DNA of 64,000 bases, from positions 14,337,349 through 14,401,348 of the forward strand of contig CM038918.1 in assembly GCA_021904315.1 (NCBI GenBank). The letters are read 5' to 3'. The stretch's first letter is position 1; every line of letters starts with the position of its first letter. The notes under the pieces were generated by a model. It saw only the letters and a list, made by a program, of their open reading frames with translations. It had not been told where the DNA came from and ran no database searches. The position numbers and the translations under genes are program-made. The DNA comes from Sphagnum magellanicum. Lineage: Eukaryota > Streptophyta > Sphagnopsida > Sphagnales > Sphagnaceae. This document shows, in pieces, positions 1 to 64,000 of this stretch.

Positions 1-1876
1 CTCATGTCTTCCATAATTCTTGTCACCCCGGCAAGGTTTTTGGATTTCACACATGCATCCAGAGCCTCAGTGTAAGTTTGGACACTGCATAGTAAGTTTG
101 ATTGCTTAGCACTTTCATAAATGTGTACTACCTGCACAGAAAATCAGAGATGCTGACATGAATAATCTTTGGAAAATAGAGATTCAATGCAAAGTTCAAT
201 GTCACAGAAAAGCTGCCTATAGGGACAAGGATACATCTTGCAAGTTGAATCTAAGAGGTCTCCACACAACACCAAGAGAAGCTCAGGTCTGGACACAACA
301 CCAACAAAAATGAGCGAACTTTTCTTGAGCAAACTGCCAGAGGAGAGACAAAAAATCCCAGAAGCTTTTACATAAGATCCACATTTGTGACACATACCTC
401 ATCATAAGCACCAGCAGCCTTAAAGCTAGACATGAGACATGTAAAGGAGACATTGGTTGGCTGGAGTCCTGCTTGTATCATTTCTTGAAATGTAAGTTGA
501 GCAAGCTTGTGTTCACCATGCTTGCGATATACATCAATCATTGCATTATAGGTCATAACATTTGGTTTTACCCCAAACTCCTTCATGGCCTCAAATATGG
601 TTTGTGCTTCCTCAACATTCCCACCTCGTCCACAAGCATTGATGATCGCAGTAAAGGTCACAACATTTGGATTGCACTTTGCTGTCAACATCTCATTGAA
701 GACTTGCAAAGCTGCTCTACAATCTCCTACAGATGAACCAAGGGAAGGCATGTAACTTGACATCAGAATAGGCAAATAGGGAGGGGTTCTAGTTTTAAAG
801 CTGCTGCAGAAGAGTGCTGAAGATGTGACCAGAAAATGTGAAATTTATGAAAATTGTGACTCACCAGTATTTGCATACACAGCGATCAGAGATGTGTAGG
901 TGATTACTGTTGGCTTCACACCTCTTTTCTTCATAGCTTCATAAAGAAGCTGTGCTTCTTTTACATGATCTCCAGTGGCACATGCAGCTAAGAGAATATC
1001 ATATGACACAACATCTGGCTGCACACCTTGTTTGCACATCTGCTTAAAAACTGATATTACTTTTGCCAAACCTACACCCTCCTTCACAAACATGTCCATT
1101 ACAGTATTGAATGTGATGAGGTTGGGCCGACAGGATTCCTCTTTCATGGCATCAAAGAGGTCCAAAACTGCCTGAACCTGACCAGCTTTACTTCTTGCAT
1201 GCAACAGCGCATTGTATAGTACTGTATCCTTCTTGACTTTAGTGCCTTCCAAATCTGCAAAAATCTGTTCTGCCAAATGCAGGCAACCTGAATTTCCCAA
1301 TGTGTATATCACAGTCGTATAGAGATGTGGATCAAGTTTACACCATCCTTGAAGCTGCATCCATTCAAAAACTTCCAGTGCAGCTTTCGAATATCCTCTT
1401 TGCCCTAAATCTTTCATTACAGCGTTCACAGTGCGTGCAACTTCGTTATATGGTACATATTTAGCCACCCTAGAATTTGCTGGATACTCTTCTTGCAGTG
1501 GGCAAGATCTGATGTGTCTTGAGCCCACTTTCCGCACCCAACTGCTTAGCAAATCCTTGACTGAAACCTCTTCTGATTCAAGAATCTCCCTCACGAGGTT
1601 TTCTTTATCATTCTCTCGGAGTTTGAGCTTCTCTTTCGAGATTCTGTACGGCTGGTGGAAAAGAAACGACGACTTACCGTTGCCTTGCTCATCTCGAGCT
1701 CTCCACGCAAGGGTTTGAGGCGAGTTTGTGGGAGCTGCTTCAGCTACTACATGCGCCAATCTTCGTAAACAAGGTGACATCCCCATGCACCATTGCCGCT
1801 GATGGGATCTGAGTTTGGACATACTACACCGACATCCAACAAGATGCTCCAAAAAGGTAAGGCGCAGTGACCCCAT
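1..1876 (-). CDS. P-class pentatricopeptide repeat protein, 3' end outside the window
   Basis: Three exons on the minus strand: 1876-865, 726-398, and 131 down to the left edge. Borders are GT/AG, and the phases (1, then 0) keep one frame. The product has at least nine tandem 35-residue PPR motifs, such as one beginning DTVLYNALLHARSKAGQVQA and ending in P, with few insertions. This is P-class; no E, DYW or SMR tail is visible before the edge. PPR proteins bind organellar RNA base by base to direct splicing, stability or editing. The first ~60 residues are rich in Arg, Ser and Leu and poor in acids, as in an organelle transit peptide. ATG 1876 was chosen because it opens the frame that carries the repeats; a (GA)n tract lies upstream in the leader. 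The orthologue cannot be named. The intron within a repeat at 864-727 is real by phase. Family assignment is very safe; target organelle and RNA are unknown. Confidence 0.9.
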
Positions 1877-1940
1877 CCACAGGGCTCTCCACCCTTTTCT
1901 GATTGTTCCTGCATAGCACTAGTTCCCCTCTTCTCAACGT

Positions 1941-2008
<68 letters not shown>

Positions 2009-2420
2009 TCGCACCCTAAAAGAAACTTCAATAAACCAAGCTTTCAAATTTACAAAAACACAACCTGCTCCAGTGCATATAAACCCCTTCCCTCTTCCCT
2101 CTCAACAAACTACTCCATCAACTTCCCACTTGGAAACTCCTCCTCCACCTCGCCAAAATTCCTGACCCAAAATCATGAACCCAACTCCACCAACTCTCGC
2201 AATTCAACCAACACAAATCTCTGTACTCACCCATACACAATCAATAATCCCACATTCGTCCCCTCTCCTCGCAGAACCAAATCTCTGACCTAAATAAACT
2301 TCGGTGCAAGCAAATTCTGAAGTCGCTGCAACAGACGAAGAAACATACTCCGGGCCCAAAACCCTAAACCGCCGTGCACTGTAAGTAGCAGTGGGTTTTT
2401 GCCTTTTTTCTGATTGCACC
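1877..2420 (-). promoter_or_regulatory. Presumed 5' leader and promoter of the PPR gene
   Basis: This stretch lies just upstream of the PPR start codon. It holds the long GA/CT microsatellite, a weak TATA-like TTATAT on the minus strand near 2077-2084, and an AAACCCTAA-type telo-box near 2359-2368 on the plus strand. Purine-rich GA tracts are common in plant leaders. The transcription start is inferred only, and the TATA-like box reads better as TATAAA on the opposite strand. Confidence 0.3.
1945..2006. repeat. (TC)n/(GA)n microsatellite
   Basis: About 31 uninterrupted TC dinucleotides. It sits in the presumed leader of the PPR gene and reads GA in the sense direction. A frame that reads through it as Glu-Arg repeats is out of phase with the PPR frame and is not treated as coding. 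Confidence 0.95.
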
Positions 2421-5400
2421 TGTTTTTGTTTGGAGATAAGGACACGAGGTTCTTCGCTTGAGCCAATGAGAAGGCGAAGGCGGGGCTTAGTTTTTGGCCT
2501 TGCCTACCAAGGCAAAGGATATTGTGTTCACATTCATTACCTTAAGTACCTTGGCCAGTTCGACACTAATTATATTATTTTCAGAAATTTTGAAATTTTC
2601 AAAAACTATTTCTTCCAAATCAAAAAAAATTGTTGTGAAGGAAAAATAGTGAATATTTAAGAATATTCCATTTGTTGAGATGAATGTTTTCAAAATTAAT
2701 TAGTTATTCGACGGACATGTGTTGAAATGGTGGCCAAAGTACTACCGTATACAGTTTACCATACCCTAGGGTCAGTTTTCCACATCAACAAATGAAAAAA
2801 AAAAATTCCAAAAAATGAATTCTTTTTTTAGTTTTGAAAAAAAAAAAAAATCCCATCATCTACTATAATATTGTGATATTCTCCCAAATTTTCATTTCAC
2901 TATTTTGTGAGATTATTTAATGACAAAATTGACCTTAGGGTAATGTAGTCACTTAATGGATTTTGGCCCCCTAGGTAATAGGTCTTTTTTCATATGAGGA
3001 TTTTTGAAAAGATGATATTTTGGCTTTTGTTGATACTTGGGATTAGTTATAGAGTTATAATATTTTGAAGGATTTTGGTTTCTTCTAGAGGATTTTTTGA
3101 AGATTATATTTTGGCATGGTGAAATATTTTTGAGTTTTCATACTTCTTCTTTTTCCTTAAGAAGAAGAATTATGGAAACTTTTTAATGTAAATGGCAAGG
3201 CCACATTGTGACACACCCCTTGTTTTTTTTTTTTGGGTTTTGAGGTGGAGGGGGTAATATTGCTTTGTTTCAATTGTGTTCCCATCAAGTTCCTAGGATT
3301 CAACAGGTTCCCAAAATGTTTCCCAAGTTCCCAATGTGTTCGCTAAGACATCCCAATAGCACCTCATTTTTCATCCCACATTGTTTGGCCATGGTTCAAT
3401 TTCCATGTATATAACTTGTAAGGGGGCGTGGGGGAGGTCCGGGCACAAAGAAAAGCATGACAAACTATGCTTTTATTTTGGGGGAGGGAAGCATGTTTGG
3501 ACTTCTATGTTGGGGAGTGCATGAGGCTTGTGCCTAGAGGGTGAAAAAAAGCCTATATGGCCAATGAGATTGTTAGAATGCAAATGACAAAAATATTCAG
3601 AATTTGGAGCTTAATTTTAATACATAATTTTCTCATTTTACCCAAAGATGTTACCACCTTAAATTGCTAGATTTCAACAAGAAAAATGGGGCCAATGAAC
3701 GTCCTTTAGGATATAAGCAAAAAAAATTCTTCAAAGCACCAAAATCCCCCCTGACCTTATTATAAATTCGTTTATTAATTTGTCAAAATTTTGAAAAAGT
3801 TGCTTAAGATGTAAAAGTTTGTTATAGGGTCATTTTGAAGGGAGGGTACTAAATAGAGGTCCACCTAACGTCTAAAATGGTTCCAATTGTTAGAATCAAA
3901 GGTATCTCACAACAAATTTATTTTTTATTGTCAAAAATTTTAGAATAAAAAACCCAAGTGTTGAATCCACCAAGGTATTATGGTAGGCACAATCTTATTT
4001 GTTTTGTGTGCAAAACAAGCAACTTTGCAATTTCCATTTCATCAGTTGGGTGCAAATTTCTATGATGTGGCAACCTAGCATTTGTGTTTATTTTTACTCC
4101 GGGCATAAGGAAACTTGGACTCAATCTAGACACTTTTTAGCAAATGATAGGGAAAACTTGTAAAAACAATATTCAATATGGGTTTAAAGCTTCTCAACAA
4201 GAACCAATTTTGCACCTCCTTCCCAACATGACCTTCTAGGTTACAAATGTCTTCATCATAGTTTAATTGACAAGTGTGTGGGGGGAATATTTTTGAGTTA
4301 TGCATACCTTGGCACCATTATGCTTTACCCTCACACCTTCATATATTCTTTTTAGTTTTCACAACTTACCAACTTAATTCAAATGATTTCCTCCTTTTCT
4401 TCTTGGAAAAGTACAAACCTTACCTAAGCTTTCATAAGAATTTTTCAATCTAACATTCCAATGGATACTTCAATTCTCTACATGTATGTTCTTCAAGATG
4501 GTGTTTGAACACCTCCAAGTCTATTTTAATTTTAAAATTATGCAAGTCAATTCCCCCAACTATTGTATTACAAATACTGATATAGCATGTGTCATTGGCC
4601 TAAGTTTGAATTGATTACCAAATTAAATTTTGCTTTCAAAACAATAAATTTTATTATATTTTAGTTACAATTTCAATGACAAAAATTATTTGTCACATCT
4701 TACGTCTAAGAGGCTCCAAACCACTTTCATTAAATCCTATTCACTACGGTCTTTCCAAAAATATCAAAAGTGTAACCAAATTCTTTTGAAATTTTTAGTT
4801 TTGATCTAAATAAATTTTTAATGAAAATTTTGTTGAATATTCAATAACCTCTCCATTGTAAGTCAAAACATTATGAAATCAATTTGGTGCACCTTTATTC
4901 ACCGAGGGCTTTCCAATAGTATCAAGAATGAGGCAAAAGGTGTTGTGGTTTGGGAAATTTCAATGAGAGAAACAAATAAACAAACTATTGTCCTTCACAA
5001 ATAGATTAAACATATAACCAAGTGAAAAAAATCATGTGAGACTTGCCAATGATGCAACCAACATGGATTGGATTATCATCATCCACAATTATAATTTTGC
5101 TAACTCCATGGCACCAATAAATAACAAACATGTATTTCAAATTAGATGGCCTTTTAATTTGTTGTTTATTTTTTAATGTGTAACTTACATTGGAATCCAC
5201 ACAATGGGCTTCACAAGTTTGAGGGATTACATGACCTAGCATTCAATAGTGCACCATTTGATGGAATATATTATCATTTGGTTGTGGATCAATCACAACA
5301 TCATTGCCAATGTTTGAACTAACTTGATCCTTTATAAACACATGTTGTTAGAGCTCCAAATCGCATCACATTAAAAATACAAAGGAAAATTTTCAAATTT

Positions 5401-6590
5401 TTCAATGAGGATTTTACAAATGCTAATGTAAATAACATCATGATCATATCATTTCCAAAATTACTATTATGCTTCAAGTCCTATAATTTGATAAATTGAC
5501 AAATTATAAATCTAGTCATTAGATTTTATGGGAAATGTGCCATCATTTGAAAATTGAGACTTTTTTTTTTATGAGTAGAATTGTTCATCATTAGTCATTG
5601 GTAAATCCAAATGGGAGTTTAATGAATTCAAATATATATTAATAGGAGTTATGTTTTGTGGTGACAATCATTTTTAAAAGGTTGCCCATGATCAAATGTT
5701 TTGCCACAATTTTTAGGTTCAAAAATTTTAAGCTTCAAATCACATTTGACACATTAAGTGTTTGGGATTGGGTGTAGGACATTTGACTTCAAATAAGGCA
5801 TTTTAGAACCCACCCACTTGTAATCAATGAAATGTATTTTCTTATAGTAATGCAAGGCAACATCAAACAACAATGAGGCTATTGCAAATTTGAAGTCTTG
5901 AACACACAAAATTGTAAATAATTGACTAAAAAGGTAAAAGCACACTAAGGTGTACCAAAAAGGCCATTGCAAAGTCCATTTTAAAAGTTATTCTAATGTA
6001 TTTTTAAATGCAAAGAATGGGACAAAAACACAAAACATTGAAATGATGTTAAATTTGACATGTTCCTCCATGTTCAAATTAATGGTGCCTTAATTTCAAC
6101 CTTTTTGAACACCTTTATTTGGTATTGGTCATGAAAAACATGTTTTTGGATATGTGATCGAGTTTGAAATTTTTTTAAAATTATTATGCATATTAAAGAA
6201 TTATAAAGTCCATCACATATTTCATATTTTCCAAACTTTTTTATTCTTAAGTGTCATAACCTTTTAGATTATACCATGTCCCAAATTTGTGGAAAAACTT
6301 TTAATTCCATTATAAGTAATGAATCCATAACTATTTTTATATGGATTATGACCTCAAAATTGTTTAAATTGCAAAAGTTGATATTTCATTGAAAATTATT
6401 TTTTATAGTGTAATTATTTGAAATAAGAAGGACAAAGAAACTAATTTCACTTATTTGAGTCCATTTTGTTGAAATTTCCCAATCAAACATATGGGTTTTA
6501 TATAATTGTCACGGATGCCAATGCCATGGAATTCATTCATTTGATTATTCATCTATGATTTGTAATGAACTTGTATTTAAACTTCTAATT
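2421..6590. other. AT-rich spacer without a recognisable gene
   Basis: Low-complexity AT-rich DNA with homopolymer runs and only short chance reading frames, none resembling a known protein. The one internal structure I can support is the 158-bp repeat pair at about 4700-4990, which has a relative near 46.1-46.4 kb. The rest is probably decayed mobile-element sequence, but no ends or domains were recognised. Confidence 0.5.
4700..4990 (+). repeat. Dispersed repeat, copy A (two ~158-bp monomers)
   Basis: Two diverged monomers follow each other. The landmark CTTTCCAAAAATATC near 4752 returns as CTTTCCAATAGTATC near 4909. The whole block aligns by eye, in the same orientation, with 46070-46390, including shared stretches such as TTCATTAAATCCTA and AATATTCAATAAC. 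This is a dispersed repeat, probably from a retroelement; the family is not identified. Confidence 0.6.
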
Positions 6591-6790
6591 TAATTTCAGT
6601 TCATTTTCAGCTAGTTTTTAGTTAAGTTTTAATTCGCTTCCAATTCGTTCTTAATTAACTCCTAATTCTTCTTCTAGTTCATTTTTAGTTAATTTTTAAT
6701 TCATTTTTATTTAAGTATTAACTCACTTTTAATTAACTTTTGATTCATTTTCAATTCACTTCTAGTTAATTATTAATTCGTTCTTATTTA
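6591..6790. repeat. AT-rich minisatellite, left part
   Basis: Degenerate tandem copies of a unit of roughly 20-24 bp resembling TTTTAATTCACTTCTAGTTAA. The same pattern resumes at 21086, directly after the CACTA element. One array was therefore split by that insertion. Confidence 0.65.
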
Positions 6791-6940
6791 CACTACAAGA
6801 AATCTCGACTTTTTTGACCAAAAATTTTGGTCATAAAAACCCCCCATATGGTTTTTTGCCCCCATGTCCAACTTGACCAAAATGCCATTTTGGACAAGTT
6901 GATTTGAACTCGACCATTTTGATTAAGTTTTTTTGGTTGA

Positions 6941-7660
6941 TATTAAAGCCACCCAGTAAATAACTGAATCTGGAGATGAGTGAAACATAAATTTAATAAA
7001 AAAAAATTTGGTGGGTGATATTAAAAATCACCAAATACTACTACTTATAAATCAAATAGATTTCCAAAATAGTGCAGTTTTCGATAGGGAACACACCTTA
7101 CTAAATTTGAAGTAGGAATAGACACCTATAACGACCTTGGATGTCAAAAATTTGAACACAAAATTTAGGTGGCAAAATAAAATTTAAATTTAAAAAACAC
7201 ATTCATTGAATAAATACACTTGGAGACGTAAAACCTTTTGGAAAAGTACAACTCTTGCAAAAAAACACTAATTATTTTGAAAATATGGTAAAAAGCTCAA
7301 ATTTTTTTGAACTTCTTCCACATTTAAGCTTGAATTTTTTTTGTATAATGTTCTTTTTGGGGAGCCCCCTCAAAAACTAAATTCCTCCCAGATATATACA
7401 TTCCAAACCTTTTTTTTTTAAAACCTAACTACCAATCCAACTAATCACTTTTAAATTTTCGATTTTAAAAATAAACATTTCTAAATCCGGTTTTGGTTAA
7501 AATGACTTCCAATTTCGGTTACACAAATTAGGTTTTGGTTAAACCAACTGTTGGTTTTGGTTCCATAAATCTGGTTTCAATTACATAATCCAGCTAAGAC
7601 TCTTACGGATTTGGTTCTACACAATCGATTTTGATTACAAATATGTTTTTCACTTCAACA
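6941..7660 (-). repeat. 3' LTR of the Ty3/gypsy element
   Basis: Direct-repeat partner of 18364-19078, alignable end to end. It ends in CA at 7660 on the plus strand. A near-perfect 10-bp-stem hairpin (7663-7684) sits just inside the element next to it. Contains stretches of GGTTTTGGTTA-like short repeats near 7490-7580. Confidence 0.9.
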
Positions 7661-7699
7661 TTATCCTCACTTCTAAGTGAGGATTATGTCCTTGGAATC

Positions 7700-10327
7700 A
7701 CAAAACAAGGTAATAAAAAAATTTAATTACTTAACACTATTATTTACAATTATTTTAGCCCTACCAAAACTAACTTTGAATTTGGTTATCTATCCTAATG
7801 GATCATGGGGAAGTTCAATAATCGATTCAATTGCTCCATTAGGCATGCCTTTCAGTTGCAACCTTGGGGGTGAATCCTTGATCTTTTCCATTGAAACCTT
7901 TGGGACTTCTATGACTTTTACTTTTGTATTGGAATCAACTTGAAGTTTCAATAACAACATCAATTGTAGCTTCGCAAGAATCAATCTCCATTTCTTCTCC
8001 TACTTCTTGAGCTTTGCTTGCTTGTGTGGCCGAGGTGGATCCAGCTGGAAGTGCCACGATTGCTAGTTAAAAATCTAGCATTACCAAATGTGGCATCATT
8101 TTCCAATAGTGTTATATCCGGAGGATATATAGCTCTTCATCCTTCCAACAGCTTGTGAAAGCTCCTTCCAAGATTTTTGCCACCTTGCCCTTTGAGTGAC
8201 TCCCAAAGCTTTGCCTTATTCTCATAGCCCTAGCTTTAGTGCATTAGCAACTTTACTTTTGTAAAAACATGTTCCATCTGCAATGATTCAAACTTCACCA
8301 TTCGGTGGTAATAGAAATCTGCCTTCCCTTTGCAACTCTTTTTTTTCCGATTAGCTCCCCAAGTTCCTATTCCAACCTCTAAATCTAGTTATACAAACCA
8401 AAGTTGGCCTTTTCAATGCTAACTAGTTGGCCCTTAGTGAACTCTAGGCTCTTTTTTGCGTTGTCCAACACTTGTTCAAACTTCTTTCGGTCTTTGGATT
8501 TTTTTCGGTACTAGATTTCTAGCTAGTTTTGGTCCTTTTGTGATGCATCAAGGGCAACACCCACTCCCTTAAGACATTCCTTTAGCCCTAGAATAACCTT
8601 CATGTATTCACTATTATGGGCTTTTAGTGAGTTCACTTGCAAACACATCTCATCAACCTCATGAAGCTTTTATTCTAACTCTGGGATGGTTTTGGAATCT
8701 TGTTCATTGGCTATCTTAAAACGACTAACTGTGGCTTCCAATTCTTGCTTTTCACCGGAAATTTTCTAGTTATTCTCCAGGAGGGCATCACATTCCCCTA
8801 CCAAACGTTTAACTCCATGTCAACATTTATCACCAACATGATATATGAACTAGACATAAGGAGATAGGATTATAAACTACTTAGATAAAAATGAATTGCA
8901 AGACCTACCAAACTTCATGGTCTAATTGCTTGTGGTGTCTCAAAAAGCACCGGCCGAAACTCGAAAATATCCACCCTTGCTTGATGCAACGGACCTCCAA
9001 TTGTTGTATTGACACTGGAATTACACTCTGGAGGAGTTTCAAAATCTAGTATGTTATTGACCAAAATGATTTCGAAGGAGAATCGTTTGTGCAAATGCTA
9101 CAATAGGGATGTTCCCATTTCCTACCGCGCCGAAGTGGTTTCCTTCAATGATATTATATTCGATGTGGCCTTTAAATCTCTATCGCTAGAAGGGCTTCTG
9201 GTTTGGGTTCTTTTCCATGGACTTGGTGTGGCTTTTGATGTTTGTTTTGCCAACATGCACTTCCTTAATGTGGAAGATTAAGGTTGTAACCAGAACTGAC
9301 CCAAATTCCAAATCCTCAATGCCAAAAGGATACCTTCTTCCATTTTTGATTCATCTAGTTGTGGGTGGCTTGTTTCACCTGCTAGATGCACTAGATTTAG
9401 ACTTTCACCCATATCCGCAAATGCGCCTTGTGATTACGTGCCTATTCTTGGTGGTAAATTCCTCCTCACCTCGGCTAGCAAAATTCTCCTCCAATTCTTC
9501 CTCCTCTTTTGAAACTGGTAGTTGAAGGCTTGAGTCCACCGGAAACCACTTCCAAAGCACAATGTCCAGAATTTGTGCTCCTCCGAACTTCACATCTCTA
9601 GTCATGTTGTATTTGTTGGGGCCGCCCAAATCCCTCAACTTGCTGTGAAGGTTGTTGAACATGACACTAGCCTAGTTGATTTGCATTTTAATTTCGACAA
9701 ACACTACCAAGATCATGAGCTTTTTCTCCACATATGTGAAGCGATTTCCCTTCAACCAGATGCCCTGGATCAAAGTAAGCATCGTAACAACGTACATGCC
9801 CTTGAGCATGGACATTTTCCATCCTTCCTTGTCCCCCAAAGCTTTTAGTGGAGTTATTTTCAAGAGGTTTGGCTCCTTTTGTTTTGCCTGTAATTTCGAG
9901 CGCCCCACCTATGGTAGTAGGAGCATCTCTACTCAATGATTAATACCGAAACCCCTTGTACTACCAACTCTATTATGTTCATATTAAATTAAACGATACT
10001 TTGACTAAACTCTTTGATTAATGGGCGGATGGGCATGAGCTTGAAGACTAAGAAAACCACCAACTCATACATGTTTTGCCTAAGCAACATCTATTTTCAC
10101 TATCCACCTACGTAGTTTGTCCATTTTGGTAAAAATCACCTTTTAACCAAAAACGGACACTATGTACTTTTCTCGATAATTTCCCTTTTCTAGAGTTACG
10201 TTTGATTCAAAATCTAACTTTGCCTCTTTCAAACATTGACCTCTCAACATCTTCTCTGCATTTTCCTTGCTCATGTTTCCTCTCATGATGATTGAAAATG
10301 ACACGGATAGCGGGTTAAAACCAAATA
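7700..10327 (-). mobile_element. Post-integrase region of the Ty3/gypsy element
   Basis: Between integrase and the 3' LTR lies several kb of decayed coding-like sequence on the minus strand. Around 8450-8820 the translation is rich in Lys, Glu and Leu with a coiled-coil look; around 9400-9940 there are longer coding-like stretches. Extra reading frames after integrase are known in some plant gypsy lineages. The function is not recognised. Confidence 0.5.
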
Positions 10328-11320
10328 TGACGCACCCCCAACTCCTCAAGGGACTCAAATGTGAGCCCAAGTAGAAAGCAGCGGAATAAGGAGGAGTCGG
10401 AGCACGCTCCCTAGCTCACAACCCTTTGAGGGGTAGAGGGGCGGGTTGGAGCTCCGGGATGGGACTAGGAAGAGTTGACAAGCTTTAGTCACTCACACGG
10501 GCCTGCACACAACCCACACAAAGTGATTAGTGCAAAGTTAGAGCACACTTGGTGCTAGGACGAGCCACGGGCAACACGGACACACAAGACTCACCACGGC
10601 CCGGACTTGGGGGAAGCCACCACCTTCCCCCTTATAGTATACTCTGCAGCTCTCCACGGAGGCTACATCCAAATGGCTATTTTTCCCGGGACTCCCGAAA
10701 TCGCGCCAAATGGGACTCTCGGGACTTTGGAGCCCCATAACTTTGCGAGCAGACCTTGGATCGCGATGTAGTCTGAAGCAAAGTTGTAGGTCTCGTCGAG
10801 ACCTTTCCAACGGTATGTCGCACGTTCTCTGCAGCCAAGTATTTCGGGTCGATTCCCGACTTTTAGTCGTCGGGAGTCAAAACTGGCAGACTCCCGGGAA
10901 TTCGACTCCCGACCCTTCTTTTGGCCATAACTTGTGTTTCAGATGTCCAAATGAGCAATTCGAGCCCATTTTAGATATCTACGCTTCAAGAGCTTTCCAA
11001 TGATATAAAGAACTCCACAATCCATTGAGTTTTGACCCCTGCAATCGCTCTCTGAAGTTTCGGGAGTCCACCGGGACTCCATCTCCCAAAGTGGGAGTTT
11101 GCCTTGGGAGTGTGAGGGTTCATTCCCTCACACTTTCTAACACTTTCTCACACTCCCTAGCACTTTCTTGCACTCCCGGGAGTATGTGATGTGACTCCCG
11201 GGCTTCCTTTCGCCTTGACTCCCGGGCTTCCTCTTGGCTTAACTCCCGGGCTTTCCTTTGGCCCGCACCCTTGCAATTCCCTTTTGCCTTGGTCGCGAGC
11301 CCAAAGCTAGGGTTGCGACA
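10328..11320. mobile_element. Solo LTR of a GC-richer retroelement, nested
   Basis: A 993-bp unit begins TGACGCACCC and ends GGGTTGCGACA, giving short imperfect terminal inverted repeats with canonical TG...CA ends. It is flanked by a perfect 5-bp target duplication AAATA (10323-10327 and 11321-11325). No internal region or second LTR is present, so it is a solo LTR left by LTR-LTR recombination. It is clearly GC-richer than its host element. It holds three tandem units around ACTCCCGGGCTT (11194-11262) and a TATA-like CTTATAGTATAC near 10630. It looks whole as a solo LTR and is younger than the host element. Confidence 0.85.
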
Positions 11321-11325
11321 AAATA

Positions 11326-12370
11326 CAAAAGGTAGTGAATGAAGAAGTGGGCAGAATTGAATGAGGAAAGGAGGAAATGGAGATATGACAATATTGATAT
11401 CACAATGAGACAAAAACCAAGTAGTCGTTATAGGAGCAATTGGAATATTTAAATTAAAAAATGTTCTAAGAACCAAAGGACTTTTAGTAATGGCTAAAAC
11501 AATTTGTTGTATGTGACCATTGGAAATGATTTTAACCTTTTTCTGCTAACCATTAGAAACGGTTAGAACAATTTTAACAATTTTAGTTGGAACGGCTTTT
11601 TGTAATCAAACCAAAATAACAATCATTTCCTAACAATTTCTGGTAATGATTTTTTAACCACTTCTTGGTAACATTGTGTTCGTAATTAGTTTTTCATGAC
11701 CGATTTTTGCCAACAATTATTAGTAATTGTTTATTTGTTGTCGGCACCTAGTTCATCAAACTTGGTGGTGTTGGATTCTTCATTTTTGATGTACACATCT
11801 TGTTTTCCTCTAAGGTGCAAGGGAGAAACTATCACCAATTTCCCTTCTCTAATTTCCATTCTTCCCATGTTCATTTCTAACTTTTCCAGGTACATGGCAT
11901 GTACTACATAGCACCCATACTAGTTTTTCCAACACTAATTTTCACTATTCTTTGTCTCATTTACTGTTTTCTTGCATCCTCATTCAAGTGAAAAATCATC
12001 TTTGCTAATCCCATCATCCAATGGTGTGGAGTGAATCACTCCTAACATGTTTGGTTTCGGGTCTATGTAGTGTGTAACTGAATATTTGGTTTTGGGGGAG
12101 TTGTAATTGGATCCTTATTTAGTTTTAATTCCATGGCAAAACATTTTTTTAGTGAAGTAATATTTGGATGTCCCGTTTCCAGTTGTTTTTTCGAAGTAAT
12201 CTGAACCTCAGTTAGTTTTGATTCCTTGTTGAATAATTGTACTTGTGGAGTTATAACCGGATTACCATCTACTTTCAATTGTTTATCATCCTCCACTTTT
12301 GGTTGGTTGTCTTCATTCCATTTTTGTTGTTCATCGAAATCTCCCCCCCTTGTACCCATGGTCCCTGACT
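11326..12370 (-). mobile_element. Decayed sequence between solo LTR and integrase
   Basis: Continuation of the Ty3/gypsy internal region. A low-complexity tract with repeated (T/A)GGTAA(C/T)-type words lies around 11500-11680, and a coding-like segment rich in Asp, Lys and Gln lies around 12063-12374 on the minus strand. No domain was recognised. Confidence 0.4.
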
Positions 12371-13130
12371 TCAAAAAACCTCAAAGAATTGGTAGGGCTT
12401 GAACTTCTTCACATTTACAAGAATAAGGTAAGGATCTAATTTGTTTACCTCAACCAACAAAACGGTGTTGTTGGGAAGACAATACTGGATTCGGTACAAA
12501 TTGAACCACTGTCGTTTGAATTTTCCAATGTGATTTTCTCTAAACTTTGAAAACCACAAGACATCATCATCGAGTTCAAAGGATTTTTGTTTATAATGTT
12601 TGTGGGCCCATTTTGCCAAGTTTGATTGTCGTTTTGTGGTTGTTTTCAGCATCAACCTAACAAATTTCCTCCAACCTTTTTATGTCAACAATTTAGCTAA
12701 ATAGAACAAGTACCTGGGTGTTCCCCTATGGGTAGTGGAACTTATATGTTTAAACAAAAAGTGCATAGTCAAGGTTTGAATGGCGTCATTGATAAAGTGC
12801 ACACCTTGATCGTTAACCAAGGTGAGTGGGTAGCTGAATCATGTAAAAATAAATTTGTACATGAATTTTACTATGACTATTGTAATGTTTGTCCACAACG
12901 ATTTGGCCTCCACCCACTTGGGAGCATAATTGGTTGCCACCAAAACATAGCGATTACGAATATAATGACCTTTTTGTTTAATGTGGCTTATGAAATTAAT
13001 ACCCCATTTTGTGAAAGGCTTAATAGGGAGCATTGTGATCAATTTAGTCAAACCAATGTAGACCAAATTGGTCATCCACTAGCAATTGTCATAGGATCTA
13101 CAATGGTCCATAACATCCTTATGAAAAATT
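12371..13130 (-). mobile_element. Integrase region of the Ty3/gypsy element
   Basis: Minus-strand similarity to the integrase core near 12839-13075, with motifs like KWGINFISHIK and YVLVATNYAPKWVEAK, typical of plant gypsy integrases. A C-terminal segment follows near 12371-12655 with the familiar GKFKRQWFNLYRIQ pattern. Placement after RNase H fixes the element as Ty3/gypsy. Fossil copy. Confidence 0.8.
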
Positions 13131-13392
13131 GACAATTATTATTTAGCAATTTTTGGATTGTGATGTCTATCAAAAAATGACCTCCACCTACCCCTTCGTG
13201 AATTTCCCGAAAGATTACTGGAATTTCTTCTTGGTGTAAGCACTATTGAAAAATCCAATCTTGGCATTGTTTGTACAAATTGTTTTATTACAACACATAA
13301 GGTAAAGCCCTTAAAATCAATTTTTGTTTTTGTTCTAGTGTGTACAGAATTAAAATTTATTTTATTTGTAGGTAATTATGAATTTCCTACAA

Positions 13393-13827
13393 CTAAACTA
13401 GTTGGAGTAGGAACAAAGGGGCATCAGTGATTTGATCTAGCATTCCACTTGGTTTCTTGGATGTCGATAATCGAAAGAAGGCATCCGTAACTAAGTGTGA
13501 TTTTTCGGGTTTATACACCACCCAAAAATTGTATTCAAGAAACATCAGGAGCCATTGAATTATTCGACCATAAACTTGGGGTTTCTTGACCAAGTAAAGG
13601 AGGGCCATATGGTCTACATAAAAAACAAACTTGTTACTGAGTAGGTAATGGTGATATTTGCGAAGAGCATACACCGTCATCAGAGCTTCCTTTTCAATTG
13701 TTCTTTCTCCATTGTTCAACAATTGAAATGCGTACACAATTGGTTGGTCGCATTTTCCAATTGGGATTTGAACCAACATAGTGCCAACCGCTAAATTTGA
13801 CAAGTTTGTGTGGACGTGAAATTCCAA
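13393..13827 (-). mobile_element. RNase H region of the Ty3/gypsy element
   Basis: Minus-strand segment with the gypsy RNase H signature: YALRKYHHYLL followed by FYVDHMALLYL and then the integrase-side tether. Fossil copy. Confidence 0.8.
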
Positions 13828-13849
13828 ATCCCATTAGGATCGGTGCATC

Positions 13850-15000
13850 TACATAATGTTGCTTGATTGCCTCCCATGCTTATTGACATTTGGGAGTCCA
13901 TTGACAAACTTAGGTTTTTCACAACAATTTTGTAATCAGGGCCATGATGAAATCAAATTTCCAAATGAAACAACAATAAAACTGAACCATGTTGTTGAAA
14001 ACTTGAATGTCTTTGGGGGTTTTTGGTTCTAGCATGTTAACAATGGCTGCAATTTTTTAAAGATCTAGTAGCTTCCCTCCCTTAGACAAAATGTAGCCAA
14101 GTATGATATCGAAAAACACTAGAAACATACATTTTTCCGAGTTGAGGCTAATACTGAACTTTCAACATTTGTCAAAACATAATCGAAGTTTAAACATATG
14201 TGTTTTCAAATCACTGAAAATGTTAAAATCATCCGAAAACAACTTCATGAACACAACAAGATATTTTTTGAAAACCATTTTGATAGCTTGTTGGTAGGTT
14301 GGTGGCGCATTCTTTAATTCAAAGGGCATGACTAACCACACAAAAATGCCCCATTTGGTGATGAAGGTTATTTTGTATCAATCTTCTGGTGCTATCATGA
14401 TCTAAGGGTAACTTTAAAATCCGTCCAAAAATGAATATATTTCATGTCTAACTACCATATCTAGACCTCCTTTGTAAATGGCAGAGGATCGAATCTTTTA
14501 TTTATGGCTACATTTAATTTTTGGAAATCGACATAAATGTGCAGCTTTCCATTTTTTTGGGAACCATCATAATGGGTGGAAATAAAAAAAAAAATTCCAC
14601 CAAAGAAATGAAACCTATAGTCAAAAGCTTGTCTAGATCTTGTTTAACCACAACTACATAATTGGGATTCAACCAATATCGGCTTTAATGGGAAGGCGAT
14701 ATTGTTATATATAGTTCAATCTAATGTTGAACAATGTGAGGAGTCATTCCTTTGAAATCCTTGTAGGACCATGCGAAAAGACATCCTTGTATTCTCGAAA
14801 CAAAGAATCCACTTCTTCAACTATCAAAAGGTCCAAATTAGTGTTGAGCTTCACTAGCTACAACTTAATAGCAATGCCCGAATTCAAATATCATATTTGG
14901 ACATCTTCTTGTAATGTCCACCTTGCAATTTTCAAATCCTACACCTTTAAGTGGGTGGGAATTTCATATATGGGAATTTTCTTTAGGGTATGAAGGAAAT
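13850..15000 (-). mobile_element. Reverse transcriptase region of the Ty3/gypsy element
   Basis: Lies between protease and RNase H. The minus strand gives recognisable RT palm and thumb pieces, for example the region near 13900-14250 that normally follows the catalytic loop. Heavily decayed. Confidence 0.6.
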
Positions 15001-15243
15001 CAAACATTAATTCCTCTAAATCAATTTTTGGAATTATGTAAAACACTAATGTGTTTCGTTTCTGTAGGGTAATTGCTCCAATGGTGAACAATTTTGGTTT
15101 TGCCTATAGAAGAATTTCCTCCTCCTCATATGTGATGCCATTGGCAAAATCATATTAAAGAAAAACTTTTAATTGCTTGGTATGACCATCCAAGTGTTTT
15201 ATTACTAGAATTGTTTGAATCATTCCATTGCCTTTTATGGTCA

Positions 15244-15633
15244 TTAGGTTTTTCCCCAATCATGAATCACCTTAACATTCTTAAGCCAAGGTCGACCAAG
15301 GAGCATGAAATAACTACCATCCAACATATTGTTCTGCATAACGGTGAAAGTTGCAATGTATGGAATTCCATGTATATGTATTTTTAAATTGCGAATGATT
15401 CCAATCGGCTTTGTTAAACTTTGATTTGCCATTCGAAACATATAAGGAACGGGTTTGGGGGAAGGCAATCCCAACCATTTTTGTAAATCCTCTATGATAA
15501 TGTTGGCACTAGAACCTTCATCTAGTAACACATCATCCACCAGATTTCGCTTTACATGTACTTGGATAACTCCCATGTGAAAGTCGATAGCAATTGAAGC
15601 CATTACCAAAATCGATGGTAAAGAGGGGACCAA
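15244..15633 (-). mobile_element. Aspartic protease region of the Ty3/gypsy element
   Basis: Minus-strand segment with a retropepsin-like active-site neighbourhood (VDDVLLDEGSSANIII) and the downstream FMLLGRPWLKN motif typical of plant gypsy proteases. Confidence 0.75.
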
Positions 15634-15949
15634 TTTTTGTTCCGAAAAGAATTTAAAGAAAACCTATTGCTTTAAATCTGATGTAAGTTGAAAGAGTTGC
15701 TTGAAGGTCAACGTATGTTTATCTTCAAGTAATTGATCTCTAATAGCCTGTTGAATTGCAACTAATTCCTTCGCGACTCCCAATGTGTCAGTCCAATTTT
15801 TGAACTGGGATTGGCTTGTATGGCATCTTTCATCTCCTGGCACTTGTTCGTTCTTGTAGGTAGTTTTTTAATGGTCTCCAATGTTGGAAGTTATAATGGT
15901 GGTTCCTCCTTTTGCAATTGTTTGATAACATCCTCAAATGATTTTTGAA

Positions 15950-17700
15950 ATTATTCTTCTTCTTGCTAGTTTGCAACAATTTTGTTTTGCTTCATCTCCT
16001 TTTCCTTGAATGCGTTGGCTTCAAAAACTTGACTTTGGGTAATTATAGCCAACACCATCTTCATTACTACATTCTCCTTTTTTGGTTCGAAGTTTGCCTT
16101 CTTGTTTTTGAACATCTCCAAGAATGCCTTCCAATGCAAGGAATCAAAAATCTTATGATTCGAACCATCACAAATGAAACAAGAGTACTGAATGGTAGTA
16201 TTATCGGTTTTGTTACTCCAATTTCCTTTACATGGATTTCTGGTTGTCTTCAACTAAACAAAAACTTCATTCACCTCTATTTCATTTTTCTCCTTCAATA
16301 GTTATTCAGGTTTTATAGGTTCCAGTGGCAGCATTATTTGGTATGACTTGAGTTATTGCATTGATCGCATGTTAATTCACTTTTCTTGGAATCTTTGGTT
16401 TTTTAAAATTTTGGTGGAAGTTTCAATAATTTCCAATACTCATTTGCATCACCCATGGTCTCTTTGCATGTCATCGCAACTTCATTGTGGAAAAACAAAA
16501 TATCTTGTTTCATCCATGTAATGGCTTCCTGCAAATAAGGTACTAATTTAGTTCGGAAAAATGTCATAAGTAAATTGTCATATGCCTTATGGTTTAAATA
16601 GTTTGTTAGTTTTAGTATATGTTCATAGTATACCTCCACTTTTTCATCCATTATTTGTTTGATGACTCTCAAAGCCATATACACTTGTTTGTTTGTTTAC
16701 GATTTCCAGTAACACTTACAAAAAGTAACCTCCAGTTCGGCAAATGTGCCTCCTGGGTGAAATAACATGAAATTTTCCCCCCATTCCAAAATTGCATCCC
16801 TCAAGGTGAAGCAAAATAAGTTAAATATGTTCAAATCATTCCTTTTCCCATTAGAATAGATGGCCTTTCGAAACACCTAAACATGGGCATTAAAGTTGGT
16901 TCATGCATTATAAATGGGGTAAGGAAATGATTTTTGGTTGGTTGGTGCCATTGGAGGCAAATTGGCTGCCATCGAATACTAAAAATGGTACCATGTCATC
17001 CACGATGGGCCTATTTAACGTCCCCCTATGAGTGTGGTCATTGTTGGAGTCGGTCATTTTGGAGGTTTTCCTCCACCCCCTATCGATCCAATGCCCATTC
17101 TCAGCTTTTCTGAATTAGAAGGTTGTCATGGCCATCGTTCACATTCCATGGTTGAATGATTGGATTTGTTGGGTTGTCCTTTGCTGGAAGGTCCAAAAGG
17201 TTTGCCACTTGTATTTGGTGGGCTTCCATTACTAGCTCTGACCATGGTCGTTACAAGTGTGGCCACATTATCTCCTAACGTCATACTTGACCAACCCCAT
17301 CCTAATGGTACACTTGGCCTTCCCCCCTGATAAGGTTATCCCATCATGGGCTAGTAAGCCTATTGCATGGAAGCTAGTGCTACAAAAAAACCATAGCCAT
17401 GTAGGGGAGGAAATGAATTTTTTGTGGGATTTGGAAATCCTGAAAATTCACCCTTATTTCCTAGATACCCAAGTGTGAACTAGAATTTCCAGGTACAATA
17501 GTTGGGTAATTAGGGATTGTAATTATGGGAGGATTTCCTGGAGGAAATGTGGTTAACAAAATTGGTTGAACTTCAACTCAACTAGATTTATAGGGATAGT
17601 TGGTTAACAAATGCCTCAACCCATGACAGAATGAACACACATGAAGGGAAAATTCTAGATTGAAAACAAAAGTTAACAGATTTATGGGTGAAACTCATTA
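15950..17700 (-). mobile_element. gag region of the Ty3/gypsy element
   Basis: Minus strand. A capsid-like stretch lies at about 16403-16684 (motif YYEHILKLTNYLNHK). A zinc-knuckle-like CFICDGSNHK lies near 16140-16182. The position between primer site and protease fits gag. Confidence 0.65.
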
Positions 17701-18348
17701 CCATTTGTAAGACTCATTCTTGACAAACAACCATTACGATTATCTTCTAAGGTGTTTCTCTCTTGAAGGTGCCTTAACTCTTCCCAACGCTCTCGGGTTT
17801 GACTCAAATTGGTCTCCAGAGTGACAAAGCTTGGTAGCATTCCTTCATGGTACAAAAAGCTATATTTTTAATAAGATCCCAAATGGGTCCCCAAGAAACT
17901 CCTTATTGTAACATAATGGGCATTAATTTTAAAAAGCCCCCCCCCATCAATCCCAATAATTGAACTACTCCAATGTTCAATTATGTTATGAAATGCAATG
18001 ATAATGTTGTCATCCACTCTAGATAGATCCAGTTCAAAATCGATTGGCCATTTCTTGCATTTTCTTACAAAACATCATCAAACTTCTTCTACATATTTTT
18101 CGTCATAACAATTGATATAATACACCCAAACAAAAGATGCCAAATGGTATTTTATATTTCTTTTTATTTTGTTGTACTAAAACAAAAATGCTTAAGGGAA
18201 AACAAACAACAAAACATTTAATGAAAAATAGAAAACAATAATCATAGTGAGATCAAACCAAAAAAACTAATGTTAAATAAAATCAAATAACTTTATCCTT
18301 ATGTCAAACTTAAAGGTACGAAAGTAGATATTTTGGTTTTGTATTTAT

Positions 18349-18363
18349 GGAATGGTCGCCAAA
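18349..18363 (-). other. Primer-binding site of the Ty3/gypsy element
   Basis: TTTGGCGACCATTCC on the minus strand begins immediately after the 5' LTR. The TTTGGCGAC core resembles the sites of Tat/Ogre-type plant elements, thought to pair with tRNA-Arg. The match beyond the core is weak. Confidence 0.45.
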
Positions 18364-19078
18364 TGTTAAGACTACCTAGTAAATAATCAAGTTTGGAGGT
18401 GAATGAAACATAAATTTAATAAATTTTCGTTTGGTGGGCGATCTTAAAAATCACCAAATACTACTACCTATAAATCAAATAGATTTATGGAATAATGTAG
18501 TTTTTAGTAGGGAACACACCTTACCAAATTTAAAGTAGGAATAGACACCTACAACAACCTTGGATGTCAAAAACTTAAACATAAAACTTAGGTGGTAGAA
18601 AAAAATTAACATTCAAAAAAGACACCCATTGAATAAATACACTTGGAGACATAAAACCTCATGGAAAAGTACAACTCTAGCAAAAAACATTAGTTATTTA
18701 AGAAGAAGGTAAAAAGTTCAAAAGTTTTGAACTTCTTCCACATTTAAGTTTGAAAAAACTTCGTACAATGTTCTTCTTGGAAAGATTGTTCAAAAACTAA
18801 ATTCCTCCCAAATATATACATTCCAAATCCTATTAAAAAAATCCTAACTACCAATCCAACTGATCATTTCTAGATTTTCAATTAAAAAATAAACATCTCT
18901 AAATTAAGTTTTGATTAAGAGAACTTCCAATTTTAGTTACTTAAATTCGATTTTGATTATGATGACTTTCAGTTTCGGTTCCATAATTCCGATTTTGGTT
19001 ACATAATTCAATTAAGATTTTTCTAGATTTGGTTATACATAGTTGGTTTCGGTTATAAAAATGTTTTTCATTCCAATA
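18364..19078 (-). repeat. 5' LTR of the Ty3/gypsy element
   Basis: Begins TGTTAAGACT on the plus strand and ends CCAATA. It aligns throughout with 6941-7660. Many of the differences between the two LTRs are C/T or G/A, as expected of a methylated, silenced element. Confidence 0.9.
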
Positions 19079-19159
19079 GTTGGTCTTTTTGACTGGGGTT
19101 TTTTTATTAGGGTTTTTTTTATTGAACCATCGTGACAATAATATATTTTGGGCAATAAC

Positions 19160-20750
19160 TAGAAAATGTATATTATTTAGATTATTTTATTTAAAATTAA
19201 TATGAGAATATTAATTAATCAATTAATTAATTACCTTAACTACCCTACTTTACCCTACCTTAACCTATTTACCTACTTAATTAATAAACCTATTAATTAA
19301 TGCCAAAAATTATTTATTTATTTACCTACCAACCTTATGTCTTAAGTCTAGGCTAGGCCATCTAATTTAGCCATTTAGGCTAAACCAAACCACTTAGGTT
19401 AAGCCATGCCCCTTACGCTACACCAAATAATCTAGGCTAGGGGGTCTAGTAGGCTTTGTAACCTACACTAGGAGGTTTAATAAACTTTACAACCTAGGCT
19501 ATTTAATTAAGTCACTTAAATAACCAAGGTAATCTAAGTTGCAAGTGTGGGGACTTGAATTCCTCACTTCCACATTGAGGAGTCAAGCTTTTAACCATTG
19601 CACTACCACCCCATAAGGTGATTTTTTTGGACAACATGTTGTAATAAACATGATTTTGGACTAACATATTATAATCAACTTGCATGAATTTTTTTCAACA
19701 TATTACACTAAATGAATTTGAATTCTTTTACACTACTTACATAAATATGTAAGTTATAGGTACGTTAACCTAGGTAGGTAGGAGGTACCTATTATTAAAT
19801 CCATGTATTTAAGTAACATGTAGGTTAGTATAGTCTATTAAGCTTTATAGGTACCTACTAAGTTTATGCTTATAATTACTAATGCCTATGGTATTTAGTA
19901 GGTTATGTAAGTACTTACTATCCTATAATTAATAGATTTAGCTTAGGCATATTAGGTAGGTAGTCGAGCCTATTAAATAAGTTTAAGGTTAAATTACCTA
20001 CCTAATATTAGGCTATGATATCTACTTAGTAGCTTAGGTGGCTCAGGTAAAGTTACATACTTACCTAAATAGCTTAGGTTAGGTTACATACCTACCTAGG
20101 TAGCTTATGTTAGGCTATGTACTTACTTAGGTAGCCTAAATTAAACTACATACCTACCTAATAAACTGAAGTTAGGCTATTTACTTTATAGGCCTAGGTG
20201 GCCTAAACTAAGTTACATACATACTTAGTAGGCTTAAATGGCTTAAGTTAAACTACTTACCTTGTAGGCCTAAGTGGCTGTGCTATCTAATTAATTACCA
20301 GGTAGATTTCAATAAGTTACCTTGTACTTAATAGGCTTAGGTGGCCTAAACTATTTACCTAGCTAATAAGATACGTTACTTACTTACTAGGCCTAGGTGG
20401 CCTCTGTTATTTACCTACTAGGGTTAGGCTATGTACCTATAATAGGCCTAGGTTAGTAGGTTACACACATGGCTAATAAATTTACCTATTAAAGCTAGGT
20501 CACCTAAAATACCCACTTCAAAAGTTTACACTACCTAGTTATAGGTTATTTAGTAGTCTTAGGCTACGTCCTAGGTAACCTACTAGATAAGTTTAAGTTA
20601 GGCTACCTATCTAGGCTATTAATTGGGTTATTATTCAACAAATAACCTACTAGCTTATTAATTATGCTAGATTAGATTGATAGTTTAGGTTTAGCCTAAC
20701 TTATTAGTTATGTTAGGTTAGGTAAGTAGCCTAGGCTTAACAAGTAGGCT
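19160..20750. repeat. Degenerate TAGGT/ACCTA-rich minisatellite
   Basis: Hundreds of bases built from variants of GGTAGCTTAGGTTAGGCTACATACCTACC in no fixed period. It forms most of the right arm of the CACTA element. Similar sequence occurs at 26590-26650 and 62395-62960. Confidence 0.6.
19540..19613 (-). repeat. tRNA-like (SINE-head-like) segment
   Basis: On the minus strand, TAGTGCAATGG fits the pol III A-box consensus exactly, and ATTCAAGTC fits the B box with one mismatch about 40 bases later, inside a GGGGTGG...CCCC frame. This is the layout of a tRNA-derived SINE head. It is not a functional tRNA: no clean cloverleaf was found. Confidence 0.45.
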
Positions 20751-20754
20751 AAGC

Positions 20755-21060
20755 CATCAAATGGGTATAGTTCATTTGATTAAGCGTCAAATCATAATGG
20801 TCAATTTGACTAAGGGTCAAATTAGGATGGTTAATTTGACTAAACCCTATCCATTCAATATGGCCAATTTGATTAAACCATGGCCATTTTGATGGATATT
20901 TGTCCATTTTGACCAAATTTTTAACTTGACACTTGGTCAAAAATGTTATTTTAATCAAATGTACTAGTCAAATGTAACATGTGTTTTTCATGTCCCAAAC
21001 CATTAGTCAAAATGGACATACCTTTTGGTTAACGTGGACACTTCGAACAAATTGGCCTTA
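20755..21060. repeat. Subterminal motif array of the CACTA element
   Basis: Dense, mixed-orientation copies of words such as GGTCAATTTGACTAA and CATTTTGACCAAA. The left end has matching TTGACCAAAA motifs at 6816-6930. Such arrays are the transposase-binding zones of CACTA elements. Confidence 0.6.
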
Positions 21061-21085
21061 TGAAAAATTGCATTTTCTTGTAATG

Positions 21086-21235
21086 TTAAATCCTATTTCA
21101 CTTTTAGTTAATTCTTGGTCACTTTTATTTAACTTTTAATTCACTTCTAGTCATTTTTAATTAACTTTCGGTTCACTTTTAATTGAATTTTAATACACTT
21201 TTAATTCATTTCTAATTAACTCATAATTTAATTTA
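21086..21235. repeat. AT-rich minisatellite, right part
   Basis: Continuation of the array at 6591-6790 with units like TTTTAATTCACTTCTAGTCA. It starts with the TTA target duplication of the CACTA element. Confidence 0.65.
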
Positions 21236-24200
21236 CACGTGTACACATAAATGCACATGGGCCACATGTAGGTTGGAAGTTTTTTTAACTTGAGCTAGGC
21301 ACCCAATATGTATAAATAAAATTAAAATTCCCAATTATTTTTAGTTTGTTCAACACTAGTTTTGGGTACATTTCTTATCATAGCCTTATTATGTTTTTGT
21401 TTATTCTTTAAAATAAAATTTTATTAGATTTTTATTTGACACATGTTGTGTTTTTGTTTGTTTGAAATAGTTATGCCTTTGTTTTTATTTGGGTTTAGAA
21501 AATCTTGTGAATTTGGTTTTTTTTGTGCCCATGACAATAATAGTATGTGTCCAACCCAAATTTTTTTACCTTTTGACATTTAAAAAAAAATCCATGTAAT
21601 GGGTGAAATCATGGTCAAAGGAGCCAAGGGTGCCAAAGTAAAAATCTTTTTCCCAAGATTGCACATGACACATGTCATTTTGCATTGGTTTATAACCTAA
21701 AATTTTGTATTTCAGACACCCCACTTAATATTGCATTTTAAATATAAATATATTTTGACTAAAAATTGATTTTATATCATGTATATTATGCATTCATGCC
21801 TTCTATTACATATATATATGCACAACTTTTTTTAAAGCCACATTTTCACAATTCATAAATTTCAGGGTCAAAAACACTTTTGAGCCAAATGTTTTCAAAT
21901 GGGTTATAAAAAAAAAATTCATTGGTTCAATTCCTTTTGCCCTTTTAGTTATCAATGTTAAAATCCTCTTTAATTTTCAAAATGGATGGTGCACATTTGG
22001 TTTAAAAAAAAGATGTTTGAAAAAAAACAAAAATTATCCACTTTTGAAGTTTGAACGCTTTGAACATACAAAAACTTTTTTGATTTGTGTCAAACTTTGA
22101 GCGTGTAATCTTTGCAATTAATGAAAAATAATCCCCAAAAAATTATGATAATCCAAACTATTATGTTTCCTTTGTGATCTTTCAAACATACAAAAATGTA
22201 ATTTTAAAGAATGTTCACTCATTTGCATGGCTCCTTTGATTATGATTTTACCCTATTATGTTTTTACCAGAAAATTAGGCCTTTTGTGTACAAAAAAATG
22301 ACACCTTGTGCAAAATATATATAAATAAATAAACTAGCTAGTTTTTGGTTAAACAACAAAGCAATAAACAATTCAATTAATACATTAAGAAATAACTTTG
22401 GATACCATGAACATTAGAACCAAGGAAATTCATTAAGGATTTTTTCATCATAATGCATTTTTCCTACCAAAAATCTTAGTAACACGGCAAGGCTTTCCCT
22501 TTGAAATTTGTGGAAGATTAAAAATTCTAATTTTCCTAAGCAAGTCATATTTACTTGGAGGTTTGTTGGAGGAGCTTCAATCTTTCTTAGAGATCTTATT
22601 ACTTGTTAACATTGTCTTAAAAAAAGGAGCAAAAGTAATCCCTATTACTAATGGGATCAAGACGGAAATAAAATTAGTTCTTGATGTATTTGGGATCAAA
22701 CAAAAAATAGAAGAGTTTAAAGAAGTAGGAATAATGCATAGTACGACAAATATGAATGGTATACCAAAATTAATGTAAGAATACATGGTAAAATATTGGA
22801 AATATATCTATTATCATCAATCCATCAATTAATAATATTCTTTCAATTGCCTCCAAGTTCTATGAAAAATAAGGGTCACATATTTCTTTTTCTTTCACCG
22901 CATCACACTAAATGAAATATATTCTCTTTGCTTGCACATCAACAACCAATGTCAATTTAGATTGGAATAAAATTATTAATTTTTATGAACTAATTATTTT
23001 TCTTAGGATGGAATCATATGCAATTGAACATTACCCATATTTAACACATTTTTTATTCTTTTGGTTTTCATATAAGAAACATTAGTATGCGTCACTTGTA
23101 AAACCTAAACAAATGCACCTTAGTGCTTGAAAGTTGGGACCAACAATAATAGGTTAATATGAATCCACTAATGCAAGAAGAGGCCCTACATGTTGTACCA
23201 CAATGTCTTAGGGGTGGACTATTATAAGATTACCTTAAAACATGTTCTAGTGATCGAATTGGGTTTTAATTCAAAGTTATGAAGACCAAGAAAATAGTCT
23301 TAACCCACCATTCCAACAACATGAGAAAGGGGGTAGTCATAAATTGCAATGGCCATAACACAAGAGGAACAACCACCCCATCTTGCCATGATAATAACAC
23401 ACAATTTCATGAGGATTAATATAAGGCCTATTACAATTGCAAATGGTAAATGGATATATCAACAATTAAAAGATGATATGGACGTATTGCAAAGGGGACA
23501 CACATCATTGACGATGGTTAACAAATATTTGAACATCCTTTTATCTTTTTTCTAAAATCACCTAAATGGTAGAACTAAAACGAGGAAAGTGGGCTTGTAA
23601 GGTGTGTTAATATAAGCAAAGGATGGGACAATAATCACTTGGATTTTGAACATGTAAAAGGTGACCTTATCCATCACTTTTCAAGAACTAAAATTGAAGA
23701 TAGCTAAAGTTATTCAAACCAAACTCACACTTTTCCATAATTGTGTTTTAACAAGTAGTTATTGGTATTGGTTCAAATGATGACATCCATAAATCAACAT
23801 ATATCTTACAAAAGGGTTGAAAGTTTCAAGTGAAAAATGGCTAGCCAATTAAATATGCCATACCTTTTACTTCAACTTGGAAAAATTGTACACAACACAA
23901 TTATTCACAAGCCACATATCTTCATTTAAAATTTAGATGAAATTGGAGTTCAAGTTGGTTAATAATTCAATGCATGGGATTTGGCTAGGTAAGGTTTGTG
24001 TGATGTTTACAATGACATATTCTCGAAGTCTTGAAAAAGGTTGCATGTCAATTGTGCTATTAATGTAATAGGAACAACTTTGTTTACCGTTCACATTTTC
24101 AAAGGTGAAAGGATGTGCCACCTACATAAAGTTATGTACATTAGAAACATATATGGCCATGTAGAAGAAAACTTGGATAACAACATACCTCTTCAACCAA

Positions 24201-24440
24201 TAGTTGTTTTCTTTTAATATATTTGTACCTCAAAATATTTGTTAAAAAAATCATCATTTCTTGATTATAAATGGACATGGATCACAAGCAATGTTACCAA
24301 AAACGGAGAATGATGTTTTTTCAAAAATGGTAAAAATATGAAAAAAAAATGTCATTTTAAAAGGCAAAACAAAAATATGTCATGGTGTATGCTATAAAAA
24401 ATACTCTCTTAAAATTTTAAAAATACAAGACCTCAAACAG
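21236..24440. other. AT-rich spacer without a recognisable gene
   Basis: Only short reading frames on both strands, none similar to a known domain. The right part abuts the dead hAT transposase and may include its 3' flank, but no terminal repeat was recognised. Confidence 0.45.
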
Positions 24441-25230
24441 AGTTCATTGTATCTTGCTTTATATTTATTCTTCATTTATCCATTCTGAAAAAGTTTCTTT
24501 AGATTCTGGATCAAAAAGTTTTTCTTTCAAACGTAAATTAGTAAATTTACAACTCTTTCAAAAGTCAACCTATTACATTTTTTGCTATGTATTCACTCAA
24601 ATGTGCCCAAATTTCTTTTGCACGCCAATGCTATAATCACTTAACTTAGAACTTTAATTGCAAAGTTTTGTAATTTTAGAATTTTAGATCCATAAGAACT
24701 CCACCATGTATATGCAAGCATTTCCTTGGCCACCAAAAATGCTACAAGGTTTGCAAAAAGACCCTCCATATTCCTGTAATGAACAAATTATTTTTCAATG
24801 TTTGTTTAATCATGTACATTTGGAAAAAACTTTTCATAGATTTTTTGAAAAACCATCATGATTTATTTATCTTTTTCCTACCTTTTCCCTCGCCATTTTG
24901 GGTCTAAAACAATTCTTGCATAATGCATTGAACTATCCATAAAATACCATCAATCATTTATTATAATAACAATTTCTTTTTTCTTTTAAAATGTTAATCC
25001 ATCCATTTCATTGATTTTTTCCATTAATTGATCATAATATTCGTAGAATTTTTTAGTTGTTGGATTTTAAGAATCAACAATGAGATTGAAAATTGGTTCA
25101 GTTACCTTCACAATTAAAATTAATAATTTCCAAAATTGATTGTTCAAAAATGCACATTCAACATCCTTTTTCTCATCTTAACACATCCATTTTTTCCATT
25201 TTGAACTCACAATCATTTGTTAAATTGGTG

Positions 25231-26650
25231 TTCACTAGAAGAAATCTTATCCTTTGCAACCAAGAAATCAATGATTAAACGTTCTAAACAATTAATAATT
25301 AACTATAATAATAGGATTTTTTTCAAATCCTACATGCAAAAAATTGTAGTTATATATTAATGGTGCATTTGACTAGTAAATGATGACATAATAACAAGAA
25401 GGATGCTGTTGTTTTTTCATTACAAGTTTTCATCCGTATGACATCCACAATTTATGACAAAATGATGTGGATGTCCAAAATATCATATGAAAATGTGATT
25501 AAGATAAAATCATTTCAAATATAACTAAAGAATGACTATGCAAATGACATGGACAAAATGATGTGTCATTACATACATAACGTGATCATAAAATTACTTT
25601 ACAATGGTTTTAAAATGATTATTAATATAAGTTCACATGTAAGGAATTATGACATGTAGGGAATTGATTTCGATTAATATTATACATATAAGTAATATAA
25701 AAATTTGAATTATATATTTTTTGAATATACTTGATATATGATGTATTTAAAAATATTTTATCTGAGTAAAAAATAGAAATGTAAGATGTTGTAAATATAT
25801 AATTTATTTTTAAATTAAACTTTTATCATCAACTTAAGTAAAATTTTATATTACACAATTATATTAAAACATATGTGTAAAATTATGTAAGATTTCAAAA
25901 AATTATTCAATATTCAATATTACTTATTATTTAAAATAAAAATAAAAATATGTAAATCAAATGTATAAATCAATTTAATATGAATAATATAATAATATAA
26001 TAATAATATATAAATTGGATATTATAATTGATTTATGATCCATTTATAATTTATATGGATAAATTTTATGGACTCATATGTCTAAATTAAAATTTATTAA
26101 TAAAATTATGATATATTGGAAGAATGTTTGTATAATATAAATTCATAAATCAAATGAAGGTTTAACATATGAAAGATATTTTTTAATTTTTTCTTGTACT
26201 ATTGACAAAGGTTTTTTCAATTTACAAATCATATGTTTGACTTTTTTTTTCCCCAAATAATGGTCATTGAAATATTACTCAATAACAAAATTCAGATTTT
26301 TTCTTTTGAAATAATTCACATATATATAAATTTGTGTACATTATTGAAGGAAATTTAGGAATAAATTTTTCATTTGGACAATTTATCAATAAGATATGAA
26401 TCATCAAATTTAAGGTTGTGTGTAATGTTTAAATGAAGTATGGTCTAAATAAAATAACCATTAGATTGTTTGCACAACAAGTGGGGTGGCTTGGTCGTAA
26501 AGGACTTCAATTCCATTCTTGGGGCCCAAGGATCAAATTTCACAAATGACATTGTTACGATCAATGATGGATATTGATCGAATATTCCATACCTAATTAA
26601 ATTACCTAGGTTAGGTGCCTACTTTAAGTAGATTAGGTGGTCTACTTAGA
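25231..26650. mobile_element. CACTA-like insertion inside the hAT transposase
   Basis: CACTAGAAGAAATCTTATCC at 25231 begins the segment that interrupts the hAT frame. It matches, in inverted form, the CTAGTG-ended sequence at 63307-63326 in 18 of 20 bases, so it is the left end of a CACTA-type element. The right end is not clear; hAT similarity returns near 26650. The interior is very AT-rich, with a tRNA-like segment and a TAGGT-type repeat like those inside the larger CACTA element. Confidence 0.55.
26484..26541 (+). repeat. tRNA-like (SINE-head-like) segment
   Basis: TGGCTTGGTCG (26487) resembles a pol III A box with two mismatches and GATCAAATT (26531) a B box with one, at tRNA-like spacing, after GTGGGG. 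It lies in the insertion that splits the hAT transposase. Confidence 0.4.
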
Positions 26651-27689
26651 GTACCTTTTGGTCTCAACAATTTTAAGTTGTTTTCTTTACTTGAAAATTA
26701 TTTAAACAATGCTTGGTTTTTATGATGATTTGTTATTAATTTTATATTAGTTCTAGCCTCATTTACAATTTTATGAACCTAGTCAATTTTTCCAATATCC
26801 TCCAAAACAAGATCAATGCCATGGGTCGTGCAGCCATTGTAAGTAATATAAGGATATCTATCCTTTAGGATTTGTCAAACACTTTTACATATTGTTGCAT
26901 TATTAGTCATCACCTATACCACATTTTCATTTCACACTTTTTCAATCACTTCACAAATTATGTTGGCAATATAAATTGCCACTTTGTTTTTCTAGTTGTT
27001 TCAACTACTTGCAAAAAAAATCCCTTTATGGACAAACACATAAAATATTTAATAGTGGTTTGTTGTCAACACTAGTCCAACCATCACAAGTCTATACATC
27101 CAATTTCTTTCCAACTTTCTTTCACAACATCCAAATCTTCTGATCAGATCATTTTTCACTTTTTTTAACAATGTTGTTTTCAACTTTTCATAACTTGAAG
27201 GTAAATACCTAGGACTGTAATGTCCAACAATATATATCATTTGTTTGAAATGATTTAATTTGATGACATTGAAAGGAATCCCACATCCAAATTTTTAAAA
27301 ATAATTATTTTATCCATTTCTTCACGAATTTGAACATTCCAAATTGTCTGCAATTTCGGTTGTGTTAAATCAATGACTTTACTTATAAATGTTTCCATTT
27401 TATGTTTGTCCAATTTTTTTTCTTCGAAGCTTTTGCAATCTACTCTTTCAACGGTTGTAAGGTCTCTTATGGAATGATTAAACATAATTCTATGTTATTT
27501 GAAGTGCCCAAAAAATGTTCTCTAATTCTTGTGATAGATGTTGCTTTAAATGTTTTTGCACAAAACTTACATTTCAGTTCCCAAGAACTCCCATATTTTG
27601 CAAGTGGATTTACACATTCAACAAATGTTCACTTTAGTGCTTTACAAGGAGGCCACATAATAGTTTGTTTTTTTTAAAACAGAAGAACA

Positions 27690-30080
27690 ACTGCTGGGAA
27701 TAGAAGAAGAATTATTGAAAGTTATTTTTACCAAACAACTTATAGCAAAGTTATATGTAAGAAAACTAGGCATGTTGGGAGTTGTTGCTATAAAAAATTA
27801 TAATTATAACATGAAACACAAAAGAAGTGGAGGCCCAAGGCACACCATGTATTAGTGGCATGGAAATGCACTAGCAATTGCACAATAGATTATTAAAGTG
27901 TGGAGGCATGTTTATAATAGAAGCATAATGTATCAAGGCATGCCACATGACAAATGCACTAAAAGGTGCATTTGTAGGTGTAGTTGAGTTTGAATGATGT
28001 AAAATTTAGGTTATGAAAACAACAAAAACATCATTGAGCCCAAGTCCCATAGGCCACCCGTTGTTTTGAAAATTATGTATAGTACTAATCCAAAGCAAGT
28101 TGGCTGATAAAACAAAGTTTAAAAAGAAATCAATTAACCCAAAAAAAAAAAAGTAATTTTCATTTCTAGTAAAAAGAAAAGAGATTTTTGTCTTTATATA
28201 GAAAAACCAAAAACAAAAAGGGAAAAATAACGAAATGAACAATAAGATTATGAAAAATAATAATAGTGAAAGTGAAAGTTATAAAAAAATAAAAAAGAAA
28301 ACAAAAAACACAACAATACAAAGTGCACTAAAAAAAAACTGACAATTTGATAGTCATCTATCTTTTTGGTCTAGTTGCCAATAATTAATTGTCTTCTTCC
28401 TCCAATCGCATGACTATCTTTTTGCACAATCAACTATCTTTTCACTCTAGTTGTAGGTCCTTTTATAGCTCTTTTTTTTGGCTCCAACCACAAGACCCCT
28501 TTTTGAAAATATGTTCAAAATGATATCAAACAATTGAAGCTTTGTTTTCTTGTCACAAAGGGGAAAAAAAACAAATACAAAAGTTGAAGTTGAAAAAAAA
28601 TGAAAACTAATGCCAACACTTGATTAAACATTCTAGTAAATTGTTCAAAATGTAAGTAAAAAGCTTTCAAAATGATGTCTTGATTGATTCTTGCAATGAA
28701 GAAGAATATGCTTAGGTTTTAAAAAAAAACTTGAAAGTGATACCTCCTAAGAGATTGCCATGTGGTGTGTTTACAGATTGATGGATTACATCAATGTTAC
28801 TAAATACCTTCTAAGTTGCGATTGTTGCCTTTTAGGTGGTAACTAAATTAGGATTTTTTTAAGGTCACATGTTTAATTTAAAATAATCATTTATTTGGTG
28901 ATTTTCAAACAATGACTTTGAGTACACTTATAAAATGCGTACTTAAAAAGCTTGTAGAATGTTTTTGGTAACACTAATCACAAGTCACAATAAAAACATT
29001 TGAATAAGTAACTAAATTCATGTTAAACATGATAACCTTACCTTCCCATACTTCACATGCACTTTAGCTATTAGACATGACTTGCTTCAAACCATTCAAT
29101 AAGGATTTTAGAAAGGAATGACATTTTGTAGTGACAAAAAAAATAAAAAATAAAAAATCAAACAAGGTTTCATCGATGGAATGGGTGGACAAGGCTTTGC
29201 AATAATTCCTAAGAAAACTTGAAGAATTGAAGGTTAAAGTAGGCAAAATCTAGTCATTGAATCTTGCTATCACGGTTGGAAAGTTTGGTTCAAGCAAGGT
29301 GTTCACTCTAAGTCGTAAGAGGAGAATCATGAAAATTCATACTAAAATGCAATAGATCAAGCCAACAACATTGAGGATGAAATTGACAATGCCATAGACT
29401 TATCGAATATTGCAAGGACTTTTCAAGCAATGCTTACAATAGCTCGTACCTTAGTTGAATGCCCCTCTTCACCCACACCTCAATCCTGCATACAAATGCC
29501 ATGCAACACAACCATTGTAACAAGAAACCATGAATAGCATCAACTAGTGGGGAAGTTAGAGGATCTTGGGACATTTTTCTTTGCAACATTTGCTAGTAGT
29601 TCTTCCCGTGGTTTCTCTTCTTTCTTGATTCCGTATCTCCTTCTTGCCAGTGGCTTTAAACATCCATGGACCATGTTACTAGCTCAACAACTATGTTCGG
29701 ATCTCTAGTGGGGTCCATCACAGCTACGCCTCCACCTACTTTGCTTCTTCCTATGTAACAAAATTTTCCGAAATCCTAGTTGCATACAAGAACTGATGTG
29801 CATCCATCATCAAGAAACAAACTTAAAAACTCTCACTAAAATCGTGTTGGTGCTGCCTGTGTGGGAGAGAGACTATGCAGTAAGTCTCAAGATCTTGATC
29901 GCAAATACGAATGAACCCACATGACCTTACCCATGTCCGATACTTACCCACCCTCGTAAGGATCATCCTCAAGCAGCCCAAAACGCAGAACTAGCCAAAG
30001 CTGAATCATATGGAATCCTGATGCCGTGGAAACAGTCACTAGCCAAAAAGGATATTCTTGTCACCTCGAATGAATCCAAT
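27690..30080. other. Spacer between hAT fossil and the FLX-WW-RRM gene
   Basis: AT-rich with A/T homopolymers up to about 29250, then more balanced composition as the gene is approached. No coding sequence was recognised. The last few hundred bases presumably hold the promoter. No convincing TATA box was found. Confidence 0.4.
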
Positions 30081-30931
30081 GGGAGAAAAGAGCCCCAAAC
30101 CCTAATTTGTCTTCACTTCAGGAAATTGTGTGTCCGTCGGTTTTGGTGGTGGGAGCTTTCGTTGCAGTTAATTTTTTTTTTCTTTCCTTTTCTGAACCGA
30201 GTTTTTTTTTGGGTTTCTGCGGCGAAAAAATTCTAACGAGGAAGGAGAACCTGAGATTTGGTGTTCGCACAGTCAGTACTACTGCCGTCTTGTGTTGGCG
30301 TGACTACCAGCAACATTGTTTCTTTGGAATCAGATTTTTTCTGAGGAGTTGTACTTTTCGGGAGGTTAACGTTGACGTTTTCTTTCCGGTTGCTTCAATT
30401 TGGTGACAACAGAAAGACGATCAGGTTCTTCGGTACAGGAGTGAAGGAAGGAATGTAGAAGTGTTGGCTGCTATTCATTTCAGTTTTTAAATTTCCAGGT
30501 AAGGAAAGGCTTTGCCATGCTCATTGTTTCTTGTTTGGTTGGAATTAGATTTCTCTTCTGTACGTAGCCATATAGTGTTCGATGGTGGAATGTGGGGTAC
30601 GTTGGTTGCGGCAGCAGCACTCGTAGAAGGTTTGTTTGCTGTGTGTATATGTCCGCGTGGGGGGTGTGCACTCGAGCGCCATTTTGTCGATGCGCGTCCT
30701 ATTTCCAAGTCTGTTGAAGGTCTTGTTGTGATTAACCCCTGTCGAGGTCAAGGAAACTTGTTAATCAGATGGCTGTTTGCAAACCCTAATTAGGGTTTGG
30801 TGCTCAGTTTTTGATACGTAAAGAGAGGAATGGTTTATGATTGTTCGATTTTTATTTTTTCCTATTCTGAGGGCGTTTTCGCTGCTGTAGTTGTGGAACT
30901 GCAGGAGGTGGTCTGGAAAAAGAATCTTGAG
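30081..30931 (+). promoter_or_regulatory. 5' leader of the FLX-WW-RRM gene with a leader intron
   Basis: The leader shows a good donor TTTCCAG/GTAAGG at 30499 and an acceptor CTGCAG/GAGG at 30904, giving a probable leader intron of about 400 bp that ends 27 bases before the start codon. A telo-box AAACCCTAA lies at about 30096-30105, and a palindromic pair lies inside the intron. The transcription start is not known. Confidence 0.5.
30780..30799. promoter_or_regulatory. Palindromic double telo-box
   Basis: CAAACCCTAATTAGGGTTTG is a perfect 20-bp palindrome made of two inverted AAACCCTAA telo-boxes. Telo-boxes in plant leaders bind TRB/PUR-type factors and mark growth-related genes. It lies in the leader intron. 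Confidence 0.5.
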
Positions 30932-33900
30932 ATGTCAAATAGGAACCGCATGCCTGTGCCCCATGTGCTCAATGCACGGTCTGTGACTCAGAATGGTCCC
31001 AACAATCTGCGTCCCTTAGCATATGGGCATCAAGTGCGACCACAGCTGGTTGGGGCACCTCCAGTGCTGTCAGGGCCTCCACCTGGAATGCTTGAACAGA
31101 AAATCTCAACCCAACACAGTGAGATTCAGAGGTTGTTGACAGAGAATCAGCGGCTTGCAGCCACTCATGTAGCACTCAGGCAAGAGCTTGCTGCTGCACA
31201 GCAAGAAGTCCAGCGGTTGCAGGCATTGGTTGCAGGCATTCAGGCTGAGAAGGATGGCCAGATGAGAGCACTGTTGGACAAGTCAGGAAAGCTGGAAGCA
31301 GACTTGCGAGCAGCTGAACCACTCAAAGCAGAGCTCCACCAAGCTCAGACTGATTGCCAGAAGCTGCATGTACATTCTCAAGAGCTTGCACAGCAGGTGC
31401 GCACTGTCTCACAAGAGCTGCAGCGGGCTCGTGTGGAGGCCCAGCAGGTTCCTTCCATGCGTGCAGAACTTGATACTCTTCGACAGGAGCTGCAGCGAGC
31501 CAGGTCAGATTTCATTCTTGTGCTGGTCATTGATTTACAAAATTGCTCTGCTGTTTCAATCTAATCACGAAGAGTTGTTTCTAAAATACCTTTGTTTGTC
31601 ACCCAGTTTTGCTGTTTTGCTGCCTGGAGACTATGTCTCATGTCCTTGTGTAAAAAAGATTGGTCCTTCCAATTTGTTTGACACATTGCTATCCAAGTTC
31701 AGGGCATTAGAAACTAGAGAAACATTCACTGTTACAGCTCTATCTAAGATTTTCTTGTTTGTTTATCCTGGATTGTGGGCAGAGCGGCCTTTGAGCTGGA
31801 GAAGAAGGCAAATTCTGAGCAGTTGGAGCAGAGGCAGGCAATGGAGAAGAATTTGGTCAGCATGGCTAGAGATCTGGAGAAACTCCGTGCAGAACATACA
31901 AATGCTGAAAATAGAGCACATCACAATTCAGGTACTTGTGTAGATGCCACTAATGTAGCAAATGATAGTGCATAACAGGCAGTAATCTAAATGGAGATTT
32001 GATGTCACTGGCTGGTGTTTGATGCATCATTTGTTAGGTAGAATCTGGACTCTAGGTCTGTGATTTAACCAAGAGTAGGGAGAGTATTTTACATTGGTGT
32101 TACTCATTTGTGAATAGTGTACTGGTTATGAATGCCAGCTGTTGCATCATACAATGGAGGATATCCTGTCCAGGATGGAACTTATGGTACCATGTCACAG
32201 CAAGGTTATGGTGATGGCTATAGCATGCATTCCCAGGTATATCTATCCCATCCATCATTTGATTGTTTTTTGATCCAATAGCTGTTTCTTATTCTTCGAG
32301 CTTGGTGGTTTGGGAAGTGCCAACAAACTGGAGATATGGGTCTAGAACCACTCTGAGGTTCCCATTGAGAGTGGCAGTAAGGCATTTGCTTGCTTGATTC
32401 TTGAACATGAAGCTCATCCTTCTGCATGGTATGCAAGTGTCATTATGGGCTTGTGTCTGCTGAGTCAGGTGTGTAATGTCTATGGTCTATTTGCATACAT
32501 ATCCTTGTGATTGTGTAGATGTAGCACCATGACTATGGGGATTTTGTATGAATACTTCATGGATCCATGAGCTTAAAGCCACAAGAAAGATACCCATTAG
32601 TATCAGGAGAAGGGTATGTGTCCATAGCCCCCATAACTGAATGCTGTAGAGATTCTTCAGTAGGAGGTCAGCTTATCAGTATTAAGAAACAGCTTTGACA
32701 GATGAATTGGCCTCCTTATGGATGAGTGATACATGGCTAGGTAAACATTGCTGAAGACCTCAAAAAGCCCTGAGGTCTTCAGGGGGGGTTCTTGGCTGCC
32801 CCAAATGGAGAGTTTGTCCAAGAATAAAGCTTTTGATTAGCTATGCCTCTTTAGTGCTAGCTGACATCATGACTGAGTGCTTCCAGTTTCTCCATAAAAT
32901 TGGCATGCATTAATTGTCTGCTCTAAGTTATGATCAAATTTTCATAAACAGATCTATGCCCAGAGTGAAGGAAGTCTAGGGGGAATTATGGCAGCTGTTC
33001 ACTGTCCTTCACCATGAAGGTAAAAGGTTTGATAACAAGGTTATGATGCCTGTTTGGCCAGAACTGACACATTGGTGACCTTCATTTTGTGGAGTTTTCT
33101 CTGCGATGTCATTTAATGGGTTTTGGGCTGCTCCAAATGGAGGCCTGCCCAAGTGCCAATCCATTGACAGTCCACATGCCAATTGGATATGAATATATTG
33201 GTTCCCATATCTTAACAAGCTGCTGAGCATCCAGTTAGTTATTCTAACGAAATGGGTAACTACTGTGGACATACTGTGGTATAAAGGGCATGTATCATAA
33301 CTTGCCTTGAAACTCCTACCCTACCCTAAAATGCCTGTCAAGCAATTGCTTAGCTTTTATCATGAAGGCTGTATCATTCTCTATTCTCTAAAAGGAGGAT
33401 GTCTTGAAGGTTTGATCTATGTATGGATGTTCTTTTGTATGAAATCTCATGAAAGCAAGGTGGGTTGGATGTAATCTGTCTTGAGGACAAACAATGTTAG
33501 GAAGCAGGTCAGTGTCCCGCTTTGTCCTGTGCTCAAAGATAATGTTGAATTTTTTGGACTTATCATAAACAACTTGTGATATTGTTACCAGGAAGCAGTT
33601 CCTACAGGCAACAGCCTCCAGCAGGGTGCAAATCCAGGTGAATCAGACTTAAATAAATCACATGCGGAAGCCAACAAGTATATGACGGTGCAAGATGGGA
33701 ATAGTACTTATCATTCTGCCAATGGAAACTTAGTGCAAGATGCAAATCTATACAGACCACCTGACTGGAAACCTGCAGAGGAGTGGGCTATGCACAAGGC
33801 ACCAGATGGTAAACCCTTCTATCACAACCAGTTAACAGGAGCAACACAATGGGAAAAGCCAACATCCTTGGATTCTCAACATTATGTACAGGTGGCTCTT

Positions 33901-36900
33901 ACATCTCTTATGCTGTTTCTTGAGATGAATTGATTTACTGTGCATAAATCCTTCTAGACATATTGAAATTTCTGCTATCCTTGATTCTGTGGGTGTTCCT
34001 CAGACTTCACCATCCATTAGCTCTCTGCCTGGTCTTTGTCTTTCTGATAAATTTCCATATCTTTATGTGTTCTGAATTTGTAGATTTAAGATTTCCAAGA
34101 AAATTCTGAATGTAAGATTTGGGGTTATCTATATTGAAGCTGCCCTGAAGATGTGGTTTGTAAGTCACTGTCAAACATGTTGCTTCAGTGGGCAATTGGA
34201 CAAGTGAGATACTGTCACTATTGTTCATATTATGAACTTTTTATCTTCTAGTTCATGACAAACTGGTTCTTTATTTTTTTTGTTGCCCAGTCTCTTGTGT
34301 TTTGTTCTCACATGGTCCAGTGCAAGGTCATCTTACCGTTGAATTTGAGTTAGCTAGTGGTTGTATGGAGAGTTTTCAATATATATAAGGATATATGTCG
34401 ATCCTGATGATTTTATCTGCCTCATGTTGAATCAGCAAGAACAAACTTTGTCATTGTCCACCCTTGCAATTTGGGATCCTGATAATATGGGTTGTGAAGA
34501 TTTTTTGCTTTGTTTATGATTATACGTTTTTTCGCAAATTGATTGGCACATCTGTTTAACCTTCCCCCTAATACCATATACCTTGTCCATAATCCATACT
34601 GTCCTTACAATAGCAAACATATAATAGGACTGTCCATAGTATCAGCAAACAGGGTAGAGGTCCCTTTCAAGAATGATGAAGCTTGGATGTTCATGGTTGC
34701 AGGCTGCACAGGTCCCAGGGCAAGTCCTGGAGGGGGGTCATGTTCCTAGTGTTCAACCTAACAATCAAACCCAACAGGAGGTTTCTGTTGCACAGATGCA
34801 GCAAGGAGGAACACCAGCCCAGCAACAGCAGTTGACACAATATGCTCAACCTGTGCAAAATGCTGCACAGCATGCAGCAAGCTATACAGCTCATCCAGGA
34901 CCTCAGATGCAGCAGGCTGGGCTATATGTTCAGCATCCTGGAGTATACATGCCTCATCCAGGAATGTACATGCAGTCTGGGTCACACCTGCAGCAACCTG
35001 GAGTCTACATGCAGCAACCATTGACACAAACACCACCAGTTGCTGGTCAGATTCAGCAGCCTGGAGTCCCTCTCGTAGCACCAATTCCAGCTCCACTTGG
35101 TACTCAAATGCAACCACCCATCCTTCCATTGCAAGGGCAAGCTCTGCAATCCACACCTTCCACCCAGTTGCCCCAAGTTGTTCACTCCCCCTTGAATTAT
35201 GCAATGCCAGGGGTGATGGCACATCAGGTTCCAACACAGGCAAGAGGTCAGGTGCAGCATATCACACAGCCATCACAATTGCCTCCATTAATGCCAACTC
35301 CTGTTGGGCAGCAACCAATGCAGCAGTCTTCCTTGTCTCAACCTAATCAAATCTCTTCATCTAGACCTGGAGCTTACTCCTCTCAATCTCCACAACGACA
35401 GCAGCCAAACTTGCAGCAATCACAGGCCCACCCCCGTACACCAGCACAGGCTGCTACATCACAACCACAGTCACTACCTCAAGGACCCTCTCAGCCCTCA
35501 CACACTCCACATGGTACAAGCTCCACACCTTCAGTCTCACCCATCCTGTATTTCATCCTGTTCTGGTTGCTTCTTGGGCCATGCTTGGACATTACAAATC
35601 TTTTTTTCTGCTATGTTTATCTTCATTTCTGGAAGCAGTGCAGTATCTCAACTCCACATTACGCAAAAGCAGTGCAGATTCTGCTTCTACCCAGTCTTTC
35701 TCTGTACTGCATTCTATGTTGCATCATTTTAGAAATTGAATGTCAGTCATTTACCAGTTCTCTTGTGCGGGTCTAAAGCCTGAAGGTTCACATCATGGGA
35801 TCAGATTGTGCTGGTTTTGAAATGTTATGCTTGGGGTTGCTTTACTGGTGGGGGCAGTTTCTGCACCCCCTCTGATCCATCCAAGACCACAGATTTCTGA
35901 GACTCCTACTCCTGTTAAATCGGCTCCCCTACTTCCTCTCACTGCAACCAGTGGGCCTCAAGGTGACTGCCAATACCTGTTATGAGATCTACTCAAGATT
36001 AGTAAGATTGGTTTGGTTTTTTTGCAGACTGTTGAATTCAAAAAATTAATTGTTTCAGTTCTTCTTTCAAGTTTGTGAGGATTTACTGTCCTCACTGCTC
36101 TGCAAGTAGGACCTGCTAAGGACACTTACTGTGTTCTTATTATTGTCCCATAGTAGCTGCTAATGAATTGGCTGGACTGTTGAACAGGGGCCAATTTGTT
36201 TGTATTTGGCATTCCGGAAGACATGGGTGACAAGAAACTTGCAGATTTATTTTCTCCTTATGGTTCAGTTGTTTATGCCAAGGTTGGGGTGGAGAAGGAT
36301 ACAGGAAGGAATCGTACTTATGGTAAGTCTTCTGATATCTGGTTATCTTTTTGCTTTACTCTTGTCCACATACTATTGTGATCAAACTCTTTCCAGAGGC
36401 TGTAGTTATTTTTTCTGCTCATCTGTCATTCATGACTTTGCTCAGCTAAAGGTTATTTTCAGAGTATCTGATGACTGTGTAGTCCAGTCACTGGTCACAC
36501 TGTGGTTTGGTCAATGGCAAAGCCTTGAGTGTGACATACTGTAGGCACAACCTCTGGTCAGCAGATAGTATCAAGAAGTGGAGAAGCAGAAAGCTGATAA
36601 AGTGTGAGAGTTTCAGTCCTGTATAGAGAAGTTGAAGATGTCCTGCAGGAGACATCTTAACTGCATGAGTTCATTTTTTAATTTCTTGAGGTTGAATTTG
36701 GGGGTATGAGAGTTTTGCTTGCTTAGTACTTTCTACCCAGCTCAAAGAAACTTTTACCATTACTTCTTAAGTAATGGGTGGTGGCATTGGCTTCTTGTTG
36801 TTGATGGGAAGAGTGCTTGGATATTTGTGGATTGTGGTGGTGATATGGGATATTGTTACTCCAAGGAGTAATTGGGTCAATGGTGTTGTGTTCCCATCTT

Positions 36901-39450
36901 TTTCCTGGCATTGGTTATTTTGGCCCTGGCCAAATTTGAGCTATCTACATTAAACATGGCAATGGCAAGTTATGTTATGGAACCTTTAAAAAGTCATCTC
37001 TGCAGTATTCTATAGCTCTCCATCCTAGGGCCACATTTTACCTTTTGGCCCACTTCTGCCTGATAATACCAGTATTTTTTGTGCCCATACGAACAGTAAA
37101 CAATTGTCCTTATCTTAAAGATAGTGTAGTCCCTAGAGATCCAAGATCTGCTGCTTTGCAATTTCCATTTGCTTTTAAATTGATATTGACTGTTCAGATG
37201 TGCAATTCAAATCTTATCCCTGATACCAGAATTGTACACATCATCAAGGTATTTGCAACATGAGTACTGACTTCTTAGTTCTCAGATTCTGTAAGTGGGG
37301 AGCTTTTAAGCCCCATTTTCTTCTTTTGTCTGCTATATTCTGTTCTTTCTTCCCTATATGCCTCCTCTTTTGTTTTCAGTTTTTTCCCTCTGTGTTTCCC
37401 TTCTTTGCTGTAGGATGCTAGCCAGTATCATGGCTCAGTCTTCCCATTGCTTCCAGACTAGCAACAGAAGCTGGGTATGCAGTCTAGGCCTGTACCTGCT
37501 GCAGGGAGCTAATGAAGTCAATTGGGAAGTTTGTGATAGAAAGGTTGCAATAGAACCAAAATAAGAGTGTGAGAACATCCCCATGTCTTGATATGGGAAA
37601 AGACTGTAGATGCTGTCAGGTTCACATGAGAGTGGGAAAACATCATGTCCTGTCTGGCAGTCACTTTAAGTCCTATTTATTTTCTGTATCTTTTCTAGGT
37701 GGTCTACTTCTCATGATTGCTTGTGATTTGAGGACTTGGCTGTTGCAGATGAGTTGAACAGTGGTACTTGTCATACACTCTTGGTCCTAATTTGTTTGTT
37801 TCCCTAACATTTAGTGATTTTGATTCCTGAACAAACTAGATCACACAATGGTCATGTCAGGTTCCATATTCAGCATGATTGTTGTAACTGGCACAGAAGA
37901 AGGAAGAGTCAGGATTGTGGCCCTGGTTTCATCTCAATCTATCTTCATGTTAATTTCAAGGAGCAGTTTGAATCATTCAGCTTTGTTCCTTCACCTGCTG
38001 TAGAAAAGTTCATGCAGTTTGCTCTTGCATTTGAGGTTCAAACTTATTTTGGGAACACAGCAAGGATACAGTAGGTTGCTTGAAATTTCTGTATTTAACC
38101 TGCATGTTTATGGATCACCATTTGGGTACAGCCTCCAAATTTTGCATGCACCATTTCCCTCTTTTGCCTTCTCCTGCTCTCATAAGTTCTTTGTCTCTTT
38201 TCTGCTCTCTTTATGTCATTGGTCCTCTTATGCTTCCTCAAGATGTGAAGCACATGAAGATGTTGACCTCACTCACCACTCTGGATATACAATTGTATGT
38301 CTCCATTCCTTACTGCTCTTTCTTGGCCCTTTCACCAAAACCATTGTAGACCACTGCTATACAGACCTGTAGATGTTGCTGTTTTTGCCTCACTGCTATT
38401 TTAACGTTTATAGGTTTTGATGCATCATATTCTGTTTAGTGACAGAAGTTTTTATGAAGAATCAGATTGGTGAAGTCGTATGCATTCTTTGTCTGATTAT
38501 CTCACCATTTTGAAGGCATACCTTGAGGTACTTGGTTTTCAAGTGTAGCATCAGTAGGCATGTTCAAGTTTGAGATCAGAATTGTGGCTGTCCTTAAGAT
38601 TCCTCCTCTGCAGGGTTAGAGTTAAATTTTTCCAATGTGAGGGGATACTTTGCTAGGATAGCTTCTGAAGGTATTTGAGATCCGCAGGGTGTAAACCCTT
38701 CAGACTGCAGGGTTTACACTCTTCTGAACTCCAGTGCAAAGAGTTGGTTGATCTTTCTATCCTTTGAAATTGACTATATTATCTGGTACATAGTCAACCA
38801 GTTCTATAGTAGGGGGAGTGATGCAGTTCAAATGTCTCAAAATAGGTCTGCAGCTGAATTTGGCTTTGCTACAGGGAAGATGGCAACCTGTTCTTACTGC
38901 ACTGTATGTAAAAAATAAACCTACACATAAGATAATGAGCAGTTGGGGTGATTTTGAGCAAGTTAAGAGTCTGGGTTGATAGGAGTATGATAATACTCCT
39001 ATCAACCCAGACTCTTAACTTGCTCAAAATGGTGGTGGTGCATTGGGACACCTCAGAGTCATCCTGGAAGAGTAATGAACAGACAGTTTGAGGTAGATCT
39101 TGTTTCATTCCTTACTTTTTTCATAAGCAACCCATGGATTGTTAAGATGTGTGCAATCGGTAAACTGGTGTGCATCTGGGTTCGGGACACTGCATTGTCC
39201 TCAAGCAGGTTTTGTGTCCATGGACTCCTCACAAGCTGCAGAAGCAGCTATTCTTCAAGTGAACGGTATGTCCATCTCTGGCAAACGCATTAAAGTGGAG
39301 TTGAAGAGGGGAGAATCAGATGGCCACAGTCAGCACCAGCAACAACAGCAACAGCAACAACACTCCCAGCATCAAAATCCATCTGGTGGGGTTGGTCCTA
39401 CCAGATGGCATCATGGTCATACTGGAAATTCAGGCTACCGGCCTTACTAG
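30932..39450 (+). CDS. Fusion protein: FLX-like coiled coil, WW domain, Q/P-rich segment, RRM
   Basis: Eight exons: 30932-31503, 31783-31931, 32139-32236, 33592-33891, 34703-35513, 35858-35962, 36188-36322 and 39209-39450. All borders are GT/AG, phases agree, and the sum is 2412 bp for 803 residues plus stop. Residues ~53-240 are an FLX-family coiled coil ([39 protein letters not shown]). A WW domain spans ~335-366 (W338, Y350, W360, P363; [20 protein letters not shown]). Residues ~374-678 are rich in Gln, Pro, Met and Tyr. A single RRM spans ~679-757 (RNP2 LFVFGI, RNP1 RTYGFVSM, ending KRIKVELKR), closest in style to CELF/Bruno RRM3. The tail is Gln/His-rich. FLX proteins act in the FRIGIDA complex and FLX-LIKE 2 with FCA in 3'-end processing; a nuclear RNA-processing role is inferred. 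ATG 30932 was chosen because [11 protein letters not shown] matches FLX N-termini. Confidence 0.88.
32751..32782. repeat. Perfect hairpin, 12-bp stem, in intron 3
   Basis: CTGAAGACCTCA pairs exactly with TGAGGTCTTCAG across an 8-base loop (32763-32770). A related G-rich and CCAAATGGAG-containing stretch follows and recurs near 33110-33150 in the same intron. Confidence 0.8.
37293..37470 (+). repeat. Dispersed sequence, copy A, in intron 7
   Basis: Shares the landmarks GTGGGGAGCTTTTAA at the start and GCTAGCCAGTATCAT near the end with 43830-44040, in the same order and orientation. The middle is diverged but similarly T-rich. Likely a decayed dispersed element. Confidence 0.45.
38689..38719. 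repeat. Perfect hairpin, 11-bp stem, in intron 7
   Basis: GTGTAAACCCT (38689-38699) pairs exactly with AGGGTTTACAC (38709-38719) across a 9-base loop. Confidence 0.8.
38951..39030. repeat. Perfect 38-bp inverted repeat with a 4-base loop, in intron 7
   Basis: The arms 38951-38988 and 38993-39030 are exact reverse complements, with GATA between them. The pairing stops abruptly on both sides. The stem is transcribed as part of the last intron, 179 bases upstream of the final exon. It could be a small-RNA precursor, a fold-back insertion, or a template-switch product. Confidence 0.95.
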
Positions 39451-42400
39451 AGGCAGTTGGCATAGGCTGCTCTCTTCTGTGACCACAAACTTGTTGGCTG
39501 AGAAATATTCATGTTTCTCTTGCTTGAACTGTACTGGCATCCAACAAGGTGCAATGTATACGATCCTTGTTAGCAATACAGCAATGCAAATATCCTGGTG
39601 ATTATTTGCACTGTTTGTATCTGTGAAAGTTATGGCTTGCAGGTCTTATCTGATTTTTCTTGCCATAAATGTTTTAGTGGTGGTTTCTTACTTTTCATGG
39701 AGTGCTTTAGAGTTGATTAACAATGACCAGCTTTTTGTTGTACTTTGTAAATCACCTTTTTTGCCCTTCAGCTATTTCTGGCCTTATTTCATGAGATCAA
39801 ACTGGAAGTCCACTTCGTGAGGAGGAAGACCATTTTCTTTGGTTCCTTCCAGCTCTTTGTGGTAAACTCTAGATTCTGGAAGTACCCAAATTAGAGCTCT
39901 TGTTGAACCTTACTTGACAGTAACAGATCTCATGTGTCACAACTTGTCTAGTCATATTCTCAGATGTTTTTGTAGAAATAGCAAAGTAATGAGCTAGTAA
40001 GGAGGTTGCACCAAATTGATATCTCTCTTTCTGGTCCAGGGTTGATACATTTTTTCTTCTCCTCTTGCAATTTTGAAGCTTGAAAACCATCCATTTGCTC
40101 CTGCATGTCCACTTTATTCGATGATGATAATTATGCTACAGTACTGTATACATCTAGTCTTGCATGATGAAGGACGTCACATTGTGCCACTAAATCCTCT
40201 TGCTTCTCTCACTCACACCTCCCATGCATGTGAGAGAATGTCATGGAAACTGTGCACTAATGGTGTCATTTGATTAGAATGTGTAGAGGGCACTTAATGT
40301 GGTTCTCCTTCACTGAACCTGAAATCGATTTATCCTGTGTATGCCATTTATCCTGTTTTGTTTATTGTGCTACTCATGCATGTATCTCCTGACTTACCCA
40401 GCAGCTCCTCATATGTTATATGCTAGGAGTGCAGCACAGGTTCAGCTGTTACCAGGGACATGGTGAACTTAGTGATTTGAATCACATATGACTGGCATGT
40501 TCACAATTCCAGTAATTCATGCACAAGTGGAATATAAATGCTTGGGTAACTTTGTAGATTCTCAATTTGCTGTAGATATGTTAGTCATTGTCCAATACAA
40601 TGGAGGTTTTTCTCTTGATCTTCTCCAAAAATCAACTTGAGAGGTATTTATAAAGGATCCATATTCAGATTAGGGGGCCATATGAGTTTTTTGTGACTGC
40701 TTTAATGGTTTCGTATTTCCTATGATTGTGTGTGTCATCTTCACCTCTGTCAAACTTTCTTGAGTCTATTTTATTTTTAATTTTCACCCATTCCATCATT
40801 TTCCTCATGATAATCTTCAATTCTGTTTGGCAGCCAATATCATGGCAACTCTTCCTATTATTGCTTTGTAACATTATACTTAGTATGTTGATTGTGGTTT
40901 GTCCTCCAACCTATACCCACTGGTGGAAGCTGATAAGGGGGTTTTTGTTGAGTCATTGTGGTTAGTCTCTAGTCTCTACCATGTAAGATGCTGACCTTTT
41001 AACCTCAATATTTCTGTTCTTCAAAGAAATTTTCTTATAGCTGTCAAGAAAATGTCCGTACTCACTAGTGATGTAACTGACGTGTAGTTGAGGTCATTTG
41101 ATGCTGGAGTTTGAAAATTTGTAGAGAAGAGAAAGCTGGGCAGAAGATAATTGGATCTGAAAGAGTGTGAAGAATCAGTCTGATCATGAAATGACATCAA
41201 AGATACAGTGTGAACAAAGTGATGATCTCTTGGTTCTCAAGGGGATTTGAGGATCCAATCAAACTGTTTGATCTTATATAGTTACACTCTATTGTGGGAA
41301 GACCTGGCCACCTGGCAAAATTAGGATTAACAAAGGTGATTGAGAAGTAAGTCAAATAACCTATATGTACTAGTCATGTCAGATTCCTGGTCTTCAGTTG
41401 GACTATGAGTGAAAGGGCGACTTGCAATTTTGGACATGAAATCTTGCAGTGAACTCATATGTATGGAAACTTCCTGATGGGTAGGTCAGATTCGCCCGCC
41501 CTTACAACTGCCTGAACCTCTGTGGACATGTTTCCTTTGTTAGTTTTAGTTTGGTGGCATGGCCCAGTTATGAAAGTCCTATTCTGGTGGAGATATTCCA
41601 TTGTCTGATTTAATGCATTCACCCAATAATTAGTGTACCTTTTGGAGAGCAGTCTTGTCCTGTGTTTTCCATTCCTTTTTAGTGTAGTGTTCAAAAATTC
41701 TGTTGACATGATTGTGGAAGTCTTTGGTAGGAATTGGCAAAAACAAGCCATAAACATAGCAGGGTTTATATTTTTCAGGTAAATTGTGAGACTGTGACTA
41801 CACCAATGCGGTGTTCATAGTTTTTGTGGGATGACGTCCTTAGAGTATGGACACTTTATGCTGCAATCATGTATACATATGCATCCATAGAAGTCAAATA
41901 TGTGCCACATTGGTTGCAACTGTACTTGGATACTAACTGCAGATCATTTTGACCAGAAGCTTGTATACTGCATAAAGTTTCATGTCTCCACAACCTCGGC
42001 AATCAAGTCTTCGGTCTCATCATGGTTGTGTAGAGATGTTCCCACCTATTGATGTTGGGCCAGCCTGTGAATCCTTAAGGTGCCTTTCTTTTGACAAGTC
42101 CTTATGCATTCTGTGAACTGGAAATAAGTAGAGTACAATGACAGATTTTCTTTGTCTAAGATGTTCTGCAGAAGCAATAGTGTCTCAAGGAACAGGTATT
42201 TTATATTGATTGTGCTGACATCAGTACTCCCTCTCGCTGAATTTCATTCTGAACTACAGGTTCTTAGCAGAGACTTTTTTGGTTGCAGAGATCACTCAGT
42301 TGGCTTCAGGAAAAGGCCAAGTAGGAACCTTCCATGCGGGCAGTGGTATTTTGGGATCCATTACAAGGATTGATGCTTAACAAGAAGTTAGATCCAAGCA

Positions 42401-43529
42401 TGATTCCTGGTATGTTGCAATCTTCACCCATTGATATTTTTTGTAAGATTTTTGGTAGTAAAATTTCAAACTAATAGTAAAATTTGATACAACTACAAAT
42501 ATTTGTTAGAGCTTTCTTGCTTCATTTTTATTCTAGATTAGTAGACTTATTCTACATGGACTTCATGATAAAATGTCCAAATTATTGTGTTTTGTCTTTC
42601 CCATAGCTCTGCAATTTTCCAAGAAGGGTTATGATGTTCAGTTGTTTGTTCTGCACATGAAGATTTGTAGGATCATCAGTTACTGCATGTATCTACCCAG
42701 TCTGAATGTTCGATTGCTTTTGGTAGAAATTATTCTGAGCATTTGGACTCAACAATGTATCGGAAGTGATGTGGCACCTCAAGTCTTCTCTGCAACACAG
42801 ATTTTCTCTGGTGAGCTACTGTTTTCCACCTATCTTTTTTGATTGAGCAAGCAGGAATGCAACCAGAAGACAGGTAAAAATTTTCACTGCAGGGTTGTTT
42901 TTGTTTACTCTTATTTCAATTCCCTCATTTTTGCTGGTTGAGAGATTCTTTACACAGCTGTGGTGATCAGAACCTCTAACTACAGTACATAGTAGGGTTG
43001 AACTGCTAGTGAAGTCATTTGTTCTTACTGACTTGACAAGTGTCCATCTGTATTGAAGTCGCTGGAAGTTAGTTGGAGGGCCCAAACTAGAAGTCACTGT
43101 GGGTACCTTATTTCATGGGTGTGATGATTGTGATGATAGAACTGTGGGAATCAAGTGCTGTTTAGACCAATGCTTGGCATCATGTTTTAGCCTTTTGTAC
43201 TTATCGTTGGGGATTTTCTCAGTTGGTCTCTTGGGAGGTCTCACAGATGAGTAAAAGACTTCCTTCAACTCTCAGTGAGTCCCAGCTCAAGGTCTCAGTC
43301 TGGGGCTCTAGTTGGAGGGATAATAATTGGGAGTTCATGATGATAGACAGAAGGTAATGCTATGACCAAGCTTTTCTTGGAATAGGGTGAAAAGCAATGG
43401 TAGTTGGTTGGTTTCTAGGCTGTGGTTCATTCCAGTGTTGTGTGGGTACTTGAATTTATAAAGAACTGCTGGTCTCAGTTTTTTGAAAAGAAACAACAAA
43501 TGAGCTAGTGGTTTTCTTGCCAGTTATTT

Positions 43530-43657
43530 GATTTTTTTCAAAAAGGTTGAGAACAGTGGTTATATCCAGGACCAGGTCTTTGATTTTTTCAAAAAATTTG
43601 AGAACTGTGGTTTTATACCAGGAGCAGGTCTTGATTTTTTGAGTACTGTGGCTATGG
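43530..43657 (+). repeat. Tandem repeat, ~52-bp unit, about 2.5 copies
   Basis: Units start at 43530, 43582 and 43633, each opening GATTTTTT and carrying GAGAACxGTGG and CCAGGAxCAGGTCTT. The third is partial. Confidence 0.75.
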
Positions 43658-43829
43658 ATCCTTAGAGCTGCCATGATAGCTGCCAGGGGTCTGTTCATGT
43701 TTCTAATAACCACGCAAGATGGTTCATTCCAAATTTGCCACAGATGATTCTAGGCAAATGAAATGACAATTGTTTCAGTGGTTTCAGCCTTTGGAATCCT
43801 TACAGTTATTATTTGAAGGCCTCTTAATC

Positions 43830-44040
43830 CTGAGTGGGGAGCTTTTAAAAGCTCAATTTGCTGTCAAAACATCTTACTCTTACTGTTCTGTGTGTTGTTT
43901 CTCTCTTCTCTTCCACTTTCCTTTGGATCTTTTTCGGCTTGTTTCTTTTCTTTTGTGCCTTTCCCTCTAATCTTGGTTTTGTGGGTATCCTTCTGTCTTA
44001 TGTTTGGTTGAGCTAGCCAGTATCATAGTTGTCTTGCTGT
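43830..44040 (+). repeat. Dispersed sequence, copy B
   Basis: Partner of 37293-37470, with GTGGGGAGCTTTTAA near 43836 and GCTAGCCAGTATCAT near 44013. Confidence 0.45.
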
Positions 44041-45659
44041 TCCTTCTGGTCGTTCAAAAGGAACTCAGTACATTGGTTTAATAATGTGTCATTAATCTCC
44101 ATGCATTGTTGCAAGCTGATCAAGTCAGGGTAATACTATATGGTAGTTGATCACTAGCATACATGTTGCAGGTTAAGGTCATTGAACATTCATGAGCCAA
44201 TCACTATTGTTCAACCATTCTTCCACTTTCTTTATGACTTCTACAGACAGGTCTCCTCCTTGTTCACTGATATGTTGTCAGATTTGAAAGATAAGTATGT
44301 AAGTATGTAGAAGTTCTCAATGCTATATGGATATATTTATTTCCAGAACTTCAACAATGCCTAACAACTTTCATCAGGGCCTGTCAATTGTGTTTCTGGG
44401 CTCTAATGAATCTGTGATAGAGGAAGCAGAGTACCAAGCAGGGACTCTGGAGAGGAAAAGCTGACAACTGATTCTGGCAAAAGTTGTGCAAAGTTAGTTA
44501 TCCTGGCGACAGGACATCTGATGCAAATCAAGCACTTTTAAGTATTTTGTACCACTTTTATGACTCAAGGAATTCTAGTTCTTCTCCCTTATATTATTAT
44601 TTCCCAGTATTTTCATTGATTTTTTGGAAAGCTTGTAAACAAATATATCTCTTCAGTTCATATGATCAAGTTTTGTCAAATGCAGTAAAGTTGTTAAGAG
44701 ATTCAACCACACATTATCTTCAAATTTTCTTGATGAATTGGCAAGTTTTAGGAATTTTTTTTTTCGTTTCCCTTTGGGGATATGATGATTAAAGTCTTCT
44801 TATTGCAAGATATATCTCAACCAAGGTTTAGCCAAGACCCAATTTCATGCATGTTAAAATACATATAAGTGGGCTGTAGTTATCTTAACTAATCACACGC
44901 AGATGCCAATCCAAATACAGCAGCAATACCTACTATGGAATGCTGTTTGTGTGGGAATAATAGGCAAAGAAATATGGCAGCAAGTCTATGATTTAGTAGT
45001 TTTTCTCTGTGTTTTTTTTCTTTTACCTTGAGTGGAAATGATATCAACTGTCTAATTTGTATATTGAAGAGGTTTGCCCACAGGATTCTATTCTAAAATT
45101 ATGGGAAATCTCACCACAACTTTGTCTTCTTGGATGGTTTCCTCCCTACCTTCATCTAAGTGGGTATTGAGTTCTTAGGGTTCTAGTTCTCCAGTGCACA
45201 ATTGGGCATCATCTAAGGTTTTAGTAGCAACAAGGTAGTTTTAAAATGCAAACAATCATTGAGTCATGTAATTACATTTCAAATAATCTCAAAGCACCGA
45301 ATGAGGTAGTCATCACCGATCAAGGTACTCATCAATTTTTGTAGTTTTTATACACAACCAAAGACTGTTTTAGTGTCCATAGCCTGTGCTGTTGGGCCAA
45401 GTGTGAACTGGTTAGCCACTTAATATGCCCTTCCAAAACCACTTTTTGTAAATTTAATTGAATCTCTAATGTAGATATGTTTATTATCGAACAATATCTT
45501 ATCATTGAACACTTTCAAGTTTTCTTGTTTCAGAATCAAATTGGTATTTTTATGTCATTGGAAGTGGAAAACATAGAACTATGAATGTTCTTTGAACTTC
45601 AAAAGCAAAGGAACAAAGCAGAAAATGCAGAAAGAGAAAAAATGATATTTTGTTTCAAA

Positions 45660-46395
45660 TTTTGTCCTTAGACCCTCTTACTTCCAGCAACTAACAACTA
45701 TGTCTTGTTCATTTTTCACCCATTTTGAACAATTTCAAAGACTGCAGATGCGTTATCTTGAGATCTATAAAACTTGTTTACAGTGAAAAGACGAAAAAAA
45801 CAATAATTCAAAAAGCTTAAGCTTGAAAATCAATCCAAAGACTTATGAAAAAAATCAAAGCATAACCCTCTTCACTTTGAAAAGGCATATCTTGCTCATT
45901 TATTGTTAGATTAGAACATTTTTTACAAATTCAAATGCATCAAGTGGAGGACTACAAAATGATTTGAAGCTCTAAAAGCAATAAACCATGGACAAGAGAA
46001 TTATAATTATCCATCGTTAAATATGCAACAACAGATGTGTTTACGTTAAAAATAAAAAACCACCCCAAACTCAATATCTCTTGCACCCTTAAGTCTAGAA
46101 ATTTCCAAATCACCTTCATTAAATCCTACTCACTCAGAGAGGGCTTTCTAACAATATCAAGAATGTGCCCACATTTCTCTATAATGTTTAATTTTGATTT
46201 AAATGAATTTCTAGTGAAAAAAATGCTCAATATTCAATAACTTGTTCACTCTAAGTTGAAACATTATGAAACAAACTTGGTGCACTCGTACTCATTGAGG
46301 GCTTTCCAATGATACCAAGAGTGTGTCCTAAGGCGCCATGGTTTGCGAGATCTCAATGTGACAAACATAACAAATAAAGTATGTTCCTTTTAACA
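45660..46395 (+). repeat. Retroelement-like spacer, including dispersed repeat copy B
   Basis: 46070-46390 aligns with 4700-4990, again as two monomers 158 bp apart (landmarks near 46146 and 46304). The preceding 400 bp has the same repetitive style of short similar sentences. Probably a decayed retroelement fragment; family unknown. Confidence 0.5.
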
Positions 46396-46399
46396 CCAA

Positions 46400-47429
46400 A
46401 GAAGGTACTCAGATGATTGATTTCCTAGTTATTAGGAGACTATGTTACTATAGTTACTTTCAGCCTTGGGACAGGTTATATAGCAGGCCATTCACATAGA
46501 GGTGGTAGCCTTAGCCTTAGCCTGGGTTTTCTTTTTTGTAGCAGATTTTTTTCATGTGGTGAATGTTTTTTCAAAATAAATAAATATTCCTGTCAAGTAT
46601 TCCTTTTTTTTGAATGTCAAAAATAAAAAGATATTTCTAAAAAATTGCCATGTTTTCTACACATTTAGTAGTCAGGATATAAAAAGATTTTAATAAGTTT
46701 TTATTTTTATAACTGGTTCACATTACAAAAAGGTGGGTAAATCTCCTTGTGGATGATGGCCAGTGCAATTTTTTTCCTCAAAATATGATGACTTTTGCAT
46801 TTTTTTCCCCAAAAAAAAAGCCTTTGTCCAATTTGCACTGGGTTTTTTTTGGTCATGATAGTGCAAAAATTCAGCCAAAAGACAAACACTGGTGACGAAG
46901 AAGGACTTGTAGTGGTTTTTGTATTTTTTAAAGGAATTTTGGTTTGTAGCCAAAGTGACTATCATCTCCATAAGAAGATGCAGAAAAAATGATGATAATC
47001 CGTAAAAAGATTTAGCCAACTCTGGTTATAAATCAAATATGAAGTTTGAAATCTTTAATCATTATTCTATATTTTAGTTACACACTGAAAACCAAGTGTA
47101 AAAAATCTGGTGATTTTTCACTCACAATTCTGAAAATGGAAAACCTCCAAAATCACTATATTTTTGAATTTCTTTATTTGGTGTAATATATTTCACCAAT
47201 AAAAAAAAAGACCCTGGAAGAGCTATATACCTCATCATGCATTAAATCCAAAAGCTAGAAAAACTTGTGAAGGGTGAGCAATGACTTGTTGCATGCCACA
47301 TGTAGCCTATCTACTTATGATAAAAATAATAATAATTTATTATTATAATTAAAGGAAGAAGAAGAGGAAGAACACCATGACTTTTGAGCACCCACAAGAG
47401 TCAAGACTCCACAGCAGCATCTCCAACTC
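46400..47429. other. AT-rich spacer
   Basis: Homopolymer-rich DNA with a short run of AAT/ATT triplets near 47325-47350. No gene recognised. Confidence 0.4.
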
Positions 47430-47437
47430 CAACAGAC

Positions 47438-47825
47438 CAGTGTTGGCAGGTTATTGAGTTTTGACCCAGTTATCATCCTTGATATCAACTTTGAGTATTA
47501 ATAACCTACCTGGATGACCTAATTATCATCCAGGTAAGTTATCAATCTTTAAATGCTAAGCATGTTTATGATATAAGACAGAAACATAATAAAATTACAT
47601 ATATAATTCAAATGCCTTATATTTGCTTAATAATCAATAAGATAATTAGCAGTTATCAATTAGTTATTTGATAATCTACTTTTATGCATAACTAATGATT
47701 TGTTATTTGAAAATATTGATAACCTTAAAAAATAAATTGATATTGATATCTTAATTGGCACCCAATTTTTTGAAAAAACAACCTAATCGATGGTTATGAA
47801 AAAAACTAATAACCAACCAACACTG
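47438..47825. mobile_element. hAT-type MITE, 388 bp
   Basis: The left end CAGTGTTGGCAGGTTATT and the reverse complement of the right end, CAGTGTTGGTTGGTTATT, differ at only two bases in 18. The 8-bp flanks CAACAGAC (47430-47437) and GCACAGAC (47826-47833) match at six positions, as expected of an old hAT target duplication. No coding sequence is present. A 10-bp-stem hairpin lies inside at 47508-47535. Confidence 0.75.
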
Positions 47826-48322
47826 GCACAGACAAGAAGAGTCTAAATCTGACACTACATGCATGAAAGGGAAAACCTGTATATATGAAGACGGGGTTGG
47901 GAACCCATCACAAGAAATACAAGGCAAATAAAAGCTTGAGAACACATGTTACTTTAGAACATAACAATGAGGACATCACTAATACACTAATAAAAATAAA
48001 AGATCGTAAACAACGTCTGCCACAAATCGACCAGGACATCATTAATAAATAAATAAAATAAAATAAGATAAGAGACTGAAAACTAGTGAAAGAAATGGGG
48101 GTGGGGGTTTGTTGTTCCATTGTTCTTTTCTAAGAACTTTTGTTTGTATGTTTTTTTTTTCTTTGGGCAGAGGAGAAGAGAGAAATAAGACAACCCTGAA
48201 ATTTATACATATATATGTATATTTGGTTGAAGAGTTGTGTAATGGTTGTGGGCTTTCTTCCATGTGTTGAATGAAGAGGAGGACATATGGCTGAGACCGC
48301 CACACGCTGCAACTTTCCACAT

Positions 48323-48486
48323 GTTATTTGCTCACAAGACCTCCATTCAAGCATTGCAATTTGAAGCCCGGGATTGGAGCAGAGACTCATGTTTCCTTCC
48401 GCCTGTTATTTGCTCACAAGACCCCCCCATTCAAGCATTGCATTTGAAGCCTGGGATTGGAACAGAGATTCATGTTTCATCATCAC
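48323..48486 (+). repeat. Tandem duplication, 82-bp unit
   Basis: Units start at 48323 and 48405 with GTTATTTGCTCACAAGACC and continue through CATTCAAGCATTGCA and GGGATTGGA to TTCATGTTT-type ends. They are about 85-90% identical by eye. Confidence 0.85.
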
Positions 48487-48781
48487 TTGGGGTTGCATGC
48501 TCTTTTTTGTTGCTATTTTGCAATTTCATCATCTCTAGCCTAGCATTAACAACACCACAATGCTCTGTGGGCTTTCTCTTCTCTAGACTTTCTTCTCACT
48601 AATAATTGGGAAGTTACCAGACTCTAGATGCCTTCTAAGCAGGGGTTTTCTCAGGTTGCATATTTGTGATGTAGCGAGCTGAACTGGTTATCATCCTTAG
48701 TGCAGTTTAGCAAAAGTTGGCTATAAACAGGAGATGAAAGTAAGTAGAAAAAATTAAGATTTCTTCACATTTCGAGCTACA

Positions 48782-49216
48782 TGCTAGAACCAAATAGAGA
48801 AATCTGTCAATATTCAATTAAAAAAAACTGTGGAAATTTAGCAACTAGAAACCCCCCCAAAAAACAGATTTCTAGCCATTTCTGGTTACATGCTAGAATT
48901 AAATAGCGAAATCTGTCTATATTTAATGAAAATAAAATGTGGACATTTTGGCAACTAGAAAACCCCCAAAGAAACAGATTTCTAGCCATTTCTGGCCATA
49001 TGCTAGAATCAAATAGAGAAATCTGTCTATATTTAATAAAAAAAACTGTGGAAATTTGGCAACTAGAAAACCCCCAAAGAAACAGATTTCTAGCCATTTC
49101 TGGTCACATGCTAGAATCAAATAGAAAAATCTGTCTATATTTAATAAAAAAAACTGTGGAAATTTGGCAACTTGAAAACCCCAAAAAAACAGATTTCTAG
49201 CCATTTCGGGTCACGG
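48782..49216. repeat. Four tandem copies of a ~109-bp unit
   Basis: Units start at 48782, 48891, 49001 and 49109, each opening TGCTAGAA and carrying AAATCTGTC, GGCAACTAGAAA and CAGATTTCTAGCCATTTC. The array lies about 1 kb upstream of the COL start codon. Two minus-strand frames stay open across copies, giving 36-residue Phe/Leu-rich peptide units, but nothing else suggests coding. Confidence 0.9.
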
Positions 49217-49359
49217 TTTGTTGATTTCAGCTATTTGGCTAGAAATAGAGAAAAAAAGAAACAATTGTGTGGGATGATGATGATGATGAGAATTCGGTAG
49301 GAAATCCCCAAGGAAATTTTGCAAACTTGCTGTTGTCATTACTGGCAAATTCTTTATAG

Positions 49360-50207
49360 CTCCCACCAAGTCTGATCTTTTTTTTGGATAATTATGAGTG
49401 TTTTTGGACTCCTACAGCTTCTTCTTTTTGTGATCTTTCATATTGTAGTAGGCTAGCTCTTAACACAAACCTTAACCTCCTCAGCTCTAGGCTTTCATCT
49501 CTGATCAGCCAACCCAGATCTTCTTATCCCCTCTCTCTCTCTCTCTCTCTCTTCTTCCCCTTCTTGGAATCCAAAACCAAAACACACCCCAATTGATGAT
49601 GAGCTATTTTTCTCTGTGACTCAACAGTAGGGTGAAGAATAAGAGGTTGTTGCAAGCTAGAGTCAGCAGCATAAAAGATAAGCCAGAAGTGAAGTACAAA
49701 AACTCTTAGTGTAGAGGAGACCTCGGAAGAGAAGAAGAAAGATTTCTTCTTAGTAGAAGAGGAAGAAGAAGAAGAAGTAGAAGGGGCGGAATCGACTACA
49801 GGGTGATGAACAAGGAGATTTCAGGCTACGTATAAAGAATATTGGCATCCAGTTATTGTCGCTGGGGAAGAACATCTGAAGACATGAGTGATGGGTTTTG
49901 TTTTAATTTGGAGGGAAAGGGGTTATTTCAGAGTTTTTGAAAATCTGAAGATGAAGAAGTTTGCAGGCATGAGAAGCTTGAAAGAAAGCAGGCAGATTTT
50001 ATGAGGAAGGAAGGGAGGAAGGAAGGAAATAATAGACTGAGTCATGCGTTTGAAGAAGAAGGGAAGAAGAAGCTGGCTGGTTTTGTTCAGAATACAGAAA
50101 AAAGTGAAGAGCTTTGAGGAACTTTGATGGGTGGTTAGTAGTACTTAGTAGCAGGGATTCAGCAAAGCAGCAGCTGTGTGATCGAAACAAAGCTTTTTGT
50201 TTCTGCA
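49360..50207 (+). promoter_or_regulatory. Presumed promoter and 5' leader of the COL gene
   Basis: Holds a CT microsatellite (49530-49552), a purine-rich GAAGAA tract (49725-49785), and pyrimidine-poor sequence up to the ATG. CT tracts and purine-rich leaders are common in plant regulatory genes. The transcription start and TATA box could not be placed. Confidence 0.35.
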
Positions 50208-53029
50208 ATGATGAACCGCAAAGTGGGTAGCAGTGCTTCAGGGATGGCGGTAGCGGCTAAAGCAGCAAGAGCATGTGATGTTTGTGGTGTGCACAGAGCT
50301 AGATGGTACTGTGCAGCTGATGAAGCTTATATCTGTCATCCTTGTGACGCAAAAGTGCATGAAGCTAATTCCTTAGCTTCCCGCCATAACCGAGTCCTAC
50401 TGACGCCAAACAACCCCCCAAAACACAAGCAGCAGCAGCAGCAACATCGTCACCGCCATGAGCACCAAGCTGCTGGAGATTCTCAAGGTATGATGATGAA
50501 TTCAGCCCAAAAAATTAGCAGGAGATCGAATCCTGGTATGAGGATTTCCTCTCCGAATCTGAATCTGTTTGCTACAACAGGAAAAATCCCTGCTGAGAGA
50601 GCCAGCTTCGCTAAAACTTCTGGCAGGAAGCAAGAGCTTTATGCAAAAGTCAAGGTGGAGCCTGCTGGGGGAGGAGATGAATATATGGGAGGAAAGGGGA
50701 GTAATTGGCAAGCAGGGGTTCATGAAGTGCCAGCATTTGTTTCAATTTTCCAGGACCCATTGCCAGAGTTTCCCAGCAGCAAAGTAGTTGATGACACTCA
50801 AAATCATCATGTCCACCATGATGATGAACTCGGCAAAGAAAAAGAGGAAGAGGAAGAAGCTGTACCTGACCTTTTCCCCCGTCACTTCTATTTTGATGCC
50901 ACACTGGGACCACTGAAGGAAGACTCCCCAGGAGGATGTACCTTCTTGGGGGAAGAAATTCCAGGAATGGATGGTTATGAAAACAGCTACAAGTACATGG
51001 AGCCTGATCCTTCTTCTTTGGATTCAAAAGCTCATCACACTCCTTATGCTGAGGGGAGTTTGAGTTGTGCATTCAGGCCACCAGAAACAGATAATTTTAT
51101 GGGTGGTGCAGGTGCTGGTGGTTGTAGACAGAAGAAGAAACAGGAGGCAGTGGAGGATCTAGTAGGAGCAGCATATCCTCTGGAAGAAGGACTGACTGCT
51201 ACAGAAGCAGCAGCTGCTGCTAGAGCATGCCATGTGCCATCACTGAAGCTGAACTACAAGGAGGTGCTGTCAGCTTGCTCAGACCAAAGCCTCTGGACTG
51301 CACATGACAAACACCCTCAGATTGTTCCTGTTGACCCCAATGCTGATGCTGCAGTAAGTATTCATATGTTCTTCATCGCTGTTTGCAACTTGTTCTTCTT
51401 CTCATTGCTGCAAGACACAACTTGGTATTCTGGTTTGAACATAGTCTCAGCAGCTGGTTCATGGGGGTGTGAATTACCATTCCTGCAATTAACATGGGTT
51501 CTATCTATCCACATGCTTAGCTGAGCATCCACATCCTTCTCTCTTTCTTTCTCTCTCTGCAGGTTGTCTGTGAGCAAGGTTTGAGTGTGGCATGCATAAT
51601 AACCCTGACCAACAATTTTCTAGCTGGCCTTGAAATGGAGCTTGTCATCTATTTTCACTGTCTACTCCATCTTCATTTCATACTCCAGAAGACAAGATTG
51701 TAAGTTTTAGTTCAAGAGCAGGTGCTACTGCAGACAAAACCTTTAATTTAGGAAACACAGAGGATCCTTTCTTTTTTTGCTATGAGAAATGGAAGCTGCA
51801 AGTTGGTACAGATGCTGCTGCTGCTGCAGAAGAAACCTTTGATTTGGAAGCACAGAAGGGTCCTGTCTTTTGCAAAGAGAACAGGAAGCTGTAAGTTGGA
51901 AGAGGTTTTATCATATTATCAAGCAGGAGGAGAAAGACTTGCCAACTTCCTGATCATAGAATTTAGCAAGCCTCAATTCTGTCTGACCTAATGTGAAATT
52001 GGAAACCTCAAGACTCTAATCTTTAAGCATCAAACAAGCCCGATTGAAATGTGCTAGAAACTCACAGTGCAGATATTGTATAATGGGTTGTTTAGATTTT
52101 GGGCTGGTTATTGTATATACTATTGTGCACCCACTGTTGGGAGCTCATGAAATCATTGGGTAGTCATGGCAGCTTGTCATTGCATTTTGTGATGAAGGTG
52201 ATGATGGCCTGACACTTTTACAAGTGAATCTCATAAGGTTATGACTGCACTCATTGTTATGTTGCTGCCAAATTGTTATTGTGGAGATTTCTCTGCAATT
52301 CTATATGTATATATAGAGGGAGAGGGAGTCACAAACAGTAAGGTTATTTTACTACTACTATCTCCTATTGCAGAGGTAGGTGGTGTGTCAACAAACAAGT
52401 CTGTTATGGCGACTAAAGTTGATGCCAAAAAATTGTTGCTCCTCCATGTATGTCTGCAGGGAAACATGGACCTTGGTTTTGTTCCAGACCTAAATTTTGG
52501 GCCACAGGAAATAGCAGTGACCAGGGATGATTGTTACAGTGGAGGAGGAAGAAGGGAGGCTTCTTTGTTGAGATATAAGGAGAAGCGGCGTGCACGTCTT
52601 TTTTCTAAGAAGATTAGGTATGAAGTGCGCAAGTTGAATGCAGAACAGCGGCCCCGCATGAAGGTTAGTTTCAATCTCCATTTGTTTAATTTGAGCTTCT
52701 TTCTGAGCCTTTTTTCTTTCTTGGATAATTTATTCCCTTGAAACATGTGCTCTTGGATTATTCAGCAGGCAACTCAATTGCTTCTTCCATCTCCTTACCA
52801 GAGAGAGTGAATGTGTTGACTGTCTTACAACTTTCTCGCTAAAAAGTTGCGAGAATGAATTCTTGTCCATAGTAGTGCAATAATTCCTTGGTAAAATCGA
52901 CAAACCTGAAACTCAATTATTGAGATATAGCTTAGCTTTGACATGACATGATTTGGTGTTGTTTTCCAGGGTAGGTTTGTGAAGAAAACTCAGTGGAGTA
53001 CACCTGAAGATGGGTTTGGTAGGTACTGA
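50208..53029 (+). CDS. CONSTANS-like transcription factor, one B-box plus CCT (COL6/7/8/16 type)
   Basis: Three exons, 50208-51353, 52460-52663 and 52970-53029, all phase 0; 469 residues. The B-box has its full ligand set: C23, C26, C35, D38, C43, C46, H51 and H60. There is no second B-box. An acidic middle follows, then the motif [18 protein letters not shown] shared by the COL6/COL16 subgroup. The CCT domain (~414-456; [39 protein letters not shown]) is split by the last intron. CCT domains bind NF-YB/YC to form a CO-box DNA-binding complex; B-boxes mediate protein contacts. The family links light and clock signals to development. ATG 50208 was chosen over an upstream in-frame GTG. Intron 1 is 1.1 kb and holds a tandem duplication and a segment shared with the cyclophilin locus. 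Confidence 0.93.
51724..51899 (+). repeat. Tandem duplication inside COL intron 1, open in one frame
   Basis: Units 51724-51806 and 51821-51899 share GCAGAxxAAACCTTTxATTTxG, CACAGA, and the end AAGCTGxAAGTTGG. One frame is open across both copies, with a TAA near the end of the second. It could be a decayed or alternative exon; the main gene model skips it. Confidence 0.6.
52187..52315 (+). repeat. Segment shared with the cyclophilin locus, copy A
   Basis: Aligns at roughly 80-85% by eye with the minus strand of 55050-55185, including TCTCATAAGG, ATGACTGCACTCATTGT and CAAATTGT. A shorter third copy of its right end (GTGGAGATTTCTCTGCAAT) lies on the minus strand near 54370-54400. Confidence 0.65.
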
Positions 53030-54189
53030 TTGACAGCCCCCAAAATACTCGAGTCAGTAATCATTTCGTCTGGAGTATGACATGAAGATTAGCACTAGGT
53101 TGTCTTTGTGCAACAGAGAGGAAGAAAAAGACAACCACAAACATGAATCAAGAACATGTGTTTTTTCTTTTAAGTGTGGGATTGACAATTAATTCTACCC
53201 TAAGAGGATTTGTAAAATATTCATGGTGCTCAGAAACACTGTATGTGCACTAGTATCTTTCTTCTCCTGGGGATATGTAAAGTTCTCAAAATTCCTTGGC
53301 TTTGTTCCAAAATGAGCTGTCTTCAGAGGTTAGGGTACAAACTGTGTTTTATGATTTGCAATTGCTTGTGGCAACTTCCCCTCAAGTGAGTCATTGAAGC
53401 AGCAGCCAACCTGAGCAAACATACCATTCCATCCACCACATTTTGTCACTTGGGTACAACAAGTTGATCAAAACCATCATGACATCACACTTGGACCCCA
53501 TTTGTGCCTTCAAGACTTGTGTTTCATGGTTCAAATGGTTTATAGAATTTGAAAATCCATACCTCTCACATTTACCTTAAGTTAACAAACTCCAAAAATC
53601 TATAGAAGAGAAAAATTACCTATCTGTCCAAAGCCTAAACAGAACTCAGACCTCCCTCACCCTTACAGATCTCTATGATCCCCCTCTACTATAGTCCTAT
53701 CCCTACCTTGGTTCAGAGAATTAGCAACCTGCTGCCATTGACAAGGTGTGCTGAAAACCTACCAAATCGATTGTCACCATGCCGTTTCTTCCCTGCGTGT
53801 ACATGGTAGCAGTTCAACAATTTGGAAGCTTCTTCAGAACATTCTTCTGTTGCAGAGAAACATAATTTTTTTGACCAATGTTATATACAGCAAGAATGGC
53901 AGAATTTACATCTAGCTTTTTAGTAATACAACATGAACACATGATGAAATAAGTCTTGCCTTTTCAACAAATTCTGCTCTCATAGTTGATCCTTTAGAAG
54001 AAAAGCACCCGTATGCTTCCTGTACTTATTACATCATTTAAGGCAACAGCAATCGTTGATTAGGCCACAACACACTATATGCATGGTTATATGGCTCAAA
54101 TAGCAGGTATCTGCATTTGAATCCAGGCTCAACAAGTTTTCAAATAGTAATTGAATCCATAGAATTGACATTGATCTAATGCAAACTGC
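53030..54189. other. Convergent spacer between COL and the cyclophilin
   Basis: Contains the 3' untranslated regions of two converging genes. No other gene or clear repeat seen. Confidence 0.4.
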
Positions 54190-55036
54190 TTACAGAGATG
54201 ACATTGCAAAAGACTCAGACATGGAGCCAAGAGGTCCTGTTCTTACTGCCCATGGTCGCCATCTTTTGTGAGATTTATGTTCAATCACTAGTGTCCTTAA
54301 AATTTTCACAATTTTTTCGGGTCTGTAACAAAACAAATCCACAACACAAACAATTATTAGAAGACACAGGTATGAGATTGCAGAGAAATCTCCACAACAA
54401 ACCTGCCCTCCCCAAATCCAAGAAGCTGACAGAAAGAGAGTGTTTTTTTTTGGCAGTGAGATCTCCCCACTTACAAGCTTCCTTCCAGTACTATGGTTGA
54501 AGTTGCAGAGGACAGGTGGTGATGAGGATGGGTAAATTGACCTATCATTCTTGTCTACTGGAAGAATGTTCATGCACTTCAGTATGCTCATGCCTTTGGT
54601 TACCCTTGCAAAGATTGAATGCTTTCCTGAAAACACCCCACCATATGCACACACCCACCCACAAATGAATCCACCACGATGTGAAGAAATTGGTCATTAC
54701 AGATCTGAACAAAACTGTGATTGAAAGAGCTGTAACAGACAGTAATTCTTCCCCCATTGACTTGAAGTCCCCAGGTTGAGACTCTTTAAATGACTGAGTG
54801 ACTTGCTAGAATCCCATTGTAGCCAGCTTGAGAAACACCCAGGAAGAAAGAATGCATAAATGTTGTTACAAAAAGCTATTGGAGCATGGGATTGTTAACC
54901 ATCAAGCCAAGGGCAGGCGCCAAGAGTGATGAAAAACTGGCTGCCATTTGTGTCAGGCCGGCCTGAATTGCACATGGATACTAGTCCTGCCCTCTTATGC
55001 TTCAGGTACGGTGTAACCTCATCTTCAAAGGGTTTC
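54190..55036 (-). pseudogene. Cyclophilin-type peptidyl-prolyl isomerase, C-terminal half only
   Basis: Three minus-strand exons, 55036-54900, 54626-54542 and 54322-54190, with matching phases and an intact stop. They encode the second half of the cyclophilin fold: [29 protein letters not shown], then DKNDRPEKIVKILRTLVIE and a basic tail. Residues equivalent to the SQFF, Trp and His of the proline pocket are present. The first half, with the catalytic Arg and the FMxQGGD motif, was not found in the 1.6 kb upstream before the divergent NERD gene. No stop or frameshift is visible in what remains. It is either a 5'-truncated duplicate or a gene with its first exons displaced. A repeated copy of TGTACAGGAAACC near 55200 hints at rearrangement at the break. 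A complete member would fold proteins, several in the spliceosome. Confidence 0.65.
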
Positions 55037-55049
55037 CTGTACAAATATT

Positions 55050-55185
55050 TTATCTCTATAAAATTGCAAAGATATCTCCACAAAGACAATTTGGAGGTAA
55101 CATGACAATGAGTGCAGTCATATCCTTATGAGAGTCACTTAGAAAGTGTCAGACCATTACCTCCTTCATTGTGAGTAGCAATGAA
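55050..55185 (-). repeat. Segment shared with COL intron 1, copy B, with fold-back ends
   Basis: Minus-strand partner of 52187-52315, lying directly upstream of the first surviving cyclophilin exon. Within it, GGAGGTAA (55093) and TTACCTCC (to 55164) form inverted ends of a 72-bp unit, resembling a very small MITE. Confidence 0.6.
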
Positions 55186-55189
55186 ACTA

Positions 55190-56654
55190 TTCCAGAAGGT
55201 TTCCTGTACAACTAAAACAAGCAAGGGCCTTGAAGCAAATTCGAACTTGCGGTGGCAGTAGTTCTGTTTTCACCAACAAAACTACTGAATTCCAGCTGAA
55301 ATACCAGGATTATGCAAAGCGACAAGAGAGACTTGGAGATTCTGCAAGGTGCTGTTGTGGAGCACACGGTGCAGCAGCTCAGAGCAGCCCCTTGGGTGCT
55401 CAGCTCAGCCCCTTTTTACACTAGAGCCTGAAAGCCCATGACTGTCTAAATAGAAAATCTATGATTCGACGAAGAGTGTTTAAAAGGATTTAAGTTCACT
55501 TGCTTTACACAAAGTTGAGAGATCGATGAGGTATCAAGGATGGATGAAATGGGGTTAATGGATGAAAAATTAACATGAAATCCATTATGGATAATGTTTC
55601 ATGGTCTAATGGGCTTTTCTATTGCTAGGCCCACTTACAATAGGTAGGCCTAGTAATAGCTAATTAACAACCTAATTAAGCTTGCTAATTAACCAACATA
55701 TTTAAAACTTTTCTAACAACCTCATTAGTAGACCGGAAGCTCACAATATCATGATTGGTTAGATTTTGATAATTCAAACTTATATATCTTTTATAACATC
55801 TTTTTTTAAGAAATGGGTTGAACATTTATTTACATCATGAGCCCCCAAAAAAGCCATGATTGGTCTACAAATTTCTTTTCACGGTTTTTTCTTAATTTTT
55901 AAAAAATCAATTTTTCCTTTGAAGGTGAGTGTGAAGTTTGTTTAGCCCATTGGTCCAAAACAATTATAATTAATCAAAGTTTTTCACATAATTTTTCTCA
56001 AAATTTTTAATCATGTTTTCAAAAAATTTAATAAATTTTTGCACAATTTCTCATGTCTGCATGTTCTGCAAAACAAACATTATTAATTATGTTTTTGCTT
56101 GTTTTAGAAAACGAACATCATTCATTATGTTCTGTAAAACGAACCTCATTTATTATGTTCTGCTGCGCCAGGCCGAATTCGAACCAAGGACCTCTCCTCT
56201 TCCAAGTAAAACCACCAGCAGCAAGGTAAAATTTTTTCTTACCTTTAACGGATGGCCGTCTTCTCCGCTGGAGTTCGTTAAAGACCATCTTCAGCGTTCT
56301 CCTTATGTGACCCTGCACAGTAAAATTGGATGAAGAAAAGTGAAAATGTGCCGGTTTAGCTCAGGAAAATTGTTTTGGCTCAGCATAATTGCACAGTTTG
56401 CGGTGGCTGGTAAAAGGCGCAGCAAAGCTGTGCCCTTGCACAAAAGAGTGTAATAAATATGATCTCACTGCTGCTCAGTGTTTCTGATTGGCCCAAGTGG
56501 TTCGCTATTAGTAGTTTCCCACCTATTTGCTATCCCAGTTCCAGTTTTATGGGTGGGGTTGAAAAATAATTAAATAACTAAACTTAGATGTGAAAAATAT
56601 TTTCGCAGGGTTGCGTGCTGAGCACCCCTGGAAGATGGTGTAAGGAAAACGGCG
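55190..56654. other. Spacer upstream of cyclophilin fragment and NERD gene
   Basis: Mixed composition, AT-rich in the middle. The region that should carry the first half of the cyclophilin shows no such coding on the minus strand. It includes the 28-bp tandem repeat at 56062-56165 and, at the right, the NERD promoter, in which no core element was recognised with confidence. Confidence 0.4.
56062..56165 (+). repeat. Tandem repeat, ~28-bp unit
   Basis: Three units plus a stub of TGTTCTGxAAAACGAACxTCATTxATTA, the middle one with a 10-base insertion. Confidence 0.7.
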
Positions 56655-59472
56655 ATGGTAAGGAACGCTGCAACGAGGACTGGGCAGCAAAAACAGAAAC
56701 TTGAATATCATAGCGGAAGAGAAGAAGCGGCGGCAAGGAATACACGACTGACAGTAGTGTGGGCAGCAGCCGTGTGGACAGTGAGTCTTGTCGTCATGGG
56801 AGTGGCAGATGCGTTGCAAGCTCTGTACCGACACCTCAAGCTCCTGCTTCTCACTCTCTCGCCTTCCCACGAGTTTGAGCTTGAGTCAGACAAGGCGGGA
56901 AGAGCCGCGGAGCTCAGAGTCTCCTCACTGTATGTCTCAATTCTTCTGTCTTTCTTCCCTTGTGCTATTTCCTCAATCTCTCAGTTTTTTTTCAAATCCC
57001 CTTCTCTCCTTTCCTTTCCTCCTTGGGGAGAAAGCTCCAGCTTTTGTCTATTGTAAGGTTTTGCTGGCATATGGTGCAGATTTGAAGGGATTCCAGGAGT
57101 GCAAGTGTACCAGTGTCTTCGCATACCCAATGGCCAAAGGGGCCGCCGCGAAATTGATATTGTTCTTGTCACCGAAAGGTCAGTACGTTTTCTTACATCT
57201 TCTTCTTCTTCTTCTTCGTCTTCATTGAAGCGATGTGCAGGAATTGCAGAACTTAGGTCAGTGTGTTTTCTTACATCTTCTTCTTTTTCTTCATCGAAGT
57301 GATCTGCAAGAATTGCAGAACTTCTTGGAAGAGAAAACCATTGGAATCCAATCCAATTCTTTGACGTAGCCAAAATCTCTGCAAACCTGCAAACAATGTC
57401 TGAACATCTGAATTGATGTTCTGCAACTAGAATGGCTTTGGTGCAACTGTAATGATGAGCATGACACAGAAATTGTTGCTGCCACAACATGGAAATGATG
57501 TCAGAACCTAATTGCAGATCTGCAATTATCTATATTGCCTTGGCAATTGTGATGATGAGCATGGCACAGAAAATAGATGCTGCAACCAGCTGCAAGCAAT
57601 GTCTGCAAATCTACTTGAAGATCTGTATGCAATTTAGATTGCCTTGGCAACTGTGACGAGCATGCCACAGAAACTGCTGCTACAAACCTGCAAACAATGT
57701 TGAATTCTCAGTGCAACAGCCAGCAAGAACAATGCAAGTTTATGTGGCAACAATTTCAGTCCCTTGTGTAGCCCCAACAGAAAAGTTTCCTTAAACCATG
57801 TTGATTTGTACTCTATCAACAACAATTTGTTAACTTTTTTGTGTGTGGAGAGAGAAGAGTGGGAGAAGGACCAGAATTATCATACATATGCATATGGTGA
57901 TCTGTTTGTTTTAATGCAAAAGTTGGATTTCAATACAGGGAATTGTTTGTTATCGAGGTGAAGAACTGGTCTGGCATTATAGAATTGAAAGCTGATGGTG
58001 TCTGGTCTCAAGTTCGAAGAAATGGCACAATACAGAACCACCCGGACGTTGTAATCTTCCTCCACTCCTATAGCAAAGCTTTCAAGAGTACAATATCAAT
58101 GCTTTTCCTTCAGAGACACAACCACAAAAGTGATTCCAGTGGTGGCAATACAGGCATCAAGGTGGTTGTCTCTGTGAGGATTTGAATCTGATGATTGAGG
58201 GTAACTTATCATTTTTGTCTTTTTTTGGAAACTGAACAGGTGGAGGAAACAAAGCATCGTGCAAATTTGTTGAAATTGTATATTGAGAAAAGAGGGGTGG
58301 CATTGCCCCCTAGCTTTGTTCAACCCAAAGTCTTCCTTGTCAATCCTGACTGCAGGTATATTGTATTCTCCACTACCTACTTGCCCCTATTTTTTCATAG
58401 GATTTTGTACTGGACTTTGTTCCACTAGTGTTGGTGCTGATGTGTGGGGGATTTGGTAAAATCAGACCTGAGCAGGCAATACTCATGCAGCCAGAAGTGC
58501 TATCAGCTGACCAATGTGAGCATTTCTTGGAGCAGAGCTTGGGGAGGAGCAGTGGATCAGGCTGGATGAAGAGCTTGCTCACTGGAAGAAAATCAGAGTC
58601 TGCTCTCTCAGATAGTGCTCGCAAACAATTGCACTACATTTTGAGCAGTGCTCCCACATGGGACAGGTCCATCATCGTCCCAAACAAAAAGTGTTGCAAA
58701 GTCTAGTTTTCTGTACTTTTGTATGAAAGCAAGATTTGCTAGTCAAAACCAAACTGTAATAGCATTCATTTCCTCTCTCTCAAAGCTATTTGTATCATCA
58801 GAAGTTGGTTACAGGCATGCATGGACTGATGGACCACAATATTGTGTGAGCCCAGTTTTCACTTTTCTCACCCTCCCTTTCTATAACAGGCTGGAGCTTG
58901 AAGGAGGCAAAATAGTTGTAGGTGATTTTCAGGCATTTCAAGGGCCACCTGAGGATCTTGTAGCTTTAAAGTTTGTAAAGCGCTCTGCTGTGAGTCACTT
59001 AACCATGGTTCACTGCAGAGGCTGGGTGAGAAATATAATTGGTAAGTAAACTAGAACCCTGTGTCTCTAGTTTCCAACCTTTTATTTTCTTTCATTCCAG
59101 CTTTCTATTTGCAGTTCATGACTTTGTCAAATAGCCTTAATATTACTGTCAATGTATACATACATATGAATATACATATACATGTGTGAAAATTGAGATT
59201 TGAAATAGGGATTCTGTTGATCTTCCAAAGAAATCATCCTGTTTCTTTTGACAGGGTCTGTGATTGGGCGCACACCAAATGTTCAAATTACTGTGACTGA
59301 ACGCGACTATCGGGACAGTAATCCAGGCAAGCCCCCAAGAAAACAGCAATCTGAATTGCCTTCTCAGGTTTGCGTACGACCAGACTCAAGAGTTTTGTTT
59401 CAGCCAGTTGCAAGTCCAGTGCCGCAACTGTATAACCTCAATAACATCCTTGCCTTATCCCTAAGTGCCTGA
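56655..59472 (+). CDS. Plant NERD (nuclease-related) domain protein
   Basis: Seven exons: 56655-56929, 57080-57178, 57939-58050, 58240-58355, 58466-58666, 58890-59041 and 59255-59472. Borders are GT/AG, phases agree, and the sum of 1173 bp gives 390 residues. An N-terminal basic stretch is followed by a hydrophobic segment (~35-65) that could anchor to a membrane. The NERD core follows: VYQCLRIPNGQRGRREIDIV, then LFVIEVKNWSGII, the E...ExK pattern of PD-(D/E)XK-like folds. Downstream motifs (VEETKHRANLL, YIEKRGVALP, NPDCRPEQAI) are shared by plant NERD proteins. NERD domains are proposed to process DNA or RNA, but the plant proteins are uncharacterised. ATG 56655 is the first in frame with the core. 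Intron 2 (760 bp) is filled with tandem repeats. Confidence 0.88.
57180..57325 (+). repeat. Tandem duplication, ~75-bp unit, in NERD intron 2
   Basis: Two units beginning GGTCAGTxxGTTTTCTTACATC and ending GAATTGCAGAACTT. The first copy includes the donor site of intron 2, so the second carries a donor-like GGTCAGTG as well. Confidence 0.8.
57385..57710 (+). repeat. Diverged tandem repeats, ~100-bp unit, in NERD intron 2
   Basis: Three copies and a partial one share CTGCAAxCAATGT, TTGCCTTGGCAA, GATGAGCATGxCACAGAAA and TGCTGC in the same order. Confidence 0.7.
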
Positions 59473-61490
59473 TGAGTTGTTTTCTCGTCATCTCAAGGTA
59501 CTTGACAAAAGACGTATACTGTCTTGTTCTGGATCACTCTAGAAATGTCTGTATCAACTCTCAAAATTAGCACTTTCTGAAGTTGGGGTGATTCCTTGAG
59601 TGTGTACCCAGGCTAATTTGTGGTAGTCATGTGGTAAAAATTGTATGATGCCAAGGTGGTAGTGATGTGTTAGCTTTCTGAACTCCAAGATCAGCTCTTA
59701 ACTAGCAGGGCCCAAATTGTAAATTGCACCTGTTTTTGGTTTCAAAATGGTTTCAGACATCTGATTTTTCTGAAATGCCACACTCCCACCTATGGGTGCT
59801 TACCATTCTAACCCCTTTTTTCATTAGCATGATGCTTGCATCCATTTTCTATTGTGGTGTTCCATCAGGGGTTTGGAAGCAAAGAAATGACATCTGAGTC
59901 AAATTGTGAAAGTTCATAAATTTTGAAGAATCAGAAGAGATTTGTTTCACTTCCTTCTTTTCTTTAATCAAAACCTAAATTTTGAAAAAAGAGAAGCTTC
60001 AAGAGGTGGGGTGCTGCTGTGGGAGGGAAGGGACATAAGCAAGAGTTGAAATATGTTTTAGACATGACAGACTAGAGATGTTGGAAGCTGATGACAAAGA
60101 ATAGAAGCCTCCCCAGAACACTTTCATTCTACAATGGATCACCATGACCAAAGACCCTTGGCAACAGTGGGAGCAGTAGCTCTTGGGCAAGGCCTCTGTA
60201 TCTAAGAAACTGAAGAATGATGCACAATTGCAAGCTGTGAGTGCAAGGTATCAAATTTTCCTGACCTGCAACACATGGATTGATTTGATGATACCTATTA
60301 GCACAATGTTTACAACATTGCAGCCAAACTATTCATTTGCTCTGTCTAATGGAGAGACTACAGAATGGTGTAGTCTTCATTTGGTCCCACTTGCTGAGAA
60401 CATTGACCAGAAACTGTGAATTTGGGTTCACTTTTTGGGAATTTTTTAATGGAACATGTCCCATTTTAAGAGTTGGATTGAAGTTGCTATAAAGGCCAGA
60501 GCTGCTATGCAATAAGCCACTTGTTTATTATGCATCTACATTTATTTATGTTGTTATCTGAATATTATACACACCCAACACGGATCACCTTGTGTGCAAA
60601 TTATTCACACACATGCAGTGTGTATGCCATGTTTATACCAAAATCCAACTATGTTCCTGAATTGTGTGCCACAATATTGATACATGAAAGATGCAAAGAA
60701 GGAAGATGTCAAGTATTGTCAACTCTGTGGCACTGAATGTTTTCTCCACCTTGGGGTTGCCTTTGATAATCAATCAATGTGACCAAGCCCTTGACTGCAC
60801 ATCCTTACAATGCCTTTTTTAAGGTTCATTAAATTTCTCTACACTCTACCTAGCTGAAATATTGTAGAGTTGGGAATTTGGTGGACATTGCATTTTCTCT
60901 GTTTTGTTTTTTTTCTTCCTTTCATGTTTTAGAAATGTTCACTTTGTATTCAAGTCTGTTGACGCTTATGGGAAACTAATGGCAACCATTGTGTTATTTT
61001 TCGCAGTTATCATAGATTAAACTCAAGGGTTGCCCAATTTAACACTGAATTTTGACAACGATGGTATCCAGGTGAAGTAAGGTTGAAGCTGGAAACTATT
61101 GAGGCATTGACAAGGGGTCTTTTTGTACCAGACATCTAATAGGTGAAGTAGATTAATCACTTGTTAAAAGGTTTCCTTTGGTCTTCACACAATAGTTTTC
61201 CTTCCAATGTTCCAAATTCCATTTAACTCTAAACCCTGGTTTACTTTTTCACAGCCTATGTCATGTGTTTCTTCCAAAATTGCCCAACATTGTGAAAATA
61301 AAGGTATGTTCACACCTAGAGTTATCTTGATGGTAAGTATGAGTAGCAGACAATGGCAAAGCAAAGTTAGGTCAAGTGTTTATTTATCACCAAATGTTAA
61401 TTTTATTTTTTTCTCAAAAACAGTGAAGAGATTGTGATGTTAAACTACAGCAACGAAAAATGGAGTTTTAAATCTGTGGTAAGCTAATCC
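59473..61490. other. Gene-free stretch downstream of the NERD gene
   Basis: Starts with the 3' untranslated region. Short reading frames, none recognisable. No repeat of note seen. Confidence 0.4.
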
Positions 61491-61527
61491 CCCCGTGTGC
61501 TCGTCGTCATCGGGACAGTTGGCGCGC

Positions 61528-61762
61528 ATTTCACCCAAAGCTTTGTCGACATAGTTCCCGCTTCACCCATAGCTTTGTAGACACAGTTCCCGCCTCACCA
61601 GACCTTCACGGGAGGCAGTTCGCGTGTTTGACATAAAGCTTCACGGAATTAGTGCGCTCAGAGAAAAGCTGTAGAAAGAGCTTCTCGGAGTTCATGCGCT
61701 GCATAGAAAGCTTCACGTAGGCAATTCGCATGCTTCACCAAGAGCTTCACAGATGTCTTCAA
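61528..61762 (+). repeat. GC-rich minisatellite, ~32-bp unit, seven to eight copies
   Basis: Degenerate units of the form CGCxTCACCxAAAGCTTCACGGAxxAGTTC follow each other, for example CGCATTTCACCCAAAGCTTT then CGCTTCACCCATAGCTTT. The block is GC-richer than its surroundings and runs straight into an ATG at 61753. Confidence 0.7.
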
Positions 61763-62345
61763 TTGGCGATGAGAACGATTCCAAGAATGAGAATGACGCT
61801 GCACAAAACAACACAGTTACTGCAAGTAAATTTTGTATTCTACATGGTTTGCCAAAATTCAAGATCATCAAAGAAATTCAATAATTAGAGTTTGTAATTT
61901 AGTTTTTAACCTCACTACCGTGGATTCTGAAAATCTTTCAACAATAGAATTGTCATCAATATTGTTTCAGGACTCTCACATATCTATTCTGCAACAGGGT
62001 CAATACATTGCAATACATTGAGTATTTGCAAACATTTGGATTTCTCAAAATGTTTCAACAAATATAATTGACGTCAATGATTCATGATAGTAAAATAGAT
62101 TCTATAGCTAGATCAAAACTTTATTAAACAAAAGCAATTCCAAATTGAAATTGATTGCAAGTGTTCCGAGAAACATATTTGTTCCAGCTACACACCAGTG
62201 TAGCACTCACCAAGGGAGAGGCTTCATTCGACCCCAAAAATACAAAAAAAGGATGCAGGTAGAAGTCGCAACACTACTGATGCTCAAGGGAAACGTCCAC
62301 ACCAACACAATTTGGAGCTAGAAGAGGTCATGGTGCTAATAAATG
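61753..62345 (+). pseudogene. Possible transposon gene remnant with a trihelix-like motif
   Basis: ATG 61753 opens MSSIGDENDSKNENDAAQNN, rich in Asn and Asp, and meets a donor-like AGTAAAT at about 61824. Near 62265-62345 one frame reads NLELEEVMVLINVRKEQ and then a stop, resembling the start of the Myb/SANT-like trihelix domain found in several plant transposon proteins. The link between the two is a guess. Confidence 0.25.
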
Positions 62346-62394
62346 TGAGAAAGGAGCAATAGATTGAAAGTTTGGATACGGAGCTCCTATCTCC

Positions 62395-62960
62395 TACCTA
62401 TAATAATAATAATTGATAATACATTTAATAAATTAATTATCTAACCTAGTTAATTAATACAAAACATTATGACATATCCACATAATAAAATATTTTTTGC
62501 TTAGCTTACCTACTACCTACTAGTACCTACCCTATTTATTATCAACTACCTACCTTATCTAATTAATTAATTAAGTGCCTAACTTAATTAATTAATTAAT
62601 TAATATAAAAAGATGATTGCATATCTACACAACAAACTAATTAACCTACCTACTATCTATCCTACTTACTACCTACTACTTAAACTACCAATTAATTAAT
62701 GATCTCACCTACCAACTACCTATCTAGTTTACCTAGCCTAACTAGGTCTAACATTCATAATTTAGTCTACTATGCTTGTTAATCTAGCCTACTAAACCTA
62801 TAAATATATTAGACCAATTAAATAAGTATGTAAGTTAAGCTAAGCTACCAATTATGTACCAAGACTTGCTTAGTTTAACTTAACTTATTAAGCTTAATTG
62901 CTTTAATTTATCTATTAGGTTATAATAGTCCTTTCTAGCAACCTATTAGCCAATAAATTA
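62395..62960. repeat. AT-rich TACCTA/TTAATTAA minisatellite
   Basis: Same style as 19160-20750: degenerate CCTACCTA and AATTAATTAATT words, with CTTAGCTTACCTACTACC and GTCTAACATTC variants. Suggests the same element family. Confidence 0.5.
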
Positions 62961-63306
62961 ATTTGTACATTTTGAATTACAATAGCAAAAATGCCATTTG
63001 TCATTTAGTCATTTATGTAAAGTTGCAAATATAGTTGAAAAAACAACTTAATTCTCAACCATCAATGGATGCCACCCATAATGGATGATATATTTTCATT
63101 TTTCATCAATATTTTCATTGAAACTTATGGTAGTCACACATCATAATTGCATGTATGACTAAAATTTGGATTTGTTAAAGTTTAGTGGTATATGCGACTA
63201 TGAACATTTGCAACTAAGCTATCACATAGGACTCATACAAGTGTGTTTGCAAATTGAGTTGCTTTGAACACTAATCGGACAATAGTGACAAACATATGGT
63301 TGGAAT

Positions 63307-63326
63307 GGACAAGATTTTTTCTAGTG
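63307..63326. mobile_element. Right terminus of a CACTA-type element
   Basis: GGACAAGATTTTTTCTAGTG is the inverted match (18 of 20) of the terminus at 25231. The similarity continues inward through CAACCA. The left end of this copy was not found in the window, so its extent is open; the minisatellites and transposon-like remnant from 61528 may belong to it. Confidence 0.5.
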
Positions 63327-64000
63327 AATAATAATGTATGATAATATAGGTACACCCAAAAAAAACATTCTCTAGTTAACCTGAGATTTGGTTGCTAAAT
63401 ATGGGGGGAAATTAGTTGGGGGGGCCAATGACATTTTTCTTGTGTGAAAACTTTGTCAAGTTTTCTTGGGTGAATGAGATGTAATGATGTAAGCTTGAAT
63501 TTTGAATTGTGAAGTTTTAGTCTTTTAGAGAGGGGCATAAAAGGGACAAAAGCAAGGAGAGGAGTAAGCTACTAGCTTTCTTCTTTGATGTGCTCTTCAT
63601 TTTAGTATGTAGTCTTGACTTTTTGTTTGAACTAATGCTTGAAAAATAGCCAAACTTGGCATCTTTTATATTTTGGATGTATTAAAGTTTTGAAACCTCT
63701 TTTATTTTTTTGGTGAGTGGCCAAGGAATGAAACCTATCATTAAAAAAAAAACCTTTGAACATGTGATGCACCCATAACTAATTGATAGGAACAATAATA
63801 AACCCTCATTTTTATGGGTATCAAAGGTTCTAAGATTTCAATTGGCAATTTCTTTTATTGGAGTTTGTTTTTGACAACATGTATGGTAAGACCATCCTCA
63901 ACACCTAACAATTTACAACCTATTCCACAAACTTGTTAAATCATATTGTTAGTTCATGCAATTTTCAGTAACAAGTACAAATTACATATATTAAAGGACA
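63327..64000. other. AT-rich right edge
   Basis: No gene, terminus or clear repeat recognised. Confidence 0.4.

What the first reader, a model, noticed from the sequence alone, without database searches (positions are those of the whole stretch)
30932..39450. A single gene joins an FLX-like coiled coil to a WW domain and an RRM
Seen: eight exons, all with GT/AG borders and compatible phases, total 2412 bp, encoding FLX coil, WW, Q/P-rich and CELF-type RRM modules in one frame. Exon 3 (FLX tail) and exon 4 (WW) both meet in phase 0. Known: in Arabidopsis, FLX-family proteins control flowering time, and the coiled-coil FLX-LIKE 2 promotes condensates of FCA, an RRM/RRM/WW protein acting in 3'-end processing. 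Inference: this is a natural fusion of partner activities, with domain order unlike FCA (WW before a single RRM). I do not know of this architecture, but it may exist in other non-flowering plants.
Basis: partly seen in the sequence, partly recalled or inferred. Interest (0 to 1): 0.88.

Follow-up and report, generated by a model that had tools for sequence, protein, structure and literature searches.

The report
Ancient FLX-WW-RRM gene, lost in seed plants
A peat-moss gene joins a flowering-regulator-type coiled coil to a protein-binding and an RNA-binding domain; the same three-part protein occurs from a stonewort alga to ferns but was not seen in seed plants, and a decayed sister copy shows how a short, coil-only form can arise.

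Summary
Eight GT/AG exons give one 2412-bp frame (803 aa) with an FLX coil, a WW domain and one RRM. It is not a local fusion: the same order occurs in mosses, ferns, Selaginella and Chara, with a similar C-terminal end. Of 14 named seed-plant hits, 0 carry a WW or RRM. The RRM is not FCA-like: it is 52% identical to the host's own BRN/CELF-type RRM3 and 21-31% to FCA RRMs. Two FCA-type genes lie elsewhere in this genome.

The main new point is a paralog on C7. Its coil exons are about 85% identical. It has a short terminal exon typical of coil-only FLX proteins and, downstream, decayed remnants of the exon 4, 5 and 7 regions. So the ancestral locus probably carried two alternative 3' ends, divided between the two copies. 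The coil tree rejects a single clade of long forms. Three long-type sequences stop inside the RRM-splitting intron; Arabidopsis FCA polyadenylates in its own intron 3. Function is inferred, not shown.

The parts
30932..31503 (+). Exon 1: start codon, N-terminal segment and most of the FLX coiled coil (coil from about residue 52)
   Evidence: splice and frame; homology
31783..31931 (+). Exon 2: end of the FLX coil
32139..32236 (+). Exon 3: post-coil [10 protein letters not shown] segment; phase-0 end, matched in the short C7 form
32237..33591 (+). Intron 3; the short terminal exon present at this place in the C7 paralog was not found here
33592..33891 (+). Exon 4, with the WW domain at 33778-33861
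   Evidence: best PDB relatives PRPF40A and TCERG1
34703..35513 (+). Exon 5: Q/P-rich linker
35858..35962 (+). Exon 6: linker with the [11 protein letters not shown] motif, also seen in P0003, P0046, P0005 and partly in Chara
36188..36322 (+). Exon 7: first half of the RRM (RNP2 LFVFGI), from 36196; ends inside RNP1 in phase 1
36323..39208 (+). Intron 7, the longest (2886 bp), splitting RNP1 at the codon where BRN RRM3 and FCA RRM1/RRM2 genes of this genome are also split; reading on into it gives a stop at 36381
   Evidence: P0001, P0004 and P0046 end this way
38951..39030 (.). 38-nt perfect inverted repeat with 4-nt loop inside intron 7, single copy in the genome
39209..39450 (+). Exon 8: second half of the RRM (to 39294), Q/H run and conserved C-terminal GPTRW...GYRPY tail (39382-39447), stop

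Best explanation
This is the long form of an ancient streptophyte FLX gene: coil, WW, Q/P-rich linker, one CELF/BRN-RRM3-type RRM and a conserved GPxRW...PY tail. SHOWN: the anatomy; its presence from Chara to ferns; a coil-only paralog in the same genome with its own terminal exon plus decayed pieces of the long form's later exons. INFERRED, strongly for Sphagnum: the ancestral locus had two alternative 3' ends, a short FLX tail and a WW-RRM set. After duplication C12 (this gene) kept the long set and C7 the short exon. INFERRED, weaker: the same sorting happened in other lineages, and seed plants kept only short forms. MECHANISM (inferred): the coil self-associates. The WW, nearest in sequence to those of PRPF40A and TCERG1, docks a proline-rich RNA-processing protein (FY is a candidate). 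The RRM holds nascent RNA, and the Q/P linker promotes clustering. One chain would thus hold activities that Arabidopsis divides between FLL2 and FCA. The intron splitting the RRM may serve as an off-switch: stopping there yields a protein with half an RRM.
For: Gene model; domains. In one search, 17 of 43 hits carry both WW and RRM and 22 of 43 carry WW; the 9 named ones of these 22 are Ceratodon, Adiantum (2 species), Ceratopteris, Diphasiastrum (3 proteins), Selaginella and Chara. W338, W360, P363 of the WW and the last Y are invariant in 12 of 12 rows that I chose for having both domains. RRM tree: 10 of 10 FLX RRMs in one group (86/92, not starred; 88% of bootstrap trees) next to BRN RRM3. 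C7 paralog: coil exons 86%, 88% and 81% identical, dN/dS 0.17 against C12; short exon at L021:4897-5004, joined to exon 3 in P0049 (35 members); remnants in order on the same strand: exon 4 region 66.5%, exon 5 end with intron 5 70%, exon 7 region 78% nucleotide identity, with stops and a frame shift. No short exon in window intron 3. One clade of 18 long or WW forms rejected (p 2.7e-54; p 3e-50 after dropping 4 doubtful rows, moss long forms alone p 0.0085). The FLL2 coiled-coil protein is needed for large FCA condensates, and FCA promotes polyadenylation in its own intron 3 (abstract and passages of PMC11962161).
Against: No experiment or read data in reach. No Sphagnum sequence seen across 36322/39209. 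P0001 starts as if intron 1 were retained, so its run into intron 7 may be incomplete splicing. Within-lineage gene conversion of the coil could also mix long and short forms on the coil tree. No living locus with both intact 3' ends was seen (no second plant genome could be searched). Aromatics at RNP2 position 2 and RNP1 position 5 are both missing in 13 of 19 complete long forms, including Adiantum, Ceratopteris and Selaginella, so RNA binding cannot be taken as general. Absence in seed plants rests on word-based searches with candidate caps, length limits and partly listed hits. The condensate, FY and RNA steps are analogy.
Confidence: 0.6

Rival explanations
1. The dual 3' end never existed in one gene. 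A short FLX gene and a long FLX gene stood in tandem, or were joined by unequal exchange; C7 is a short gene followed by the decayed tail of a neighbouring long gene.
For: About 3.3 kb separates the short exon from the exon 4 remnant in C7. Ceratodon, Diphasiastrum, Adiantum and Ceratopteris carry long or WW forms and short forms under separate gene names.
Against: No second coil was found between the short exon and the remnants in C7. Both ends of window intron 3 align to C7 on either side of the short exon, as one split intron would. C7 and C12 coils are sisters (98/95).
Confidence: 0.2
2. Ancient separate long and short genes, with the coil homogenised by gene conversion inside each lineage.
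For: Would also give interleaving on the coil tree while the RRM stays one group.
Against: C12-C7 similarity runs on through introns 1-2 and some upstream sequence at 74%, so it is not limited to coil exons, and C7 carries long-form remnants.
Confidence: 0.15
3. The protein is a cytoplasmic or general BRN/CELF-like mRNA regulator in which the coil only dimerises it; the link with FLL2 and FCA is coincidence.
For: RRM nearest to BRN/CELF RRM3; FCA-type genes exist separately in the same genome.
Against: The WW is nearest to those of PRPF40A and TCERG1, nuclear proteins by recalled knowledge; the coil is FLX-type, known from nuclear regulators (recalled; FLL2 in nuclear condensates).
Confidence: 0.3
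4. Annotation chimera: two adjacent genes wrongly joined.
For: The public S. balticum model P0002 joins this coil to a downstream CCT gene, so bad joins occur at this locus.
Against: P0001 crosses the coil-WW and WW-RRM junctions; P0003 (734 aa, contig 2999 bases) and P0005 (703 aa, contig 2875 bases) encode the whole on contigs too short for introns of this size; the order recurs in Chara.
Confidence: 0.02

Closest known systems
FLX family (FLX, FLX-like 1-4) of flowering plants, in particular FLX-LIKE 2 (FLL2)
   Same: Homologous coil, 47% identity to Coffea FLX-like 2 at E 2.4e-62.
   Different: The named flowering-plant hits show no WW or RRM (0 of 14 named seed-plant hits); most short forms shown end in RR (17 of 22), while this gene ends in GPTRW...GYRPY and lacks the short terminal exon.
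FCA (RRM-RRM-WW)
   Same: Has RRM, WW and Q-rich parts; an intron at the same RNP1 codon and phase; the FCA-FLL2 partnership is known in Arabidopsis (PMC11962161).
   Different: Two RRMs before the WW; no FLX coil (recalled for Arabidopsis); its moss RRMs are only 21% and 31% identical to this one; separate FCA-type genes exist in this genome.
BRN (Bruno-like) / CELF proteins
   Same: RRM3 is 52% identical, with an intron at the same codon and phase; CELF1/CELF2 RRM3 are the best matches with a single stretch in the PDB.
   Different: Three RRMs by recalled knowledge (two seen), no coil, no WW (recalled).
PRPF40A / FBP11 and TCERG1 WW domains
   Same: Closest WW sequences with solved structures (E 2e-12 to 6e-12 over two stretches).
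   Different: Tandem WW plus FF-domain proteins (recalled); no FLX coil.

Membership tests
FLX family | Homologous FLX coiled coil | tested here: met
   689 proteins at E <= 1e-10 with the coil as query; of the 120 listed many are named FLX-like 1, 2 or 3
FLX family | Coil-only protein with the short tail (GAYDMQR-like, mostly RR end) | tested here: not met
   This gene goes on to WW and RRM and ends in RPY; the short exon is not found in intron 3. C7 meets it in part (ends ...VQRHLGMPHVRR).
FLX family | Acts in the FRIGIDA complex, or (FLL2) in FCA condensates | not testable with these tools
   Needs experiments; the FLL2 role was read in PMC11962161 passages, the FRIGIDA-complex role in a search-listed abstract (PMC9176254)
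FCA | Two RRMs followed by a WW | tested here: not met
   One RRM, after the WW
FCA | RRM sequence closest to FCA RRM1/RRM2 | tested here: not met
   21% and 31% identity; a starred branch sets FCA RRMs apart
FCA | Intron inside RNP1, phase 1 | tested here: met
   Same codon and phase, but BRN RRM3 has it too, so it marks the wider RRM class
BRN/CELF | RRM3-type sequence | tested here: met
   52% identity to C17 and C19 BRN-like RRM3; CELF1/2 RRM3 E about 1e-23, HuD close behind at 2.6e-22
BRN/CELF | Three-RRM architecture | tested here: not met
   One RRM only
Streptophyte FLX-WW-RRM long form (as defined here) | Coil, WW, linker, RRM, terminal PY/SY in that order | tested here: met
   12 of 12 aligned rows, chosen for having both domains; 11 end in PY, Selaginella in SY

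The most novel reading that the evidence does not exclude
The ancestral streptophyte FLX locus encoded two proteins by alternative last exons: a coil-only scaffold and a coil-WW-RRM protein that was itself a complete condensate-forming 3'-end-processing factor. Lineages sorted the two outputs into separate genes again and again. Seed plants discarded the long output and rebuilt the link in trans as the FLL2-FCA partnership. The RNP1 intron of this RRM class is an old intronic-polyadenylation switch used by both this gene and FCA.
Probability: 0.25. Interest if true: 0.82.

Novelty: new variant of a known kind. Interest (0 to 1): 0.68.

Why it matters
FLX-like proteins are described as coil-only flowering regulators (recalled, and in the papers listed), and how a coil-only protein (FLL2) came to drive condensates of the RNA-binding protein FCA is, as far as I know, unexplained. 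Here is a one-chain relative that carries coil, WW and RRM together, in plants without flowers and in a charophyte alga. Mosses that can be gene-edited could then test what FLX proteins did before flowering existed. The C7 copy is a clear fossil record of how alternative 3' ends can be divided between duplicate genes.

Tried and rejected
Rejected: (1) an FCA origin of the RRM. (2) A chimera of two genes. (3) The S. balticum model P0002 as evidence of a coil-CCT protein: its C-terminal part maps to a CCT gene at 51162-53026, so I take it as a merged model. (4) A duplication that took the CCT gene along: none of 17 CCT matches in the genome lies on C7. (5) P0054 as a short form: it ends in other letters after exon 3, without the short tail; it was removed, with Calypogeia, Selaginella and Closterium, and the AU test was repeated. 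(6) A WW in the C7 paralog: none found. (7) First splice choices at 32138 and 35857 gave stops and were corrected by one base. (8) A remnant of exon 6 in C7: the alignment there covers intron 5 and only about the first 19 bases of exon 6, so I do not count it. (9) Exon 8 in C7: only chance-level matches.

Led nowhere: structure prediction (not accepted). Literature: the listings of searches showed no paper on an FLX-WW-RRM protein; only open-licence PMC is held and most listings showed a part (for instance 20 of 276, 20 of 339), so absence is weak. Taxa of the unnamed lgn, jgi and eukprot proteins could not be identified. No second plant genome was in reach.

Row choices: the coil tree used 58 rows picked by me from 165 proteins seen by then, plus the window. 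The AU group was set by architecture, but Chara and Selaginella were left out of it after I had seen the tree, and the moss-only test was also chosen after seeing it. The RRM tree used 10 of the 19 complete long forms counted, 2 BRN and 2 FCA RRMs; P0001, P0004 and P0046 stop at RNP1 and were left out.

Full report
ORIGIN OF THE WINDOW. The window lies on C12 of a 439-Mb genome of 31 contigs. Its protein matches Sphagnum balticum P0002 (95% over 40% of the query) and the JGI protein P0001 (99% over 64%), so I take it as peat moss (inference).

THE GENE. Pfam places a WW at 336-363 and an RRM at 682-752. Exon 3 ends and exon 4 begins in phase 0. The exon 7/8 junction splits a glycine codon of RNP1 in phase 1. 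RNP2 is LFVFGI and RNP1 RTYGFVSM, with aromatics at the usual contact positions (the positions are recalled knowledge).

TRANSCRIPT-LIKE SUPPORT. P0001 matches exons 2 to 7 in order and then reads into intron 7 (letters). P0003 (734 aa, contig 2999 bases, 52% identity over 94% of the query) carries the whole protein, including the 7/8 junction, and ends in GPTRW...GYRPY like the window. P0005 encodes 703 aa on a 2875-base contig. The 36322/39209 junction was not seen in Sphagnum itself.

PHYLOGENETIC SPREAD. Of 43 hits (only the 7996 candidates sharing most words were scored), 22 carry a WW and 17 carry WW plus RRM by precomputed Pfam. Nine of the 22 have an organism name, none of them a seed plant: Ceratodon, Adiantum capillus-veneris, A. 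nelumboides, Ceratopteris, Diphasiastrum (three proteins), Selaginella, Chara. The other 13 are unnamed. Fourteen hits are named seed plants; 0 of 14 carry a WW or RRM. With the coil alone as query, 689 proteins match and 120 were listed; none of the 120 shows a WW or RRM (the length window was 150-478 aa, so most long forms were out of range). Gymnosperm hits (Picea, Cryptomeria, Taxus, and two Gb_ proteins that I take as Ginkgo) are short forms. A search with the RRM-plus-tail part of P0005 gave 7 hits, 5 of them WW-RRM proteins and 2 of another RRM family. Twelve full-length long forms, chosen for having both domains, align throughout, with W338, H341, G346, W360 and P363 of the WW, six RRM-region glycines and the last Y invariant. 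The Diphasiastrum models and A. nelumboides P0029 have a WW but no RRM match; I cannot tell loss from annotation.

WHERE THE RRM COMES FROM. In the PDB the best relatives with a single matched stretch are CELF1 and CELF2 RRM3 (E about 1e-23). A PABP entry scores higher with three stretches, and HuD is close behind with two. In the host genome the nearest RRMs are two BRN-like genes on C17 and C19. The RRM tree of 14 rows puts 10 of 10 FLX RRMs in one group (86/92, not starred; 88% of bootstrap trees), BRN RRM3 next, and FCA RRM1/2 apart on a starred branch. Identities to the window RRM are 52% (BRN) and 21% and 31% (FCA). The RNP1 intron is at the same codon and phase in the window gene, BRN RRM3, FCA RRM1 and FCA RRM2.

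SEPARATE FCA AND FLX GENES. L034 (C6) and L036 (C7) carry RRM, RRM, Q-rich and WW exons with FCA-like sequence (KLFVGSVPR, KDKRTG-QQG, KLFVGSLN, GYKYYYN). The FCA identification by these words is from recalled knowledge of FCA. A coil-only FLX paralog lies at C7:16746490-16747819.

THE C7 PARALOG. Exons 1-3 are 86%, 88% and 81% identical in protein, and dN/dS between the copies over these 273 codons is 0.17 with dS 0.43. A terminal exon at L021:4897-5004 encodes QMLYTLENGVPYAAAPAPTWAPNNVQRHLGMPHVRR. P0049, a JGI protein standing for 35 sequences, joins exon 3 to it. A related tail (often ENG, W-GAYDMQR, and RR at the end in 17 of the 22 short forms shown) recurs in coil-only FLX of mosses, lycophytes, ferns, gymnosperms and flowering plants. 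Downstream, on the same strand and in order, come remnants of the exon 4 region (66.5% nucleotide identity; WW part gone), the end of exon 5 with intron 5 (70%, stops and deletions) and exon 7 (78%, frame shift). Of exon 6 about the first 19 bases align; exon 8 was not found. In the window, intron 3 aligns to both sides of the C7 interval but has nothing like the short exon (local scores no better than shuffles). The simplest reading is one ancestral locus with two terminal exon sets, each copy having lost the other's set. That is the duplication-degeneration-complementation pattern (recalled term).

TREE OF COILS. In the 59-row coil tree the window and the C7 paralog are sisters (98/95) and long and short forms interleave; starred branches force at least 3 changes for the short label and 4 for the long one. 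Holding 18 long or WW forms together costs 155 log-likelihood units (p 2.7e-54). After dropping four doubtful rows the cost is 76 (p 3e-50), and for the three moss long forms 13.6 (p 0.0085). The labels were set by architecture before the tree, but Chara and Selaginella were left out of the tested group, and the moss test chosen, after I had seen it. Together with the single RRM group this speaks for one gain and repeated losses or divisions. Gene conversion remains a rival.

THE RNP1 INTRON. Three long-type sequences stop by reading into the intron that splits the RRM: P0001 (Sphagnum), P0004 (Ceratodon gene model) and P0046 (a EukProt Trinity transcript whose ORF begins after the coil). That is 3 of the 21 database sequences aligned, and 3 of the 4 that I take as moss-like; P0003 is the exception. 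None of the fern-like ones (P0007-P0016, P0020) does. P0001 also begins at the first methionine expected if intron 1 is retained (compare), so incomplete splicing is possible. In Arabidopsis, FCA promotes polyadenylation in its own intron 3, giving a truncated transcript (passages of PMC11962161, and PMC7457121). In the moss FCA genes the RRM1 RNP1 intron looks like the third coding intron (exon count by eye); whether Arabidopsis intron 3 is the same one I could not check. Intron 7 also holds a unique 38-nt perfect inverted repeat (z -12.2).

FUNCTION. Shown: the anatomy only. Inferred: coil self-association; WW docking to a proline-rich co-transcriptional factor, since the WW is nearest to those of PRPF40A and TCERG1 and FY binds FCA through proline-containing motifs (passage of PMC6959997; that this involves the FCA WW is recalled); RNA binding by the RRM; clustering through the Q/P linker. 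Against a uniform RNA-binding role, 13 of 19 complete long forms (P0007-P0016, P0020, P0037, P0045) lack an aromatic at both RNP2 position 2 and RNP1 position 5, whereas the window, P0003, P0005, P0006, P0044 and Chara keep both. Weakening of the RRM before its loss in seed plants is one reading.

VERDICT. A real and old long form of a known family, not described in any listing I saw, with an unusually clear case of divided 3' ends next to it in the same genome. It is not an FCA fusion. Papers: PMC11962161 was seen as abstract and passages, PMC7457121 and PMC6959997 as passages, all others as search listings.

Noticed in passing
38951-39030: Perfect 38-nt inverted repeat with a 4-nt loop in intron 7 (MFE -71.2 kcal/mol for 38930-39050, z -12.2), single copy in the genome; could be a foldback, a small-RNA precursor or a splicing element.
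   Followed up: partly
51162-53026: CCT-domain gene downstream on the same strand. The S. balticum model P0002 merges it with this FLX gene, and a Closterium model (P0042) also merges a CCT protein with an FLX coil in the opposite order; a possible old neighbourhood.
   Followed up: partly
L021:2491-9268 (G000 C7:16746490-16753267): Coil-only FLX paralog with an intact short terminal exon and decayed remnants of the long form's exon 4, 5 and 7 regions.
   Followed up: yes
L034 and L036: Two FCA-type genes (C6 and C7), each with phase-1 introns in RNP1 of both RRMs; the RRM1 intron is about 1.7-1.8 kb long.
   Followed up: partly
P0007, P0008, P0012-P0014, P0016, P0020: Fern-like long forms have an extra coil stretch repeating [11 protein letters not shown], an internal lengthening of the coil, and degenerate RNP aromatics.
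   Followed up: partly
P0018, P0024, P0053: The C-terminal repeats (GYDAQRG in Coffea FLX-like 2 and in unnamed P0024, GAYDVNRT in a Diphasiastrum protein) look like expansions of the short-tail motif GAYDMQR, suggesting FLL2 stems from the short form.
   Followed up: no
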